The notes beneath the pieces are model-generated. The model made no database searches. It was given only the letters and a program-made list of their open reading frames with translations, and was not told the origin of the DNA. DNA of 64,000 bases. It comes from Pseudogemmobacter lacusdianii (lineage in GTDB: Bacteria; Pseudomonadota; Alphaproteobacteria; Rhodobacterales; Rhodobacteraceae). The position numbers and the translations under genes are program-made. Each line of letters opens with the position of its first letter. Position 1 is the stretch's first letter. Of the stretch, positions 1-64,000 are shown one piece after another. The DNA lies in contig NZ_JAVDBT010000010.1 in NCBI RefSeq assembly GCF_030848395.1, positions 62,001-126,000 on the forward strand. Direction: 5' to 3'.

Positions 1-453
1 GCCATTGGGCGGCATCCGGTGGTTCATCCGCCCCGGCAGCTCGCGGATCTCGGGGTGCAATGAGCCCCCCATCGCCACGTTGACCTCTTGAAAGCCACGG
101 CAGATGCCAAGGAAAGGCTGGCCACGCTCGACACAAGCGCGGATCAACGGCAACACCACCGCATCGCGGCCCTGATCGAAGGCACCATGCGCGGGCGTCG
201 GCTCCACGCCATATTCCGAAGGGTGCACATTCGGCCGCCCACCGGTCAGCAAGAACCCATCGCAGAGGTCCAAAAGATCCTCGACCGAGACAAAGCGCGG
301 GTCGGTCGGGATGATGAGCGGCAAACAGCCCGCGACCCCGGCGACCGCTTCGGTGTTGATCACGCCCACGGCATGCACCTCATAGCGCTCATCCAGCGCA
401 TGGCTGTTTCCGATGATGCCCACGACGGGGCGGCGGCTGGTCAAGCTCGACAT
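1..453 (-). CDS. Gamma-glutamyl-GABA hydrolase-type amidotransferase (partial, C-terminus off window)
   Basis: Class I glutamine-amidotransferase-fold hydrolase of the PuuD/peptidase C26 type, which cleaves gamma-glutamyl bonds in polyamine or gamma-glutamyl amide breakdown. The first 151 residues are present. They show the N-terminal strand RRPVVGIIGN, an LLTGGRPNVHP segment (about residues 69-78) and the nucleophile elbow GICRG with Cys118, followed by FQEVNVAMGGSL, all typical of the family. The catalytic His and Glu would lie beyond the left edge. The ATG at 451-453 is the first Met that gives a complete N-terminus. Without the remainder, the substrate (gamma-glutamyl-GABA or another amide) cannot be decided. 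Confidence 0.8.
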   Translation of the reverse strand, partial: MSSLTSRRPVVGIIGNSHALDERYEVHAVGVINTEAVAGVAGCLPLIIPTDPRFVSVEDLLDLCDGFLLTGGRPNVHPSEYGVEPTPAHGAFDQGRDAVVLPLIRACVERGQPFLGICRGFQEVNVAMGGSLHPEIRELPGRMNHRMPPNG

Positions 454-747
454 GTCCGGGGTCCGGGAGTTGGAATAGGGGAGTATGGGCGTTCTTGCGG
501 TTAAGATAGCGATGCTATGCCAAAGGGTGAAGGCCCAGATGCAGGCGCAGACGCACAGCAGCCATGCAGTCCTGCAGGGTTGAGGTCGTGCAGAACGATG
601 CCACCGCTCCCTGAGATTAACCCAACCCTGTGCCAAAGCCTTTCAGATAAACCGCTTTTTCGTCTAAACGAGCCCCGAGCATGAAATGCGCCACATTCGT
701 GGTTTTGGGTCGCTTTCAGAATGGCCCCGTGCTGCACTTGGGCCTAG

Positions 748-1668
748 ATGGCGCGTATGAGTTCCTCTGCCGCCTCCTCGCTTGTCACCCCTACCTTGAA
801 ACCGCTTTTGGGCATTGGCCTGATGACGGCGGCGATGATGGTCCTGCCGGGGATTGATGTGCTGGCCAAATTCCTTGGCGCGGCGGGGCTGCCGATCTTG
901 GTCGTGGTCTGGGCGCGCGCGCTTTTCGGCACGATCTTGGTGGTGCCGCTGGTCGTCCGCTCGGCGGGTCTGGCTGGCCTGCGCCCGCAAAACTTACGCT
1001 ACCACATCGCCCGGGCGTTCTTGCTCTACAGCTCCACCTGGCTTTTCTTTAGCGCGTTGAAATACCTACCGATTGCCGATGCAATGGCGATCTTCTTCAT
1101 CAACCCCCTGATTGTGACCCTGCTGGCAGCACTGGTCTTACGAGAGCGGGTCGGCCCGAAACGCTGGGCTGCGGTGGCGGTGGGTTTTATCGGCACGCTG
1201 ATCATCATCCGCCCCGGTATGGTCGAGATGAACCAAGGCACGCTTCTGGCGCTGGCGGCGGGCGTCTCGGTCGGCAGCTACTTTGTGATGACCCATGCCC
1301 GCGCCGGGCGTGACGATGCCAATGTGCTGACCTTCCACACCAGTCTGATTGGGACTTTGGCAATGACGGCAATGCTGCCAATGGCTTGGCAGATGCCCGA
1401 TGCCACGCAATGGCTGATGCTGATTGCCCTTGGCCTGATCGCCACCACCGGGCATTTGCTGATCACCTTCGCCTATAAGCAGGCCGAGGCCTCATTGCTG
1501 GCACCCCTCGCCTTTGTCGAGATCATCATGGCGGTGTTTTTCGGCTGGTGGTTCTTTGCCGAACTGCCGGATCGCTGGACGATCCTTGGCGTGGCCATCC
1601 TGATCAGCTCGGCGATCTATATCTCGCTGCGCACCCGCAAGGTGGCGAAGGCGCAAGCCCAAGGTTAA
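748..1668 (+). CDS. EamA/DMT-family transporter
   Basis: Inner-membrane permease of the drug/metabolite transporter superfamily, 306 aa. This is the usual size for a ten-helix protein made of two EamA repeats. Repeat one runs from about residue 20 to 155 (LLGIGLMTAAMMVLPGIDVL, then the conserved LRERVGPKRWAAVAVGFIG before helix 5). Repeat two runs from about 165 to 295 and ends in RTRKVAKAQ, a basic cytoplasmic tail. The substrate cannot be read from sequence. The ATG at 748 has no clear Shine-Dalgarno, and the in-frame ATG at 757 is an alternative. The stop overlaps the convergent aminotransferase stop by four bases. Confidence 0.85.
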   Translation: MARMSSSAASSLVTPTLKPLLGIGLMTAAMMVLPGIDVLAKFLGAAGLPILVVVWARALFGTILVVPLVVRSAGLAGLRPQNLRYHIARAFLLYSSTWLFFSALKYLPIADAMAIFFINPLIVTLLAALVLRERVGPKRWAAVAVGFIGTLIIIRPGMVEMNQGTLLALAAGVSVGSYFVMTHARAGRDDANVLTFHTSLIGTLAMTAMLPMAWQMPDATQWLMLIALGLIATTGHLLITFAYKQAEASLLAPLAFVEIIMAVFFGWWFFAELPDRWTILGVAILISSAIYISLRTRKVAKAQAQG

Positions 1669-2870
1669 GCGCCTTTGGCAATGACCATTGCCGCCGCCTC
1701 AAGCGCGCCAGCGCCATGCGGGATTGCCAAGGCTTTCAACCCCGCATCCATCACCGCCAAAGCGCCGAGCGTCATATGGGCGCTGACATGGCCCATATGC
1801 GCGACCCGCAAATAGCCGTGATAGGCCGGATCATCCGGGGCGGCCATGCCAAGGCCAATGCCCAAAGTCACCCCGGCCTTATGCTCGCACCATTCCCGCA
1901 GCCTTGTGGCATGCGGCGCGCCAAACCGCGCGGCGGTGACCGAGCGGCCCCGCCATTCGGGACGGCTGACGTTCAGCCCGATCTGATCGTTCCCCCGGCC
2001 CCAAGCCTCAAACGCCGCCCAGACCGTGCGCGCCAGCACCTCATGCCGGTGCCAAGCCGCCGCGATCCCCTCTTCCTGCACCAACATCGTCAGCGCCTCA
2101 CGCAAGGCATAAAGATGCGCCGTGGGGGCGGTGCCGTCCCAATGCTGATAGAACTCGGTCGCTTGCGCGCGAGGCTGCCAGTTCCAATACGGGCTGGCGA
2201 GGTCCGATCCCTGACAGCGCAGCCGCGCCTTCTCATTAAACCAAACGAAGGCCAGCCCCGGAGGCGTCATCAACCCCTTCTGGCTGGCCGCCACCGTGAC
2301 ATCGACGCCCCAGTCATCCATTCGATATTCATCGCAGCCCATCGAAGCGATACAATCCACCGCCAAAAGCGCCGGATGCCCTGCCGCATCAATTGCACGG
2401 CGCAAAGCCGGAATGTCATTGCGCACCGTGGTTGCTGTATCGACATGCGTGACCAAGACCGCCTTGATCTGGTGCTTCAGATCTTTGCGCAGTACGGCCT
2501 CAAACCTTTCGGGATCGACGGGTGTTTCCTTACCGAAATCAATCAGTTCAACCTCAATCCCCATAGCACGGGCATGGTTGGCCCATGAAAGGCCGAAGGT
2601 ACCAGTCGCCAGAACCAGCGCCTTCTCCCCGCGCGAAAAGAGGTTCGCCGTCGCCGCCTCCCAGCCGCCATGCCCATTGCTGATATAGGCCGCGACATGG
2701 TGCTTCGTGCCCGCCACCGCGCGCAGATCGGGCCAAAGGCTCTCAACCAGATCCAAAAGCCCGCCCTCATAGATATTGGGGCTGCCGCGATGCATGGCGC
2801 GCTGCACCCGATCAGGCATGACCGAGGGGCCGGGAATGGCAAGGTAGGGATGGCCAAAGGCAAGTGTCAT
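1665..2870 (-). CDS. Class V PLP-dependent aminotransferase (alanine/serine-glyoxylate type)
   Basis: Cytosolic PLP enzyme of the alanine-glyoxylate / serine-glyoxylate aminotransferase group, 401 aa, which transfers an amino group to glyoxylate. Family features visible are the N-terminal IPGPSVMPDRV, the substrate-binding SNGHGGWEAA, the PLP-binding Asp in LLAVDCIASMG and the Schiff-base lysine in ASQKGLMTPPG. The C-terminal domain ends with GYLRVAHMGH, typical of these enzymes. The start ATG (2868-2870) faces the ABC exporter gene across about 140 bases. Donor preference (serine, alanine or aspartate) is not determined by what is seen. The gene may be a free-standing unit in glycine/serine or photorespiration-like metabolism. 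Confidence 0.82.
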   Translation of the reverse strand: MTLAFGHPYLAIPGPSVMPDRVQRAMHRGSPNIYEGGLLDLVESLWPDLRAVAGTKHHVAAYISNGHGGWEAATANLFSRGEKALVLATGTFGLSWANHARAMGIEVELIDFGKETPVDPERFEAVLRKDLKHQIKAVLVTHVDTATTVRNDIPALRRAIDAAGHPALLAVDCIASMGCDEYRMDDWGVDVTVAASQKGLMTPPGLAFVWFNEKARLRCQGSDLASPYWNWQPRAQATEFYQHWDGTAPTAHLYALREALTMLVQEEGIAAAWHRHEVLARTVWAAFEAWGRGNDQIGLNVSRPEWRGRSVTAARFGAPHATRLREWCEHKAGVTLGIGLGMAAPDDPAYHGYLRVAHMGHVSAHMTLGALAVMDAGLKALAIPHGAGALEAAAMVIAKGA

Positions 2871-3011
2871 CGCAGGCTCCTAATGTCCGCTGATATGGCT
2901 AGAGCCGAATGCAGGCCGCCGCAACGGCGCTCTGCGCGGGCGCAGGTCCGTCCAGCGCTTGAGGCGCGCTGCTTGATCCGCTACACCAAAGTCTTCCCAC
3001 GGAGGCGCACC

Positions 3012-4790
3012 TTGGCCGCGACAGCAACTGCCCCGACCCTTAGCCCGAAATCCAGCCAATCGCAGGGGCCGTTCCGCCGCTACTGGCTCGACTTTCTCAG
3101 CCGGCGTTGGAAGATGCTGGTTTTGGCGATGGCGGTGTCCGTTGCCGAAGGCGCAACATTAGGCGCGCTCTCTTGGCTTTTGGAGCCGCTTTTCGACCGG
3201 GTTTTCGCCAGCAAATCGACCGAGGCTTTGATCTGGGTCGGCGGCGGCATTCTGGGCCTCTTTCTCTTCCGGGGTCTGACTTCGATCATCGGGCGGCACC
3301 TGCTGGCGCGGCTGAACCAAGAGACCGCGGCCGATATGCAGGCAGCGCTTTTGGGCCATCTTCTGACGCTGGACGGCGGGTTCTTCCAAACCCACCCACC
3401 GGGCAGCCTGATTGACCGGGTGCAAGGCGATACCGTTGCCGCGCAATCGGGCATGCAGTTGGTGGTCGTTGGGCTTGCCCGCGATCTGGTCTCGCTGATC
3501 GGGCTTTTCGTGGTGGCGATCAGCATCGATCCCATGTGGACCCTTGCCGCATTGGTTGGCGCGCCGCTTTTGTTGCTCCCAGCCTTGGGTTTGCAACGCT
3601 ACATCCGCCGCAAAACCTTGCAAATGCGGGCGGAATCCGGCCTGCGCGCCACTCGACTGGATGAGATTTTTCACGGCATCGCGCAGGTGAAGCTGAACCG
3701 GATGGAGAGCTACCAGGCCTCGCGCTTCCGCCAAATCCTAAACCGGATCATCCGTGCCGAGGTGAAATCAGCCACCGGTCGCGCCGCGATGCCCGCACTT
3801 GTTGATGTGGTGACCGGCGCAGGCTTCTTTGCCGTCCTTATGCTTGGCGGCGCGCAAGTGGTTGCCGGCAGCCGCACCACCGGCGAGTTTATGGCGTTTT
3901 TCACCGCAATGGCGTTGACTTTCCAGCCGATCCGGCGGCTCTCGGATCTGGCCGGCCAATGGCAAATCTCGCGCGCTTCCCTTGAGCGGATCTACGGGTT
4001 CTTTGACCAGCACGCCGCCGCGCTCCGCCCCGCGCAAAGCCGCGCTTTGCCGAGCGCCGTGCCGCCTGCAATTTCGTTCCAAGACGTGAGCTTTGGCTAT
4101 GATGACGCCACACCGGTGCTGCGGGGGCTGAATTTCACCGCAGAAGCCGGTCAGGTTACGGCTCTTGTGGGCGCATCGGGGGCGGGGAAATCCACCGTTT
4201 TCCACCTCCTCACCGGCCTTGCCGAACCGCAATCGGGCCAGATCCTCATCGGCGGGGCCGCGACCGAAGCTATGACTTTGGCCGATCAGCGCCGCTCCTT
4301 TGCCGCCGTCTCGCAAGAGGCCGCGCTTTTTGATGAGACCTTGCGCGAAAACCTGATCCTTGGCCGCGATGGTATCCCGCAGGAACGTCTTGAGGCAGCG
4401 CTTGCAGACGCGCGGGTCGATGAGTTCTTGGCCCGCCTGCCACTTGGCCTCGACACCCCTGCCGGACCGCGCGGCTCGGCCCTCTCGGGCGGTCAGCGCC
4501 AAAGGGTGGCGATTGCCCGGGCCTTGCTGGCTGATGCCCCTGTGCTTTTGCTGGACGAGGCAACCAGCGCGCTGGATGCGGCGTCAGAAAGTGCCGTTAC
4601 CGAGGCTTTGGCCCGCGCCCAAGAGGGCCGCACCACCTTGGTTATTGCGCATCGCTTGGCCACCGTGCGCGATGCGCATCGGATTGTGGTGATGGATCAA
4701 GGCCAAGCGGTCGAAATCGGCACCCATGATGAGCTTATGGAAAAAGACGGCCTTTACGCCAAGCTACATGCTTTGCAATTTCGGAACTAA
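3012..4790 (+). CDS. MsbA-like ABC exporter (TTG start)
   Basis: Half-size ABC exporter of about 592 aa with a fused membrane domain and ATPase, so it works as a homodimer in the inner membrane, probably as a lipid or drug flippase. The six-helix membrane domain spans about residues 30-330 (motifs LLEPLFDRVF and GRHLLARLNQETAADMQ). The nucleotide-binding domain has Walker A GASGAGKST, signature LSGGQRQRVAIARAL, Walker B LLLDEATSALD and H-loop VIAHRL. The open frame extends upstream to 2670 through non-homologous sequence inside the aminotransferase gene. I chose the TTG at 3012 because a GGAGG (3001-3005) lies seven bases upstream and the family-like N-terminus begins soon after. The MsbA assignment is by resemblance only. 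Confidence 0.82.
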   Translation: MAATATAPTLSPKSSQSQGPFRRYWLDFLSRRWKMLVLAMAVSVAEGATLGALSWLLEPLFDRVFASKSTEALIWVGGGILGLFLFRGLTSIIGRHLLARLNQETAADMQAALLGHLLTLDGGFFQTHPPGSLIDRVQGDTVAAQSGMQLVVVGLARDLVSLIGLFVVAISIDPMWTLAALVGAPLLLLPALGLQRYIRRKTLQMRAESGLRATRLDEIFHGIAQVKLNRMESYQASRFRQILNRIIRAEVKSATGRAAMPALVDVVTGAGFFAVLMLGGAQVVAGSRTTGEFMAFFTAMALTFQPIRRLSDLAGQWQISRASLERIYGFFDQHAAALRPAQSRALPSAVPPAISFQDVSFGYDDATPVLRGLNFTAEAGQVTALVGASGAGKSTVFHLLTGLAEPQSGQILIGGAATEAMTLADQRRSFAAVSQEAALFDETLRENLILGRDGIPQERLEAALADARVDEFLARLPLGLDTPAGPRGSALSGGQRQRVAIARALLADAPVLLLDEATSALDAASESAVTEALARAQEGRTTLVIAHRLATVRDAHRIVVMDQGQAVEIGTHDELMEKDGLYAKLHALQFRN

Positions 4791-4842
4791 AGCCTTTGCC
4801 CAAACCGACACCCGGCCTATATCAGCGGCAAAGGAGTGCGTT

Positions 4843-5625
4843 ATGGGCGAAGCGGTTTTGGGACGGTCGATCTGGCAATTGACCGGCAAGGATGTGCTGG
4901 CTTTCCTGCAAGGTCTTGTCAGCAATGACGTTTTGCCCTTGGCTCAGTCTCCGGGGATCGTTTGGGCGGCCCTGCTCACCCCCCAGGGTAAGTATCTGGC
5001 TGACTTCTTTGTCATCCGTCGGCCCGATGCGCCCGAAGGCGAGATCCTGCTTGATCTGCCCGAAGCATTATCGGCGAATGTGATCAAGCGATTGCAGATG
5101 TATAAACTGCGCGCCGATGTTCAGATCGCGCCAAGCAGCTTGCAGGTGCAGCGCGGTTTGGACCCCGCTCCCGCAACCGCCCTGCCCGATCCCCGCCACC
5201 AAGATCTTGGCTGGCGTCTATATAGCGACAGCACCGGCGCGCCGCCTGCCATTGATTGGGACGCGCTTCGGGTCGAATTGATGGTTCCCGAATACCCGGC
5301 TGACTTGGTCCCCGACGAAAGCTACATCCTTGAGATGGGGTTTGAGCGTCTGAACGGGGTCAGCTTCCGCAAGGGCTGCTATGTCGGCCAAGAAGTGACC
5401 GCCCGCATGAAGCATAAAACCGAGCTGAAAAAGGGTCTGGTTCGCCTGTCGATCACCGGCACCGCAGCCGCAGGCACCCCCATCACGATCGCAGATGGGC
5501 GCGAGGCTGGAAGGTTGGGAACCGTTTCCGGTGGACAGGCGTTAGCGCATGCTCGGTTTGATCGACTGAGCGACACCCTCCTTGCGGACATGGCCAAGCT
5601 GGCGGCGGATAAGCTGGCAAAGTGA
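4843..5625 (+). CDS. ygfZ: YgfZ/GcvT-family folate-binding protein
   Basis: Tetrahydrofolate-binding protein of the YgfZ (COG0354) family, 260 aa, needed in other bacteria for assembly or repair of some iron-sulfur enzymes. The diagnostic motif KGCYVGQE with its conserved Cys is present in FRKGCYVGQEVTARMKHK (about residues 175-192). The N-terminal half shows the aminomethyltransferase-like fold (LTGKDVLAFLQGLVSNDV). The ATG at 4843 follows an AAGGAG at 4831-4836 and lies 52 bases after the ABC exporter stop, so the two may be co-transcribed. The longer open frame starting at 4726 lies within the exporter gene and is not used. Confidence 0.88.
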   Translation: MGEAVLGRSIWQLTGKDVLAFLQGLVSNDVLPLAQSPGIVWAALLTPQGKYLADFFVIRRPDAPEGEILLDLPEALSANVIKRLQMYKLRADVQIAPSSLQVQRGLDPAPATALPDPRHQDLGWRLYSDSTGAPPAIDWDALRVELMVPEYPADLVPDESYILEMGFERLNGVSFRKGCYVGQEVTARMKHKTELKKGLVRLSITGTAAAGTPITIADGREAGRLGTVSGGQALAHARFDRLSDTLLADMAKLAADKLAK

Positions 5626-5852
5626 CGAAGCGAAACTTGCGTGGCGCACATGACTAATCATTGAAACGCAGGCAAATAACGCTATATCTCGCTGATTGCT
5701 GCGGCAGAACTCGCAAAACTGAGCCGCAGAAGGGCGACTGCTATGCACCCAGCGCATTGCAGTCATTCCAAACCGTAAACGCCGAATCATGTCATTATTG
5801 CTAAAAGCCCTGAGCGAACAGCAAAGACAAGAAAAGACTAAGGATTTCGCCG

Positions 5853-6179
5853 ATGCTCGACTCCATCGACAGCACTGCCTTTAACTTCGAGCAAGGTCAA
5901 CGGGCACGCAAACTCTTTGCGGCCGTGGTTCTGGCCGCGCTGGATGATGCCATCGCCGACGATAAAAAATACGGCAATGGTCCGGATCAAATCGCACGTT
6001 GGGCGCGCTCGCGCGACGGGCGTGAAGTTCTCTCCTGTTCGGGCATCGACCCGAATGAACGCGTTGTCAAAGGCCTTATGGAATTCGTCGCCAAAGGTGT
6101 CCGCACCTCGGTTGCTCTCAGCCGCGAAGAATCCGAACGCCGCCATGCTTTGGAAGCGGATCAGGCAGAAGCTGCCTAA
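5853..6179 (+). CDS. Small conserved alphaproteobacterial protein (DUF6280-like)
   Basis: A 108 aa soluble protein of unknown function. From memory it resembles a highly conserved Rhodobacterales family (DUF6280). It has a hydrophobic helical core (ARKLFAAVVLAALDDAIADD), a middle rich in charged residues (QIARWARSRDGREVLSCSG) and a C-terminal helix rich in Glu and Arg. There are no membrane segments, no signal peptide and a single Cys. Such strict conservation of a short protein would suit a regulator or structural partner, but nothing in the sequence shows which. It stands alone, preceded by about 230 bases without a gene and followed by two strong terminators. Confidence 0.75.
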   Translation: MLDSIDSTAFNFEQGQRARKLFAAVVLAALDDAIADDKKYGNGPDQIARWARSRDGREVLSCSGIDPNERVVKGLMEFVAKGVRTSVALSREESERRHALEADQAEAA

Positions 6180-6225
6180 GCCGATTTGGCTGATCTGGGA
6201 TAGGCCCAAGATCAGTGCCACACTG

Positions 6226-6256
6226 AAAAAGGCGCGCCTTCATGGCGCGCTTTTTC
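6226..6256 (+). terminator. Rho-independent terminator downstream of the DUF6280-like gene
   Basis: A seven-base-pair GC stem, GCGCGCC (6232-6238) against GGCGCGC (6244-6250), with a five-base loop TTCAT. It is flanked by an A-run on the left and a T-run on the right, so it could act in both directions. It lies 47 bases after the stop at 6179. Confidence 0.85.
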
Positions 6257-6302
6257 AATTTTTTGCACTGGGCTCTGCGCGCGCATTGCGCCGAATAGGT
6301 GC

Positions 6303-6335
6303 AAAAAAGCGGCCCTGAAGTGGGGCCGCTTTTTT
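6303..6335. terminator. Second, bidirectional terminator between convergent genes
   Basis: Perfect 13-base-pair stem: AAAAAAGCGGCCC (6303-6315) pairs with GGGCCGCTTTTTT (6323-6335) around a seven-base loop. With A and T runs on opposite sides it can terminate both the plus-strand gene before it and the minus-strand PopZ-like gene that ends at 6379. Confidence 0.85.
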
Positions 6336-6378
6336 ATTGCCTTTGGCGTTTCATGCCAGTCGTGATTATTCGTCGTGA

Positions 6379-7503
6379 TTATTCCAAGTCGCGCGCGGTG
6401 AGTGCCCGGTTCACCTCGACCCGTACCAGTTTGCGCACATTGCGGGTAATCCGCTCGCCCAAAGTGCCGCTCAGCTCTTCGCGAATGATCTCGCGCACGA
6501 TCTGGCGCAGCGTCTCTTCGTCGATGCTGAAGCCGGTGTCATCCGCAAGCTCAACCCCGTCCGCGGCTGGGTTTATCGCGGCAACACCGTCGGGAACTGC
6601 GTTGTGCGCCTCTTCGGGCGTGATGTCCGCCTCGGCGCCCGCATCGACTGCGGTTTGCGCCATCAGACGACCAGCATCTAGATCCGCGCGCAGATCCGCC
6701 TCGGCCCAAGCTTGAGCAAGCGGCTCAGTGATCGGATCGTGAAGCCGATCACCGCGTCGCGGATGCGCAACGAAGGACAAGGGCTCAGAAGCATGAAGCT
6801 CTTCTATCTCAACGTCGCTGGCCAAGGCAGAATCCTCAGGCCATGCGGCCTCTGCCTCTGGGACCGCCTCCGCCACGACAGGCTCTGGCATGTCCATAGG
6901 CAAAGCCAAGCCTTCGGATAAGAGCGTCGCGGGCAAAAGAGCCCCCTCTTCCGCTTCAACGGCGGCGACGATGGCGGGCTCTTGCCAAAAGCTGCTCAGC
7001 TCTGGCCCAGCCACGCGCTCGGCTTCATCGGCATCAACGGGCGCGCCCGGAGCCGCCCAGAGGATGTCTGCATTCTGCGCCAAAAGCTCGGCTGCAAGCT
7101 TTGACGGCCCTTCCATCCCGGCGTCATCATAAATCTCTGCAGTGGCAGTGGCACCAAAGCTGGTTTCGGAGCCTTCTGCCTCGGCCTCATCGACCGACGG
7201 TGCGATAGCTTCATCTGCATATGCAGCTGCCGCCGTCTCTTCCCAAAGCGACTCTTGCGATACGGATGCTGCCTCTGCGGCCTCGATCTGCCAGTCATCC
7301 GCGACAGCCGTCACCTCAGCTACATCCGCGTCGGCCCGCGGCACCACCCGCAAGGCAGGCGTCAGCATCAGCTTGTCGCCCGCCGGATCCTGCGCGCGGG
7401 CTTCCGCCATAGCGGTCCGTGCCGGTCTAAGGTCTTCGGAGACCAGTCGGCGGATAGAGGAGAGGACATCCTCAATCTCAGGCGAAGTCAGAGGTTCGGA
7501 CAT
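6379..7503 (-). CDS. PopZ-like polar organising protein (DUF2497-type architecture)
   Basis: A 374 aa acidic protein with the three-part layout of PopZ, the Caulobacter cell-pole scaffold. The N-terminal helix EIEDVLSSIRRLVSEDL (residues 9-25) resembles the PopZ partner-binding helix. Next comes a long, low-complexity region very rich in Ala, Glu, Asp and Val (about 30-310). The C-terminal pair of amphipathic helices, ETLRQIVREIIREEL and ITRNVRKLVRVEVNRAL, resembles the PopZ oligomerisation domain. The low-complexity part has diverged, is longer than in Caulobacter PopZ (177 aa) and has less proline. The neighbours tolC and pcm fit the order I recall around popZ/valS in other alphaproteobacteria. 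The assignment rests on architecture, not alignment; an unrelated coiled-coil protein is possible. Confidence 0.55.
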   Translation of the reverse strand: MSEPLTSPEIEDVLSSIRRLVSEDLRPARTAMAEARAQDPAGDKLMLTPALRVVPRADADVAEVTAVADDWQIEAAEAASVSQESLWEETAAAAYADEAIAPSVDEAEAEGSETSFGATATAEIYDDAGMEGPSKLAAELLAQNADILWAAPGAPVDADEAERVAGPELSSFWQEPAIVAAVEAEEGALLPATLLSEGLALPMDMPEPVVAEAVPEAEAAWPEDSALASDVEIEELHASEPLSFVAHPRRGDRLHDPITEPLAQAWAEADLRADLDAGRLMAQTAVDAGAEADITPEEAHNAVPDGVAAINPAADGVELADDTGFSIDEETLRQIVREIIREELSGTLGERITRNVRKLVRVEVNRALTARDLE

Positions 7504-7636
7504 GAAATTTTGCCTGCGCGATTATCGATTTTGTTGGCCACCTTAGCCAGAACCGCCGCGCCTGACAAGAAATTGGCAGAAGGCGCGTTAACGTCCGGTA
7601 AAAGAGTTCACGAAATTTTGCCGCAAACACAGCGCG

Positions 7637-7670
7637 AAAAAGAAACAGGGGGCGGAAACCCCACCCCCTG
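7637..7670 (-). terminator. Terminator after tolC
   Basis: On the minus strand CAGGGGG (7670-7664) pairs with CCCCCTG (7652-7646). It is followed by TTTCTTTTT (7645-7637) and lies 25 bases past the tolC stop. The loop is rich in G and T. Confidence 0.75.
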
Positions 7671-7694
7671 CTTAACATTCGCTTAAAGATTGGC

Positions 7695-9086
7695 TCAGTT
7701 GCCGATCTTCTTCATGATCTCATCCAGCTTCTTCCCCCGGCTCGACGTGGCCGGTGCGGTTTTCACCGCGTTGTAATAGGCTTGCGGATCATAGGTCGGG
7801 ATGCCCAGTTTCAGATGCTCGACCGTCAAAAGCCCCATGCTGGCCAGCACTTGATAGACGCCGATGTAGCGCCCGGCCTCGGCTTGCAGGCGCGAGGCGC
7901 GGGCGTTCAGAAGCTCTTGCTCGGCGTTGAGCACGTCCAAAGTGGTCCGCGCGCCCAAGGTTGCCTCTTCGCGCACGCCGTCAAAGGCCGCTTGCGCCGC
8001 GCGGATCTGCTGGTTCGAAGCATCGATCGATGCGCCAAACACCGCCAGCGAGGCCCAAGCATTGCCAACGTTTTGCAAGACATCCACGACGCTTTGCCCC
8101 AAGGCCGCCCGTGCGCGGTCACCACCGGCCAAGGCCTTACGATACTGAGCAGATTTCTCACCACCCGCGTAAAGCGTTTGGTTCATGCTCAGCCCCAGAC
8201 GCTCGGTCAAATCGCCATTGTCTGTCCAGTTGATCGAAGCGCCAAGGCCCACGGTCGGCTTCATATTGGCATTGGCAAGCCCAACCTGCGCCTCGGCCAA
8301 AGTCACCAGCTCTTGCGCTTGCAGCACGATCGGATGGCTGCGACGGGCGACGGATTGCGCCTCATCCACGGTTTTACCGATCTTCGGCACCGGCGGCAGC
8401 GCCGCCAGACGGCCGGGATAGGCGCCGGTCGCAGCTTTATAGGATTCGCGTGCGATCATCAGATCACCCTGAGCCGCAGCCAGATTAGAGCGCGCTGCCG
8501 CCAACCGTGCCTCAGCGATCGAGACATCGGTGCGGGTCACCTCACCCACATCAAACCGGTCCTGTGCAGCCTGCAGCTCTTGGCTGATCAGCCGCACGTT
8601 CGACTCGCGCAAAGCGACAATCTGTTGTTGCAGTTGCACATTCACATAGGCCGAGACCGCCGCCAGCAGCACCTGCTGCTCGACATTGACCAAGGCATGG
8701 CGGGTGGCCAGAACGCTGTGCTGCGCAATCTTGATGCCGAAGTCACGCCGACCGAAGTCCAACAGCAACAGCTCTGCCGAAAGCGTGGCCGACGACGAAA
8801 GCCCTTCCGTCACCAGATGGTTCGCGGAATTGGGCACATTGGTCTTGGCATAGGCATAGCCCGCGTTGGCCGCAAAGCTGATCACCGGGCGCAGCGAGGC
8901 GACGGCAATCGCCACATCCTCATCGGCCGCGCGCAGAACCGCTTGGTTCTGGTCAAGGAGGTGCGAGTTCTTATAGGCCGCGATCAGCGCATCTGCCAGC
9001 GTCTCGGCCTGAGCTTGAACCGCCGTCAAGCCTCCGGCCAAGGCCAAGCTGGCCGTCAAGGTCATCGCCCGCATGAAGTTCCGCAT
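7695..9086 (-). CDS. tolC: TolC-family outer-membrane channel protein
   Basis: Outer-membrane efflux/type I secretion channel, 463 aa, forming the trimeric exit duct for RND pumps or ABC secretion systems. A signal peptide is clear at the N-terminus (MRNFMRAMTLTASLALAGG, with an AQA-ET cleavage region near residue 28). Two OEP repeats follow, with family features such as LLDFGRRDFGIKIA, the long helices (QAAQDRFDVGEVTRTDVSIAEA split over two segments) and TLDVLNAEQELLNARA near the end of the second repeat. The C-terminus is short and polar. It lies 95 bases downstream of pcm in the same direction and may serve the RND pair at 54.8-59.0 kb, which lacks its own channel gene. Length and domain order are typical. 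Confidence 0.9.
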   Translation of the reverse strand: MRNFMRAMTLTASLALAGGLTAVQAQAETLADALIAAYKNSHLLDQNQAVLRAADEDVAIAVASLRPVISFAANAGYAYAKTNVPNSANHLVTEGLSSSATLSAELLLLDFGRRDFGIKIAQHSVLATRHALVNVEQQVLLAAVSAYVNVQLQQQIVALRESNVRLISQELQAAQDRFDVGEVTRTDVSIAEARLAAARSNLAAAQGDLMIARESYKAATGAYPGRLAALPPVPKIGKTVDEAQSVARRSHPIVLQAQELVTLAEAQVGLANANMKPTVGLGASINWTDNGDLTERLGLSMNQTLYAGGEKSAQYRKALAGGDRARAALGQSVVDVLQNVGNAWASLAVFGASIDASNQQIRAAQAAFDGVREEATLGARTTLDVLNAEQELLNARASRLQAEAGRYIGVYQVLASMGLLTVEHLKLGIPTYDPQAYYNAVKTAPATSSRGKKLDEIMKKIGN

Positions 9087-9181
9087 GATCGCTTTCCTGT
9101 TTGCTGCCCCGCCCGGCCTTTTCGACTGACGCCGGGAAAATCATTCGGCAAGGCGCGCCCCGATAAAGGGCGCGCAACTTA

Positions 9182-9835
9182 TCACAACACGAAATTGCGC
9201 CCGCGTGCAAAGCCGGGCAGAAGCGGCGCGGTGGCGTTGAAGGCAAAGCGCCAATCGATACGACCGCCCTGCTTGATGCCAGTCTTCACCTGCCCCAGAG
9301 CGCCATCCATGAAGACCGCCGCGATGCGACCGCCCTCTTTTAGCTGATCGATCAGCGCCTCGGGCATTACTTCCACGCCGCCCTGCACGGTGATCACATC
9401 ATAGGGACCATGCTTGGCCGCCCCCGCTGCCAAGGGGCCGGTGACCACGACCGCAGTATCGACACCTTCGGCCAACAGCGCACGCTCGGCCTCGGCCGCA
9501 AGCTCCGCATCTTCCTCGACGGCGACAACCGTCTCGGCCAGATGCGCGATCACCGCGGCGGAATAGCCAAAGCCGCATCCCAGATCGAGCACGATCTCGC
9601 CCGGCTGAATATCCAAAGCATCCAGCATCTTGGCCAGAGTGCGCGGCTCTAGCACGACCCGCCCCGGCGCGATCTCGATATTGTTGCCGACATAGGCCGC
9701 CTCTTGCAGCGCATGCGGTACATAGACCTCACGCGGGACTTGCAACATGGCGTCGATGATCGGGAATTTGGTAACGTCCGAGGGCCGGACTTGCGTGTCG
9801 ACCATCATCACGCGGCGGGTGGCGAATTCGCTCAT
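9182..9835 (-). CDS. Protein-L-isoaspartate O-methyltransferase-like protein
   Basis: SAM-dependent methyltransferase of the Pcm family, 217 aa. In the type enzyme it repairs isoaspartyl residues in damaged proteins. The SAM-binding motif I is [17 protein letters not shown] (about residues 83-99), and the post-motif acidic residue lies in [15 protein letters not shown]. The N-terminal part contains [17 protein letters not shown], corresponding to the family's substrate region. Motif I differs from canonical Pcm (usually IGTGSGYQ), and many alphaproteobacteria carry this divergent version next to tolC, so isoaspartate repair is not certain. The ATG at 9833-9835 is the first Met. The divergent spacer to the next gene upstream is about 350 bases. 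Confidence 0.8.
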
Positions 9836-10037
9836 TCTGAACCTATCGGTTTAGATATTAAACAGCACGTCAATCATAGCCGGCGCCAAAGGGCAACAGG
9901 CTTTGCTTTCGCCTTTGTGCCGCAGATGGCGAGAGATTTCCAGCCCTGCCGGGCGCCCAAATGCAAGGCGCGGCGCGGCGGCAACGTGGCTTCGCTCATC
10001 AAGACAGAAGCGCCGTCGTCTTCGGGCTGCCGGCAGG

Positions 10038-10070
10038 GCCTCCGGCAGCGATATTTTTGGGCTGGAAGAG
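10038..10070. repeat. Dispersed intergenic repeat, copy A (in the 9836-10189 gap)
   Basis: The 354-base gap between pcm and manB holds no convincing gene. It contains GCCTCCGGC (10038-10046) followed by a TATTT and a purine-rich GGAAGAG tail. The same layout recurs at 18565-18597, so this looks like a dispersed family of intergenic elements. The segment GCCGGCAGGGCCTCCGGC can fold on itself. A short minus-strand open frame at 9851-10123 has no recognisable features and is not accepted as a gene. Confidence 0.45.
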
Positions 10071-10189
10071 CCGTAAACCTCTATTTTCCGAATACATATC
10101 TTCGAGGAGAGGCTGCGGGCCAAAGGCGCGCAGCCACGGCGGGCGCAGCGTCCCCGCCCTGATTTGCCAAAAGCGCAGCGGTCCGGAGC

Positions 10190-11545
10190 CTAGCCTTGGA
10201 TCAAGGGGCGCAACCGCGTCACCCCTGCGCTCACAACTGCGGCATCACCCCGCGCTTCCACGTTCAATCGCAATAGGGGCTCGGTGTTCGAGGCCCGCAG
10301 GTTGAGCCGCCAGTTTCCGAAATCAAGGCTCAGCCCATCGGTCCGGTCAATCGCAACCGCTTCGGGCGAAAGTGCCGCCTCTACCCGAGCCATGGCTTGG
10401 GCCACATCCGCCACGCGGAAGTTGATCTCGCCCGAGGAGGGGAAATCTTGCCGCATCTGCCCGACCAAGCCCGAGAGCGGCTGATTGGCGCGGCCCATCA
10501 ACTCGGCGACCAAGAGCCAAGGGATCATGCCGGAATCGCAGGCCATGAAATCGCGGAAATAGTGATGCGCTGACATCTCGCCACCGTAAGCCGCACCGGT
10601 TTGCCGCATGGTGGCTTTCAGAAACGCATGTCCGGTCGGTGCCAAAACCGCTGTGCCCCCACCGCGCCGCACCGCCTCTTGCGTGGCCCAGATCACGCGC
10701 GGGTCATGGACGATCGTGGCCCCATTTTCTTTACCCAAGAAAGCGGCTGCCAGAAGCGCCACGACATATTCGCCCGGCACGAAACTGCCCACCTCGTCAA
10801 AGAAGAAGCAGCGGTCGAAGTCTCCGTCAAAGGCAATGCCCATATCGGCGCCATGCGCGCGCACAGCCTTGGCCGTCACCGGCTGGTTTTCAGGCAGTAG
10901 TGGGTTCGGGATGCCATTGGGGAAGCTGCCGTCCGGCTCGTGGTGGATCCGGGTGAAACGCAAGGGCGCGCCCTTCTTTTGCAAGGCCTCGGCCAGCGCA
11001 TCGAAGGTGGGCCCGGCGGCTCCATTGCCGCAATTGACCAAAATATGCAGCGGGCGCAGGGCCTTGGGGTCAACAAACCGCGTTAGCGTCTTAACATAAG
11101 CCGCGCGCGCGCCAATGGCTTCGCGGATCTGCCCCGGGGCGGCGGCGCGGAATTCCCCGGCCTCGGCCAGATCATGGATCTGCCGCATAAGCGCAGGCTC
11201 CAGCGGGGCCGAGCCGCGCTGCACCATCTTCATCCCGTTGTAATCCATCGGATTATGCGAGGCCGTGACCTCGATCCCGCCATCGGCACCGAAATGCGTG
11301 GTGGCGTGGTAGATCTCTTCGGTGCCACAAAGGCCAAGGTCCAAAACCTGAGCCCCGGCCGCCAAGAGCCCCTCTACCGTCGCCGCCATCAAAGCCTCGG
11401 ACGAGGCGCGGCAATCGCGCCCCACGCAGACGGTTTTCGCCCCCAGCACCTCGGCAAAGGCCTGGCCGATACGGCGGGCGATGTCTTCGTTCAGTTCTGC
11501 GCCGAGCCGTCCACGGATGTCATAGGCCTTGAAACAGCTCAGCAT
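10190..11545 (-). CDS. manB: Phosphomannomutase/phosphoglucomutase
   Basis: Alpha-D-phosphohexomutase, 451 aa, interconverting mannose-6-P and mannose-1-P (or the glucose pair) for GDP-mannose and surface polysaccharide synthesis. The phosphoserine loop is TASHNPMDYNGMK (near residue 100), the magnesium loop is DGDFDRC and the C-terminal phosphate-binding region is LRASNTEPLLRLNVEA. All four domains are present at normal length. The start ATG lies two bases after the soeC stop (TAA-AG-ATG), so translation is very likely coupled to the sulfite dehydrogenase genes. This is an odd pairing, since no metabolic link is obvious. Mannose versus glucose specificity is inferred from overall similarity to the CpsG/ManB group. 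Confidence 0.85.
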   Translation of the reverse strand: MLSCFKAYDIRGRLGAELNEDIARRIGQAFAEVLGAKTVCVGRDCRASSEALMAATVEGLLAAGAQVLDLGLCGTEEIYHATTHFGADGGIEVTASHNPMDYNGMKMVQRGSAPLEPALMRQIHDLAEAGEFRAAAPGQIREAIGARAAYVKTLTRFVDPKALRPLHILVNCGNGAAGPTFDALAEALQKKGAPLRFTRIHHEPDGSFPNGIPNPLLPENQPVTAKAVRAHGADMGIAFDGDFDRCFFFDEVGSFVPGEYVVALLAAAFLGKENGATIVHDPRVIWATQEAVRRGGGTAVLAPTGHAFLKATMRQTGAAYGGEMSAHHYFRDFMACDSGMIPWLLVAELMGRANQPLSGLVGQMRQDFPSSGEINFRVADVAQAMARVEAALSPEAVAIDRTDGLSLDFGNWRLNLRASNTEPLLRLNVEARGDAAVVSAGVTRLRPLIQG

Positions 11546-11547
11546 CT

Positions 11548-12420
11548 TTACCCTCTCGCCCCGTAATAAAGCCCAACAACATGCTCGGCTTGCGCGAAGA
11601 AGAGCCAGCGCGCGCAGGCAGCCCCGGCGAGATGCAGCACAAAGGCCGGCGCGGCAAGTGCGGGGAACGGCAGCGCCAGCAAGATCACCGGCAAAGCCGT
11701 GACCAGCCCCAGCGCGATCACGCGCAGCTTGGCCACATGGCGGCGACCGACGACATAGATCATTTCGCGCATCAGGTAATTGCCGGCGGTATGGGCGGGC
11801 TCAAAGACCTTGGTTTCGCCCAGCCGGTCAAGGCCCGTGGCAGAGCCAATGGTCTGGCCCGCGCGGGCAAAGGCAGTGTCGCCGCGCTTCCAGCCATAGG
11901 CCAGAACGGCAGCGAGCAAGAGACACAGGGCGATGGCGACCAGCTTCGGGGCGGCAAGGATCGCGCCCCCCGCTGCGGCAAAGGCCAAGAACGTGACCGG
12001 CGTCATTGGGTCATGCCAACGCGGCACCGACTTCAGCTGGGTATAGATCATCGAGGTGCAAAGGAGTGTCGCCACACACAAAACCGCCCCGATGCCGCCG
12101 ATCCAGCGCGGCAGACCAAGGCCCAGCCAATCCGACAAAGCCATGGGTGCCAAGAGGATCAGCGTGGCGACCGCGGCCCAAGCTTCACGGCTCAGCCAGC
12201 TGGAGCGCCATTGCGTGAAGGCCAAAAGCGCGCGTTGCGGATTGCCCAAGTGAAAGGCCGAGGCGAGCAGCCCGACCACCGCCAGCCCGTAGCCCAAGGC
12301 CCAAAGGAAGAAGGCGGGCCAGCCTGCAACCGTTAGGATGCCCAAAGCCAGATAGGCCAAAAAGCCAAAGCCCGCACCGGAAAGTGTGGTGAAGATGATA
12401 ACAGAAGGTGCCGGATTCAT
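11548..12420 (-). CDS. soeC: Sulfite dehydrogenase membrane anchor, DmsC/NrfD-like
   Basis: Integral membrane subunit, 290 aa, that passes electrons from the cytoplasmic sulfite-oxidising SoeAB to quinone. About eight hydrophobic helices can be seen, starting with FTTLSGAGFGFLAYLALGI and ending with LHLAGAACARWLFFAQAEHV, as in DmsC-type anchors. The loops carry few charged residues. The start ATG overlaps the soeB stop by one base (TAATG). The sequence alone would be annotated as a DMSO reductase anchor. I favour SoeC because SoeA has no Tat signal and has a Cys molybdenum ligand, and because tauE and tpa are next door. Confidence 0.8.
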   Translation of the reverse strand: MNPAPSVIIFTTLSGAGFGFLAYLALGILTVAGWPAFFLWALGYGLAVVGLLASAFHLGNPQRALLAFTQWRSSWLSREAWAAVATLILLAPMALSDWLGLGLPRWIGGIGAVLCVATLLCTSMIYTQLKSVPRWHDPMTPVTFLAFAAAGGAILAAPKLVAIALCLLLAAVLAYGWKRGDTAFARAGQTIGSATGLDRLGETKVFEPAHTAGNYLMREMIYVVGRRHVAKLRVIALGLVTALPVILLALPFPALAAPAFVLHLAGAACARWLFFAQAEHVVGLYYGARG

Positions 12421-13145
12421 TAGATTTTCCCCAAAATCCGGTCAAGCCAACCGGCAAGGCCCTTGGCCTCCAAAGGCTCTAGCACCGGGGCAGCGACGGC
12501 GCCCTTTTTGCGCGGCGGCAAGTAGCGGTTGACCGGCTTCGTGCCCAGTTCGGGCATCAAAGCATATCCGCCCCGCGCCTCGACCAGTTGCGAGACCTTG
12601 CTTGTCGGGTCCGAAAGATCGCCGAAATGCCGCGCCCCGGTTGGGCAGGTGCGCACACAGGCAGGCTCGCGGTCTTCCTCGGGCAGATGGGTGTTGTAGA
12701 TCCGGTCGACGCAAAGGGTGCATTTCTTCATCACCCCGGCATCGGCATCCATCTCGCGCGCGCCGTAAGGGCAGGCCCAAGCGCAAAGGCCGCAGCCGAT
12801 GCAGGCGTCTTCATTGACCAAGACAATGCCGTCCTCGCTGCGCTTATAGCTGGCGCCGGTGGGGCAGACGGTGACGCAAGGCGCATCGGCACAATGCAGG
12901 CAGGAGCGCGGGAAGTTCACCACCTGCGGGGCGGCGTTCTCGGCCTGCACCTCATAGCTGTGCACCCGGTTGAGGAAGGTGCCGGAAGGCTTTGCACCAT
13001 AGGCGTTTTGGTCCGAGAGCGGCACGCCGTAGCCTTGATCGTTCCAGCCTTTGCAGGCGGTCACACAGGCTTGGCAGCCGACGCAAGTGTCAAGGTCGAT
13101 GACCAGACCAAGCGCTTTGTCAACTTTTCCGGGCAAGCAGGTCAT
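12420..13145 (-). CDS. soeB: Sulfite dehydrogenase iron-sulfur subunit
   Basis: Electron-transfer subunit with four [4Fe-4S] clusters, 241 aa, bridging SoeA to the membrane anchor on the cytoplasmic side. The cysteine motifs run in order: DTCVGCQACVTACKGWN (near residue 20), RSCLHCADAPCVTVCPTGA, DACIGCGLCAWACPYGA, and a split fourth group CTLC...PACVRTCPTGA. There is no twin-arginine signal. The ATG overlaps the soeA stop (ATGA), so the two subunits are translationally coupled. The C-terminal 40 residues, ending GLAGWLDRILGKI, form an amphipathic tail that may contact the membrane subunit. The family also includes DmsB, PsrB and PhsB, so specificity comes from context. Confidence 0.85.
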   Translation of the reverse strand: MTCLPGKVDKALGLVIDLDTCVGCQACVTACKGWNDQGYGVPLSDQNAYGAKPSGTFLNRVHSYEVQAENAAPQVVNFPRSCLHCADAPCVTVCPTGASYKRSEDGIVLVNEDACIGCGLCAWACPYGAREMDADAGVMKKCTLCVDRIYNTHLPEEDREPACVRTCPTGARHFGDLSDPTSKVSQLVEARGGYALMPELGTKPVNRYLPPRKKGAVAAPVLEPLEAKGLAGWLDRILGKI

Positions 13146-15952
13146 GCGCGCGCCCCCTTCTTATCTAAACCGCGCCCGCCTTCCGCATGGGGCGGATCAG
13201 GCAGAACGGCAAATTGCGGCTGCGCGGGACGGCCCTCGGGGCGATCGGCGGCGGGCACACGTTCAATCCGCACCCGGCAGTCAAACCAAGCCGCCTGCCC
13301 CGTCACCGGATCCGAGTTGGAAAGCCGCGTCTCCCCGGGCAAAAGCTCGGAAATCAAGTGGTTGAGGAGGAAGCCCAAATTGCTCTCCGGCGCATCCTTG
13401 TCCAAGGCCCAAGACCCACGGCGTTTGCCAATCGCATTCCACGTCCAAACGGTATTCGGGTTCAGCGCGGCCATATGCGCGACCGGCACCTCGATCACCC
13501 CATTGCGCGAGGAGACGCGGGCGAAATCGCCCTTTTCAAAGCCCTGCGCCTGCCAAATCGCGGTCGGCAGATAGAGCGCGTTATGCCCCTTGATCTGCCG
13601 CAGCCAAGCGTTCTGGCTGCCCCAAGAGTGATACATATCCATCGGCCGCTGGGTCAGCGCATGGACCGTATAGCCGTAATCGGCATCGGCATCGCCGTAA
13701 GGCGGATACCAAATCGGCAGCGGATGCATCGCCTCTTTCAACCGCGCCCGAAGGTGATCCGGCGGCTGGCGATCGCCCTGCCCCTCGGCCGCCAATTGGA
13801 AGCGGCGCATCGGCTCGGACCAGATCGAGAAGAGATAGGGTTGCGGGGTTTCATAAAGCCCGATGCGCACCGCCCAGTCCTGATAGCCGGCATTCCACGG
13901 CTTATAAAAGCTGGCCTCTTCCGGGATATGCGCCTGATAAAACGCACCATTTTCAATGTAGCGCTGCATCTGCGCGGGGTTCGGCGCGCCGCGCCCCTCT
14001 TCCTCACCATTGCCGCGAAAGCCGATCAAGGGCCCCACGCCGGGGCGGCGCTGGTGGTTGATGATATAATCTTCGTAGTCGTGGAACTTCGCGCTGCCGT
14101 CCTCATTCACCATCCCCGGCAGGCCAAGCCGTGCGCCCAGATCCAAAAGCACCGATTGGAAGCAGCGCACCCCCCGATCGGGCGCGATCACCGGCCAGCG
14201 GATCGCGTCGCCTGCGGCATCCGGCTCAGAAATCGGGCGGTCCAGAAGGCTGATGCAGTCGTGCCGCTCGAGATAGGTGGTGTCGGGCAGGATCAGATCG
14301 GCATAGGCCACCATCTCGGAGGCATAGGCGTCAGAATAGATGATCCGCGGGATGATATATTCGCCATCCGCGCCCTGCTCGGTCAGCATCTCCATGACAC
14401 GCGTCGTGTTCATCGAGGAGTTCCAAGACATATTCGCCATGTAAAGGAACAAAGTATCAATGCGATAGGGGTCGCCGGCATGGGCATTCGGGATCAGCAT
14501 ATGCATCAGCCCATGCGCCGAAAGCGGGTTTTCCCAAGTGAAGGCCTTGTCGATCCGTGCGGGGCTGCCATCGGGCAAAAGCGCCAGATCATCGGGCCCG
14601 CGCACATAGCCCAAATGCGGGCCGGACAGCGGCTTGCCGGGGGCAGAGGCGAAATGCGGGGTCGGATGTGCCTCGACAGGCTTGGGGTAAGGCGGCTTCA
14701 AGCGGTAGCCGCCCGGCGCCTCAACCGAGCCAAGGATGATCTGCAAAAGATGCAAGGCGCGCGCGGTCTGGAACCCGTTGGAATGGGCCGAGATTCCGCG
14801 CATCGCATGGAAGGAAACCGGGCGGCCTTGCATGGCCTCATGCTGGTTGCCACGGAAATCTTTCCACGGGCGGCTCAGCGTGAAGGCATGATCAAAGGCC
14901 GCTTGCGCCAGCTCTGCCGCCAAGCTGCGAATGCGCTCTGCCGCGATGCCGACACGGGCCGAGACCGCTTCGGGGGCGTATTTCGGGTCAAGATACTCCT
15001 CGGCCATATGCTGGAAGACCGTGCGGTGCCCCTCCCACGTCGCGCCCAGATCTGGCTCAACCCCCTGCCCGTCCCAAGGCGCGGGCTGGCCGGTGCGGCG
15101 GTCGATCACAAAGGGCTGACGCTCGGCATTTTTGACGAGCATGCCCTTTTCGGCGCCCCGCTGGCTGTTCACCAGCATCGGCGCATTTGTCCATTGCGCC
15201 AGATAGTTAAGGTCGATCTTGCCCGCTTCCATCAGGCAATGGATCAGCGACAAGATCAAAAGCCCATCGGTGCCGGGCGTGATGCCATACCAATCATCCG
15301 CCACCGCCGAATAGCCGGTGCGCACCGGATTGACCGAGATCACCCGCGCGCCACGTTCCTTCAGCTTGCCAATGCCGATCTTGATCGGGTTGCTGTCGTG
15401 ATCTTCGGCCACGCCGAACATCACGAAAAGATTGGTCCGCTCCCAATCGGGCTGGCCAAACTCCCAAAAAGCGCCGCCGATGGTGTAGATCCCACCCGCC
15501 GCCATATTGACCGAGCAAAAGCCGCCATGCGCCGCGTAATTGGGCGTGCCGTAAGCCTGCGCCCACCAGCCGGTCAGGGATTGCGACTGATCGCGCCCGG
15601 TGAAAAAGGCCAGCTTCTCGGGCGCAGTCTCACGCAGAGGCTTCATCCATTGCACTGCAAGATCAAGGGCTTCGTCCCAAGTGATCTCTTCAAATGCGCC
15701 CGAGCCGCGCGGCCCAACCCGCTTCAACGGCGCCTTCAGCCGTGAAGGCGCAGTGACCTGCATGATCCCCGAGGCGCCCTTGGCGCACAGCACGCCCTTG
15801 TTGATCGGATGATCGCGGTTGCCCTCGATGTAAGAGACCCGGCCCTCTTTCATGTGCACATTGATCCCGCAGCGACAGGCACACATGTAACAGGTGGTCT
15901 GGCGGATCTCATCCGAGACAGCGGGCGAGGTCTCAAGGCGCGGCACATTCAT
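13142..15952 (-). CDS. soeA: Cytoplasmic sulfite dehydrogenase, molybdopterin subunit
   Basis: Catalytic bis-MGD molybdoenzyme, 936 aa, inferred to oxidise sulfite to sulfate in the cytoplasm. The N-terminal [4Fe-4S] site is C21-x2-C24-x3-C28 with the fourth ligand Cys56 in GVLCAKGASG. The molybdenum ligand is Cys146 in AHGGFCSVNMAAGG, as in polysulfide-reductase/SoeA-type enzymes. DMSO reductases have Ser at this point. No twin-arginine signal precedes the first cluster, which fits the cytoplasmic SoeA rather than the exported PsrA/PhsA/DmsA. Downstream are soeB and soeC in overlapping frames, and upstream on the same strand are tauE, tauR and tpa, which would supply sulfite from taurine. 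The 227 bases upstream hold no gene and presumably the promoter. Confidence 0.85.
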   Translation of the reverse strand: MNVPRLETSPAVSDEIRQTTCYMCACRCGINVHMKEGRVSYIEGNRDHPINKGVLCAKGASGIMQVTAPSRLKAPLKRVGPRGSGAFEEITWDEALDLAVQWMKPLRETAPEKLAFFTGRDQSQSLTGWWAQAYGTPNYAAHGGFCSVNMAAGGIYTIGGAFWEFGQPDWERTNLFVMFGVAEDHDSNPIKIGIGKLKERGARVISVNPVRTGYSAVADDWYGITPGTDGLLILSLIHCLMEAGKIDLNYLAQWTNAPMLVNSQRGAEKGMLVKNAERQPFVIDRRTGQPAPWDGQGVEPDLGATWEGHRTVFQHMAEEYLDPKYAPEAVSARVGIAAERIRSLAAELAQAAFDHAFTLSRPWKDFRGNQHEAMQGRPVSFHAMRGISAHSNGFQTARALHLLQIILGSVEAPGGYRLKPPYPKPVEAHPTPHFASAPGKPLSGPHLGYVRGPDDLALLPDGSPARIDKAFTWENPLSAHGLMHMLIPNAHAGDPYRIDTLFLYMANMSWNSSMNTTRVMEMLTEQGADGEYIIPRIIYSDAYASEMVAYADLILPDTTYLERHDCISLLDRPISEPDAAGDAIRWPVIAPDRGVRCFQSVLLDLGARLGLPGMVNEDGSAKFHDYEDYIINHQRRPGVGPLIGFRGNGEEEGRGAPNPAQMQRYIENGAFYQAHIPEEASFYKPWNAGYQDWAVRIGLYETPQPYLFSIWSEPMRRFQLAAEGQGDRQPPDHLRARLKEAMHPLPIWYPPYGDADADYGYTVHALTQRPMDMYHSWGSQNAWLRQIKGHNALYLPTAIWQAQGFEKGDFARVSSRNGVIEVPVAHMAALNPNTVWTWNAIGKRRGSWALDKDAPESNLGFLLNHLISELLPGETRLSNSDPVTGQAAWFDCRVRIERVPAADRPEGRPAQPQFAVLPDPPHAEGGRGLDKKGARA

Positions 15953-16179
15953 TGGACGGCCCTTTCACGGCGGCACGGCAAGGTGGCTAGAGCGCATTCG
16001 GCTTTGGCTGGCTTCAAGTGCAACGGCAGACCCCCAGACTATTGTGCGGCGCGCTTGCGCATCCGCAGAACGTTTTTCTTCGTTTTCACTGATCGTTAGA
16101 CCAAAGGCAATGGTTTCAGCAGTTTTGGCGGATCGCTTTGACCGAGTGTCTGCTGCCGCCCACCTTTAGGTGCTGCGTA

Positions 16180-16917
16180 TCAAAGAAGGGCTTTCAAGAG
16201 GCCCAAGCTGGCCAAAGCCGCCAGCAGCAGCACCACGAAGCGTCGAAACTCTTGTGGCTCGGCTCCGAAGAAATGCCGCCCGCCCAGATGATTACCTAGG
16301 CCAGTCAGGGGGATAGCCAGCAAGACCGCCCATAGCGTTTGCAGGCTGATGAGCCCATGCCCCCAATAAAACGGCATCGAATAGAGATCGAGAAAAGGGA
16401 AGTAAGCGATCAACGTGGCGCGAAACACCGCCGGCCGCATCGGCTGAGCCGCGAAGAAGGCGGCCAAGGGCAGCCCGCCCATGCCAGGCGCATTGGCAAA
16501 GCCCGAAACCACCCCCATCGCGGCCGTGCCTTTAGCCCCCACCTCATCCGCCAAACGCCAGCCGACCATTAGCACCGCGCACATGACCAGCACATAGCCC
16601 GATATCAACGCCCGCGCCGCATCTTCCGAGATCGCTGTCAAAAGCCAAAGGCCCAAGGGCAGTCCAACTGCCGCTCCAGCCAGCAGGAATAGAACTCGGC
16701 GCCAATCGATATCGGGTCCGGCGCCGCGCCAAGACTGCAACGACATCGAGAACTCAAGCACTGCCACCACCGCGACGATCTGCAGCGGGTTCATCACCAA
16801 AGACGCGCCCGCCACCACGATGGCGGAATAGCCAAAGCCCGAATAGCCGCGGACAAACCCCGCCCCAAGGATCACCAGAGCCATCCAGATCAACCCAAGC
16901 GGGCCTAAGTCGAACAT
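16180..16917 (-). CDS. tauE: TauE/SafE-family sulfite/sulfonate exporter
   Basis: Inner-membrane permease of the TauE/SafE (DUF81) family, 245 aa with about seven to eight helices. Members are thought to export sulfite or sulfoacetate during sulfonate breakdown. The first repeat carries GAGFVRGYSGFGYSAIVVAG and the second VVSGFANAPGMGGLPLAAFF, the paired glycine-rich motifs of the family. I start at the ATG at 16915-16917, preceded by AGAGGG about a dozen bases upstream. The open frame extends upstream to 16989 without homology. Its position between soeABC and tauR-tpa in the same orientation is the main reason for calling it TauE rather than a generic DUF81 protein. Confidence 0.82.
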   Translation of the reverse strand: MFDLGPLGLIWMALVILGAGFVRGYSGFGYSAIVVAGASLVMNPLQIVAVVAVLEFSMSLQSWRGAGPDIDWRRVLFLLAGAAVGLPLGLWLLTAISEDAARALISGYVLVMCAVLMVGWRLADEVGAKGTAAMGVVSGFANAPGMGGLPLAAFFAAQPMRPAVFRATLIAYFPFLDLYSMPFYWGHGLISLQTLWAVLLAIPLTGLGNHLGGRHFFGAEPQEFRRFVVLLLAALASLGLLKALL

Positions 16918-17010
16918 TGTCGGGCCATCCCTCTTAAGATTTGCTAAATGCCGTCCGGCCAACGCGCTCAGTCTTCGTGAGGAGGCCAAAGTTTGCGCAA
17001 TGTGGCACGC

Positions 17011-18477
17011 TTAGGCCGCCCCTCGACGCGCCAATGCCTTGCCAATCCGCGCCACCCCTTCCGGAATCCGCGCCGGAGCGATCGAGGAATAGGCCAAACG
17101 GTAGTAATTGCGCGCCTCTCGCGCGGGGTCGAAAAAGCCGCGCCCAGGCTCGATCAGCACCCCTTCACCGCGCAATTCTTGCGTCAGAACTTCGGTATCG
17201 ACCCCCGCGGGCGCCGCCATCCAGAAAGAAGAGCCGCCAAAACCGCCCTGCCCGGCCACCTGCAAGCCAGCCTCGGCGATTGCCTCTTCCATCACCTGCC
17301 GCCGCCGCTTGAAGGCCACCCGCATCCGGTTGATCAGCGCATCATAATGCCCCTCGGCCAGAAAATAGGCGACGGTCCGCTGAATGTGGCCAGGTGGGTG
17401 CTTCAAAACCATCGACCGCAAGGCCCGTGCCTCGGCGATAAATGACGGTGGCGCCACCAGATAGCCAAGCCGCATGCCGGGAAAGATCGACTTTGAGAAC
17501 GAGCCCGCATAGATCACCCGCCCGGTTTTATCGAGCGATTTCAACGCCGGGGAGACGGGTTTAAGGAAGGACATCTCAAACTCATAATCATCCTCCACCA
17601 CCACGAAATCATCGCGACTGGCGGCCTCCAGCAAAGCGAGCCGCCGCTCCAAAGGCATGGTCGCATTGGTCGGGCATTGGTGGCTGGCGGTGGTGAAGAC
17701 CACATCGGCGGGCGGCAAATGCAGCGGCAGGCCGCCCGCGTCCACATCGACCGAGGCCACGCCCGCGCCGCAAGTTTGCAAGATGCGCCGCAGGCCCGGA
17801 TAGCAAGGGTTTTCCACCACGGCGCGGCGTCCGGGCGCAAGCAGCACCGTGGCCGCCAGCCAAAGCGCGTTCTGCGCGCCAAGCGTCAACAGAACCTCCT
17901 CGGGGCCAGCCGCGATGCCACGACGCGGCAAGATAACCCTGCAGATTTGTTCGATTAAGAGCGGATCGTCGCGCTCGTAATAATCCGATGTGAGCGCATC
18001 AAAGTCGCGCCGCCCCAGCGCACGAAGGGCACAGGCGCGCCAGTTTTGATGGTCAAAAAGCGTGGGATCGGTCTGTCCGTAAATGAAAGGGTAAGGGTAT
18101 CGCTCCCAATCTGCGGGACGATCGACCCCTGCCATAGCGCGGGTGAACCGGGCCGAAGAGAGGGCAGCGTAATCCACCTCCTCCTTCGGGCGCGCCGCGG
18201 TGGGAAATTCAGGCGCACGCGGCGCATTGTCAGAAACATAATAGCCTGAGCGCCCACGCGCGGTCAGATAATCAGAGGAGACAAGATCTGCATAAGCCAG
18301 CGTCACCGTTATCCGGCTGATCCCCAAATGCGCCGCAAGCCCCCGTGACGAGGGCATCCGCTGACCGGGTCGGAACCGGCCCGTGAGGATGCCGTCGGTG
18401 ACCATAGCGCGGATGCGGCGCTGGAGGGCGCCTGCCGCGCCGCTGGTCAGGAAAAAGGCTTCGACGGGGATCGACAT
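17011..18477 (-). CDS. tauR: MocR-type transcription regulator, probable TauR
   Basis: PLP-binding GntR/MocR regulator, 488 aa, inferred to activate taurine catabolism. The winged helix lies at about residues 15-80 (LQRRIRAMVTDGILTGRFRP, then SSRGLAAHLGISRITVTLAY). The aminotransferase-like domain (about 120-480) keeps the PLP lysine in YAGSFSKSIFPGMRLGYL and the aspartate region VVVEDDYEFEM. The likely start is the ATG at 18475-18477 (MSIPVEAFFL). A longer frame to 18537 is possible. In Rhodobacter capsulatus the MocR-like TauR lies directly after tpa and is needed for taurine use. The same adjacency is seen here, and direct-repeat operators lie upstream of tpa. Confidence 0.82.
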   Translation of the reverse strand: MSIPVEAFFLTSGAAGALQRRIRAMVTDGILTGRFRPGQRMPSSRGLAAHLGISRITVTLAYADLVSSDYLTARGRSGYYVSDNAPRAPEFPTAARPKEEVDYAALSSARFTRAMAGVDRPADWERYPYPFIYGQTDPTLFDHQNWRACALRALGRRDFDALTSDYYERDDPLLIEQICRVILPRRGIAAGPEEVLLTLGAQNALWLAATVLLAPGRRAVVENPCYPGLRRILQTCGAGVASVDVDAGGLPLHLPPADVVFTTASHQCPTNATMPLERRLALLEAASRDDFVVVEDDYEFEMSFLKPVSPALKSLDKTGRVIYAGSFSKSIFPGMRLGYLVAPPSFIAEARALRSMVLKHPPGHIQRTVAYFLAEGHYDALINRMRVAFKRRRQVMEEAIAEAGLQVAGQGGFGGSSFWMAAPAGVDTEVLTQELRGEGVLIEPGRGFFDPAREARNYYRLAYSSIAPARIPEGVARIGKALARRGAA

Positions 18478-18564
18478 TCTGGCCTCATGCGACAGAGCAA
18501 CTGGCCCTATTGGCAAGACTGGAACCAGGAATGTCAATCTTTGCGCTTCTGGCGGCGGCAGGAC

Positions 18565-18597
18565 GCCTCCGGCGGGAGTATTTCGGTCAAGATGAAA
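18565..18597. repeat. Dispersed intergenic repeat, copy B
   Basis: In the 183-base spacer between tpa and tauR, GCCTCCGGC (18565-18573) is followed by GGGAGTATTT and an A/G-rich GATGAAAG tail. It matches the layout at 10038-10070. Sequences of the type GCCTCCGGCGGG-TATTT are, from memory, frequent between genes in Rhodobacteraceae. Confidence 0.45.
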
Positions 18598-18660
18598 GTG
18601 CAGAGTTGGGTTCGATCGCGCGCGGACATAGCGCGCGCGACCATCGTTAGGGGGCTTTGA

Positions 18661-20043
18661 TCAGCCGAAGACTTTGGTCAGCGACTTGTCGATGGCATCG
18701 GTGATCTGATCAATGTCATCGGACGTAGCGATCAGCGCAGGCGAAAGGCAGAGCGTGTTGTTCAGGCCCGGCAAGCTGCGATTGGTCGCCCCGATGATCA
18801 CGCCATGCGCAGCGCATTCTGCCACCACTTGCTGCACCAGCTTTTCGGGCGCAGGCTCTTTGGTGCCACGATCCGCGACCAGCTCGGCACCAAGGAAGAG
18901 ACCCTTGCCGCGCACATCGCCGATGATCTTGTGCTTTTCCATCAGCGCTTGCAGGTTGGCAAAGCAGCGATCGCCCATCCGCGCGGTGTTCTCGATCAGG
19001 CCTTCGTCTTCGATGATGCGCATATTCTCAAGCGCTGCAGCGGGGCCGGACGTGCAGCCGCCGAAGGTCGAGATGTCGCGGAAATAGCTCATCGGGTCAG
19101 CCGCATCGGATTTGAAATAGTCAAAAACCCGCTCGGTGGTGACGGTGCAAGAGATCGCCGCATAGCCCGAAGCAAGGCCCTTAGCCATCGTCACGAAGTC
19201 CGGCTGAATGCCGTAATGCTGGTAGCCGAACCAATGGGTTCCGGTGCGACCCATGCCGCAGACCACTTCATCAATATGCAGCAAGATATCGTATTTGCGG
19301 CAAATTTCCTGCACCCGCTCCCAATAGCCTTTGGGCGGGGTGATGACGCCGCCGCCTGCGGTGACCGGCTCAAGCACGAGGCAGCCGACGCTGTCGGGAC
19401 CTTCGCGCAGGATCACCTCTTCGATCGCATCCGCGGCGCGTTCGCCGTAGTTTTCGACATCCCATTGCTTGCGATATTCCAAGCAATGCGGCACCCGCAC
19501 GAAGCCATCGGGATAGGGGCCGTATTGTTCGGCGCGCTGGTCCTGACCGGAGGTCGCAAGCGTGCCGATGGTGGTGCCGTGGTAGTCACGGTCACGGTAA
19601 AGGATCTTCCATTTGCGGCCGCCATGGTGCTTATGCGCGATCTGGCGCACCATTTTATAGACCTTCTCATTCGCCTCCGAGCCCGAGTTCGAATAATAGA
19701 CCCGGCTCATCCCCGGCATTTTCGCAATCAGTTTCTGGGCGAAAATCGCGCCCGGAACCGAGCCAGCAGCCCCCGCGAAATAGTTCATTTTCATGAGCTG
19801 ATCGCGCACCGCATTGGCAATGGATTCACGCCCGTAGCCCACGTTGACGGTCCAAACGCCACCCGCCACCGCGTCGATATATTCCTTGCCCTTGGCATCC
19901 CAAACCCGGATGCCCTTGCCTTCCACGATCACGCGCGGATCGGCGGTCTCATAGGCTTTGTGCTGCGACAGGTGGTGCCAGACATGGGCGCGGTCGGCCT
20001 CGACCACGCGGCTCATGTCATTCATTCCAACGATGCCTTCCAT
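18661..20043 (-). CDS. tpa: Taurine:pyruvate aminotransferase
   Basis: Class III PLP aminotransferase, 460 aa, converting taurine plus pyruvate to sulfoacetaldehyde plus L-alanine, the first step of taurine dissimilation. Motifs seen are the N-terminal DRAHVWHHLSQHKAYE, typical of Tpa, the phosphate-binding SNSGSEANEKVYKMVR, the PLP Asp in LLHIDEVVCGMGRTG and the Schiff-base lysine in TMAKGLASGYAA. The ATG at 20041-20043 has an AAAGGAG six to seven bases upstream, so the MEGIVGMNDMSR start is preferred to the internal Mets. It is followed on the same strand by tauR, tauE and soeABC. Sulfoacetaldehyde acetyltransferase (xsc) is expected but is outside the window. Confidence 0.9.
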   Translation of the reverse strand: MEGIVGMNDMSRVVEADRAHVWHHLSQHKAYETADPRVIVEGKGIRVWDAKGKEYIDAVAGGVWTVNVGYGRESIANAVRDQLMKMNYFAGAAGSVPGAIFAQKLIAKMPGMSRVYYSNSGSEANEKVYKMVRQIAHKHHGGRKWKILYRDRDYHGTTIGTLATSGQDQRAEQYGPYPDGFVRVPHCLEYRKQWDVENYGERAADAIEEVILREGPDSVGCLVLEPVTAGGGVITPPKGYWERVQEICRKYDILLHIDEVVCGMGRTGTHWFGYQHYGIQPDFVTMAKGLASGYAAISCTVTTERVFDYFKSDAADPMSYFRDISTFGGCTSGPAAALENMRIIEDEGLIENTARMGDRCFANLQALMEKHKIIGDVRGKGLFLGAELVADRGTKEPAPEKLVQQVVAECAAHGVIIGATNRSLPGLNNTLCLSPALIATSDDIDQITDAIDKSLTKVFG

Positions 20044-20106
20044 GGCATGCTCCTTTAGATAGGCAGAAGTCCTTGCCCTCAGTATCGGAGAGATTTGGCG
20101 CAGCTG

Positions 20107-20139
20107 TTAGGACCAGAAGCGCGCCAGATTTAAGACCAG
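20107..20139 (-). promoter_or_regulatory. Candidate TauR operator: tandem direct repeats upstream of tpa
   Basis: Read on the minus strand, CTGGTCTTAA (20139-20130) and CTGGTCCTAA (20116-20107) are direct repeats differing at one base and spaced 23 bases start to start, about two helical turns. They resemble the CTGGACYTAA-type direct repeats I recall for R. capsulatus TauR. A weak -10-like GATACT (20086-20081) lies downstream such that the second repeat overlaps the -35 position, as is usual for MocR activators. The tpa start is about 64 bases further on. Confidence 0.6.
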
Positions 20140-20186
20140 AATGCAGGCCAGAAATCAGATCCAGCCCCTTGCGGCACGTCTGATGC

Positions 20187-20240
20187 GCATATGGCTTGCG
20201 TATGGTTTGCGTATGGTTTGCGTATGGCAAAGCGCCATAC
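20187..20240. repeat. 11-bp tandem repeat (four copies) plus hairpin upstream of tpa
   Basis: Four consecutive units with period 11 run from 20187 to 20228: GCATATGGCTT, GCGTATGGTTT, GCGTATGGTTT and GCGTATGGC. The last unit also forms a seven-base-pair hairpin, GTATGGC (20222-20228) with GCCATAC (20234-20240). The array lies between the epimerase stop and the TauR-type repeats. It is too short and too tightly spaced to be a CRISPR. Confidence 0.75.
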
Positions 20241-20274
20241 ATCGAGCAGGCCGCGCCCCTGCCCCCGCATGCCG

Positions 20275-21309
20275 CTATTTGCCGTAATAGTCGCGATACC
20301 ACGCCACGAATGCGCGCATCCCGTCGCGCAGATCGGTCTTCGGCTGATAGCCGGTGAGGCGCCGCAAGAGGCTCGCATCGGCCCAAGTCGCCGGCACATC
20401 GCCCTTCTGCATCGGCATGTAGTTGCGGATCGCCTTCTTGCCCAAGACCTCTTCAATCGCCTCAACGAAATCCAAAAGCCGCACTTTGGTGGAATTGCCG
20501 ATATTGACGATCCGGAACGGCGCATCTTTCGACAGGCTGTCACCGGGGGGAATTGCCTCGCCCTCGCCCGGACGCACCGGGGGCACGTCGATCAAGAGCC
20601 GGATCGCCTCGACCAGATCATTCACGGCGGTGAAATCGCGCCACATCTCACCATGATTATAGATGTCGATCGGGCGGTCGTTCACGATGGCATCGACGAA
20701 TTTGAAATAGGCCAGATCAGGGCGGCCCCAAGTGCCGTAAACCGTGAAGAACCGAAACATCGTCGTCGGCAGGTTCCACAGATGCGCATAGGCGTGAGCC
20801 ATTGATTCCGTGGCCTTTTTCGTGGCCGCATAGATGGTGAGCTGGCCATCGGCCTTGTCAGTCTCGGCAAAGGGCATCTCGGTATTGGCGCCATAGATCG
20901 AGCTGGTCGAGGCCATCAGAAGATGCTGGACCTGAAGCCGACGCGCGGCCTCGATCACATTGAAGCTGCCGACCACATTTGCATCGATATAAGAGCGAGG
21001 GTTTTCAAGGCTGTAGCGCACGCCCGCTTGGGCCGCGAGATGCACGATCACCTGCGGCTGGAAGCTGTCGATGGCAGTGTCCAAGGCGACGCGATCCTCC
21101 AGCATCGCCTCGGTCGCGGTGAAATTGGCGTGGCGGCGCAGACGGTTATGGCGCGCGCGCTTGAGGCTGACATCGTAATAATCGGTCATGCCGTCATAGC
21201 CCTGCACCTGCCAGCCTTGGGCCAGCAAAAGTTCGGCCAGATGATAGCCGATGAAGCCTGCGGTTCCGGTGATGAAAACCCTGCGCACTGAGGGGGTTAG
21301 CACTTGCAT
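20275..21309 (-). CDS. NAD-dependent epimerase, UDP-glucuronate 4-epimerase-like
   Basis: Short-chain dehydrogenase/epimerase, 344 aa, of the group that turns UDP-glucuronate into UDP-galacturonate for surface polysaccharides. The Rossmann motif is [16 protein letters not shown] (about residues 10-25). The catalytic Ser/Thr lies in MASTSSIYG, the catalytic Tyr-x3-Lys in [10 protein letters not shown], and the substrate region is [19 protein letters not shown]. The phrase [13 protein letters not shown] after the second strand is typical of the UDP-glucuronate 4-epimerase (LspL-like) branch. The ATG at 21307-21309 is the only one with a full Rossmann strand. It is divergent from the chemotaxis operon across about 210 bases. 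Substrate is inferred. Confidence 0.83.
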
Positions 21310-21520
21310 AGGCCGACCTTTCTGTTGGCGGCAGGATGGGCGGCGGCGGCGAGAAGGTCAAGATTGCGCGCCTTGGGGCGGCCGCTTCAGGATTGCAGAA
21401 AATTTGAACGAGTTTTCTTCTGGCAGGCCTTGGGTGGCAAGGAATTCTTAAACAGCCGCGCGCTATCTCTGGCCATGCGGGGTAATCGTTCCCGTGCCGC
21501 AGCCAAGGGGGCCGGAACCC

Positions 21521-21802
21521 ATGTCGCCACTTGTCTTCACGCTGCCGGAACGGATTTCCGTGACCGAAGAGAATGATTTGCTGCCCTTTCTGCGGGACAA
21601 TGCCGATACCGCGGTTGAAATTGCGGCGGGCCAGCTGCGCCGCTTGGACGCGCCTTTGCTGCAATGCCTGCTGGCGGCGGCATTCGACCGCAAGCGCAGG
21701 GGCGTGGCCTTTGATCTCACCGGGCTTTCTGCCGATCACGCCGCCCAACTTGCCGCTTTTGGGGTCGGGGCGGATTCACTCAGCAATCTGGGGACCCTAT
21801 GA
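21521..21802 (+). CDS. STAS-domain protein at the head of the chemotaxis operon
   Basis: A 93 aa single STAS domain, the fold of anti-sigma-factor antagonists and NTP-binding regulators. It shows the alternation of strands and helices of the family (AVEIAAGQLRRLDAPLLQCL, then GVAFDLTGLSADHAAQLAAFG), with Asp29 rather than a clear phosphorylatable Ser in the usual DSS position. The ATG at 21521 follows AAGGGGG (21505-21511). A GTG at 21494 is possible. Its stop overlaps the cheY start by four bases (ATGA), tying it to the che operon. Similar STAS proteins head che operons in other alphaproteobacteria, but their role is unknown. Confidence 0.75.
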   Translation: MSPLVFTLPERISVTEENDLLPFLRDNADTAVEIAAGQLRRLDAPLLQCLLAAAFDRKRRGVAFDLTGLSADHAAQLAAFGVGADSLSNLGTL

Positions 21803-22173
21803 CGATCAAAGTGCTCGCAATCGATGACAGTCGCACGATCCGCAATCTGGTCCGCAAGGCGATGGAGGATGCAGGCTTTAGCTGCACCACAGCGGATGAT
21901 GGCGTGCAAGGGGTTGAAAGATTTGCCGAAATCGCTCCGGACGTGGTGATCACCGACATCAACATGCCCCGGATGGACGGCTTTGGCGTGATCGATGCCA
22001 TTCGCAGCGGGGTGGCGCATCGCAGCGTGCCGATCCTCGTTCTCACCACGGAATCGGCCGATGAGCTGAAGGCGCGGGCGCGCTCGGCCGGGGCCACCGG
22101 TTGGATCGTCAAGCCCTTTGAGGACACCGCGATCGTATCTGTTGTCCGCCGCGTCACCGGCGCGCGCGTCTGA
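21799..22173 (+). CDS. cheY: CheY-type chemotaxis response regulator (first copy)
   Basis: Single receiver domain, 124 aa, that carries the phosphoryl signal from CheA to the flagellar motor or acts as a phosphate sink. All receiver residues are present: Asp9-Asp10 in AIDDSRTIR, the phosphorylation site Asp53 in VVITDINMPRMDG, the Thr in VLTTESADE and the Lys in WIVKPFED. It starts inside the STAS gene stop, and cheA begins 12 bases after its stop. The KPFEDTAIVSVVRR ending is typical of alphaproteobacterial CheY1. A second CheY is encoded at 25892-26278; which of them binds FliM is not visible. Confidence 0.88.
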   Translation: MTIKVLAIDDSRTIRNLVRKAMEDAGFSCTTADDGVQGVERFAEIAPDVVITDINMPRMDGFGVIDAIRSGVAHRSVPILVLTTESADELKARARSAGATGWIVKPFEDTAIVSVVRRVTGARV

Positions 22174-22185
22174 GGGGGCGTTTTC

Positions 22186-24420
22186 ATGGCAACAATGAAC
22201 TCTATCCGCGACACATTCTTTGAGGAATGCGAAGAGCTCTTGGAAGCACTGGCCGAGGGGCTGTCGCTGATCAACGAAGGGCTCCACGATGCCGAGACGG
22301 TGAATGCGGTCTTTCGCGCCGTGCATTCGGTCAAAGGCGGGGCTGGCGCCTTTGCCTTGGATGGGCTCGTGGCCTTTGCGCATCGATTTGAAACCGTGCT
22401 GGACGGTTTACGCGCCGACCGCATCGAGCTGACGGCCGAGGTTGTGCATGTGCTTTTGCGCTCGGCCGATCATCTGGCCGATCAGGTGGAAGCGGCCCGG
22501 GATGGGACAGAGATCGCCCCTGACACTACGGAAGGGTTCATTGCCAATCTGGATGCTGTGCTGGGGGGGCCCCCGGTGACGGATCCGGTGGCTGACGCGG
22601 ATCCCTGTTTTGGGTTTTCTGCTATGCCGTTGGATCTGGGCTTGGATTTGCCTTTGCCTTTGCCAGACGGGCTTACTGTGCCGTCAGAGCCCAAGCCCGA
22701 CGGTCCTGCCCAATCGGCCGAGCTGCTTAGCCCCTCTAACACAGCTTCGCGCGGGTACCGCATCCACTTCCGTCCCTACCCTACGCTTTACGCAAATGGC
22801 CATGACCCGGCCCTGATCCTTTCCGCTCTGTCAGATCTGGGCCAGATGGAGGTCGCTTTGGACCTTTCGGCTCTGCCCGACTGGACCGAATTCGACCCCG
22901 CGGCCAGCTACTTGGCTTGGTCCGTCGTGCTGACCAGCGATGAGCATGAAACGGCCGTGCAGGAGATTTTTGAATTCGTCGACGGGTTCTGCGATCTGGA
23001 AATCACCCCCATCACGGAGCCTGAACCGATGATGCAACCCTCTGATCTTACGACGGAAGTTCCGCATCTTTCCGAGAAAACGACCCTCTTGGATGCCACC
23101 GCTGCGGCTATAACTTCCGCCCTGCAAGATACCATAAACCCGCCCAGCGCAACCCGCGCCCCGGCCGAAGCCGGCCTGCGCAAACGTGAGGCCAAACTGT
23201 CCGAAGAGGAAACCGGAGATGGCCGCGGCCCCAAGCCAACGCTGCGGGTCGAACTCGAACGGGTGGACCGGCTCATCAATGCGGTTGGTGAGTTGATCAT
23301 CAACCAAGCGATGATCGAACAAAGCATCTCTATTCTCTCGCTGCCGGCGGATGCAGAAGTGATCACCCATGTCGAAGATTACCGCCTGCTCGCGCGGGAC
23401 ATCCAAGAAGCGGTGATGGCGATCCGCGCCCAGCCCGTGAAGCCCTTGTTCCAACGCATGTCACGTATCGTGCGCGAAGCGGCTGATGCCACTGGCAAAC
23501 AAGCGCGGCTGATCTCCTTGGGCGAAGCGACTGAGGTTGATAAGACGGTGATTGAGCGGCTGGCCGACCCGCTCACCCATATGATCCGCAACGCTGTGGA
23601 TCACGGGTTGGAGAATGTTGAGCTGCGTCAATCCGCAGGCAAAGACCCCGAAGGCACGATCCGATTGCAAGCCGCGCATCGCTCGGGCTCGGTCGTGATC
23701 ACCGTGCGCGATGACGGCGCTGGGCTGAACCGTCCGAAGATATTGGAGAAAGCCATCGCCCGGGGCCTTGTCAGCGCAGAGGATGAGCTGACCGATGCAG
23801 AGATTGATAATCTCTTGTTCTTGCCAGGTTTTTCAACAGCTGACCGGATATCAAATCTTTCGGGCCGGGGCGTGGGCTTGGACGTGGTGCGTAATGCGGT
23901 GACAGCCCTTGGCGGGCGGGTCTCGATCACCTCCACCCCGAGCGAAGGGACGGAGTTCACCATTACCCTTCCGCTGACCTTGGCGGTGATGGATGGCATG
24001 GTGATCTCGGTTGCAGGCCACACGATGGTGGTGCCCATCACCTCGGTGATTGAGACGATCCGCCCCGGCCCCGAAGATCTGCACCAACTTGGCACCAGCG
24101 AGAGCCTGCTGTCGATGCGCGGCCGCTTTATTCCGATGATCGATGTTGCCGCCTCGCTTGGCTTCCCGGGCCGTGACCCAAACCAGCCGCCGCTGCTGCT
24201 TTTGGTTGAGACCGACAGTCAAACGCAATGCGCCTTGGTCGTCGATGCGGTGCATGACCAGCGGCAAGTTGTGATCAAGGGGTTGGAATCAAATTACGGC
24301 ACAATCCCCGGCGTCTCGGCGGCCACAGTTTTGGGCGATGGGCAGATCGCCTTGATTTTGGATGCTGACGCTTTGACTTCGAACCGCGCTGGCGCCCCAG
24401 TGCGCGCCACAGCCGCCTGA
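22186..24420 (+). CDS. cheA: Chemotaxis histidine kinase CheA
   Basis: Cytoplasmic sensor kinase, 744 aa, that phosphorylates CheY and CheB from receptor input. The domains in order are: Hpt/P1 (about 1-110) with the phosphorylated His47 in FRAVHSVKGGAGAF; a P2-like response-regulator docking region (about 185-280, GYRIHFRPYPTLYANGHDP); dimerisation/P3 starting at TLRVELERVDRLINAVGELI; ATPase/P4 with VDHGLEN (N box), DDGAGL and GRGVGLDVV; and a CheW-like P5 to the end. Length and order are normal. It lies between cheY and cheW in a tightly packed operon. The linker at about 280-345 is rich in Thr, Pro and Glu and is probably disordered. Confidence 0.93.
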   Translation: MATMNSIRDTFFEECEELLEALAEGLSLINEGLHDAETVNAVFRAVHSVKGGAGAFALDGLVAFAHRFETVLDGLRADRIELTAEVVHVLLRSADHLADQVEAARDGTEIAPDTTEGFIANLDAVLGGPPVTDPVADADPCFGFSAMPLDLGLDLPLPLPDGLTVPSEPKPDGPAQSAELLSPSNTASRGYRIHFRPYPTLYANGHDPALILSALSDLGQMEVALDLSALPDWTEFDPAASYLAWSVVLTSDEHETAVQEIFEFVDGFCDLEITPITEPEPMMQPSDLTTEVPHLSEKTTLLDATAAAITSALQDTINPPSATRAPAEAGLRKREAKLSEEETGDGRGPKPTLRVELERVDRLINAVGELIINQAMIEQSISILSLPADAEVITHVEDYRLLARDIQEAVMAIRAQPVKPLFQRMSRIVREAADATGKQARLISLGEATEVDKTVIERLADPLTHMIRNAVDHGLENVELRQSAGKDPEGTIRLQAAHRSGSVVITVRDDGAGLNRPKILEKAIARGLVSAEDELTDAEIDNLLFLPGFSTADRISNLSGRGVGLDVVRNAVTALGGRVSITSTPSEGTEFTITLPLTLAVMDGMVISVAGHTMVVPITSVIETIRPGPEDLHQLGTSESLLSMRGRFIPMIDVAASLGFPGRDPNQPPLLLLVETDSQTQCALVVDAVHDQRQVVIKGLESNYGTIPGVSAATVLGDGQIALILDADALTSNRAGAPVRATAA

Positions 24421-24438
24421 CCGGAAAGGAAATAACCA

Positions 24439-24903
24439 ATGCATGCCCAAGAAAATCGCAGTGCCACGGATGTGGAGTTCGTCACCTTTCAAGCCGGAGG
24501 ACAAAGCTTTTCGCTCGATATCACCCATGTGCGTGAGATCCGCCGCTGGACCGCCGTCACCCCCCTCCCTCATGCACCACGAGAGGTCCTTGGCGTGATG
24601 AACCTGCGTGGATCGGTGATCCCGATCTACGATCTCTCGGCCCGCTTTGGTCTTGGCAACACCGAGGAAAGCCCCCGTAATGTGGTTGTGGTTGCGATGA
24701 TCGACAACCAAACTGTGGGCCTTTTGGTCGAAGCCGTCTCGGAGATCCTTTCGGTCGCGCGCGATCGCATCCAAGACACCCCCGACATCCGCTCGGAATC
24801 CACAAAACAAAGCATCACCGGCGTGATCCCGATCGATGAGGGGATGACTAGGGTGATCGACTTGGCTGCGGTGATCCAAGCGCGCAGCAAAGCAGCGGCA
24901 TGA
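24439..24903 (+). CDS. cheW: Chemotaxis adaptor CheW
   Basis: A 154 aa coupling protein that links receptors to CheA in the signalling array. It is a single CheW domain: VEFVTFQAGGQSFSLDITHVREI is the first strand pair (residues 12-34, split here as one segment of the domain). It is followed by the receptor-contact region VMNLRGSVIPIYDL and the core VAMIDNQTVGLLVEAVSEIL. GAAAGGAA lies 10 bases before the ATG. It overlaps cheR by four bases. No second CheW is present in the window. Confidence 0.92.
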   Translation: MHAQENRSATDVEFVTFQAGGQSFSLDITHVREIRRWTAVTPLPHAPREVLGVMNLRGSVIPIYDLSARFGLGNTEESPRNVVVVAMIDNQTVGLLVEAVSEILSVARDRIQDTPDIRSESTKQSITGVIPIDEGMTRVIDLAAVIQARSKAAA

Positions 24904-25847
24904 TGGCACCGGATCACGCTGTTTCCGCTACCGCGCTGGCCGCCCCGGCTCCACACAATCTGCCCCTTGCTGCCGAGCCGAGATCCAGCACCGGCAAATC
25001 CCGCCCCCCGCCCCCTGGTGTTGACCCAAGTGGTCTTAGTTTTACGCAACGCGATTTCGAACGGATCGCCGCCTTTGCCTATCGTGAGTTCGGATTATCC
25101 TTGCATTCCTCCAAACGCGATCTGGTCTATTCTCGTCTTCTCAAGCGCTTACACGCTTTAGGCATGCACCGATTTCATGACTATTGCGATCTTTTGGAAA
25201 GTGCCGATGGGCGGGGCGAGCATGACCTCGTCGTTTCGGCCCTGACCACGAATGTGACGCATTTCTTCCGCGAGGGTCACCATTTTGACCTTTTGGCCAA
25301 CCTGGTTGTAAAGCCGCGTCTGGCAGAACTTAAATCGGGTGCCCGGCTGCGGATTTGGTCGGCTGGTTGCTCCTCGGGAATGGAGCCCTATTCGATTGCC
25401 ATGACATTACTCGACGTCTTACCCGAGGCCGCTCAGCAAAACATCCGGATCCTTGCCACGGATGTTGACCCCGCCATTTTGGCGCGCGCGCGGGCGGGGC
25501 TTTTCAGCGCTGATGAGGTAAAACCTATCCCAGACAGGATGAAAAGCTGGGGGGTGCAGCAGGCCGAGGGCGGCCAGCAACAGATTGCCAGCAAAGTACA
25601 GAAATTGGTGCGATTTGGTGAGTTGAACCTCATGCAGGACTGGCCGCTGAGAGGGCCACTTGATGCGATTTTCTGCCGCAATGTCGCGATCTATTTCGAC
25701 AAGCAAACCCAAGCCCGACTTTGGCAGCGTTTTGCCAGCCTTTTGGCGCCTGGGGGCATGCTCTTCATCGGACATTCCGAAAGACTGAGCGGTCCGGCGG
25801 AGGCTGGTTTCTCATCGGTTGGAATAACCGCCTATTGCAAACTGTAA
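24900..25847 (+). CDS. cheR: Chemotaxis protein methyltransferase CheR
   Basis: SAM-dependent methyltransferase, 315 aa, that methylates glutamates of chemoreceptors for adaptation. It has a low-complexity N-terminal extension (about 1-50, rich in Ala and Pro), then the CheR alpha-helical domain (FERIAAFAYREFGLSLHSSK) and the SAM domain with RIWSAGCSSGMEPYSIAMTL, ATDVDPAILARARAG and IFCRNVAIYFDKQ. The Arg-containing FFREGHHFD segment is the receptor-contact region. Its start ATG overlaps the cheW stop (the second ATG at 24903 is equally possible). There is no C-terminal TPR. The length fits the family once the extension is allowed for. Confidence 0.9.
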   Translation: MMAPDHAVSATALAAPAPHNLPLAAEPRSSTGKSRPPPPGVDPSGLSFTQRDFERIAAFAYREFGLSLHSSKRDLVYSRLLKRLHALGMHRFHDYCDLLESADGRGEHDLVVSALTTNVTHFFREGHHFDLLANLVVKPRLAELKSGARLRIWSAGCSSGMEPYSIAMTLLDVLPEAAQQNIRILATDVDPAILARARAGLFSADEVKPIPDRMKSWGVQQAEGGQQQIASKVQKLVRFGELNLMQDWPLRGPLDAIFCRNVAIYFDKQTQARLWQRFASLLAPGGMLFIGHSERLSGPAEAGFSSVGITAYCKL

Positions 25848-25891
25848 CCGGTGCCAGAGCCCCAGTGCATCGCGTGGAAGGAGGACATGCC

Positions 25892-26278
25892 ATGAGCTTG
25901 AAAGAATCTTTGCGGGTGATGGTGGTGGACGACATGTCGGTCAGCCGCGCGCTGATCTCGCAGTCGCTGGAGGAGATTGGCATCAAGCATGTTGCGACCG
26001 AGGCTGACAGCACAGCGGCTTTGGGTAAGCTGGCGGCCAATCCGGTGCATCTGGTGATTTCCGATATGAACATGCCCGGTATGTCGGGGTTAGATCTGCT
26101 GGGTGCGATCCGGCAAAATCGCACCACCCAAAAGATGGGTTTCATCCTGATCACAGGCACGCCCACGCCAGAGATTCTGCAAAAAGGACAACAGCTTGGC
26201 CTTAACAACTTGATCCGGAAACCCTTTACCACCGCCACCGTCAAAGCCAGCATCGAGCGCGTGGTCGGCCCGCTATGA
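25892..26278 (+). CDS. cheY: CheY-type response regulator (second copy)
   Basis: Single receiver domain, 128 aa. The acidic pair is Asp13-Asp14 in VMVVDDMSVSRAL, the phosphorylation site is Asp58 in LVISDMNMPGMSG, the Thr is in ILITGTPTPE and the Lys in LIRKPFTTATV. An excellent AAGGAGG lies just upstream of the ATG at 25892. The longer open frame from 25721 is inside cheR. The MSGLDLL and ITGTPTPEILQKGQQLGLNN features differ from the first CheY, which agrees with the two-CheY scheme of alphaproteobacteria (one motor-binding, one phosphate sink). Its stop overlaps the next gene by four bases. Confidence 0.88.
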   Translation: MSLKESLRVMVVDDMSVSRALISQSLEEIGIKHVATEADSTAALGKLAANPVHLVISDMNMPGMSGLDLLGAIRQNRTTQKMGFILITGTPTPEILQKGQQLGLNNLIRKPFTTATVKASIERVVGPL

Positions 26279-26631
26279 GCACGCCCCCTGCCGCCTTGGA
26301 TGTACTCCTCAGCCTTACCGCCACTGAGATCAGTCATTGCCGAAAGCTTGTGCAGCGGCTTGAAGATGCCATCCATGCCTTGGTCGATCGTGGCGAAATT
26401 CAAATGACCTCGGGTCCGGCGCGCGAATTGCAAGCGATCGATCGCCTGGATCAACGGCTGCATGATCTGACCAGATGGACCGAGGCTTTGGCGCTCGCGA
26501 CGCGTGATTGCCCCATCGCGATGAGCGCGGCCGATCTGGCGCCTGTGCTTTCACTGGCCGAATTGCGCCACGCTCTGACGGGTGCCGAGACGGCACCTGC
26601 ATTTCCCCCCAGCGCAGCCGAGGTTTTTTAA
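26275..26631 (+). CDS. Uncharacterised helical protein of the che operon (possible CheY phosphatase)
   Basis: A 118 aa protein with no family I can name with confidence. It is predicted mostly helical: a first helix at about 15-40 (TEISHCRKLVQRLEDAIHAL), a second at about 48-75 and a short third near 95. The second helix contains D56-R-L-D-Q60, a DXXXQ spacing inside an amphipathic helix (ELQAIDRLDQRLHDLTRW). In CheZ and in Sinorhizobium CheT the Asp and Gln of such a motif remove phosphate from CheY. The gene is locked into the operon between cheY (four-base overlap) and cheB. No CheZ, CheC, CheX or FliY is otherwise present here. The phosphatase role is inference. Confidence 0.6.
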   Translation: MSTPPAALDVLLSLTATEISHCRKLVQRLEDAIHALVDRGEIQMTSGPARELQAIDRLDQRLHDLTRWTEALALATRDCPIAMSAADLAPVLSLAELRHALTGAETAPAFPPSAAEVF

Positions 26632-26766
26632 CACAAAGCTGAATTGATGGGCCGCAATCTTCACTCACCCGAAGACGACCAGCCGTTGGACCACTGCTAC
26701 GCTTCGCCCTTTGCTTTCGCTGAACTCACCTTTCCAAAGCTCCTTTCGGAAAAAGGCCAACAAGCC

Positions 26767-27792
26767 ATGACCGAGATCGCCACCGTCATTGTGACCTCAA
26801 GCCCGCTTTTACTGTCACGGCTCGGCCGGGCCTTGGGCCGCTTGCCGCGGGTCAAGCTCTGCGGTCAAGCAGGCGATTTGTCGGGTGCCTATATCCGGGT
26901 CGAACAGGCCGAACCGAAAATCGTGCTTTTAGGCTCGGAAATGACGCGCCACCCCGACTTCCCCGGCCTTCTGGCAATGTTCCGAGTGATGGGGATCACT
27001 TGGCTGCGCATTGGCAATGAGGCAGCGCGCCCCGGCGCATCCGAGGCGGTCCTAAATCCCGAAGATAGCCCAGAGGCGATGCTGACATCTATCTGTAACG
27101 CACTGGCAAAAAACGATGAATCAGGATCGACAATGCCTTTGGTGCCGCGTGCACCCTTGGCTCTGGGGCGTGGTAGACCTGACCGTTTCATCCTGATCGG
27201 CTCTTCGACAGGCGGCATTGACGCATTGTTGCGCGTGCTTTCAGTTTTCCCTGCCGACTGCCCGCCTACGGCAATCGTTCAGCACACCGGCTCCTCCTTT
27301 TCGGACAGTCTGATCCGCCTCTTGGACCGCAGTTGCGCCGCACAGGTCAGGCCGGCGCAACCAGGCCTGCCGCTTGTTCCAGGCCAGGTCGTGGTCGGCG
27401 CCGGATGTGGCGCGCATATGCTTTTAAACCCAGGTCCGCCGCCCAAGGTTCAGCTTGCGGCAGGCGAGCCAGTCTCGGGTCATTTGCCATCGGTGGATGA
27501 GCTTTTTCGCTCGGCCGTGCCGATCGCCACGCGGGTCACAGCGGCTTTGCTGACCGGAATGGGGCGAGACGGCGCGCAAGGCATGCTAGAGCTGCGCCGC
27601 GCCGGCGCTTTTACGATTGCGCAAGATGAAGCCAGTTCAGTGGTTTACGGCATGCCGCGCGCGGCGTGGGAGCTGGGGGCTGTTGAGAGCCGCCTCCCCC
27701 TTATGCAGATCGGGCCAGAACTTCTGAACCGATGCACCGGCCGAGCCATGTCAGTCGTCGGTGATCGCAAAGCGATGGGTGCCACCAGATGA
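26767..27792 (+). CDS. cheB: CheB methylesterase with a degenerate receiver domain
   Basis: Receptor methylesterase/deamidase, 341 aa. The C-terminal catalytic domain is intact: Ser147 in ILIGSSTGGIDAL, His173 in AIVQHTGSSF and Asp268 in LLTGMGRDGAQGM. The N-terminal domain has the length and strand pattern of a receiver but lacks the working residues. The acidic pair is T10-S11 in VIVTSSPLLL, the phosphorylated Asp is Gly56 in KIVLLGSEMT, and the usual KP is N97-P98. CheA therefore probably cannot activate it by phosphorylation. The start chosen is the ATG at 26767 after AAAAAGG; the frame from 26644 adds non-homologous sequence. It overlaps cheD by four bases. Confidence 0.85.
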   Translation: MTEIATVIVTSSPLLLSRLGRALGRLPRVKLCGQAGDLSGAYIRVEQAEPKIVLLGSEMTRHPDFPGLLAMFRVMGITWLRIGNEAARPGASEAVLNPEDSPEAMLTSICNALAKNDESGSTMPLVPRAPLALGRGRPDRFILIGSSTGGIDALLRVLSVFPADCPPTAIVQHTGSSFSDSLIRLLDRSCAAQVRPAQPGLPLVPGQVVVGAGCGAHMLLNPGPPPKVQLAAGEPVSGHLPSVDELFRSAVPIATRVTAALLTGMGRDGAQGMLELRRAGAFTIAQDEASSVVYGMPRAAWELGAVESRLPLMQIGPELLNRCTGRAMSVVGDRKAMGATR

Positions 27793-28337
27793 TGCATTTC
27801 GCGGCCAAGACGATTGTGATCGTTCAAGGTGAATTTCGTGTATCGACCCGGCCCGATGAGCAGCTTCAAACCATTCTCGGCTCTTGTGTCGCAGCCTGCA
27901 TCTGGGATCCGGAAGCGGCAGTGGGAGGAATGAACCATTTTCTACTGGCCCAATCACAAAGCAACTCTGCCAACCCTTTGCAAGAACGAGACAATCGCTA
28001 CGGCGTCCACGCGATGGAGATGCTGATCAACGCTTTGTTGCGCTTGGGTGCGCGCCGCGACGCACTGCGGGGCAAGCTTTTTGGCGGCGCGAAGATATCG
28101 GCACATCTGCGCGATATTGGCAGCTCGAACGCCGACTTTGCCCGCAACTTTTTACGCACTGAAAGCATCCCCTGCCTTGCGGAAAGCCTTGGTGGCACTT
28201 TGGCCCGCCGAGTGACCTTTCACCCCGCAACCGGCCGAGCTCGGCAATTGCTGATCCCCGGAACGCAACTCGATGAAACGCCGCTGCGCACACCGCCGCC
28301 GCGGCCAACGCCGCCGACACAAGTTGAGCTTTTTTGA
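27789..28337 (+). CDS. cheD: Chemoreceptor glutamine deamidase CheD
   Basis: A 182 aa deamidase that converts receptor glutamines to glutamates and can bind CheC/CheY partners in other bacteria. The catalytic Cys33 is in TILGSCVAACIWD, the His50 in GGMNHFLL, and the conserved RYGVHAMEMLINALL and GKLFGGAKI segments follow. The C-terminal 25 residues are Pro-rich (TPLRTPPPRPTPPTQ) and probably disordered. The start overlaps the cheB stop; a second in-frame ATG is at 27792. It is the last gene of the operon and is followed by a strong hairpin. Confidence 0.9.
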   Translation: MMHFAAKTIVIVQGEFRVSTRPDEQLQTILGSCVAACIWDPEAAVGGMNHFLLAQSQSNSANPLQERDNRYGVHAMEMLINALLRLGARRDALRGKLFGGAKISAHLRDIGSSNADFARNFLRTESIPCLAESLGGTLARRVTFHPATGRARQLLIPGTQLDETPLRTPPPRPTPPTQVELF

Positions 28338-28341
28338 TACC

Positions 28342-28371
28342 TGGCCGCATCAGGTATTCCCGATGCGGCCA
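28342..28371. terminator. Hairpin ending the chemotaxis operon
   Basis: Ten-base-pair stem: TGGCCGCATC (28342-28351) pairs with GATGCGGCCA (28362-28371) around a ten-base loop. There is no T-run, so termination may need Rho or the stem may protect the 3' end. It sits between the convergent cheD and serine hydrolase genes. Confidence 0.5.
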
Positions 28372-28417
28372 AAGCACCGCTGCACGTTCCCCGAAATCAG
28401 ATGCCCCCGGCCAAAAC

Positions 28418-29584
28418 CTAGCTGAAATGCTGGAAAATCGCCTCAAACAGAGCAATGTTCCGCTGATCTTGATCATCGTCGACCGGCTCTGCCTGCGATG
28501 AGAATTTCACCAGCACCGTCTCACTAGCCGGATCGACCGCCAACCACTGCCCGTGGATCCCAATGGCACCGAACCAGCCCGAGGCGGCCCGATACCATTG
28601 GTTGCGATAGGCGCCGCCGGGCAGAAGTTCGGGGAAATCTCCCCGTTCCCAATCACCGCGATCTCCGTTTTCAACCGTATCGCGCACCCAAGCCTCGGGC
28701 AGAACCCGGCCGCCGGGCGCCATACCCCCTTGGCGCATCATCTCGCCAACACGGGCGAGATCCCGCGCTGCAAGGAGACCGCCCCCCGCCGCGCGGGGCG
28801 TTCCTATGGCATCCACCGTCAAACCCAAGGGGCCCTGCGCACCGATCTTTTGCCAGATCAGCCGGTCAAGCAGATCCGCAAGCCTTGCGCCGCCCGCCCG
28901 CTCGACCACCACCCCCAGCATGTCCGAGACCGGAGAGCGGTAGCGGAAACTGCCGCCATGCGCGCAATCTTGGCCGGGAATAGTGCACAAAAATTGGCGC
29001 AAATTCTCGCCATCATTGCCGGGGTTCCACAGCATTGCCCGGCGATAGCGGGCAAAGGGGCTGTCGGGATCCAGATAAGCCTCGTCGAACTGCAGCTGCA
29101 CCGTCATGTCCAGAAGATGCCGCAGCGTGGCATTGCCAAAAGCGCTTTGCGCCGCTTCGGGCACGAAGCGCGTCACCGGATCTTCGGGGCTGAGAAGGCC
29201 CTGCGCTTCTAATGCGCCCGCCACCAATGCGGTCAGCGATTTGGTGATGGAAAACACCAGGTGCGGCCGGGCCGGATCCGCGTAAGGTGCTGACCAATCA
29301 GCCAAAAATTCACCGCCCCGCATTATAGTGAAAAGGTCGGTTGCGCTTGCGGCAAGATGATCGGCCAGGCTGGCGCGCTGGCCTTGGACCGTAAAACTTT
29401 GCGTCAGAATTGCAGGATCGGCACCTGGCTCTTCATGCTTCATCACCGCAGCTGCGCGCCAGGCCGTCGGGACCACTTCGGCGACGTTTTGAAAGGCCCA
29501 ATGGCTGAAAGGGGCCTGCCGCCAATTTGCCAGCCCCACATCAGCCCGGTCAAAGCCGTAGCGCGTCGCGAATTCCGTCGTCAT
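28418..29584 (-). CDS. Serine hydrolase, beta-lactamase/6-aminohexanoate-dimer hydrolase family
   Basis: Penicillin-binding-protein-fold esterase or amidase, 388 aa. The SxxK motif is S112-I-T-K115 in HLVFSITKSLTALV, and the Tyr motif is Y215-R-S217 in GSFRYRSPVSDML. The segment ATLRHLLDMTVQLQFDEAY, with its DMT, is typical of the EstB/NylB branch. No signal peptide is evident, so it is probably cytoplasmic. Its natural substrate is unknown, and a true beta-lactamase function is unlikely. It is transcribed towards the che operon end and 60 bases downstream of glpR on the same strand. Confidence 0.8.
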   Translation of the reverse strand: MTTEFATRYGFDRADVGLANWRQAPFSHWAFQNVAEVVPTAWRAAAVMKHEEPGADPAILTQSFTVQGQRASLADHLAASATDLFTIMRGGEFLADWSAPYADPARPHLVFSITKSLTALVAGALEAQGLLSPEDPVTRFVPEAAQSAFGNATLRHLLDMTVQLQFDEAYLDPDSPFARYRRAMLWNPGNDGENLRQFLCTIPGQDCAHGGSFRYRSPVSDMLGVVVERAGGARLADLLDRLIWQKIGAQGPLGLTVDAIGTPRAAGGGLLAARDLARVGEMMRQGGMAPGGRVLPEAWVRDTVENGDRGDWERGDFPELLPGGAYRNQWYRAASGWFGAIGIHGQWLAVDPASETVLVKFSSQAEPVDDDQDQRNIALFEAIFQHFS

Positions 29585-29647
29585 TTTGCCGCCCTCCCCA
29601 GTTGGTTACGCATGGGTAACCAGAGCCAAGTGACCAAGCAAGCGCCG

Positions 29648-30406
29648 CTAGCCAAGCACGACGCGGGTGTTCCACTCTTGGCACGCGCGGGCCAATGTCG
29701 GCGGGAAGGCCTGGTCGGTAAAGACTGTGTCAATCGCGCTGAGCGAGGCGATGCGTGCGGGCGCCGAACGGCCCAGCTTTGAACGATCAGTGACCAAAAA
29801 GCTGCGACGCGCCCGGGCCAGAATAGCGCGGCTGACCCGCACTTCAGCCAGATCAAAGTCCAGCATATCGCCGTCCAGATCCAAAGCCGAGGTCCCAATC
29901 ACCGCAAAGTCCACCTTGAACTGATCGAAGAATTGGATCGCCAGATCGCCCACCAACCCCCCGTCCGAGCGACGCAACGTACCCCCCGTGACAATGATCT
30001 CGCAGCCCGGATTGGCCTGCAAGGTGTTGGCAACGTTCATATTGTTGGTGATCACCGTGATATTCTTATGGTGCAAAAGCGCGCGCGCGACGGCCTCGGT
30101 GGTGGTGCCAAGGTTCAAGATGAGGCTTGAGTTATCGGGGATCTCAGCCGCACAGGCCCGTGCAATCGCCTCTTTCGCCTCTTGCGCCATTCTGCGCCGC
30201 TGCTCATAGCCGATGTTCACCACGCCCGTGCGCGCCACCGCACCGCCGTGGATGCGGTCAAGAAATCCTGCCTCGGCCAATTCCGTCAAATCGCGGCGAA
30301 TGGTTTGCAGCGTCACATCAAAGCGTTGCGCAAGATCTTCGACCACCACGCGCCCCTCGGCGCGGGCAATTTCAACGATCTCTGTCTGTCGAAGGCTTAT
30401 CGCCAT
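29648..30406 (-). CDS. glpR: DeoR-family glycerol regulon repressor
   Basis: DeoR-type repressor, 252 aa, the same length as E. coli GlpR, that senses glycerol-3-phosphate. The N-terminal winged helix is at residues 5-60 (RQTEIVEIARAEGRVVVEDL, then FDVTLQTIRRDLTELAEAG with LDRIHGGA). The sugar-phosphate-binding domain includes LNLGTTTEAVARAL and TGGTLRRSDGGLVG. The ATG at 30404-30406 matches the family start; the frame runs upstream to 30514 without homology. It is divergent from glpD, with operator-like half-sites between them. Confidence 0.88.
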   Translation of the reverse strand: MAISLRQTEIVEIARAEGRVVVEDLAQRFDVTLQTIRRDLTELAEAGFLDRIHGGAVARTGVVNIGYEQRRRMAQEAKEAIARACAAEIPDNSSLILNLGTTTEAVARALLHHKNITVITNNMNVANTLQANPGCEIIVTGGTLRRSDGGLVGDLAIQFFDQFKVDFAVIGTSALDLDGDMLDFDLAEVRVSRAILARARRSFLVTDRSKLGRSAPARIASLSAIDTVFTDQAFPPTLARACQEWNTRVVLG

Positions 30407-30514
30407 TTGGCCGTTAATCCCTCCAAGTCTCTTGCTGCGACTGCATTCGCTTTTGTGCGATTGCGGCAAGCTTTTCAATCCAAGGACGATATGCCGCCCC
30501 AGTCGAAATATCAA

Positions 30515-30551
30515 ATGTTCGTTTCACGCCATTCCGCACATAAACGAAAAT
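30515..30551. promoter_or_regulatory. Candidate GlpR operator between glpR and glpD
   Basis: ATGTTCGTTT (30515-30524) and AAACGAAAAT (30542-30551) are inverted half-sites matching at nine of ten positions with a 17-base spacer. Each agrees with the E. coli GlpR half-site consensus (WATKTTCGWT). The second arm covers the ATG at 30550, which argues that translation of glpD starts further downstream. Confidence 0.55.
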
Positions 30552-30642
30552 GATGATTGACGAATGGATCGTGAAAGGTGCAGGCTTGCACGGTGTCGCA
30601 CTGAGGCCGCTGGCCTTGGTCAATCTTGGGGAGGTCACGCGT

Positions 30643-32211
30643 TTGAGCGAAGCCGCAGGGTCTGGGACGACTGACCTTTTCATCATTGGTGGCGGCATCA
30701 ATGGCTGCGGCATCGCGCGCGATGCGGCAGGGCGCGGGCTTTCGGTCAGCTTAGCCGAACAGGGCGATCTGGCGCAGGCAACCTCCTCCGCCTCGACCAA
30801 ACTTTTTCATGGCGGCTTGCGCTATCTGGAATATTTCGAATTCCGCTTGGTCCGTGAGGCTTTAGAAGAGCGCGAGACCCTGCTCGTCGCGATGCCGCAT
30901 ATCTCTTGGCCCATGCGGTTTGTGCTGCCAATGCACAAGGACATGCGCTTTGACAGCGACACCCCAACCAGTCGGCTTTTGGCTTTTGCGATGCCTTGGA
31001 TGCGCGGGCGCAGACCGAGCTGGCTGATAAGGCTGGGACTTTTTCTTTACGACACAATGGGCGGGCGCAAGATCCTACCCGCAACCCGCAGCCTCGATCT
31101 TGTCGATGATCCGGCGGGCCGACCTTTGCAGGCGAAATTTCAACGGGCTTACGAATATTCCGACTGTTGGGTCGAGGATGCGCGCTTGGTGGTGCTGAAT
31201 GCCCGCGACGCCGAAGCGCGCGGCGCACAGATTATGACCCGTACCAAGGTGATCCGCGCCGAGCGTCAGGGCGAGCTTTGGCAGATCACAACCCAAGGCC
31301 CCAACGGCCAACAGCATCATTTTGCTAAGGTTTTGATCAATGCGGGCGGGCCTTGGGTCGAGGATGTGATCCGCAACGTCGCCCATATCAACTCGGCCGA
31401 AGGGGTGCGGCTGGTGCGCGGCAGCCACATTGTCACGCGCAAGCTTTACGATCACGACCGTTGTTATTTCTTTCAGGGCAGCGATGGTCGGATCATCTTT
31501 GCCATACCTTATGAGCAAGATTTTACCCTGATCGGCACCACCGATATGGACCATCAGGCGCCCCCTTCCGAGGCACATTGCACCGACACTGAGCGCGACT
31601 ATCTGCTTGGTTTTGCGTCACAATATTTCGCAAAACCGGTGACGGCCGCAGATGTGGTCTGGAGTTACTCGGGCGTGCGGCCGCTATACAATGACGGGGC
31701 GAAATCGGCCACTGCGGCGACGCGGGACTATGTTTTATCCTTGGATCAAAACGGTGCGCCTTTGCTGAACGTCTTTGGCGGCAAGATCACCACTTCGCGG
31801 CGTCTGGCGGAATCCGCGCTGGAGAAAATTGCGGACTTCTTCCCCAATCTTCCCGGAAAATGGACGGCCCGCGTCCCCCTGCCCGGCGGCGACTTTCCGC
31901 ATGATGGAAAAGCCGCGCTGGAAGCCAATCTGCGGGCGCAGTTTCCGTTTCTGACGCCCTACCACGCCGCGCGGTTGATCCGGGCCTATGGCACGGATGC
32001 GTTTTCAGTGCTGGGACCGGCGCGCAGCATGGCGGATCTGGGACGCGACTTTGGTGCGACGCTGACCGAGGCAGAGATTGATTGGTTAATGACGCGCGAA
32101 TGGGCGCGGACGGCGGAAGATGTGATTTGGAGACGCTCGAAACTGGGGCTTCGGCTCTCGGGCGCAGACGTGCAGGCAATTGAGGTGCATATGGCAGAGC
32201 GACGGGCCTAA
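30643..32211 (+). CDS. glpD: Glycerol-3-phosphate dehydrogenase, aerobic FAD type (TTG start)
   Basis: Membrane-associated flavoprotein, 522 aa, oxidising glycerol-3-phosphate to dihydroxyacetone phosphate and passing electrons to quinone. The FAD-binding fold is DLFIIGGGINGCGIARDAAG (about residues 10-29), followed by the GlpD signature SSASTKLFHGGLRYLE. The C-terminal DAO-C domain is present. I propose the TTG at 30643 with GGGGAGG eight bases upstream. The frame extends back to an ATG at 30550 that lies inside the operator-like half-site and would add 31 residues not typical of GlpD. It heads the glp operon, 27 bases before glpS. Confidence 0.88.
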   Translation: MSEAAGSGTTDLFIIGGGINGCGIARDAAGRGLSVSLAEQGDLAQATSSASTKLFHGGLRYLEYFEFRLVREALEERETLLVAMPHISWPMRFVLPMHKDMRFDSDTPTSRLLAFAMPWMRGRRPSWLIRLGLFLYDTMGGRKILPATRSLDLVDDPAGRPLQAKFQRAYEYSDCWVEDARLVVLNARDAEARGAQIMTRTKVIRAERQGELWQITTQGPNGQQHHFAKVLINAGGPWVEDVIRNVAHINSAEGVRLVRGSHIVTRKLYDHDRCYFFQGSDGRIIFAIPYEQDFTLIGTTDMDHQAPPSEAHCTDTERDYLLGFASQYFAKPVTAADVVWSYSGVRPLYNDGAKSATAATRDYVLSLDQNGAPLLNVFGGKITTSRRLAESALEKIADFFPNLPGKWTARVPLPGGDFPHDGKAALEANLRAQFPFLTPYHAARLIRAYGTDAFSVLGPARSMADLGRDFGATLTEAEIDWLMTREWARTAEDVIWRRSKLGLRLSGADVQAIEVHMAERRA

Positions 32212-32238
32212 CAGCCCGCCTCGCAGTAAGGGGCTTGG

Positions 32239-33336
32239 ATGACGCTTGAACTGCAAGACGTGACGCGTTCGGTGAATGGCAGGGTGCAGATCCACCCTAC
32301 CAGCTTGGTGCTGGAACGCGGCACAATGAACGTTCTTTTGGGTCCGACGCTTGCGGGGAAGACCTCGCTCATGCGGCTGATGGCGGGTCTGGATCAGCCC
32401 AGCGCGGGCCGTGTGCTGTGGAACGGCGCCGATGTCACCGGCCAGCGCGTGCAAGATCGCGGCGTGGCGATGGTTTACCAGCAGTTCATTAATTACCCAG
32501 GTCTTACCGTATATGACAATATCGCCTCTCCGCTACGGATCCTAAAGCGACCTGCGGCTGAGGTTGACCGCGCCGTGCGCGAGACCGCCGAGATGCTGCG
32601 TCTGACGCCGATGCTGGGGCGCAAACCCTTGGAGCTTTCGGGCGGCCAACAGCAGCGCTGCGCCTTGGCGCGGGCCTTGGTGAAGGGCGCGGGGCTGGTG
32701 CTTTTGGATGAGCCTCTGGCCAATCTCGACTATAAGCTGCGAGAAGAGCTGCGGGTGGAAATCCCAAGGATATTCGAGGCTTCCGGGGCGATCTTCGTCT
32801 ATGCCACGACCGAGCCGGAAGAGGCTTTGCTCTTGGGCGGCCAGACGGCCACGCTTTGGGAGGGGCGCGTCACTCAGATCGGCCCCACCACACAAGTCTA
32901 TCGCCAGCCCAGCGATATGGTGACCGCGCGGGTCTTCAGTGATCCGCCAATGAATTTCGCCTCTGCTCGGATCGCGCAAGGTCAGTTGATCTTGGGCGAC
33001 GGCGCAACCACGGCGGCACAAGGGGCATTTTCCGGGCTGCAAGACGGCGAATACACCGCAGGGTTCCGCGCCAACCATTTGAATTTATCGAAGGTTTCGG
33101 AAAACGCTTTGGGCTTTCCTTGCAAGGTTTTGGTGACAGAGATCACCGGCTCGGAGACCTATCTGCATCTGAGCTATGCAGGGCAGCGCTGGGTTGCGCT
33201 GGTGCATGGGGTGCAACAGCTGGCGGCGGGCGCGACGATTTCGATCTGGATCGACCCGCGCCATATCTATCTTTTCGACGGCTCTGGCACTCTGGCGGCG
33301 CCCGCCGGTTACGCCCTTACCGAGAAGGCCGCGTAA
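32239..33336 (+). CDS. glpS: Glycerol ABC importer ATPase GlpS (degenerate H-loop)
   Basis: Cytoplasmic ATPase, 365 aa, one of two different ATPases of the GlpSTPQV glycerol importer. Walker A is GPTLAGKTS (35-43), the Q-loop VYQQF (79-83), the signature LSGGQ (133-137) and Walker B LVLLDE. The H-loop His that polarises water is replaced: VYATTEPEEAL has Thr191 where the family has THDQ. A MalK-like regulatory domain follows from about residue 240. Its stop overlaps the glpT start by one base. With GlpT it probably forms a heterodimer having one good and one poor ATP site. Confidence 0.85.
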   Translation: MTLELQDVTRSVNGRVQIHPTSLVLERGTMNVLLGPTLAGKTSLMRLMAGLDQPSAGRVLWNGADVTGQRVQDRGVAMVYQQFINYPGLTVYDNIASPLRILKRPAAEVDRAVRETAEMLRLTPMLGRKPLELSGGQQQRCALARALVKGAGLVLLDEPLANLDYKLREELRVEIPRIFEASGAIFVYATTEPEEALLLGGQTATLWEGRVTQIGPTTQVYRQPSDMVTARVFSDPPMNFASARIAQGQLILGDGATTAAQGAFSGLQDGEYTAGFRANHLNLSKVSENALGFPCKVLVTEITGSETYLHLSYAGQRWVALVHGVQQLAAGATISIWIDPRHIYLFDGSGTLAAPAGYALTEKAA

Positions 33337-34406
33337 TGGCCCAGATCACCTTGTCAAATTTGGCGCATTCCTATTTGGCGCAGCCAAAATCGGATGCGGA
33401 TTACGCCCTGAAAGCGATGGACCACGTCTGGGAGGATGGCGGCGCTTACGCGCTTTTGGGCTCATCTGGTTGCGGGAAAACCACGCTTCTCAACATCATC
33501 TCGGGGCTTTTGCGCCCCAGCCAAGGCCGGGTTCTGTTCGGCGATCGCGATGTGACCGAGGCGCCGACAGCCGCGCGCAACATTGCGCAGGTCTTCCAGT
33601 TCCCGGTGGTCTACGACACGATGACCGTGCGCCAGAACCTTGCTTTTCCCTTGCGAAACAGGGGGATGGACCCGGGTTACATCGCCGGGCGCGTCAATCA
33701 TATCGCCGCGATGATCGGCATGGAGGAGCGGCTTGACCGCAAGGCCAAGGGGCTGACGGCGGATGCCAAGCAAAAGATCAGCCTTGGGCGCGGCATGGTG
33801 CGCGAGGATGTGAATGCGATCCTCTTTGATGAGCCGCTGACCGTCATCGATCCGCATATGAAATGGGAGCTGCGCACCCAGCTGAAATCGCTGCACCGCG
33901 AGTTTGGCCATACGATGATCTATGTCACCCATGACCAGACCGAGGCTTTGACCTTCGCCGATAAGGTCGTGGTGATGTATGACGGCCGCGTGGTGCAGAT
34001 GGGCACGCCGGAAGAACTGTTTGAGCGCCCAGCGCATACCTTTGTGGGCTATTTCATCGGCTCTCCGGGGATGAACCTCTTGTCTGCGGAAGTGAACGGC
34101 GCGCAGGCGCGGGTTTTAGGTGGAACGGTTGACCTGCCAGCGAGCTACAAAGCCTCGGGCAAGGTGCAGATCGGCATAAGGCCCGAGCATGTGCAGCTGA
34201 CCGCGGGCGATGGTCTGCCAGTGAAGATCAACCGGGTCGAGGATATCGGCCGCCACCGGCTGGTGCGGGCGGAGACCGCGGGGCAAAGCCTGAACATCGT
34301 GCTGCCCGAGGGCGCGTCTTTGGGGCCCGACCTCACTCATGCCCGCTTCACCCCGGAAAAGATCAGCGTCTACGCCGATGATTGGCGCATTGAGGGGGTT
34401 CGCTGA
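33336..34406 (+). CDS. glpT: Glycerol ABC importer ATPase GlpT (degenerate signature)
   Basis: Second ATPase of the glycerol importer, 356 aa. Not to be confused with the E. coli GlpT antiporter. Walker A is GSSGCGKTT (42-50), Walker B AILFDE (Asp165, Glu166) and the H-loop VTHDQTEAL with His199, all intact. The ABC signature has decayed: LTADA (140-144) replaces LSGGQ, and the D-loop reads LTVID. A TOBE-like regulatory domain ends the protein. The ATG at 33336 overlaps the glpS stop (TAATG). The longer frame from 33120 lies within glpS. Its defects complement those of GlpS. Confidence 0.85.
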   Translation: MAQITLSNLAHSYLAQPKSDADYALKAMDHVWEDGGAYALLGSSGCGKTTLLNIISGLLRPSQGRVLFGDRDVTEAPTAARNIAQVFQFPVVYDTMTVRQNLAFPLRNRGMDPGYIAGRVNHIAAMIGMEERLDRKAKGLTADAKQKISLGRGMVREDVNAILFDEPLTVIDPHMKWELRTQLKSLHREFGHTMIYVTHDQTEALTFADKVVVMYDGRVVQMGTPEELFERPAHTFVGYFIGSPGMNLLSAEVNGAQARVLGGTVDLPASYKASGKVQIGIRPEHVQLTAGDGLPVKINRVEDIGRHRLVRAETAGQSLNIVLPEGASLGPDLTHARFTPEKISVYADDWRIEGVR

Positions 34407-35278
34407 TGGAAAAGACCGTCAACAACAAGGCCTGGTTTTTGGTCTTGCCCGTTCTGGTCATCGTGGCCTTCTCGGCTGTTATCCCCTTGATGACCGTGGT
34501 GAATTACGCCTTCAACGACACATTCGGCAACAACCAGTTCTTCTGGGCGGGCTTTGAGTGGTTCGAGGACACCGTCACCTCAAGCCGGATGCATGATGCT
34601 TTGGGGCGGCAAATCCTGTTCTCGGGTATCATCCTTGCGATCGAGGTGCCTCTGGGCATTTTCATCGCGCTCAACATGCCAAAGAAAGGGTTTTGGGCCA
34701 GCTTCTGTCTGGTGCTGATGGCGCTGCCCCTCTTGATCCCCTTTAACGTGGTCGGCACGATTTGGCAGATCTTTGGCCGGGTCGATATTGGGCTTTTGGG
34801 CCGCACGCTGGCCAGCCTTGGGATTGATTACAATTATACCAATGACTGGCTGGATGCTTGGATCACCATCGTGGTGATGGATGTCTGGCACTGGACCTCG
34901 CTGGTGGCACTGCTGGCCTATGCCGGGCTGCAAAGCATTCCGCAGGCCTATTATCAGGCCGCAAAGATCGACCAAGCCAGCCGCTGGGCGATCTTTCGCT
35001 ATATCGAGCTGCCAAAGATGCAAGGCGTGCTGCTGATCGCGGTGCTCTTGCGCTTCATGGACAGTTTCATGATCTACACCGAGCCCTTCGTGCTGACCGG
35101 AGGCGGGCCCGGCAACTCGACCACCTTCCTGTCGATTGATCTGGTGAAAATGGCCGTTGGGCAGTTCGACCTTGGCCCCGCCGCCGCCTTTAGCCTGATG
35201 TATTTCTTGGTCATTTTGCTGGTGTCTTGGGTCTTCTACACCGTCATGACCAATATGGACCGGGAGAATATGCAATGA
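34406..35278 (+). CDS. glpP: Glycerol ABC importer permease GlpP
   Basis: Inner-membrane permease of the MalF/UgpA type, 290 aa, six helices. The first helix is AWFLVLPVLVIVAFSAVIP. The cytoplasmic EAA loop that contacts the ATPases reads QAYYQAAKIDQASRWAIFRY (about 195-214) followed by IELPKMQG. TEPFVLTGGGPGNSTTFLS, typical of the family, follows near residue 235. The start overlaps the glpT stop by one base (TGATG) and the end overlaps glpQ by four, so the operon is translationally coupled throughout. Confidence 0.9.
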   Translation: MEKTVNNKAWFLVLPVLVIVAFSAVIPLMTVVNYAFNDTFGNNQFFWAGFEWFEDTVTSSRMHDALGRQILFSGIILAIEVPLGIFIALNMPKKGFWASFCLVLMALPLLIPFNVVGTIWQIFGRVDIGLLGRTLASLGIDYNYTNDWLDAWITIVVMDVWHWTSLVALLAYAGLQSIPQAYYQAAKIDQASRWAIFRYIELPKMQGVLLIAVLLRFMDSFMIYTEPFVLTGGGPGNSTTFLSIDLVKMAVGQFDLGPAAAFSLMYFLVILLVSWVFYTVMTNMDRENMQ

Positions 35279-36078
35279 AGCGCTACTCCTCAGCCCTCGT
35301 GATGGCGGCCTATCTGATCTTCCTTCTGGTGCCGATCTACTGGCTTTTGAACATGAGCCTGAAGACCAATGCCGAGATCACCTCGACCTTCAGCCTTTGG
35401 CCGCAGAACTTCACCTTGCGGAACTATGAGGTGATCCTGACCGACCCGAGCTGGTATATGGGCTATGTGAACTCGATCATCTATGTGGTTCTAAACACTG
35501 TGATTTCGATCACGGTCGCCCTGCCCGCCGCCTATGCGTTCAGCCGCTATAGCTTTATGGGCGACAAGCATCTCTTCTTTTGGCTGTTGACCAATCGGAT
35601 GGCGCCACCGGCGGTGTTCGCGTTGCCCTTCTTCCAGCTTTATTCCAGCGTGGGCCTTTTCGACACCCATATCGCCGTGGCTTTGGCGCATTGCCTTTTC
35701 AATGTGCCGCTGGCGGTTTGGATCCTTGAGGGCTTCATGCGCGGCGTGCCGAAAGAGATCGACGAGACCGCTTATATCGACGGTTACTCCTTCCCGCGCT
35801 TCTTCATCCGCATTTTCATGCCTTTGATCGCTTCGGGCATCGGGGTCGCGGCCTTCTTCTGTTTCATGTTCTCATGGGTGGAACTGCTCTTGAGCCGCAC
35901 CCTGACGGCGGTGGACGCAAAACCCATCGCGGCGATCATGACCCGCACGGTGTCAGCCTCGGGCATGGATTGGGGGGTCTTGGCGGCGGCGGGGGTGCTG
36001 ACCATCCTGCCCGGCGCTTTGGTGATCTGGTTTGTGCGCAACTACATAGCCAAGGGCTTTGCCCTGGGGAGGGTGTGA
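35275..36078 (+). CDS. glpQ: Glycerol ABC importer permease GlpQ
   Basis: Second inner-membrane permease, MalG/UgpE type, 267 aa with six helices. The first helix is ALVMAAYLIFLLVPIYWLL. The EAA loop is PKEIDETAYIDGYSFPRFFI with the conserved Glu-Thr/Ala and Gly (about 162-181). It ends in RNYIAKGFALGRV, the usual C-terminal signature of this permease group. The ATG overlaps the glpP stop, and the stop overlaps glpU. Not related to the E. coli phosphodiesterase of the same name. Confidence 0.9.
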   Translation: MKRYSSALVMAAYLIFLLVPIYWLLNMSLKTNAEITSTFSLWPQNFTLRNYEVILTDPSWYMGYVNSIIYVVLNTVISITVALPAAYAFSRYSFMGDKHLFFWLLTNRMAPPAVFALPFFQLYSSVGLFDTHIAVALAHCLFNVPLAVWILEGFMRGVPKEIDETAYIDGYSFPRFFIRIFMPLIASGIGVAAFFCFMFSWVELLLSRTLTAVDAKPIAAIMTRTVSASGMDWGVLAAAGVLTILPGALVIWFVRNYIAKGFALGRV

Positions 36079-36491
36079 TGAAAATGACCGCTCCGCGCCG
36101 GAACTGGACGGCGATCACACTCACCGCTGCTGGGATCATGGGGGCCGCCCTTGCAGCCCTTCTGATCGCCGCCCCAAAGAAAGACGGCGCCATCGATTGG
36201 TTCGCGCCGATGATCCCGGGCGGCTGGATGGCGTGGACCCTGCCGATTGCGCTGTTCTTCTGGGTCATCGCCAGCCTTCTGGTAACCATGACCCTGCTGG
36301 CGATCCGCTACCCCGAGACGCCTCGCCTTGGGGTCTTACGGATCGAGACCACGCGCGGCGATCGGCTGTTTATCAGCCTTCTCGGCTCAGGCTTCATCCA
36401 TCTCATTTGGCTTTTCTTTGCGGGCCCGCCGCTTTGGGGCGCGACTGCGCTTTGCCTTGTCTTTGCCGCAGCGGTCTTCCGCTGGGTTTAA
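36078..36491 (+). CDS. glpU: Small membrane protein of the glycerol importer operon (DUF2160)
   Basis: A 137 aa integral membrane protein with about four helices (TLTAAGIMGAALAALLIA, WMAWTLPIALFFWVIASLL, and two near the C-terminus in FISLLGSGFIHLIWLFFAG and ATALCLVFAAAVF). It belongs to the DUF2160 family found between the permease and binding-protein genes of glycerol ABC operons (GlpU in Rhizobium). Its function is unknown. The middle segment IRYPETPRLGVLRIETTRGD is a cytoplasmic or periplasmic loop with several charges. Start overlaps glpQ (TGATG). Confidence 0.8.
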   Translation: MKMTAPRRNWTAITLTAAGIMGAALAALLIAAPKKDGAIDWFAPMIPGGWMAWTLPIALFFWVIASLLVTMTLLAIRYPETPRLGVLRIETTRGDRLFISLLGSGFIHLIWLFFAGPPLWGATALCLVFAAAVFRWV

Positions 36492-36508
36492 AGAGAAGAA
36501 CGACCGTC

Positions 36509-36549
36509 CCGAGGGGCTGCACGGATGCGACCCCAAGCCAGCCCCTCGG
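36509..36549 (+). other. Intercistronic hairpin between glpU and glpV
   Basis: Eleven-base-pair perfect stem CCGAGGGGCTG (36509-36519) with CAGCCCCTCGG (36539-36549), loop 19 bases, no T-run. It sits in the only sizeable gap (103 bases) of the transporter operon, just before the binding-protein gene. This is a usual place for an mRNA-stabilising or processing element that raises binding-protein output. Confidence 0.6.
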
Positions 36550-36594
36550 AACAAGAACGTAAGACCGAAGTGTCACATTCCACGGGAGGATTAG

Positions 36595-38319
36595 ATGAGA
36601 CACCGTCAGACCACAACCGCCATAGCGCTTGCGCTGATGGCCCTTGGCATGCCGGCTTTTGCCGATATGGATGCGGCCAAAGCCTTCCTTGATGCGGAGA
36701 TCGGCGATCTGTCATCGCTGGACCGCGCCGGGCAAGAGGCGGAACTGCAATGGTTTATCGATGCTGCCAAGCCCTATGCTGGGATGGAGATCAAGGTGGT
36801 CTCGGAGACCATCACCACCCATGAATATGAAAGCAAAGTGCTGGCTCCGGCCTTCACCGCGATCACCGGGATCAAGATCACCCATGATCTGATCGGCGAA
36901 GGCGATGTGGTGGAAAAGCTGCAAACCCAGATGCAGACCGGCGAGAATGTCTATGACGCCTATATCAACGATTCCGACCTGATCGGCACGCATTGGCGCT
37001 ATAAACAGGCGCGCAGCCTGACCGAATGGATGGCCGGCGAAGGGGCGGCGGTGACCAATCCGGGCTTGGATCTTGAGGATTTCATCGGGCTCAAGTTCAC
37101 CACCGCCCCCGATGGGCAGCTTTATCAGCTCCCCGACCAGCAGTTCGCGAACCTTTACTGGTTCCGCTATGACTGGTTCAATGATGAGAAGACCAAGGCA
37201 GATTTCAAAGAGAAATTCGGCTATGACCTGGGGGTTCCGGTCAATTGGTCGGCCTATGAGGATATCGCCGAATTCTTCACCGGCCGCGATATGTCCTATA
37301 TCGATGGCAGCCCGGCCTCGGGCGTCTTTGGCAATATGGACTATGGCAAGAAAGACCCCTCCTTGGGGTGGCGCTATACCGATGCCTGGTTCTCGATGGC
37401 CGGGGGCGGTGACAAGGGCGACCCGAACGGGATTCCGGTCGATGAATGGGGCATCCGGGTTGATGAAAACTCGCGCCCCGTTGGGTCGTGCGTGGCGCGC
37501 GGCGGTGCCACCAATGATGCGGCCGCGGTCTATGCCGTGACCAAGTCGATTGAATGGCTGCAAAAATACACCCCGCCGGAAGCGATGGGCATGACCTTTG
37601 GCGAGGCTGGTCCAGTTCCTGCCCAAGGCAATGTGGCGCAGCAGATGTTTTGGTACACCACCTTCACCGCCGATATGCTGAAACCCGGCACGGCGGTGAT
37701 GAATGACGACGGCACGCCAAAATGGCGTATGGCCCCCTCGCCGCGCGGCGCCTATTGGCAAGAGGGCACCAAGCTTGGCTATCAAGATGTGGGCTCTTGG
37801 ACCTTGCTGGAATCGACCCCGGTCGATCGCGCGCAGGCGGCTTGGCTTTACGCCCAATTCGTCACCTCGAAGACCGTGGATGTGAAGAAAAGCCATGTTG
37901 GCCTGACTTTGATCCGCGAAAGCTCGATCCAGCATGAAAGCTTCACCGAGCGCGCGCCGAACCTTGGCGGTCTGGTCGAGTTCTACCGCTCGCCCGCCCG
38001 GGTGCAATGGACCCCGACGGGCACCAACGTGCCGGATTACCCCAAACTGGCGCAGCTCTGGTGGCAGAACATCGGCGATGCGATGTCTGGCGCGAAGACC
38101 CCGCAAGAGGCGCTGGATGCGCTGTGTGCCGAGCAAGAAAAAGTGCTTGAGCGGCTGGAGCGAGCTGGCGTTCAGGGCGACATTGGCCCGAAACTGAACG
38201 AGGAAAAGGATCCGCAAGAATGGCTTGACGCCCCCGGCTCGCCGGTGGCCAAGCTCGACAATGAGGATCCGACGCCGGAAACCATCAGCTATGATGAACT
38301 GATCAAATCCTGGCAGTAA
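36595..38319 (+). CDS. glpV: Periplasmic glycerol-binding protein GlpV
   Basis: Periplasmic solute-binding protein, 574 aa, unusually large but typical for the GlpV group. Signal peptide: MRHRQTTTAIALALMALGMP with cleavage after AFA (about residue 23). The type-I SBP fold follows, with ITTHEYESKVLAPAFTAITG as the first substrate-lobe segment and NVYDAYINDSDLIGTHWRY. The C-terminal section (LDALCAEQEKVLERLERAGV) is helical. An excellent GGGAGG precedes the ATG. It is the sole binding protein for GlpSTPQ. It is followed by a set of overlapping hairpins before glpK. Confidence 0.88.
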   Translation: MRHRQTTTAIALALMALGMPAFADMDAAKAFLDAEIGDLSSLDRAGQEAELQWFIDAAKPYAGMEIKVVSETITTHEYESKVLAPAFTAITGIKITHDLIGEGDVVEKLQTQMQTGENVYDAYINDSDLIGTHWRYKQARSLTEWMAGEGAAVTNPGLDLEDFIGLKFTTAPDGQLYQLPDQQFANLYWFRYDWFNDEKTKADFKEKFGYDLGVPVNWSAYEDIAEFFTGRDMSYIDGSPASGVFGNMDYGKKDPSLGWRYTDAWFSMAGGGDKGDPNGIPVDEWGIRVDENSRPVGSCVARGGATNDAAAVYAVTKSIEWLQKYTPPEAMGMTFGEAGPVPAQGNVAQQMFWYTTFTADMLKPGTAVMNDDGTPKWRMAPSPRGAYWQEGTKLGYQDVGSWTLLESTPVDRAQAAWLYAQFVTSKTVDVKKSHVGLTLIRESSIQHESFTERAPNLGGLVEFYRSPARVQWTPTGTNVPDYPKLAQLWWQNIGDAMSGAKTPQEALDALCAEQEKVLERLERAGVQGDIGPKLNEEKDPQEWLDAPGSPVAKLDNEDPTPETISYDELIKSWQ

Positions 38320-38325
38320 TCTTTC

Positions 38326-38398
38326 TTTGCGGGCCTCCGAAGGGTGGCCCGCAAATTTCTTCAAAGAAATTTGCTAAGAGTTTTGAAAAACTCTTAGC
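38326..38398 (+). terminator. Three overlapping hairpins between glpV and glpK
   Basis: Stem 1: TTTGCGGGCC (38326-38335) with GGCCCGCAAA (38346-38355). Stem 2: GCAAATTTCT (38351-38360) with AGAAATTTGC (38365-38374). Stem 3: GCTAAGAGTTTT (38373-38384) with AAAACTCTTAGC (38387-38398). Neighbouring stems share bases, so 1 and 2, and 2 and 3, cannot both form in full. Stem 1 looks like a terminator or processing site for glpV. Stem 3 ends five bases before the first ATG of glpK. They could form an attenuator or a dispersed palindromic repeat. Confidence 0.65.
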
Positions 38399-38424
38399 AC
38401 TCAATGCCGGGACCGTTGCGCGAT

Positions 38425-39921
38425 ATGAGATATATACTGGCCATCGACCAAGGCACCACCTCGTCGCGCGCGATCATTTTCAAGGCCGATGACAAAGGCG
38501 CTTTGCAGCCCCTCGCCTCGGCTCAGGCAGAGTTTAAGCAGCATTTCCCGAATTCTGGCTGGGTCGAACATGAGCCGGCCGACCTTTGGTCCACGACCGC
38601 CTCGACCGCGCGGGCGGCTTTGGAGAAAGCCCGGCTGCATGGCGCAGATATCGCCGCCATCGGTATCACCAACCAGCGCGAGACCACTTTGCTTTGGGAC
38701 CGCGCCACCGGCCAGCCCCTGCATCGCGCCATCGTTTGGCAAGACCGCCGCAGTGCAGCGATTTGTGACACCCTACGCGAGGCTGGCCATGAGGCGTTGA
38801 TCACCTCCCGCACGGGGCTGTTGTTGGACCCCTATTTCTCGGGCACCAAGCTCAAGTGGCTTTTGGACGAAATCCCCGGCGCGCGGGAGCGTGCGGCCAA
38901 GGGCGAGCTGGCCTTCGGCACCGTCGACAGCTGGCTCATTTGGAATCTCACCGGCGGCGCGCTGCATGTGACCGATGCCACCAATGCTGCGCGGACGATG
39001 CTTTACAACATCGCCACCCATGAATGGGACACCGAGATTTGCGCTTTGCTCGATATCCCGATGCAGCTTTTGCCCGAGCTGCGTGACTCTGCCGATGATT
39101 TTGGCCGCACAAGAGCGGATCTCTTCGGCCATGAGATCCCGATTTGCGGCGTTGCTGGGGATCAGCAGGCGGCATCCGTGGGTCAGGCCTGTTTTGAGCC
39201 TGGGATGATGAAATCCACCTATGGCACCGGCTGCTTTGCGCTTTTGAACACCGGAACGGATTTGGTGCCCTCAACCAACCGGCTATTGACCACGGTCGCC
39301 TATCGTTTGCAGGGCCAGACCACCTATGCGCTTGAAGGTTCAATCTTTATCGCCGGGGCCGTTGTGCAATGGCTGCGCGATGGGCTGAAGCTGATCCGCG
39401 AGGCCTCGGAGACGCAAGGGCTGGCTGAGGCCGCTGATACGGCTCAGGGGATCGTGCTGGTGCCGGCCTTCACCGGGCTTGGCGCACCCTATTGGCGGCC
39501 CGATTGCCGTGGCGCGATCTATGGACTGACCCGCAACACCGGCCCTGCGGAATTTGCCCGCGCGGCTTTGGAAAGCGTCGGCTATCAGACCCGCGATCTG
39601 CTGGAGGCAATGCGTTCGGATTGGGGGGCGGCTTCCGCAGGGGTCCTTCGGGTCGATGGCGGCATGGCCAATAGCGATTGGACGATGCAGTTCCTCTCGG
39701 ACATTCTTGGTGCGCCGGTAGACCGGCCCGTGGTGACGGAAACCACCGCGCTTGGAGCCGCCTATCTGGCGGGTTTGCAAGCCGGGATTTGCCCGCCGCC
39801 CGCCGAATTTGCCAAGGGTTGGGCCTTAGACCGCCAGTTCACACCGCAGATGGATGAGGCGGAACGCGATCGGCGTTATCTCCGCTGGAAAGGCGCTGTG
39901 CAGGCGACGATGTCGATTTGA
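38425..39921 (+). CDS. glpK: Glycerol kinase
   Basis: FGGY-family sugar kinase, 498 aa, phosphorylating glycerol to glycerol-3-phosphate and trapping it in the cytoplasm. Motifs are the N-terminal phosphate loop [17 protein letters not shown], the glycerol contacts [12 protein letters not shown] and [13 protein letters not shown], and the FGGY signatures [13 protein letters not shown] and [14 protein letters not shown] near residue 270. I chose the ATG at 38425, which gives the normal N-terminus; an ATG at 38404 adds seven residues. Neither has a good Shine-Dalgarno, and hairpins lie immediately upstream. This completes the glycerol route GlpSTPQV-GlpK-GlpD in one direction. Confidence 0.92.
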
Positions 39922-39953
39922 GCGGTCACCTTAGGTTAAAGTGTCACCTTAAC

Positions 39954-40577
39954 TTAAGATGCCAACACATTGACTGAAAAAGCTAAAACGCCAAGATTGA
40001 AGAAGAAGGCGAAGAGCCCCTGCATCAAGACCGCAAGGCGAATGCGCGTAGACGCCGTATCAAGATCGGCGGTTTGGCAGGTCATTCCGATGTTGAAGGC
40101 GAAATAAGCGAAATCCGCAAAGACCGGCTCGTCGCCTTCAGGAAAGGTGATGCCCCCCGCATCCTTCTCCTTGATCCGGTCATAGTAAAGATGGCCGTAA
40201 TGAAAGGTGAAAAGGAGGTTGGCGAAAAGCCAAGCCAGCACCAGACTGCCCGCGATCAAAGCCGTCCCCCAGCCCGAAGCCTCGGCCACCAGCCGCCCCA
40301 AAGCCACTAAGATCACCACCAGCACCGCCACCGAGATCAAGAGCAGCAACAACCTGCCGCCGTCATCTCTGGCCGAGCGCGCGCGGGCGGCGATTGCAGC
40401 ATCGCTGCGCCAAAGCGGAAAGGTCGAGGCGACGAAAACCAAAGCCCCGGCGTCAAAGCCTAAGATCAGCGCCAAGCTGGGCGGCAGCAGCGCCAGCAAG
40501 CCTAAGGATGTGCCTGCAAAGACCGTGAGAAAGGCCCAGAACCTGGGATGTTGCAGGCGGGTGAACGCAGCACGCAT
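39954..40577 (-). CDS. DUF1345 membrane protein
   Basis: Inner-membrane protein of unknown function, 207 aa, with five or so helices. The family hallmarks are the loop FTFHYGHLYYD followed by FPEGDEPVFADFAYFAFNIGMTC (in two segments here), which in DUF1345 proteins precedes an ion-channel-like region (ADLDTASTRIRLAVLMQGL) and a last helix. This pattern recalls two-helix potassium channels, but the TVGYG filter is not present. It is convergent with glpK (32 bases) and divergent from the ModE-like gene. Confidence 0.75.
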   Translation of the reverse strand: MRAAFTRLQHPRFWAFLTVFAGTSLGLLALLPPSLALILGFDAGALVFVASTFPLWRSDAAIAARARSARDDGGRLLLLLISVAVLVVILVALGRLVAEASGWGTALIAGSLVLAWLFANLLFTFHYGHLYYDRIKEKDAGGITFPEGDEPVFADFAYFAFNIGMTCQTADLDTASTRIRLAVLMQGLFAFFFNLGVLAFSVNVLAS

Positions 40578-40718
40578 GGTACCTCGGGCGGCACGGGGCG
40601 GCCGATCTACCAGGCGAGAATGCCCTGCCTTGGCCCACGGCGCAATCGCCGAAAACCTTCACTGACTTGCGGTCACATTCCCCATCGGTGAACATGGGCG
40701 ATCCTGAAGGAGCGCCCA

Positions 40719-41066
40719 ATGACCACCTTGAAGCTGCGAATTTTGTTTGATGAGGCCATGCTGGGGCCAGGCAAGGCGCAGCTCTTGGAGGGCATCCGCG
40801 ACACCGGCTCGATCGCGGCAGCTGGGCGGGTGATGGGGATGAGCTACAAGCGCGCTTGGTCTTTGGTGGAAGAGATGAATGCGGCTTGGGCCCTGCCTTT
40901 GGTCATCAGCGCGCGCGGCGGTCCGGGCGGTGGCGGGGCGCAGTTGACCGACGCCGGCGCCGAGGTTTTGCGGCTTTACCGCGAAGTGATGGCGCGCGCC
41001 GAGGCAGCGATTGCCGAGCCGGTGGCGGCTTTGGAGCAGATGCTAAAGCCCCGTGCGGAGGGCTGA
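40719..41066 (+). CDS. modE: ModE-like one-domain molybdate regulator
   Basis: A 115 aa winged-helix protein matching the N-terminal DNA-binding domain of ModE/LysR type: the recognition helix is in TGSIAAAGRVMGMSYKRAWSL and the wing contains ISARGGPGGGGAQLT. The C-terminal molbindin domains that bind molybdate in E. coli ModE are missing, so molybdate sensing must be indirect or absent. GAAGGAG lies before the ATG. It lies 98 bases upstream of modA with two palindromes in between, which it may bind. One-domain versions are common in alphaproteobacteria. Confidence 0.78.
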   Translation: MTTLKLRILFDEAMLGPGKAQLLEGIRDTGSIAAAGRVMGMSYKRAWSLVEEMNAAWALPLVISARGGPGGGGAQLTDAGAEVLRLYREVMARAEAAIAEPVAALEQMLKPRAEG

Positions 41067-41083
41067 GGGACGGTTTGGCCGTC

Positions 41084-41107
41084 CGATATGTCCACAAGAA
41101 AATATCG
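41084..41107. promoter_or_regulatory. Mo-box-like palindrome 1
   Basis: CGATAT (41084-41089) and ATATCG (41102-41107) form an inverted repeat with a 12-base spacer, 24 bases in all. This is similar in length and in its CG-ATAT flanks to molybdate-regulator operators. It lies just upstream of a possible -35 (TTGCCT at 41109-41114). Confidence 0.55.
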
Positions 41108-41130
41108 CTTGCCTAAACGGGATCGCCCAG

Positions 41131-41154
41131 TGATATGTTCCACGAGACATATCG
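41131..41154. promoter_or_regulatory. Mo-box-like palindrome 2, abutting the modA Shine-Dalgarno
   Basis: GATATGT (41132-41138) and ACATATC (41147-41153) form a perfect seven-base inverted repeat with an eight-base spacer. It overlaps the likely -10 region and touches the GAGGAGG ribosome site (41154-41160), so bound regulator would block modABC transcription. It shares the CGATATGT-type arm with palindrome 1. Confidence 0.65.
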
Positions 41155-41164
41155 AGGAGGCCCT

Positions 41165-41917
41165 ATGTCCCGTTCCATTCTTATCACCGCGCTGGCCCTT
41201 GGGCTGGCGGCCCCTGCTGCTGCCGAGGAGGTGGTGGTCTTTGCCGCGGCCTCGATGAAGACCGCGCTCGACCAAGTGGCGAGCGACTTCCAAGAGCAGA
41301 CCGGCCATCAGGTCGTAATCAGCTATGCTGGCTCCAACGCTTTGGCCAAGCAGATCATCGAAGGCGCGCCGGCGGATATTTTCGTCTCGGCGGCGGTGAA
41401 CTGGATGGATGAGGTGGAAAAGGCCGGGCTGGTGGCCGAGGACAGCCGTAAGGATATGTTTTCCAACACTTTGGTGCTGGTCGCCCATGGCGATGCAGCC
41501 CCGGTTGAAATTGGACCGGATTTTGACCTGAAGGGGCTTTTGGCGGGCGGTAAGCTCTCGATGGCTTTGGTCGATGCCGTCCCTGCGGGCCAATATGGCA
41601 AAGCCTCGCTGGAAAGTCTTGGGGTTTGGGCGGCGGTTGAGCCTTCGGTGGCGCAGGCCGATAATGTGCGCGCCGCTTTGGCTTTGGTGGCCACCGGCGA
41701 GGCGCCTTACGGCATCGTTTATGCCACGGATGCGGTGGCGGAACCGGGTGTGAAAGTGGTGGGCACCTTCCCCGCCGAAAGTCACAAGCCGATCATCTAT
41801 CCGGGCGCTTTGCTGACCGGCGCGCAGGATGCGGCGGATAAAGCGTTTTATGAGGCGATCACCTCGGACGCAGGCGATGCGATTTTCGCAAGCCAAGGCT
41901 TTGTGATCCTGAATTAA
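41165..41917 (+). CDS. modA: Molybdate-binding periplasmic protein
   Basis: Periplasmic binding protein of the molybdate ABC importer, 250 aa. Signal peptide: MSRSILITALALGLAAPAAA with cleavage before EEVVVFAAASM. The oxyanion-binding motifs are AAASMKTALDQVA (Ser in the anion pocket), SYAGSNALAKQI, DAVPAGQYGKASLE and YGIVYATDA. The ATG at 41165 follows GAGGAGG by four to five bases. It supplies molybdate for enzymes such as the SoeA encoded at 13-16 kb. Tungstate binding (TupA/WtpA) cannot be excluded, but the layout is ModA. Confidence 0.92.
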   Translation: MSRSILITALALGLAAPAAAEEVVVFAAASMKTALDQVASDFQEQTGHQVVISYAGSNALAKQIIEGAPADIFVSAAVNWMDEVEKAGLVAEDSRKDMFSNTLVLVAHGDAAPVEIGPDFDLKGLLAGGKLSMALVDAVPAGQYGKASLESLGVWAAVEPSVAQADNVRAALALVATGEAPYGIVYATDAVAEPGVKVVGTFPAESHKPIIYPGALLTGAQDAADKAFYEAITSDAGDAIFASQGFVILN

Positions 41918-41935
41918 CCCTTTAACCATAGCCCT

Positions 41936-42634
41936 ATGACGGATTGGCTTTCACCTGAGGAATGGCGCGCGGTGACCTTGTCGCTGCGCGTCTCGGCCGT
42001 GGCGACAGTGGTCAGCCTACCTTTGGGCATTGCGGTGGCTTTGGCCTTGGCGCGGGGGCGGTTTCCGGGGCGGCAGCTTTTGAATGGACTGGTGCATCTG
42101 CCGCTGATCTTGCCGCCGGTGGTGACGGGCTATCTTCTCCTTCTGACCTTTGGTCGCAAGGGCTGGGTCGGGCAATGGCTGGACCAGTGGTTCGGGCTGG
42201 TCTTTGCCTTTCGCTGGACCGGGGCGGCGCTGGCGGCGGCGATCATGGCCTTTCCGCTGATGGTGCGCGCGATCCGGCTGGCGATTGAGGCGGTGGACCC
42301 AAAACTGGAACAGGCGGCTGCCACTTTGGGCGCGGGCCGCTTCATGGTGTTCCTGACCGTGACCCTGCCCCTGATCCTACCCGGTATTTTGGCGGGCACT
42401 ATTCTGGCCTTTGCCAAGGCGATGGGCGAATTTGGCGCCACGATCACCTTTGTTTCGAACATTCCGGGCCAGACCCAGACGCTGCCTTCGGCGATTTACG
42501 CCTATATGCAGGTGCCGGGCGGCGATGCGCAGGCGGCGCGGCTGGTCTTGGTGGCGATCGTGATCGCGATGGCGGCGCTGCTGCTCTCTGAATGGATCAG
42601 CCGGGCGGTGGCGCGCAGGATTGCGGGCACATGA
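41936..42634 (+). CDS. modB: Molybdate ABC permease
   Basis: Inner-membrane permease, 232 aa, five helices. It begins LSPEEWRAVTLSLRVSAVAT, has the ModB feature RGRFPGRQLLNGLVHLPLIL, and the ATPase-contact EAA loop DPKLEQAAATLGAGRFMVFL (about 120-139). The end has PGGDAQAARLVLV, typical of ModB. It begins 18 bases after modA and overlaps modC by four bases. Confidence 0.92.
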   Translation: MTDWLSPEEWRAVTLSLRVSAVATVVSLPLGIAVALALARGRFPGRQLLNGLVHLPLILPPVVTGYLLLLTFGRKGWVGQWLDQWFGLVFAFRWTGAALAAAIMAFPLMVRAIRLAIEAVDPKLEQAAATLGAGRFMVFLTVTLPLILPGILAGTILAFAKAMGEFGATITFVSNIPGQTQTLPSAIYAYMQVPGGDAQAARLVLVAIVIAMAALLLSEWISRAVARRIAGT

Positions 42635-43725
42635 CGCTGAGCTTGGATCTTTCGCACCGTTTTCAGGGCTTTACGCTGGAGGCGGCGTTTACTGCGCCCC
42701 CCGGGGTGACGGCGCTCTTTGGCCGCTCAGGCTCCGGGAAAACCACCTTGGTCAATGCGGTGGCGGGGCTGTTGCGGCCGGATCGTTTGCGGCTGTCGGT
42801 GGCGGGTGAGGTTTTGGCCGATACTACGGCGGGCATTTGGCAGCCTGCCCATCGCCGCCGCATCGGCTATGTCTTTCAAGATGCACGGCTTTTCCCGCAT
42901 CTGACCGTGCGACAGAACCTGCTTTATGGCCGCTGGTTCGCGCCGAAATCGCCCGAAGCGGCGCAGGATTTCGACCGGATCGTCGCGCTTCTGGGCATTG
43001 GCGGGCTTTTGCAGCGCCGCCCCGGCGCGCTGTCGGGGGGCGAGCGGCAGCGGGTGGCCTTGGGCCGTGCGATCCTATCGCAGCCACGGATTTTGCTGAT
43101 GGATGAACCGCTTGCTGCCTTGGATGAGGCGCGCAAGGCCGAGATCCTGCCCTATCTGGAGCAGCTCCGCGATGAGCTGGGCTTGCCGATCCTTTATGTC
43201 AGCCATTCGATGGCCGAGGTGGCGCGGCTGGCGACCACCGTGGTGCTTTTGGAAGCGGGCCGCGTCACGGCGGCGGGCCCGGTGGCCGTAATGTTGGCCC
43301 AGCCCGAACATGCGCAAAGCCTTGGCCTGCGCGAAGCGGGCGCCGTGCTGCAAGGCCAGATCGCGGCGCAAGAAGAGGACGGGTTGACCCGGATCAGCAC
43401 CGAGGCCGGGCCTTTGTGGCTGCCAAGGGTTGCCGGCGAGCCGGGGCGCCCGCTTAGGCTGCGGATCCTCGCGCAAGATGTGATGCTGGCTTTGCAAGCG
43501 CCGCAGGGCCTTTCGGCACTGAACCACTTTGAATCGGTGGTCGAGGCGGTGCATCTTGGCGATGGCCCCGGTGCCATGGTGCGGCTGCGCGCGGGCGATG
43601 CGGCAGTGCTGGCGCGGATCACCGCGCGTTCGGCCAAGGCGATGGGCTTGCGGCCGGGGCTAAGGCTTCATGCGGTGCTAAAGGCGGTCTCGGTCGCGCA
43701 GGAAAACATCGGGCGCGGTGCTTAA
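42631..43725 (+). CDS. modC: Molybdate ABC ATPase
   Basis: Cytoplasmic ATPase of the molybdate importer, 364 aa. Walker A is GRSGSGKTT (about residues 30-38), the signature LSGGERQRVALGRAI, Walker B ILLMDEPLAALD and the H-loop VSHSMAEV. The C-terminal TOBE/Mop domain (about 290-360, NHFESVVEAVHLGDGPGAMV) is the oxyanion-sensing part typical of ModC and so could take over sensing that the one-domain ModE lacks. The ATG at 42631 overlaps the modB stop. The stop overlaps the convergent receiver gene by three bases. Confidence 0.92.
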   Translation: MTLSLDLSHRFQGFTLEAAFTAPPGVTALFGRSGSGKTTLVNAVAGLLRPDRLRLSVAGEVLADTTAGIWQPAHRRRIGYVFQDARLFPHLTVRQNLLYGRWFAPKSPEAAQDFDRIVALLGIGGLLQRRPGALSGGERQRVALGRAILSQPRILLMDEPLAALDEARKAEILPYLEQLRDELGLPILYVSHSMAEVARLATTVVLLEAGRVTAAGPVAVMLAQPEHAQSLGLREAGAVLQGQIAAQEEDGLTRISTEAGPLWLPRVAGEPGRPLRLRILAQDVMLALQAPQGLSALNHFESVVEAVHLGDGPGAMVRLRAGDAAVLARITARSAKAMGLRPGLRLHAVLKAVSVAQENIGRGA

Positions 43726-44111
43726 GGGCCTGCCAGCAAGCGGCTGATCTCTAAGCGCAAATCTTGCAAGGCGAAGGGTTTGGCGATGAAGCCATCGGCC
43801 CCATTGACCTGCCCGCGCCGCCGCTGCGCCAGCGATCCGCTGGCCGTCATCATCAGCACTTTCACCGCCTGCATCTCAGGCTCTTGGCGCAGTTGCGCGC
43901 AGATCTCATAGCCCGAAAGCCCGGGCAGCATCACATCCAACAGCACCAGATCGGGCCGCATCTCGCGGATCTTGGCCAAAGCGCCGCGCCCATCAGCGAT
44001 CCGCTCATGCGCATAGCCTTCACGCGTAAGGAGAAAGTCCAAGGCAAGCGCAATATGGTCCTCATCCTCGACCACCAGCACGCGGGCGGGACGGTGCGAA
44101 ACCTTAGCCAT
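43722..44111 (-). CDS. Single-domain response regulator receiver protein
   Basis: Receiver-only protein, 129 aa. The acidic residues are in VLVVEDEDHIALAL, the phosphorylation site is Asp59 in LVLLDVMLPGLSG, the Thr is in LMMTASGS and the Lys in FIAKPFALQD. It is of the PhoB/DivK-like branch rather than CheY. No output domain or partner kinase is encoded nearby. Its end overlaps modC. It may act as a phosphotransfer intermediate or allosteric regulator; its target is unknown. Confidence 0.8.
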   Translation of the reverse strand: MAKVSHRPARVLVVEDEDHIALALDFLLTREGYAHERIADGRGALAKIREMRPDLVLLDVMLPGLSGYEICAQLRQEPEMQAVKVLMMTASGSLAQRRRGQVNGADGFIAKPFALQDLRLEISRLLAGP

Positions 44112-44214
44112 GCGGCACCTTTGCTGGCCAGAAATGCAAGGGATCGGCGCAGAATTCTAGACCTGAGGCAGGCAATCGCTTAACCATCAACAGACCTTAA
44201 TTTCAGGAACAGAT

Positions 44215-44499
44215 ATGACATTGCCGCAGCTTATTTTGGCCCAGTTGCAAGATCCGTTCCGGATCGTGCTGATCGTCGCGCTTGTCTTCACCATGCTGCG
44301 CACGCAAAGCCAGACCGGCACTTGGCTGCCTTTGGCGGCGGGGGTGGTCTTCGTCGCGGGGATCATTCCATCGACCTTCGGCAGCACCCTGCCCGAGCCG
44401 TTCTGGCTGCAATTTGGCACCGGCCTTGTGGCGAATGGGATTATTCTGGCGGTCGTTCTGGGTCTTTACGCGCTTTATCAGCGGATCAGCCAGCGCTAG
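44215..44499 (+). CDS. Small hypothetical membrane protein
   Basis: A 94 aa protein with three predicted helices (FRIVLIVALVFTMLR, LPLAAGVVFVAGIIPSTF, and GLVANGIILAVVLGLYALY). It has short loops and a basic C-terminus, QRISQR. An AGGAA lies six bases before the ATG, so it is probably real. I do not recognise its family. It is divergent from the receiver gene and convergent with the MHS transporter, separated from the latter by a stable hairpin. Confidence 0.6.
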   Translation: MTLPQLILAQLQDPFRIVLIVALVFTMLRTQSQTGTWLPLAAGVVFVAGIIPSTFGSTLPEPFWLQFGTGLVANGIILAVVLGLYALYQRISQR

Positions 44500-44511
44500 A
44501 ATGAAGATAGT

Positions 44512-44539
44512 CCGTGCCGGGAGCACCCCCCCGGCACGG
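44512..44539. terminator. Convergent hairpin after the small membrane protein and MHS transporter genes
   Basis: Ten-base-pair perfect stem CCGTGCCGGG (44512-44521) with CCCGGCACGG (44530-44539), loop eight bases. There is no T-run on either side, so it would work as a bidirectional transcription block only with Rho, or as 3'-end protection. Confidence 0.5.
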
Positions 44540-44556
44540 GGTGACAGGTACCGAGA

Positions 44557-46332
44557 TCAATCGGCGAAGATGTCTTTCTTATGGGTGTTGTTCGGCACGA
44601 AGATCGCGCCAATCACCAGCGTCATCACCGCAATGACGATCGCATACCAAAGGCCAGCGTAGATATTGCCAGACTGGGCCGAGATCGCGAAGGCGGTTGC
44701 CGGAAGCAGACCCCCGAACCAGCCGTTGCCGATGTGATAGGGCAGCGACAGGCCGGAATAGCGGATCCGGGTCGGGTAAAGCTCGACCAACATCGCCGCG
44801 ATCGGGCCGTAAACCATCGTCACCAGAATGATAAGATAGGTCAGCGTCAGCACGATGGTCAGCTTTTGGCCGCTGAAGATGTCGAAGAAGTGGCTCGCCT
44901 TGGCGACGGTGGTGTTATCCGCCGCATTGATCGGGTAGCCCGCTGCGGTCAAAGCCGCGTTCAGTTCCCCATCAAAGCGCTTCTTCTCATCGGCCGCGTT
45001 TTCAGCCGAGCCCGAGTAGCCTGCGATCAGCGTCTCGCCCACTTTGACCGAAGCCACCGAGCCTGCCGGCGCCTCAACCGTGTCCGAGTTGGCCGAACGG
45101 GCGGTCAAACCGGCTTTGATGATGTCGCAAGAGTTGGTGAATTTGGCAGTGCCGACCGGGTTGAACTGGAACGAGCAGTCCGCCGGATCTGCGCTCACCA
45201 CGATCGGGGTCTGATGCGCGTTGTAGAGCATCGGGTTGGCGGTGCTGGTCAGGAAGCCGAAGACCGGGAAATAGGTGATCGCGGCCAAGAGGCAACCGCC
45301 AAGGATGATCGGCTTACGGCCGATGCGGTCCGAGAGGCGACCGAAGAAGATGAAGCCATAGGTGCCAAGGATCAGCGACCAAGCCACGAAGACGTTGGCC
45401 GAGAAGCTGTCGACCTTCACCACGTTCTGCACGAAGAACAAAGCGTAGAACTGGCCCGAGTACCAAACCACGGCTTGGCCAGCGGTCAGACCGAAAAGCG
45501 CGATCAGAGCGATCTTGCCATTGCGCCAGTTGCCGAAGGCCTCACGCATCGGGGCTTTCGAGGCCGAACCCTCTTCCTTCATCTTTTTGAAGGCCGGGCT
45601 CTCATTCATCTGCATCCGAATGTAGAGCGAGACGATCAGCAGCACGATCGAGCCAAGGAAGGGAATGCGCCAGCCCCAAGCGTTGAAGGCCTTTTGCATC
45701 GCCGGAGCGCCGTCCGCGCCGATCACCGCAACCCCTGCGGCGTCAAGCACCGGCTGGTCGGGGTAATTGCCGTTCACATAGCCCTGCACCATCAAGATCA
45801 CGACCAGCGAGAGCAAAAGGCCCAAGGTTGCCGTGGTCTGGATGAAAGCGGTGAAATAGCCGCGCTGGTTTTGCGGCGCGTGTTCGGCCACATAGACCGC
45901 CGCCCCGCCATATTCGCCGCCCAAGGCAAGGCCTTGCAACATGCGCAAAGCGATCAAGATGATCGGTGCCGCAATGCCCCATGAGTAGTAGTTGGGCAAA
46001 AGACCAACGATGAAGGTCGAGACGCCCATGATGACGATGGTCATCAAGAAGGTGTATTTCCGACCGATCAGGTCACCGAGCGAGCCGAAGACCAGCGCGC
46101 CGAAGGGGCGCACGATGAAGCCTGCCGCAAAGGCCAAAAGCGCAAAGACGTTGCGCGTGGCTTCTGGGAAGGGCGTGAAGAATTGCGCACCAATGATGGC
46201 GGCCAACGAGCCGTAAAGGTAGAAATCATACCATTCAAAGATCGTGCCCGCCGAAGAAGCAAGGATAACCTTCTTCTCCTCGCGGGTCATGGGACGCGAG
46301 CGCTCGCGCACGTCCGGCGTTGCATATGCCAT
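44557..46332 (-). CDS. MHS-family MFS symporter with a large periplasmic insert
   Basis: Major-facilitator permease of the metabolite:proton symporter (MHS) family, 591 aa. Family motifs are GTIFEWYDFYLYGSLAA (29-45), GSLGDLIGRKYTF (83-95), LQGLALGGEYGGAAVYVAEH (132-151) and GRLSDRIGRKP (331-341). It is about 150 residues longer than usual. Between helices 8 and 9 an insert (about 363-487) contains Cys386 and Cys402 and a helical segment, and a smaller insert lies at about 185-215. The ATG at 46330-46332 follows AAAGGAGGA. It lies downstream of acs on the same strand, so acetate, propionate or a related acid is a reasonable substrate guess. Confidence 0.8.
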   Translation of the reverse strand: MAYATPDVRERSRPMTREEKKVILASSAGTIFEWYDFYLYGSLAAIIGAQFFTPFPEATRNVFALLAFAAGFIVRPFGALVFGSLGDLIGRKYTFLMTIVIMGVSTFIVGLLPNYYSWGIAAPIILIALRMLQGLALGGEYGGAAVYVAEHAPQNQRGYFTAFIQTTATLGLLLSLVVILMVQGYVNGNYPDQPVLDAAGVAVIGADGAPAMQKAFNAWGWRIPFLGSIVLLIVSLYIRMQMNESPAFKKMKEEGSASKAPMREAFGNWRNGKIALIALFGLTAGQAVVWYSGQFYALFFVQNVVKVDSFSANVFVAWSLILGTYGFIFFGRLSDRIGRKPIILGGCLLAAITYFPVFGFLTSTANPMLYNAHQTPIVVSADPADCSFQFNPVGTAKFTNSCDIIKAGLTARSANSDTVEAPAGSVASVKVGETLIAGYSGSAENAADEKKRFDGELNAALTAAGYPINAADNTTVAKASHFFDIFSGQKLTIVLTLTYLIILVTMVYGPIAAMLVELYPTRIRYSGLSLPYHIGNGWFGGLLPATAFAISAQSGNIYAGLWYAIVIAVMTLVIGAIFVPNNTHKKDIFAD

Positions 46333-46427
46333 CGTTTCCTCCTTTATCGCGGCCCGCGTTGATCGGCGGTGCCTTTCCTTCGTTCCCAGCCCCTTCTCTC
46401 GATCCGAGAGACAAGACCCCTCCATGC

Positions 46428-46547
46428 GGTGCAGCGCGCTGCACCGGTTCTTGCCGATACCGGCCCCCAAGGGGCCGTTATGTCGATATGGCTCTGCCCG
46501 GCTTTCAGGCGGACAAGTCCTCAGAACCCGGTGCAGAACATGCACCG
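46428..46547. repeat. Two related palindromes in the MHS-acs gap (46333-46843)
   Basis: The 511-base gap between the MHS transporter and acs holds no gene that I accept. It contains GGTGCAGCGCGCTGCACC, a perfect 18-base palindrome (46428-46445), and CGGTGCA/TGCACCG with a five-base spacer (46529-46547). The shared GGTGCA arms suggest binding sites for one regulator upstream of the transporter gene. An open frame at 46642-46839 (minus) has no features. Confidence 0.5.
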
Positions 46548-46740
46548 ACTATCCGGGTCACCCGCCTGCGGCGCGCGTCCCGTCTGTCACTGTCTTATGG
46601 TCTCTGTCACCCAAGGCTCCTCCTGCCCGGATGCAGTGTTCTTAAGCCGCCAATCGCTTTATGTTGGCGGTCTTTGCAGCGGGGCGGCTTACCGCCCGGC
46701 CACGGTTTATCTTTGCAACCCCTGATCTTGCGGGGCCTTC

Positions 46741-46763
46741 GCACGCGTCGTGAAGACGCGTGC
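46741..46763 (-). terminator. Hairpin downstream of acs
   Basis: Nine-base-pair perfect stem GCACGCGTC (46741-46749) with GACGCGTGC (46755-46763), loop five bases, 80 bases past the acs stop. No T-run follows on the minus strand, so it may be Rho-assisted or an mRNA-end stabiliser. Confidence 0.45.
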
Positions 46764-46843
46764 CGCTCAACGTGCTGGCCTGGCCCACCTGCCCTGCCCC
46801 CAGTTGGGACAGGGTCTTGGCGGGCGCGGCAGCTTTCATCGGC

Positions 46844-48808
46844 TCAGCCCTTGTTCATGCGGTTGGCGATCAGCTCATCCACCACCGACGGATCGGCAAG
46901 GGTCGAGGTGTCGCCAAGGGCGGCAAAGTCATTTTCAGCGATCTTGCGCAGGATGCGGCGCATGATCTTGCCCGAGCGGGTTTTCGGCAGGCCCGGCGCC
47001 CATTGCAGAAGGTCGGGCTTGGCAATCGGGCCGATCTCATTGCGCACGAATGCCTCAAGCTCTTTACGCAGCGCGTCCGAAGGCTCGACGCCCTTCATCA
47101 GCGTGACATAGGCGTAGATCCCCTGCCCCTTGATGTCATGCGGGTAGCCCACGACGGCGGCTTCGGCGACCTTTTCATGGGCGACAAGGGCGGATTCCAC
47201 CTCGGCGGTGCCCATCCGGTGTCCCGAGACGTTGATCACGTCATCGACCCGGCCGGTGATCCAGTAATAGCCATCGCCGTCGCGGCGGCAGCCGTCGCCG
47301 GTGAAGTAATAGCCTTTGTATTGGCTGAAATAGGCCTCCATGAAGCGGTCATGGTCACCCCAAAGCGTGCGCATTTGGCCGGGCCAGCTGTCGGCGATGC
47401 AAAGCACGCCCTCGGCTTCCGTCGCCTCTTGCACCACGGCGGTCGACGCATCGAGCACCACCGGCTTCACGCCGAAGAAGGGCAAGGTGGCCGAGCCGGG
47501 TTTGGTTGGCATCGCCCCTGGCAAGGGAGTGATCAAATGGCCGCCGGTTTCGGTCTGCCAGAAGGTATCCACAATCGGGCAGCGCCCCTTGCCAACATGG
47601 GTGTTGTACCAGTTCCAGGCCTCGGGGTTGATCGGCTCACCCACGGTGCCAAGAAGCTTCAGCGAGGAAAGGTCATATTTCTCAACCCATTCAGAACCAA
47701 GACCCATCAGGCTGCGGATCGCGGTGGGCGCGGTGTAGAACTGGTTCACTTTGTGCTTTTCGCAGACCGCCCAGAAGCGCCCAGCATCGGGATAGGTCGG
47801 CACGCCTTCGAACATCACCGTGGTCGCGCCATTCGCCAGCGGGCCATAGATGATATAGCTGTGGCCGGTGACCCAACCCACATCCGCCGTGCACCAATAG
47901 ATGTCGCCATCATGGTAATCGAAGGTCATCTGATGCGTCAGCGCGGCGTAAACCAGATAGCCACCCGAGCTGTGCACCACGCCTTTTGGCTTACCGGTCG
48001 AGCCCGAAGTGTAGAGGATAAAGAGCGGATCCTCGGCCCCCATCTCGACGTAAGGACAATAGGGTTTGGCGGCTGCCATCTCTTGGCGCAGGTCTACATC
48101 GCGGCCATCGACCCAAGAGATCTGATCGCCGGTGTGCTTGACCACCAGACATTTCACCCGGTCACTGCAATGCAGCAAAGCCTTGTCGGCATTGTCCTTC
48201 AGCGCGGTTTTCTTGCCGCCACGCGGCGCGAAATCGGCGGTGATCAGGATCTTGGCATCGGAATCGTTGATGCGATTGGCCAAAGCATCCGGCGAGAAGC
48301 CGGCAAAGACGATAGAGTGGATCGCGCCGATCCGTGCGCAGGCCAGCATCGCATAGGCGGCCTCGGGGATCATCGGCAGGTAAAGCACCACACGGTCGCC
48401 GCGCTTCACGCCTTGGGCTTTCAGCACATTGGCCAGCCGCGAGGTCTGCTCCAAGAGCTGGGTATAGGTGATGTGCTGCGCCGGAGCATTGGGATCATCC
48501 GGCTCCCAAATGATCGCGGTTTGCTGGGCGCGGGTGATCATATGGCGATCAATGCAGTTGGCCGAGATGTTCAACGTGCCATCTTCGAACCATTTGATCG
48601 AGACATCGGGCGTGTTGAAATTGGTGTCTTTCACCTTGGTGAAGGGTTTGATCCAATCAATGCGCTGCGCCTCATTGGCCCAGAAGGCCTGCGGATCGGC
48701 CACCGAGGCCTGATAGCGCCGGGCATATTCCGTGGCATCCACATGGGCCCCTGCTACAACTTCGCTCGAGGCAGCATACATGCCCTTGGCATCCGGCTTG
48801 ATCGTCAT
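46844..48808 (-). CDS. acs: Acetyl-coenzyme A synthetase
   Basis: AMP-forming acetate:CoA ligase, 654 aa, making acetyl-CoA from acetate, ATP and CoA. Motifs are the P-loop [18 protein letters not shown] (about 263-280), the acetate-pocket Trp region [13 protein letters not shown] and the C-terminal catalytic, acetylation-controlled lysine in [13 protein letters not shown]. The ATG at 48806-48808 is preceded by AAGGGAGAG. The open frame runs further upstream without homology. Upstream lies an AT-rich promoter region with an inverted repeat, and a response-regulator/kinase pair is encoded beyond it on the same strand. It would also recycle acetate arising from taurine breakdown. Confidence 0.93.
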
Positions 48809-48957
48809 TCGTCTCTCCCTTCGCACCGCAGCTGTCAGATGGCGTCCCAACTGAAGCGAAGACTGCGGGCACTCCTCACGTAGAAGGGCAGCTTAGCGCA
48901 GCGTCAATTTATTGATAACCCCTTTTGTTGGCATAATAATTTTGTAAATTACTTTTC

Positions 48958-48983
48958 GAATTGACGAAATTATCTGTCAATTC
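48958..48983. promoter_or_regulatory. Inverted repeat in the acs promoter region (gap 48809-49191)
   Basis: The 383-base gap upstream of acs holds no accepted gene. Positions 48900-49010 are strikingly AT-rich for this genome and include GAATTGAC (48958-48965) facing GTCAATTC (48976-48983) with a ten-base spacer, an eight-base perfect inverted repeat. A further TTGACG-like copy lies on the minus strand around 48903-48908. TTGACA on the minus strand (in the right arm) could also serve as a -35. A site for the adjacent LuxR-type regulator is plausible. Confidence 0.5.
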
Positions 48984-49191
48984 AATTTACAGTTGCGGCA
49001 TTTTTTTAAGGTTTCCAAGCCCCTGCTCTGCGCAAGGCGCACAGGCGGGCTTTGGCCATCAAGATCGCCCTTTGATGGCCGCAAAGCCCGCTGAAGAAAG
49101 CCGAAGCCAATAGCAAGACAGGCAGCGCTTTGCCTGCAAACCACCCGAATCACGCAAAGGCCCCGCCTAAAAGCCAGCAAAGCGTGCGGTT

Positions 49192-49803
49192 TTACTGCCG
49201 TGCGATGGCGATCAATTCGATGATGGAGCGCAAGCCGAGCTTCTCCAAGATCCGCGCGCGGTGATGGTCCACGGTGCGCGGGCTGATCCCCAGATAGGCC
49301 GCAATTTCCTTGCTTGAGGTTTCGGCAGGCCGCTCAACAATCCGCTCGACGATCTCCAATTCTCGCGCGGTGAGACGGTTGAACATCTCGCGCCGCTGCT
49401 GCCCAGCTTGACGAGCGGCTTGTTGGCGTCTGGCGATCTCAAGCGCGGCATCAATCCGTTCAATCAAAGCGGCCTGGCGGAAGGGTTTTTCCAAAAAATC
49501 CACCGCGCCGCCCTTGATGGCTTGCACGGATTCCGGCACGCCGCCATGTCCGGTGATGAAGATCACCGGCAGATCCGAGCCGATCTTGTTAAGATGGGCC
49601 TGCAGCTCCAGCCCGTTCATCTCGGGCATGCCGTAATCAAGCACCAGACAGCCGTAGCGGTCGGGGTTAAAGGCGGTCAAAAACGAGGCAGCCGAGGCAT
49701 GCACATCCACGCGGTAGCCGCGTGTCGTCAAAGCGCGCGAGAGCGACATCCGGATCGCTTCGTCATCATCCACCACATAGACCGTCAATTCTTCCTCAGC
49801 CAT
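49192..49803 (-). CDS. LuxR/FixJ-type response regulator
   Basis: Two-component regulator, 203 aa: receiver (1-120) with VYVVDDDEAIRMSL, the phosphorylation site Asp56 in CLVLDYGMPEMNG, Thr in FITGHGG and Lys in FLEKPFRQA, then a LuxR-type helix-turn-helix (about 140-203) LTARELEIVERIVER and EIAAYLGISPRTVDHHRARI. The ATG at 49801-49803 gives the standard N-terminus. The gene lies 140 bases downstream of the kinase and, on the same strand, upstream of acs. Together they form a FixL/FixJ-like pair whose likely target is acs and/or the MHS transporter. Confidence 0.88.
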   Translation of the reverse strand: MAEEELTVYVVDDDEAIRMSLSRALTTRGYRVDVHASAASFLTAFNPDRYGCLVLDYGMPEMNGLELQAHLNKIGSDLPVIFITGHGGVPESVQAIKGGAVDFLEKPFRQAALIERIDAALEIARRQQAARQAGQQRREMFNRLTARELEIVERIVERPAETSSKEIAAYLGISPRTVDHHRARILEKLGLRSIIELIAIARQ

Positions 49804-49943
49804 TTGCTGCGCACCCGCCTTTCCCAAACGCGGCAAGGCGGTGACTGGTTCCCTGGCGCCCAGCGCCCAAGTGGCTCCATTTGGCCCCATCTGCGCTGGT
49901 TTTGCCTGTCATGGCCAGTTTTCCTCTTCTGCTCTGAAAATGA

Positions 49944-52301
49944 CTAAGCTTCACCCTTGCCCCCTTCGCGATCAATCGGTGTGCAGGGCACGGTGAAGCG
50001 GAAGGTCGAGCCCCTGCCCGGCGCGGATTCGTACCAGATCCGACCGCCATTCGTTTCCACCATCGATTTACAAATCGAGAGGCCCAATCCCATACCACCG
50101 CGCTTGGTGGTCTCATATTGCGTAAAGGGGCTAAGGTTGGCAGGCATGCCCGGACCATTGTCTTGCACCATGATGGTGATTTCGCCCGAGCTGGCGGTGG
50201 CTGCCAGAAGTATACGCCGCTCACTGTCCTCTTCCGCGGCCAGTGCCTCGATCGCATTGCGCAAAAGATTGACCATGACTTGCGCCAATTGCACACGATT
50301 GCCCCAAGCCTGCGGCAGATCTACGGGCAGGTGGCGGTCGATCAGAACCCCGGTATCGGCGAGTTCGGCTTGCAACAGATGCAAGGTCTGGTCGATCAGC
50401 TCGCCAATATCAAAGCCCACCCGCGCGCCTTCGTCCTTGCGGATAAAGGTGCGCAGAGCATGGATAATCTGCCCCGCCCGCAGGGATTGGCGTTCGATCT
50501 CTTGCAAGACAACGCGCAATTCGGTGCCATCGCTGTCCTCAAGGTTTGACAGCAAAAGCGCGGTATCGGCGTTTTGCGCGATGGCGGTCAGGGGCTGGTT
50601 CAATTCATGCGCCAAACCCGTCGCCATTTGGCCCATCGTATTGATCCGCGCCAAATGCGACAGATCGCGGTTCAACTGCTCAATCCGCGCCTCTTTTTCA
50701 CGGGTGGCGGTGATGTCGTCGATGGTCAGCATCACATGAAGCGCATTGCCATTCCCATCGCGGATCAAATTGCCATTGACCGAGACCCAGATCGACTCGC
50801 CAGTTTTGCGCAAGAGTCGCAGGTCGCGATTGACCGCAAAATCGCGCCGCCCATCCGCCTGCACCGGCCAGATCACCGAGACATCGCCGGTCCCAAGATC
50901 GGCCATCGTGAGCCCCTGCAGCTCCTCGGCGGTGTAGCCGGTGATCTCGGTGAAGCGCGGATTTACGCGCAAGAAGGCGCCGCAATGCGAGGCAAGTTGC
51001 GCCATACCCAAAGAGGAAAGCTCAAAGGTGCGGCCATATTCATGCTCCGCCTGCCGCCGCGCCGCGATTTGCTGCACCAAGGCTTCGTTGGCCCGTTCTA
51101 GCTCTTGATAGGTGCGCGGCATCGGCGCATTGGGTGCCACCTCGCCTTGCGAGATCAGCGCCGAGCGGATGGCGAAGGCCCGCACCGGCTTATGGATATA
51201 ATGCGCCAATGCCAGACCGCTGACACCAGTGATCACCGCCACAAGCGCGGCGATCAAAATGTTATCCTTACGGTTTTCCTTGATGACACTGGTGAAATCA
51301 TCCTCGGGCGCATAGACGGCAATGGTCCAAGGCAATCGCTTGCTGCCCATCGGCATCACCGTGCCAACATAGCGCGCGCCGTTGTAGGTGAATTGCGTCT
51401 TGGTCTCTTCAGCGACATGCACTTGCCCATCGCTCAACAGCCCGCCAAAGGCGGCGCGCGCGATCGGATCATCAAGTTCAGCCAGATGCGAGAAACGCAA
51501 AGAGCCATCGTCTTTTCGGATCCGCAGCAGCTCTTTGTCGGGATGGGCGATCACATCGCCGTTGCTGTTCAGGATGAAGGCGCGACCGTGGGTGCCGATC
51601 TTCAACCCCGCAAGGAAGTCCGAGATGCGACTGATCTCGATATCAACGCCGATCACACCGCGCACCACCCGGTCATTGCGGGTGGACTGACCGCTTTCGC
51701 GCACCGGAGCGGCCAGAGTGATGCCGGGGTGCTGGCTGGTGAAGAAGATATAAGGATCGGTCCAGATCGTGTTTCGCTGGTCGCGCGCCATTTGATACCA
51801 AGGCCGCGTGCGCGGATCATATGGATCATCGGGATCCAGCTCGCGCTTCACCTCACGAAAACCGGTGGTGCGCCAGATCAGCTCAACCTTTCGCACACCA
51901 TTTTCATGGGTGATGACTTTGGTCTGAAAAGCCCCCGGCCCTTCGGGTGCGCGCATCACCATAACAAAGTCGCCATTCTCGCCGCCGTAATAGATCCCGG
52001 CAAAATGCGGCGCGATCAAAAGGTGCTGGAACAAAAGCTGCTCCAGCTGGTCCGGGTCATCGCTGGCGATCACGCGGTTCTGCGCCAACCGTGCGGCCAA
52101 TTCAGCCGCCCCCTCTGCGGGACTGAGAAAGCTGCGCGCATGTTCAATCGTTCCAGCACCCACATCGCTGAGAAGGTCGCGTGCATGGCGGATCAGCGCC
52201 TGCTCTGAGGTGACATAGGACGAAGAGACCACCACCAAAACGGCCAGAAACTGCAGTCCAGCCAGACCGATTGCCAAAAGAAGGCCTAGGGAAGTTTTCA
52301 A
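49944..52301 (-). CDS. Hybrid-less sensor histidine kinase with dCache and PAS domains (TTG start)
   Basis: Membrane sensor kinase, 785 aa from the proposed start. It has an N-terminal helix at about 4-28 (LGLLLAIGLAGLQFLAVLVV), a periplasmic double-Cache ligand domain at about 40-345 (contains DPRTRPWYQMA and GVIGVDIEIS, the Cache hallmark), a second helix at about 348-372, PAS at about 425-535, HisKA with His565 in GLAHELNQPLTAI, and an ATPase domain (NLLRNAIEAL, DNGPGMP, GMGLGLSICKSMVE). I prefer the TTG at 52301-52299 with AGGA six bases upstream because the membrane helix then begins at once. The frame runs on to a TTG at 52358. dCache domains often bind small acids, in keeping with acs next door. 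Confidence 0.82.
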   Translation of the reverse strand: MKTSLGLLLAIGLAGLQFLAVLVVVSSSYVTSEQALIRHARDLLSDVGAGTIEHARSFLSPAEGAAELAARLAQNRVIASDDPDQLEQLLFQHLLIAPHFAGIYYGGENGDFVMVMRAPEGPGAFQTKVITHENGVRKVELIWRTTGFREVKRELDPDDPYDPRTRPWYQMARDQRNTIWTDPYIFFTSQHPGITLAAPVRESGQSTRNDRVVRGVIGVDIEISRISDFLAGLKIGTHGRAFILNSNGDVIAHPDKELLRIRKDDGSLRFSHLAELDDPIARAAFGGLLSDGQVHVAEETKTQFTYNGARYVGTVMPMGSKRLPWTIAVYAPEDDFTSVIKENRKDNILIAALVAVITGVSGLALAHYIHKPVRAFAIRSALISQGEVAPNAPMPRTYQELERANEALVQQIAARRQAEHEYGRTFELSSLGMAQLASHCGAFLRVNPRFTEITGYTAEELQGLTMADLGTGDVSVIWPVQADGRRDFAVNRDLRLLRKTGESIWVSVNGNLIRDGNGNALHVMLTIDDITATREKEARIEQLNRDLSHLARINTMGQMATGLAHELNQPLTAIAQNADTALLLSNLEDSDGTELRVVLQEIERQSLRAGQIIHALRTFIRKDEGARVGFDIGELIDQTLHLLQAELADTGVLIDRHLPVDLPQAWGNRVQLAQVMVNLLRNAIEALAAEEDSERRILLAATASSGEITIMVQDNGPGMPANLSPFTQYETTKRGGMGLGLSICKSMVETNGGRIWYESAPGRGSTFRFTVPCTPIDREGGKGEA

Positions 52302-52593
52302 GGCGCGTCCTGCATTTAATGGCGCCCGCGCTAGGCCCAAACGCCAAAGAGACGGCAAAGGTTCAAGGGGCGATCAGATATGTCTAGCAAAAGCCGGTAA
52401 TGAGGCAAGGGCAGGCCCGCGCATATAGGCATATTTGCCTAGGCAGTGATGACAATTTACCAAAAGCTTATGAAGGCGCAAATAAAGCTCGTGACCAGTT
52501 GGATCCGCGACCTCTCCCCTCTGGTGATGGAAATTTGCGGATAGAGTGTAGTTTTACGAGTTCTGCGTGCGAGCGCCCGCCGGCATCGCGCGC

Positions 52594-52627
52594 CCGGCCG
52601 GCGAAGGGCCCCCCCTTCACCGGCCGG
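52594..52627. other. Very stable GC hairpin upstream of the ABC exporter (gap 52302-52801)
   Basis: The 500-base gap between the divergent kinase and exporter genes holds no gene. CCGGCCGG (52594-52601) pairs with CCGGCCGG (52620-52627), then after one mismatch GAAGGG (52603-52608) pairs with CCCTTC (52613-52618) around a CCCC loop, 14 pairs in all. No T-run follows. A smaller hairpin, AGGCA-TATT-TGCCT, lies near 52427-52440, and 52440-52560 is relatively AT-rich, as a promoter region would be. Confidence 0.5.
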
Positions 52628-52801
52628 TTGGTTCTCCTCACTGGCATTCCTCCCGTTAGACGCTAGACTTCAAGCCAGCCCTCGGTCATGGTCGCGAGCT
52701 CATCGCAAGCGTCCGCATCGCCGCTGCATATTCGGCTTGGCCTTGGCTGCCAGTGCCGCGTGAGCGCCCTGCTGCGGCCTTTGATCATTCGGGACCAGCC
52801 C

Positions 52802-54502
52802 ATGCTGCGCGCATTCTTCTCGTATTATCGGCCGCATATGGGGCTTTTCTTTCTCGACTTCGGCTCGGCCGTGCTGTCGGGGATTTTGGAGCTGTCCTTC
52901 CCGCTTGCCATCACCGCCTTCATCGACCGACTTTTGCCGATGGGGGATTGGAGCCTGACCATCGCCGCGGCCATCGGTCTTTTGGCGATCTATGCCGTGA
53001 ACACCTTGCTGATGATTATTGTGATCTATTGGGGTCACAAGCTGGGCATCGAGATTGAAACCGAGATGCGCCGTCGCGCCTTTTCTCATCTTACCCGGCT
53101 CAGCTGGCGCTGGTTTGACCGCGCCCGCACCGGCAAGCTGGTGGCCCGCGTCACCCGCGACCTTGAGGAGATTGGCGAGGTTGCCCATCACGGACCAGAA
53201 GATCTTTTCATCGCCGTAATGACCTTCGTAGGCGCCTTTATCCTGATGCTGACCCTGCATCCGGTGCTGGCAATCACCACCGCTGTCATTGTGCCAGCAA
53301 CGATTTGGATCGTGGTGATCTATGGCGCGCGCATGACCAAGGCTTGGCAAGAGATTTACGCACGGGTTGGGCATTTCAACGTGCGGCTGGAAGAAACCGT
53401 TGGTGGTATCCGAATTGTCCAAGCCTTTGCCAATGAACGGCATGAAGCGAAATTGTTCGAAAAAGACAATTTCGCCTATCGCGAGACCAAACTCGAGGCT
53501 TATAGCGTTATGGCGAAATCCACCGCCATTCACTATATGGGCCTGCGCTTTGTGCAGGTCATTGTGATGGTTCTGGGCGCAGGATTTGTGCTTGAGGGCA
53601 GCCTCACCACCGGTGCCTTTGTCGGCTTTTTGCTGTTGGTCAATGTGTTCTTCCGCCCGCTCGACAAGATTGCTGCGGTGATCGACAGCTACCCACGCGG
53701 CATTGCTGGATTCCGCCGTTACCAAGAACTTTTGGCCACTGAGCCCGAGATCTCCGACAGTGCCGAGGCCCGCCCGGCGCCGATGCTGCAAGGCCAGATC
53801 GCCTTTGAAAATGTCTCGTTTTCTTATGACGAAAGCCGCCCCGTGCTGCTTAACGTCTCGCTTCAGGTCCGCCCCGGCGAGACCGTGGCCTTTGTCGGCC
53901 CCTCGGGCGCGGGCAAGTCCACTTTGCTTGCTTTGTTGCCACGTTTTTACGAACCCACGCGCGGTCAGATCACCGTGGACGGGCTGCCATTGGCCGCCAT
54001 GACCTTGGAATCTTTACGCAATCAGGTGGGCATCGTCAGCCAAGATGTCTTCCTTTTCGGCACCACATTGCGCGAAAATATCGGTTATGGCCGTCTTGGT
54101 GCCAGCGATGCCGAGATCCTTGCTGCAGCGGAGAAAGCCCAACTTGGCCCGATGATTGCGCAGTTGCCGGACGGGCTTGACACGATGTGTGGCGAGCGCG
54201 GGGTGATGCTGTCGGGCGGGCAAAAACAGCGCGTCGCCATCGCACGCGCCTTTTTGAAAAACCCACCCATCCTTATCTTGGACGAGGCCACCTCGGCCTT
54301 GGACTCTGAGACCGAGCGCGAAATTCAAGCCGCGCTTGAGGCTTTGTCGCAAGGCCGCACCACCTTGGTCATCGCACATCGCTTAGGGACCATCCGCACC
54401 GCCGATCGCATTGTTGTGATGGAAAGCGGCTCTGTGGTGGAAACGGGCACCCACGAAGATCTTATCGCGCAAGGTGGACTTTACGCCCGACTGGCGCGTT
54501 AA
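52802..54502 (+). CDS. Multidrug/lipid-type ABC exporter
   Basis: Half-size ABC exporter, 566 aa, homodimeric in the inner membrane. The membrane domain covers residues 1-310 with six helices (GLFFLDFGSAVLSGILELSF, ITAFIDRLLPM), and the EAA-equivalent coupling part is LEETVGGIRIVQAFANE. The ATPase domain has Walker A VGPSGAGKST, signature LSGGQKQRVAIARAFL, Walker B ILILDEATSALD and H-loop IAHRLG. The ATG at 52802 (MLRAFFSYYRPHMG) is the typical exporter start, with CGGGA upstream. The frame runs back to 52688 without homology. Substrate unknown. Confidence 0.85.
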   Translation: MLRAFFSYYRPHMGLFFLDFGSAVLSGILELSFPLAITAFIDRLLPMGDWSLTIAAAIGLLAIYAVNTLLMIIVIYWGHKLGIEIETEMRRRAFSHLTRLSWRWFDRARTGKLVARVTRDLEEIGEVAHHGPEDLFIAVMTFVGAFILMLTLHPVLAITTAVIVPATIWIVVIYGARMTKAWQEIYARVGHFNVRLEETVGGIRIVQAFANERHEAKLFEKDNFAYRETKLEAYSVMAKSTAIHYMGLRFVQVIVMVLGAGFVLEGSLTTGAFVGFLLLVNVFFRPLDKIAAVIDSYPRGIAGFRRYQELLATEPEISDSAEARPAPMLQGQIAFENVSFSYDESRPVLLNVSLQVRPGETVAFVGPSGAGKSTLLALLPRFYEPTRGQITVDGLPLAAMTLESLRNQVGIVSQDVFLFGTTLRENIGYGRLGASDAEILAAAEKAQLGPMIAQLPDGLDTMCGERGVMLSGGQKQRVAIARAFLKNPPILILDEATSALDSETEREIQAALEALSQGRTTLVIAHRLGTIRTADRIVVMESGSVVETGTHEDLIAQGGLYARLAR

Positions 54503-54786
54503 CGCCCATCGCAAGACGCTTAATAAGCGGTGAAGGGCTATTCGAAAAAGCCAAAACGGCGAGACCACGCCCCGCGCAACTTGTGGCAGAACAGATCATT
54601 TGCGGGCACAAAATCGCTCCTTATATCTGCCCAATTTCAGACCTAACGTTGCGCAGATGTGCGAAAACCCGCAGCAATCGCGCAACTTTGCGCGCCAATG
54701 GTAGTTGACGTAGCTGCCGCATTGCCGCAGGCAGAGTAGGACATCCGCCGATCAGCGGCGCCCAGAACCTTCTTCCGGAGCATTAT

Positions 54787-55950
54787 ATGTACAAGCGGCT
54801 TATCATTGCGATCGTCCTCTTGGGGATTGTGGGAGGGGGGATCGTCTGGTTCAAATATTTCCGCGACGATATGATTGCCCAATTCTTGGGAGGCATGGTT
54901 CCGCCCCCGACCCCGGTCACCACCGAAACGCTTGAAAGCGTTACCTGGCAACCCGGCATCGAAGCCGTTGGCACCGCCCTTTCGGCGCGTGGGGTGGATC
55001 TGGCCATTGAATCGAGCGGCATGGTCGAAGACGTGCTCTTTGCGGGCAATGATGAGATCAAAGAAGGCCAGCGCCTTGTGCAGATCAATTCCGCCAGCGA
55101 ACTGGCTGCTTTGGAAGCCGCGAAAGCCGCTTTGAACGTGGCGGTCGCCGATGCCAATCGCGCCAAAACCTTGGCCGGTCGCGGCGTGGGTGCGGCCAAT
55201 ACCGTCGAAAGCGCCGAAGCGCAGGTGGAAAGCGTCCGGGCGCAACTGGCTCAGCTGCAAACCCAGTTGGACCAAAAGCTGCTGACCGCGCCCTTTGATG
55301 GCGTCATCGGCATTCCGCGTGTTGAGGTTGGTCAGTATGTCTCGGCCGGCATGATCTTTGCCACGCTGCAAGACCTCAGCAATATGCGCGTCGATTTCTC
55401 GGTGCCCGAACAGCAGATCGGCGATCTGACCTTGGGCGGCACAATCACCGTTGCGACCGAGGTTGGCGGCTTCTCGGCCACCGGCACCATCATCGCGGTT
55501 GAGCCGCGCGTTGATGCCAATTCGCGGATGGTACTGGTGCGGGCCGAGGTGCAGAACCCCTCGGGCCAGCTTTACCCCGGCCAATTCCTGCGCGTCCGCA
55601 TTGATCTGCCGCAAGAAGATGGCGTGATCGCTGTGCCGCAAACGGCTGTCAGCTCTACCCTTTATGGCGACACGATCTATGTCTTGCGTGCCGGCGAAGC
55701 GGCAGAGGAATACACCGCCGAGCAGGTCTTCGTCACCATCGGCCGCCGCTCTGGCGGGCGCATCGAAGTGGTAGACGGGCTGCAGGCCGGCGATCAGATC
55801 GTCACCTCGGGCCAAAACCGTCTGACGCCGGGTGCACGGGTGAAGATCGACAATTCGGTCAAAATCGACGCGGTTTCGACCAATGAGCCCGCAACCGAGG
55901 CCCCCGAAACTGAAGCACCGGCCGAAGCGGCCCCCGCTGCACAAGAGTGA
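54787..55950 (+). CDS. RND efflux periplasmic adaptor subunit
   Basis: Membrane-fusion protein, 387 aa, that connects the RND pump to an outer-membrane channel. It is anchored by an N-terminal helix (LIIAIVLLGIVGGGIVWFKY, residues 5-24). The barrel-sandwich half-motifs are IESSGMVEDVLFAGNDEIKEG (in part) and TAPFDGVIGIPRVEVGQYV, separated by an alpha-helical hairpin at about 105-165 that is rich in Ala. Beta-barrel and membrane-proximal domains follow, then an Ala/Glu/Pro-rich tail (TEAPETEAPAEAAPAAQE). The spacer to the RND gene is only seven bases. Confidence 0.88.
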   Translation: MYKRLIIAIVLLGIVGGGIVWFKYFRDDMIAQFLGGMVPPPTPVTTETLESVTWQPGIEAVGTALSARGVDLAIESSGMVEDVLFAGNDEIKEGQRLVQINSASELAALEAAKAALNVAVADANRAKTLAGRGVGAANTVESAEAQVESVRAQLAQLQTQLDQKLLTAPFDGVIGIPRVEVGQYVSAGMIFATLQDLSNMRVDFSVPEQQIGDLTLGGTITVATEVGGFSATGTIIAVEPRVDANSRMVLVRAEVQNPSGQLYPGQFLRVRIDLPQEDGVIAVPQTAVSSTLYGDTIYVLRAGEAAEEYTAEQVFVTIGRRSGGRIEVVDGLQAGDQIVTSGQNRLTPGARVKIDNSVKIDAVSTNEPATEAPETEAPAEAAPAAQE

Positions 55951-55957
55951 GGGCAAG

Positions 55958-58900
55958 ATGAACTTCTCTGAAATTTTCATCCGCCGACCGGTCCTGTCGA
56001 CTGTTCTGGCCGCGTTGATCATGTTTCTTGGGCTTGCTGCGGTGGTGAACCTGCCGGTGCGGCAATATCCCGAGGTGGATGAGACCGTGGTCACCGTCAC
56101 CACCGTCTATCCGGGGGCCGCACCCGAGCTTATTCAGGGCTTTGTCACCGCCCCTATCGCCTCGGCCGTCTCGACGACTGAGAACATCGAATACGTCACC
56201 TCAGCCTCACGCCAATCGGCTTCGGTCGTCACCGTTCAGATGAAGCTGGGCGCCGATCCTGACGTGGCGCTGACCGAGGTGATGTCGAAGATCCAGCAGG
56301 TGCGTGGCCAACTGCCGGGTGACTCTGAGGATCCGGTGATCGTCAAAGGCACCGGCATGACCTTTGCGCTGATGTATCTTGCAGCGCAAAACCCCAATAT
56401 GACGCCCGAGCAGCTTACCGAATATCTGGAGCGCGTGGTCCGTCCGCGTGTCACCAATATCGACGGTGTGGCGCAGATGGAGATCATGGGCGCGGCCAAT
56501 TACGCGATGCGTGTTTGGCTTGACCCGCTGCAAATGGCGGCGCGCGGTGTGACGGCGACGGATGTGGCCGGTGCTATCCGGGCTTCGAACTTCCTCTCAG
56601 CCCCCGGCAAGACGGAGAACGAGTATTTCGTCTATTCGCTGACGCTCGACTCCACCGTGCAAACCCCCGAGGCTTTCGGCGCTTTGCCCGTGAGCCAAGG
56701 CAAGAACGGCACCGTGCGGCTGCGCGACATTGCCAAGGTCGAGCTGACCTCAGGCGAGCGTGACGCGATCGTGACCTTCGCCGGCGAACCCGGCACCTTC
56801 ATCGGTATCGTTCCCGCCCCTGGCGAGAACCAACTCGATGTGGCCGAGAATGTGCTGAACGCCCTGCCCGAGCTGCGCAACACCCTGCCCGAGGGCATGA
56901 CGATCACCTTGGTCTATGACTCGACCGAGACCATCGCCGCCTCGATCTCGGAGGTGTTCAAGACGATCGCTGAAGCTGTGGCGATTGTGGTCGTGGTGAT
57001 CTTGCTTTTCCTTGGCTCGTTCCGCTCGGTGGTGATGCCGATTGTCACCATCCCGCTGTCGCTGATCGGCGTTTGCGCGATCATGCTGGCCTTGGGCTAT
57101 TCGATTAACCTTTTGACTCTGTTGGCGATGGTTCTGGCCATCGGTCTGGTGGTGGACGATGCGATCGTTGTGGTCGAAAACATCCACCGTCACATCGATG
57201 AGGGCATGAGCCCGGCGCAGGCCTCGATCCAAGGCATGCGTGAGATCACCGGCCCGGTTATCGCCATGACCATCACGCTGGCCGCAGTGCTGGCACCTTT
57301 GGCCTTCACAGGCGGTCTGACCGGCTCACTCTTCACCGAATTTGCGCTGACTTTGGCGGGCTCGGTGATCATCTCGGGGATCGTGGCCTTGACCATCACC
57401 CCGGCGATGTCGGCGCGGCTATTGACCCATGGTGAGCCGGGACGCTTCCAGCGCGCCGTGGACCGGACGTTGAATGGTGTGTCGAATTGGTATGAGCGGC
57501 GGGTCTCCTCCTCGCTCGACTATCGGCCGGTCACCCTGCTGATGGTGGCTGTTTTGGTCGCGGTCTCAGGCTTCATGTTCGTCAACACCTCGACCGAACT
57601 GGCCCCTGAAGAAGACCAAGGCGCGCTCTTTGCCATTCTGAACGCGCCCCGCTACGCCGCCTTGGACTACACCGATGCCTTCACCGGCGAGATCGGTAAG
57701 CGCACGGCAGATATCGCCGAAGTGCAAACCTCCTTCTCGGTGGCGGGTATGGGCGGCTCGGCGGCGACCGGCTTCTACATCTGGGCACTGAAGGATTGGT
57801 CTGAGCGGTCGCGCAGCCAAAAAGAAGTGCAGACCGAGATCCAAGCCACATTGGACGGTTCGCCGGGCCTGCAAGGCTATGTCTTTGCCCCGCCCTCGCT
57901 GCCGGGTGCTGGCGGTGGTCTGCCGATCTCGATGGTCTTGCAGTCGATCCACGGCCCCGATCGGGTCTTCGAAGTGGCCGAGGAAATTCGCCAAAAGGCG
58001 ATGGCTTCGGGCAAGTTCATCGTGGTGCAAAACAGCTTGGCCTTCGACGCGCCGCAAGTGCGCATCGTCATCGACCGCGACCGTGCGGCCGAACTGGGCG
58101 TGTCGGTGGCTGACATCGGCTCGTCGCTGGGGATCTTGGTCGGCGGCGGCGCGATTGCGCAGTTTGACCGCGATTCCAACAGCTATGATGTGATCACCCA
58201 AGTGCCAGCCGAATGGCGCGACAATCCCGAAAAGCTGACGCAGTTCTTCGTGCGCTCGGCGACCGGAGAGTTGGTGCCTCTGGCCTCGGTTGTGGGCATC
58301 CAGCCCGGCATCACCGCAAACTCGATCGAGCAGTTCAACCAGCTGAACTCGGCCACCTTGTCGGGGATGCCGATGATCGGCCTGTCGACCGGCGTGGCTT
58401 TGGCCGAGCTGGAGAAGATTGCCGCCGAGACCCTGCCCGATGGCTTCTTCATCGACTATTCCGGCCAATCGCGGCTGGAAAAGAGCGAGGGGAACACCAT
58501 TCTTCTGGCCTTTGGTGCGGCTTTGATCGTGATCTATCTGGTTCTGGCAGCGCAGTTTGAAAGCTTCCGCGACCCGCTGATCATTCTGATGTCGGTGCCT
58601 TTGTCGATCTTCGGTGCGATGCTGCCGCTCTACTTCGGGGTCTCGACGCTGAACATCTACACGCAGGTGGGTCTGATCACGCTGATTGGTCTGATCACCA
58701 AGCACGGGATTCTGATGGTGGAATTTGCCAACCAGCAGCGTGAAGAACACGGGATGAGCCGCCGCGATGCGATTGTGGCGGCTGCCAAAACCCGTCTGCG
58801 CCCGATCCTGATGACCACCGCTGCAATGGCCTTGGCCGTCGTACCGCTGATCATCGCCGAGGGCGCCGGGGCTGCGGCACGGCAAGCGATGGGTCTGGTG

Positions 58901-59035
58901 ATCTTCACCGGCCTGTTGATCGGGACCACCTTCACCCTCTTCGTGGTGCCGATGTTCTACACGCTGATCTCGCGCAGCGATGCCTCGTTCTTGCTGCATC
59001 GCAAAACGGTGGAAAAGCAATTCGGCGCGCACTAA
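55958..59035 (+). CDS. RND-family (HAE1-type) efflux pump
   Basis: Proton-driven inner-membrane pump, 1025 aa, twelve helices and two large periplasmic loops, probably exporting hydrophobic drugs. N-terminal SEIFIRRPVLSTVLAALIM is the usual first helix. The proton-relay Asp pair is in AIGLVVDDAIVVVENIHRHI, and the second half has LITLIGLITKHGILMVEF, where Lys and His follow the typical layout. The ATG at 55958, after the adaptor stop, is the natural start; the frame back to 55883 is within the adaptor gene. No outer-membrane gene is next door, so the TolC homologue at 7.7 kb may be its partner. Confidence 0.92.
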   Translation: MNFSEIFIRRPVLSTVLAALIMFLGLAAVVNLPVRQYPEVDETVVTVTTVYPGAAPELIQGFVTAPIASAVSTTENIEYVTSASRQSASVVTVQMKLGADPDVALTEVMSKIQQVRGQLPGDSEDPVIVKGTGMTFALMYLAAQNPNMTPEQLTEYLERVVRPRVTNIDGVAQMEIMGAANYAMRVWLDPLQMAARGVTATDVAGAIRASNFLSAPGKTENEYFVYSLTLDSTVQTPEAFGALPVSQGKNGTVRLRDIAKVELTSGERDAIVTFAGEPGTFIGIVPAPGENQLDVAENVLNALPELRNTLPEGMTITLVYDSTETIAASISEVFKTIAEAVAIVVVVILLFLGSFRSVVMPIVTIPLSLIGVCAIMLALGYSINLLTLLAMVLAIGLVVDDAIVVVENIHRHIDEGMSPAQASIQGMREITGPVIAMTITLAAVLAPLAFTGGLTGSLFTEFALTLAGSVIISGIVALTITPAMSARLLTHGEPGRFQRAVDRTLNGVSNWYERRVSSSLDYRPVTLLMVAVLVAVSGFMFVNTSTELAPEEDQGALFAILNAPRYAALDYTDAFTGEIGKRTADIAEVQTSFSVAGMGGSAATGFYIWALKDWSERSRSQKEVQTEIQATLDGSPGLQGYVFAPPSLPGAGGGLPISMVLQSIHGPDRVFEVAEEIRQKAMASGKFIVVQNSLAFDAPQVRIVIDRDRAAELGVSVADIGSSLGILVGGGAIAQFDRDSNSYDVITQVPAEWRDNPEKLTQFFVRSATGELVPLASVVGIQPGITANSIEQFNQLNSATLSGMPMIGLSTGVALAELEKIAAETLPDGFFIDYSGQSRLEKSEGNTILLAFGAALIVIYLVLAAQFESFRDPLIILMSVPLSIFGAMLPLYFGVSTLNIYTQVGLITLIGLITKHGILMVEFANQQREEHGMSRRDAIVAAAKTRLRPILMTTAAMALAVVPLIIAEGAGAAARQAMGLVIFTGLLIGTTFTLFVVPMFYTLISRSDASFLLHRKTVEKQFGAH

Positions 59036-59060
59036 GGCCGCAGCGAGAGGTCAGGAAATG

Positions 59061-59093
59061 AAAAGGGGGAAGCATCGCGCTTCCCCCTTTTTT
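59061..59093 (+). terminator. Rho-independent terminator after the RND operon
   Basis: AAAAGGGGGAAGC (59061-59073) pairs with GCTTCCCCCTTTT (59079-59091) around a five-base loop and runs into a T tract. It lies 26 bases past the RND stop and is a textbook terminator. Confidence 0.92.
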
Positions 59094-59235
59094 CTATGCC
59101 AGCCCCCTGCCCTCGCTTGGCAAAGGGCAAGAAAAAACCGCCCGGGGTTTAGGGCCCCGAGCGGCGTCACTGATTACGATACTAACTCGTTAACAGCACC
59201 AGACATTCACAATGGCAGAATGGGTCTAAGCCAGA

Positions 59236-60195
59236 TCAGAACGGGCTGTCGGGGAAGTAGAACTGAGCGGCATTTTCCGGCGTGATTAGGACCGAGCCGA
59301 TGATGAAGCGGCCCGCCACAGGTGCCGAGGAGACGAAGGCCAGCGCCGTCATCTCGATCGCGGTCGCAATTTGCGCCGGCGGATAGGTGACGTTGACCGG
59401 GAATTGCTTGTCGCCGTCTTGGACCTTTTTGACGATCTCTTTCATGCCAGCACCGCCGACAATCCACATCTCATCGGTGCGGCCCGCTTGGGCAATCGCC
59501 TCGGCCACGCCAATCGCCATATCGTCATCCGAGGCCCAAACCGCATCGATCTGCGGGTATTTCGACAGATAGTCCTGCATGACGGTGAAGGCGTCATCGC
59601 GGTTCCAGTTGCCGTGTTGCTTGTCCAAAAGCTCGATCCCCGAGCCTTCGATGGCGGCCTCAAAGGCCTCGACCCGCTCATTGTCGAGCGTGGTCGGGAT
59701 GCCGCGCAAAAGCACGATCTTGGCACCCGAGGGCAGGTTGTTCTTGAAATACTCGCCCGCCACGCGGCCAAAGGCGGTGTTGTCGCCCGCGACATAGAGG
59801 TCTTCAATATTGGGCTGCGACAGGCCACGGTCGACCACGGTCACCCATTTGCCCGCATCCTTCACCGCCTTAACCGGGCCGGTCAGCGGCTCGGATTCGA
59901 AGGGCAGCACCACGAGCCCGTCGATATTGCGGGTGGCCAGCATGTCTTCAAGGTCATCGACTTGCTTGCCTGCCTCACCCGCCGTGGCCAGCACGAATTT
60001 CACGTTGGGATAGGCAGCCTCGACCCGGTTGATCGCCTCTTGCGCATGCCAGTTCAGCCCGCCCATGAAGCCATGCGTCGCCGAAGGGATCGAGACGCCA
60101 ATCGTATAGGTCTGCTCTTGCGCCACCACACGGGTGGCGGCCGCTGCACCCACCGCCACCATGGCGGCCGAGCCAAAGAATTGTCTGCGCTTCAT
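59236..60195 (-). CDS. Sugar ABC importer periplasmic binding protein (RbsB-like)
   Basis: Periplasmic sugar-binding protein of the type I/RbsB family, 319 aa. The N-terminus MKRRQFFGSAAMVAVGAAAA has a twin-arginine-like KRRQFFG and cleavage at about VVA-QEQ (residue 25), so Tat export is possible. Binding-fold motifs include YTIGVSIPSATHGFMGGLNW, IDGLVVLPFESEPL and WASDDDMAIGVAEAI. It is the last gene of a four-to-five-gene operon, 49 bases after the permease, as is normal where binding protein is made in excess. The actual sugar (ribose, inositol or another polyol) cannot be read from the sequence. Confidence 0.87.
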   Translation of the reverse strand: MKRRQFFGSAAMVAVGAAAATRVVAQEQTYTIGVSIPSATHGFMGGLNWHAQEAINRVEAAYPNVKFVLATAGEAGKQVDDLEDMLATRNIDGLVVLPFESEPLTGPVKAVKDAGKWVTVVDRGLSQPNIEDLYVAGDNTAFGRVAGEYFKNNLPSGAKIVLLRGIPTTLDNERVEAFEAAIEGSGIELLDKQHGNWNRDDAFTVMQDYLSKYPQIDAVWASDDDMAIGVAEAIAQAGRTDEMWIVGGAGMKEIVKKVQDGDKQFPVNVTYPPAQIATAIEMTALAFVSSAPVAGRFIIGSVLITPENAAQFYFPDSPF

Positions 60196-60244
60196 GGTCT
60201 TTCCTCCCGAAAGTGCCTCCCGGAATGGGCGGCGTTGATTGGTC

Positions 60245-61216
60245 TTACCGGCCCTCCGCCGGGGACTTTCTGCGTTGCAAAACAACCGCAAGCACGATGA
60301 TCACGCCTTGGATCGCGCCGTTGAGATAGGGCGAGACCAGATCGGCGAGGTTAAGGATGTTGTCGATCAGCGACAGGATCAGCACGCCCACGACAGTGCC
60401 CCAGACCCGGCCATATCCGCCCTTCATCGCGGTGCCGCCGATGATCACCGCGGCAATCGCCTCTAGCTCCCACAGTTGCCCGGTGGACCCCGAGGCCGAG
60501 CCGAGGCGCGGCACATAGATGATCACGGCAAGCCCGACCAAAAGCCCAAGGAAGACGTAAGTCAGCGTCACCATCCGCTCGACCTTCACAGCCGAATAGC
60601 GCGCCACTTTGTCGTTGGAGCCGATCGCCTCAGTGTAGCGGCCAAAGCGGGTGTTGCGCATGATGATCTGGCCCAGCACCGCCACCACGGCAAAGACAAT
60701 GATCGGCCAGACGATGCCAAAGACGCCTTCGAAATAGACCGGACGGTAGAATTGCCGCGCCTCGAAATCGAGGCTGATGGTGCCGCCATCGGACATCCAC
60801 GTCACCAGACTGCGGAAGATGCCCATCGTGCCAAGGGTGACGATAAAGGGCTCGATCCCGGCTTTGGTGACCAGTAACCCGTTGAGAAGGCCTGCCGTAA
60901 GCCCGATCAGCAAGGCCACCGCCATGCCAACCAGCACCAAGGGCACGCCGATGCCAAGGCTGGGGATCAGCTGGTTCATCGCTAGGATCATCATCCCGGC
61001 GATAAAGGCCGCCATTGAGCCGACCGAAAGGTCAATCCCGCCGCTGGCGATTACGAAGGTCATCCCCACCGCGATGATGCCAATGAAGGCCGAACGGGCC
61101 AGCACATTGGTGATATTGCCGCCCGACAGGAAATTGCTGTTGAGATAAGCGCCAAGCACGATCAACAGAAGCAAGGCGAGGATCGGCCCCAGCGCCGAGA
61201 AGGAAATCTTAGACAT
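60245..61216 (-). CDS. Sugar ABC importer permease (RbsC-like)
   Basis: Inner-membrane permease of the BPD2/RbsC family, 323 aa, eight to ten helices. Family markers are GPILALLLLIVLGAYLNSNF, then RSAFIGIIAVGMTFVIASGG and IDLSVGSMAAFIAGMM (the conserved GGIDLSVGS), and IAAVIIGGTAMKGGYGRVWG near the end (the conserved GGT-xxxGG loop). The start overlaps the ATPase stop by eight bases. It ends RKSPAEGR, a short basic tail. Confidence 0.9.
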   Translation of the reverse strand: MSKISFSALGPILALLLLIVLGAYLNSNFLSGGNITNVLARSAFIGIIAVGMTFVIASGGIDLSVGSMAAFIAGMMILAMNQLIPSLGIGVPLVLVGMAVALLIGLTAGLLNGLLVTKAGIEPFIVTLGTMGIFRSLVTWMSDGGTISLDFEARQFYRPVYFEGVFGIVWPIIVFAVVAVLGQIIMRNTRFGRYTEAIGSNDKVARYSAVKVERMVTLTYVFLGLLVGLAVIIYVPRLGSASGSTGQLWELEAIAAVIIGGTAMKGGYGRVWGTVVGVLILSLIDNILNLADLVSPYLNGAIQGVIIVLAVVLQRRKSPAEGR

Positions 61217-62735
61217 GTGCCGCTGCCTCTTGCGTCGTTTCGGGGTTGGGCGCTTCGGTGTCGGATGTGCCCATGATCAGCCGCACCACAGCGGTGTCGG
61301 TGATGGCCTCGCCGGTCAAAGTGCCCGCCAGCCTGCCCTGCCGCATGACCAGCACGCGGTCTGAAAGGCCCAAGATTTCCGGCATATCCGAGGAGATCAC
61401 GATCACGCTGCGGCCCTCTCGGGCCAGACGGTCGATGAAATGGTAAATCTGGCTCTTGGTGCCGATGTCGATGCCACGGGTCGGCTCATCAATAATCACC
61501 ACATCGGGCGCGGGCAGCATGGTCTTGGCCAAAAGGAGCTTTTGCTGGTTCCCGCCCGAGAGATTGCCAGCGGCCATCGCGCGCGAGGGGGCGCGGATGT
61601 CGAAATCGCTGATTGCTTGGGTGAGCGCCGCCTCTTCCTTGGCGCGGCTGATCAAAGGCGTCCCAAAGCGCGGCAGCGTCGAGAGCGTCAGGTTTTCGCG
61701 CAGGCCCTTGCCCAGCAAAAGCCCGCGCTCCTTGCGGTCTTCGGTCAGATAGGCCAGCCCGGCGCGCTCAGCCTCGATCAGCGAGCGAATCTGGATCTCT
61801 TTGCCGTGCCGCGCGATGCGGCCTGAGTGCGGGCGCAGGCCCACCAGCCCTTCGGCAAGTTCACTCCGGCCAGCACCGACAAGGCCTGAGATGCCCAAGA
61901 CCTCACCCCGGCGCAAGGTGAAGGAGATATCTTGCACCAAGGGCGGGACGGAAAAGCCTTGCACTTCAAGCACAACCTCGTCGCTGGGCGTGCGCCGAGG
62001 CGGGTAGATGTCGCTTAGATCGCGGCCGACCATGGCGGTGGCCATGCCATCCTCGCTGAGCTCGCCGCGCAGGGCCTGCCGCACCACAGTGCCATCGCGC
62101 AGCACGGTGATCCGGTCGGCGAGATGGCTGATCTCTTCCAAACGGTGCGAGGTATAAAGGAGTGCCACACCAGCGGAGCGCAGCCGGTCGATCTGACGAA
62201 ACAGGATATCCACCTCGCGGTGGGTCAGCACGGCCGAGGGTTCATCCATGATCAAAACGCGGGCTTGCCGGGACAAAGCCTTTGCGATTTCAACCATTTG
62301 CCGGTCCGAGACTTTCAGATCGCGGATCCTTGCATCGGGATCAACGCCGCATTCCAACTGCTCAAGCAAAGCCTTTGCCGCCAGCCTTTGCGCGCGGTGA
62401 TTGAGGAAGAAGCCCCCTTTCTCGCGGCCCAGAAAGATATTGTCGGCAACGGTCAAATCTTGGGCGAGGTTGAACTCTTGATGGATCACCACCACGCCCT
62501 GCGCCTCGGCCTCAGGGCCCGAGCGGAAGGGCGCGGGCTGGCCTTCCAGCAAGACTTGGCCCTCACTCGGCGCCAGATAACCGCCGAGGATTTTCATCAT
62601 CGTCGATTTGCCAGCGCCATTTTCACCAATCAAAGCATGCACTTCGCCGGGATGCAGCGCAAAATTGACGCCGTGCAGGATTTCGATCGGGCCAAAGCTT
62701 TTGCGGATATCGCGCAGCTCTAGCAGGGCGGTCAT
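61209..62735 (-). CDS. Sugar ABC importer ATPase (RbsA-like, tandem domains)
   Basis: Cytoplasmic ATPase with two fused ABC domains, 508 aa. The first domain has Walker A IGENGAGKSTMMK, a signature region LKVSDRQMVEIAKAL and Walker B VLIMDEPSAVLT. The second has a degenerate Walker A (ISGLVGAGRSELAEG), the signature LSGGNQQKLLLAKTM and Walker B VVIIDEPTRGID, the asymmetry normal for RbsA/MglA. The start ATG at 62733-62735 overlaps the dehydrogenase stop (ATGA); the frame upstream to 62777 is within that gene. It couples to the permease encoded next. Confidence 0.9.
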   Translation of the reverse strand: MTALLELRDIRKSFGPIEILHGVNFALHPGEVHALIGENGAGKSTMMKILGGYLAPSEGQVLLEGQPAPFRSGPEAEAQGVVVIHQEFNLAQDLTVADNIFLGREKGGFFLNHRAQRLAAKALLEQLECGVDPDARIRDLKVSDRQMVEIAKALSRQARVLIMDEPSAVLTHREVDILFRQIDRLRSAGVALLYTSHRLEEISHLADRITVLRDGTVVRQALRGELSEDGMATAMVGRDLSDIYPPRRTPSDEVVLEVQGFSVPPLVQDISFTLRRGEVLGISGLVGAGRSELAEGLVGLRPHSGRIARHGKEIQIRSLIEAERAGLAYLTEDRKERGLLLGKGLRENLTLSTLPRFGTPLISRAKEEAALTQAISDFDIRAPSRAMAAGNLSGGNQQKLLLAKTMLPAPDVVIIDEPTRGIDIGTKSQIYHFIDRLAREGRSVIVISSDMPEILGLSDRVLVMRQGRLAGTLTGEAITDTAVVRLIMGTSDTEAPNPETTQEAAAHV

Positions 62736-63871
62736 AGCGTCACCCAAGCGCCGTTGCGGCTGGACGAGCGCAAGCAAGCCTCGACAAAGCGCATGCCGGA
62801 AAGCCCGTCTTGCAAGCTGGGATACAGCACCTCGGCAGGCAGCGGCGCGCCCGATTGATGGGCACGGATGGCGCGGGCGGCTTCGCTATAGATGGTAGCG
62901 AAGGCCTCAAGATAGCCTTCGGGATGGCCGCCGGGGGTGCGGCTGACGCGCTGGTTCTCCGGCGAGGCACCAGTGCCATTGCGGGTCAGCAGCTGTTTTG
63001 GCTGACCAAAGCGGGTGAACCAGAGCTTATTGGGATCCTCTTGCCCCCATTCGATGCCGCCTTTGTCGCCGTAAATCCGCAGCCGAAGGCCATTTTCATT
63101 GCCGGGTGCCACTTGGCTGGCCCAAAGCATGCCCTTAGCCCCGCCCTCATAGCGCAAGAGCACATGGGCGTTGTCGTCGAGCTGACGGCCCTCGACAAAG
63201 CTCGACAAATCCGCCGCCAACGCGCTCGGCTCTTGGCCCGAGACGAAAGCGGCCAGGTTCCACGCATGGGTGCCGATGTCGCCCAAAGCGCCACCGCCCC
63301 CGGCACGCGCCGGATCAACCCGCCATTCGGCCTGTTTGGAACCCGAGCTCTCGGCGCGTTCGGTCAGCCAATCTTGCACATATTCCACCTGAACAAGGCG
63401 AATGCGGCCCAACTCCCCCGCGGCCACCATGGCACGGGCTTGGCGGATCAGCGGATAGCCGGTGTAGTTATGTGTGAGGATAAACAGAGCCTTAGAGCTT
63501 TCGGCCACTTTGGCCAGCCGCTTTGCCTCGGCCATGGTTGCGGTCAAAGGCTTGTCGCAGATCACATGGATGCCGCGCTTGAGAAACTCGATCGCGGGGC
63601 CGGCATGCATATGGTTGGGCGTGACGATGGCCACCGCCTCGATCCCGTCTTTCAGCCGCGCCTCGCGCTGCGCCATCTGGGCAAAATCACCGTAAGAACG
63701 CGCCGGATCCAAGCCAAGCTCGGCCGCCGAGGCCGCAGCCCTTTCGGGCGTCGAGGACAAAGCCCCCGCCACCAGTTGGAACTGCCCATCGATCCGCGCC
63801 GCAATGCGGTGCACGCCGCCGATAAAAGCGCCCTGCCCGCCCCCCACCATGCCCAAACGGATCGGCTTCAT
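62732..63871 (-). CDS. Gfo/Idh/MocA-family sugar dehydrogenase
   Basis: NAD(P)-dependent oxidoreductase, 379 aa, probably oxidising or reducing the sugar or polyol imported by the adjacent transporter. The nucleotide-binding motif is RLGMVGGGQGAFIGGVHR (5-22), the conserved catalytic Lys is in HVICDKPLTATMAEA (the EKP-type motif, here CDKP), and the His-containing GALGDIGTHAWNLAAF carries the second catalytic motif. The ATG at 63869-63871 follows GAGGGGTAAG, one base after the upstream stop. Substrate unknown; inositol-type substrates are common for this family and operon layout. Confidence 0.87.
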   Translation of the reverse strand: MKPIRLGMVGGGQGAFIGGVHRIAARIDGQFQLVAGALSSTPERAAASAAELGLDPARSYGDFAQMAQREARLKDGIEAVAIVTPNHMHAGPAIEFLKRGIHVICDKPLTATMAEAKRLAKVAESSKALFILTHNYTGYPLIRQARAMVAAGELGRIRLVQVEYVQDWLTERAESSGSKQAEWRVDPARAGGGGALGDIGTHAWNLAAFVSGQEPSALAADLSSFVEGRQLDDNAHVLLRYEGGAKGMLWASQVAPGNENGLRLRIYGDKGGIEWGQEDPNKLWFTRFGQPKQLLTRNGTGASPENQRVSRTPGGHPEGYLEAFATIYSEAARAIRAHQSGAPLPAEVLYPSLQDGLSGMRFVEACLRSSSRNGAWVTL

Positions 63872-63872
63872 C

Positions 63873-64000
63873 TTACCCCTCCAAACCCAACATGCGGCGG
63901 TTTTGCGCCCGATCGGTGCTGGCGCCGGCAAAGTCGTCAAAGGCTTTTTCGGTGATGCGGATGATGTGGTGATTGACGAATTCCGCCCCTTCGCGCGCGC
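63873..64000 (-). CDS. C-terminal fragment of a probable sugar phosphate isomerase/epimerase
   Basis: Only the last 42 codons lie in the window, ending FDDFAGASTDRAQNRRMLGLEG. The composition and the position directly upstream (one base) of the Gfo/Idh/MocA gene fit a TIM-barrel sugar isomerase/epimerase, which is often paired with such dehydrogenases. The segment NHHIIRITEKAFDDFA resembles the C-terminal helices of these enzymes. The fragment is too short for a firm call. Confidence 0.4.
   Translation of the reverse strand, partial: AREGAEFVNHHIIRITEKAFDDFAGASTDRAQNRRMLGLEG

Follow-up and report, generated by a model that had tools for sequence, protein, structure and literature searches.

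A Divergent CheT-Like Gene, Probably Encoding a CheY~P Phosphatase, in the che Operon of Pseudogemmobacter lacusdianii

Introduction

Bacteria of the family Rhodobacteraceae, a name used here in a broad sense after the named loci, are abundant in aquatic habitats. CheT, known from plant-associated bacteria such as Sinorhizobium meliloti and other Rhizobiaceae, helps to switch off the swimming signal; CheZ is a helical hairpin, and the phosphatases CheC and CheX would fill the same role. A review of A. fabrum describes CheT as having a DXXXQ motif and an AlphaFold structure highly similar to that of CheZ, as being active on only one of two CheYs, and, in S. meliloti, as forming a complex with CheR (PMC12654446). 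In the rhizobia, CheY1 acts as a phosphate sink (PMC8429497), and the signal is carried by CheY2, with CheS assisting.

For the Rhodobacterales the record is thin. The same review loosely lists Rhodobacter sphaeroides with "CheD, CheS, and CheT," with no sequence evidence in the passage concerned (PMC12654446); the available part of a 2025 study of Rhodobacterales flagella makes no mention of CheT (PMC12363192); and a literature search, its coverage mostly outside subscription journals, found no paper describing CheT in this order. A sequence-only reading of DNA from Pseudogemmobacter lacusdianii had proposed a 118-amino-acid protein of a che operon as a candidate new CheY phosphatase. Here we compare that locus with the described systems.

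Organization of the che Operon

The window, the 64,000-nucleotide stretch of DNA analyzed (positions 62,001 to 126,000 of contig NZ_JAVDBT010000010.1, assembly GCF_030848395.1), encodes on its forward strand a che operon that includes cheD and a pair of cheY genes, in the order small STAS-domain ORF, cheY1, cheA, cheW, cheR, cheY2, cheT-like gene, cheB, and cheD. The cheT-like gene (26275..26631, ATG to TAA) encodes 118 amino acids; its start codon and the stop codon of cheY2 share the letters ATGA (26275-26278), a 4-bp overlap. The ORF that had been picked out as overlapping a cheY gene and preceding cheB is real. Codons 26431..26454 encode Q53-A-I-D56-R-L-D-Q60, the QxxDxxxQ signature, within which D56-R-L-D-Q60 occupies 26440-26454. 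The window protein has no match above cut-off in Pfam; used as a query against the genome, it returned a single match, the window locus itself.

The flanking genes are readily recognized. Both response regulators consist of a single receiver domain: cheY1 (21799..22173; Response_reg, 6.1e-26) and cheY2 (25892..26278; Response_reg, 2e-21), the latter with the DD pair, the acceptor D, and the K intact (D13, D14, D58, and K110 are invariant among 18 sequences). Between them lie cheA (22186..24420; Hpt, H-kinase_dim, HATPase_c, and CheW domains), cheW (24439..24903; PF01584, 1.6e-36), and cheR (24900..25847; PF01739, 6.8e-65). Downstream are cheB (26767..27792; PF01339, 1.2e-48), which begins with ATG but has a possible alternative TTG start at 26644, and cheD (27789..28337; PF03975, 2.6e-24), whose product ends in Q-V-E-L-F.

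The small ORF at the head of the operon (21494..21802) overlaps cheY1 by 4 bp, occupies the slot of rhizobial cheS, and has a STAS-domain match slightly under threshold (PF13466, E 2.7e-6, 27.9 bits against a cut-off of 29.2); in Ruegeria TM1040 the same slot before cheY1 is annotated STAS. BLAST found no match between this ORF and the S. meliloti ORF in the cheS position, and the two align poorly (15 of 1000 shuffles were equally good). The ORF is CheS-like by position and domain only.

Conservation of the QxxDxxxQ Signature

DxxxQ appears in 24% of shuffles of the window protein, so that its presence in a single sequence carries little weight, and a spurious ORF or a chance motif had to be considered. 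Orthologs were gathered by their position after cheY2, independently of the motif, because the gene evolves too fast for single-sequence search: the window protein matched 10 of 13 genomes within the genus and 13 of 295 family genomes (its own included), a first contig scan with it as query gave no match, and tblastn of one family member against a plasmid collection gave none. CheB, in comparison, was matched in 141 of 290 family genomes. Sixty regions were taken from genus and family genomes, 20 via matches to the window protein and 40 from among the best CheB matches, a sample that leans to closer relatives; genome G015, whose weak match to the window protein contains a stop, was left out. 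Forty-nine regions contain cheY2, and the 11 without a cheY2 above threshold were set aside, among them one (L072) with no che gene nearby.

A fixed rule, requiring 80 codons or more and a start no farther than about 25 bases from the cheY2 stop codon, yielded an ORF at 48 of the 49 cheY2 loci; at the remaining one (L060) a motif-bearing ORF begins 82 bases downstream. The 48 position-selected ORFs and the window protein form a 49-sequence alignment (A1) with a mean identity of about 23%, in which no column other than Q53, D56, and Q60 is invariant; conservation reaches 90% at the start Met and at L94. DxxxQ is thus found in 49 of 49 family members versus 36% of shuffled members, and the conservation of D56 and Q60 in syntenic orthologs, which had been suggested as a check on the phosphatase proposal, holds throughout. 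Removal of relatives at least 60% identical leaves 46 sequences with a mean pairwise identity of 23%, all of which retain the three residues.

A second set of 80 named loci (the best 80 of 445 relatives of the conserved CheY2) shares genomes with the first, and the two are not independent. ORFs were called in 78 of these loci, and 77 of the 78 carry QxxDxxxQ; the other, at L188, is a reading frame of cheB. With L169, where no ORF was called and the motif lies on a truncated contig, the gene is present in 78 of the 80 loci. No CheT-like gene was found within 700 bases after cheY2 at L188 (Rhodosalinus halophilus) or L190 (uncultured Rhodobacteraceae); in these two the gene is missing beside an intact cheY2, which suggests that it is dispensable or has moved there. 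In the alignment of the window protein with the 77 named sequences (A3), Q53, D56, Q60, and the start Met are invariant. Judged from these alignments, the invariance of the three residues among the putative orthologs is far beyond chance. With position and motif kept in 78 of 80 named loci, and with the significant match of the family profile to CheT described below, the chance or spurious reading is refuted by conservation, and we give it practically no weight.

Close relatives in plasmid records (20 listed of 82) are annotated "hypothetical protein" in 18 cases and lack annotation in two. The CheT module represented by this gene is widespread in the Rhodobacteraceae, a spread so far unrecognized. 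One of the named records (JAFKDC010000024.1, locus L183) is titled Enemella evansiae, an actinobacterium; it holds a typical Rhodobacteraceae che operon, and its name looks wrong.

Relationship to Rhizobial CheT

The S. meliloti CheT was found directly after cheD, in a record reached by tblastn of cheD, and scores 226.5 bits on the NCBI CheT model NF047973 (cut-off 200). Searched against 582 ORFs (from Sinorhizobium, Shinella, Rhizobium, and Escherichia coli regions and the window), the A1 profile matches S. meliloti CheT with 53 bits (E ~1e-15) and two other CheTs with 53 and 58 bits; the best unrelated ORF scores 8.0 bits. The profile alignment places Q54, D57, and Q61 of CheT on Q53, D56, and Q60, in register. 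On the strength of these comparisons it is close to certain that the window ORF is homologous to CheT, as a divergent relative. The sequence-only reading of a candidate new phosphatase, in which CheT was named just as an analogy, gives way here to a distant homolog of CheT and not a new class. Its remark that the rest of the sequence resembles nothing familiar is correct for single-sequence comparison (BLAST against S. meliloti CheT gives E 0.45, not significant) but not for profiles.

Global alignment with S. meliloti CheT yields a z-score of 3.9, with 2 of 1000 shuffles equally good. The two proteins are 25-29% identical in pairwise comparison and similar in length (124 amino acids for CheT, 118 for the window protein); they share profile homology over most of the protein, the signature at the same place (54/57/61 and 53/56/60), and a C-terminal Phe. 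Both operons encode two CheYs and CheD and have a small ORF ahead of cheY1, but the S. meliloti order is cheY2-cheD-cheT and the window gene instead follows cheY2.

In the reverse direction, NF047973 matches 26 of the 49 family members at E ≤ 1 (best 1.1e-9) and leaves 23 unmatched at that level; the best score seen is 37.6 bits against the cut-off of 200. It also matched three of seven further named members. The window protein gave no match to the model and lies below the equivalog cut-off of 200 bits, so it is filed as CheT-like and not as that equivalog.

Across 289 class genomes the A1 profile found matches in seven (four of the same family), so the sampled breadth is limited. The three motif genes outside the family lie directly after cheD (two), which is the place of cheT in S. 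meliloti, or after cheW (one); a single one of them also matches NF047973 (E 0.0014). A search with NF047973 over 240 class genomes gave no match, controls included, and is uninformative on absence.

The finding is therefore mostly domesticated: the protein is a divergent CheT-like protein and not a new kind, and the interest left lies in the extended signature, its spread, and the dead CheB receiver treated below. Only three residues stay fixed in so divergent a family, and Q53 thereby becomes a testable candidate for the active site in addition to the reported DXXXQ motif.

Predicted Structure

The AlphaFold2 model from 78 sequences (mean pLDDT 83.2, pTM 0.70) is a helical hairpin, with predicted helices at residues 8-39 and 47-75 (long) and 85-91 and 95-102 (short) and a tail of low confidence. 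D56-R-L-D-Q60 lies in the second predicted helix, as had been read from the sequence. Relative to the hydrophobic direction of helix 2, calculated with the motif residues left out, Q53, D56, and Q60 point at -157, 143, and -177 degrees; they thus appear to be turned from the core, as expected of a catalytic surface that faces CheY. The hydrophobic moment per residue is 0.59 for helix 2 versus 1.24 for helix 1, and with so weak a moment the support for an exposed motif is only moderate.

Foldseek returned no match at E ≤ 0.001, and CheZ was absent among the best 50 of 144 matches listed; histidine-kinase hairpins appeared at E values of at least 1.6 and were not counted as evidence. Foldseek and VIA-align alike gave generic hairpins, with no CheZ among the matches listed. 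Matches from a sequence search of the PDB were coiled-coil-like or other helical proteins (best E 2.3e-4, a keratin) and were put down to composition.

Comparison with CheZ, CheC, and CheX

Searches for CheZ (PF04344), CheC (PF04509), and CheX (PF13690) detected none of them in the 3.78 Mb genome; the same searches matched control genomes. Their absence, noted earlier for the window, extends in these searches to the genome. The window protein itself matches neither the CheC nor the CheX Pfam family. The further step from that absence, that a signal terminator is otherwise missing, was too strong: rhizobial CheY1 is described as a phosphate sink (PMC8429497), and the operon has two matching cheY genes.

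Homology to CheZ was rejected by profile comparison. In an hhalign comparison with eight CheZ sequences the probability was 0.4%, and 3 of 20 column-shuffled controls did as well or better. CheZ and the window protein have in common the DxxxQ motif (D143 and Q147 in E. coli), a helical hairpin (predicted for the window protein), and a C-terminal Phe. They differ in length (214 versus 118 amino acids), and E. coli CheZ lacks the Q three residues before the D, having D140 there and Q139 one further. The resemblance to CheZ is that of motif and general shape only. Where the sequence-only reading had suggested a search for a four-helix-bundle homodimer with the motif facing CheY, the prediction gives a hairpin with the motif turned from the hydrophobic side.

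Function and Substrate

The sequence comparisons and the analogy with rhizobia suggest that the window protein is probably a CheY~P phosphatase within a rhizobial-type two-CheY module. The simplest reading would be the same module as in rhizobia, with a CheT-like phosphatase draining one CheY~P. The best explanation as a whole, which we regard as likely, is a divergent CheT-like hairpin protein that acts on CheY1~P and has a docking tail. The protein is predicted to fold as a helical hairpin, which would probably dimerize into a four-helix bundle. By analogy with CheZ and CheT, Q60 would place the water that attacks the phospho-aspartate of CheY, and D56, perhaps with Q53, would hold the complex with CheY together. 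A gene named CheT-like gives the Rhodobacteraceae a probable signal terminator.

An adaptor without phosphatase activity, whose invariant residues would serve as a surface for binding a partner such as CheA, deserves mention, since helical hairpins are common and the case for catalysis is built on homology and on the analogy of the motif; that homology, however, is to CheT, a reported phosphatase, and we hold the adaptor to be very improbable.

The most likely substrate of the proposed phosphatase is the phosphate-sink regulator in its phosphorylated form, CheY1~P, since each CheY of the operon pairs with its own S. meliloti counterpart, CheY1 or CheY2, and S. meliloti CheT reportedly acts on just one of the two. 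Identity to the S. meliloti counterpart is 56% for the window CheY1 and 45% for the window CheY2, each counterpart being the best match in that locus, and the cheY1 product is likely the phosphate-sink CheY and the predicted substrate. The CheT-like protein would then empty the phosphate sink and help to terminate the signal.

The position of the gene raises another possibility, that the CheT-like phosphatase acts directly on the motor regulator CheY2~P in the manner of CheZ. Translational coupling with cheY2 is probable, a 4-bp overlap being present in 34 of the 48 ORFs from the family and in 36 of the 78 from named loci (the choice of start favored overlap). The adjacency itself cannot be counted as evidence, because the loci were collected via the ORF after cheY2; nor is it fixed, since in S. 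meliloti cheD separates cheY2 from cheT. Rhizobial CheT, moreover, reportedly acts on a single CheY, and this is reported to be CheY1. Direct action on CheY2~P is possible but doubtful.

CheR may be involved as well. By analogy with S. meliloti, whose CheT is described in the review as forming a complex with CheR (PMC12654446), CheR is a possible second partner of the CheT-like protein. The main job of the protein might even be to link signaling to methylation through CheR, phosphatase activity being weak or secondary, and a docking-peptide-like tail, which CheD has as well, would suit such a role. The strictly invariant residues besides the start, however, are those of the QxxDxxxQ set only, a pattern that speaks for a function in catalysis or in contact with CheY, and we think the linking role unlikely as the main one.

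CheB without a Phosphorylation Site

Pfam detects no Response_reg domain in the window CheB, though its N-terminus is receiver-like, and T, S, and G stand at the three Asp columns. Among 53 CheBs (from 52 named Rhodobacteraceae loci and the window), none has the full Asp pocket and two lack the stretch; the second acidic residue is Asp in none, and the acceptor Asp is kept in three. The CheBs of S. meliloti and E. coli keep all three residues of the pocket. These substitutions suggest that the operon-linked CheB of the Rhodobacteraceae is probably no longer phosphorylatable, and an operon with a dead CheB receiver offers a test case for adaptation without CheB phosphorylation. A more ambitious proposal, that the CheT-like protein binds CheY~P as well as CheR and in this way provides the main phosphorylation feedback on receptor methylation and so combines signal termination with an adaptation feedback replacing CheB~P, is in our judgment quite improbable.

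C-Terminal Tails

The window CheT-like protein ends in A-A-E-V-F (26617-26631) and the window CheD tail (Q-V-E-L-F) is encoded at 28320-28337. In the named loci a C-terminal F is found in 41 of 46 CheD and 51 of 77 CheT-like proteins, and in none or one for each of six other Che proteins. The ends of CheD and CheT-like proteins tend toward -[DE]-hydrophobic-F or -TLF, and in other alphaproteobacteria CheD frequently terminates in VELF, IELF, or VDLF, followed by no more than one further residue. The two tails are possibly a shared docking signal for the same partner, and in the preferred reading the flexible tail -[DE]-hydrophobic-F of the CheT-like protein would probably be a docking peptide.

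A copy of the receptor pentapeptide was considered as the origin of the CheT and CheD tails. Of 57 receptor ORFs in the loci, 52 end in aromatic-or-His, x, x, aromatic-or-His, mostly WxxF, and the S. meliloti CheT end, D-F-E-A-F, fits this receptor pattern; the idea is weakened by 45 of the 77 CheT-like tails, which have I, P, or V at the first position of the pattern. In a search for the receptor signaling domain, L230 (G000:C47:76926-77384) was the only chemoreceptor match in that genome; it ends in Q-W-E-D-F.
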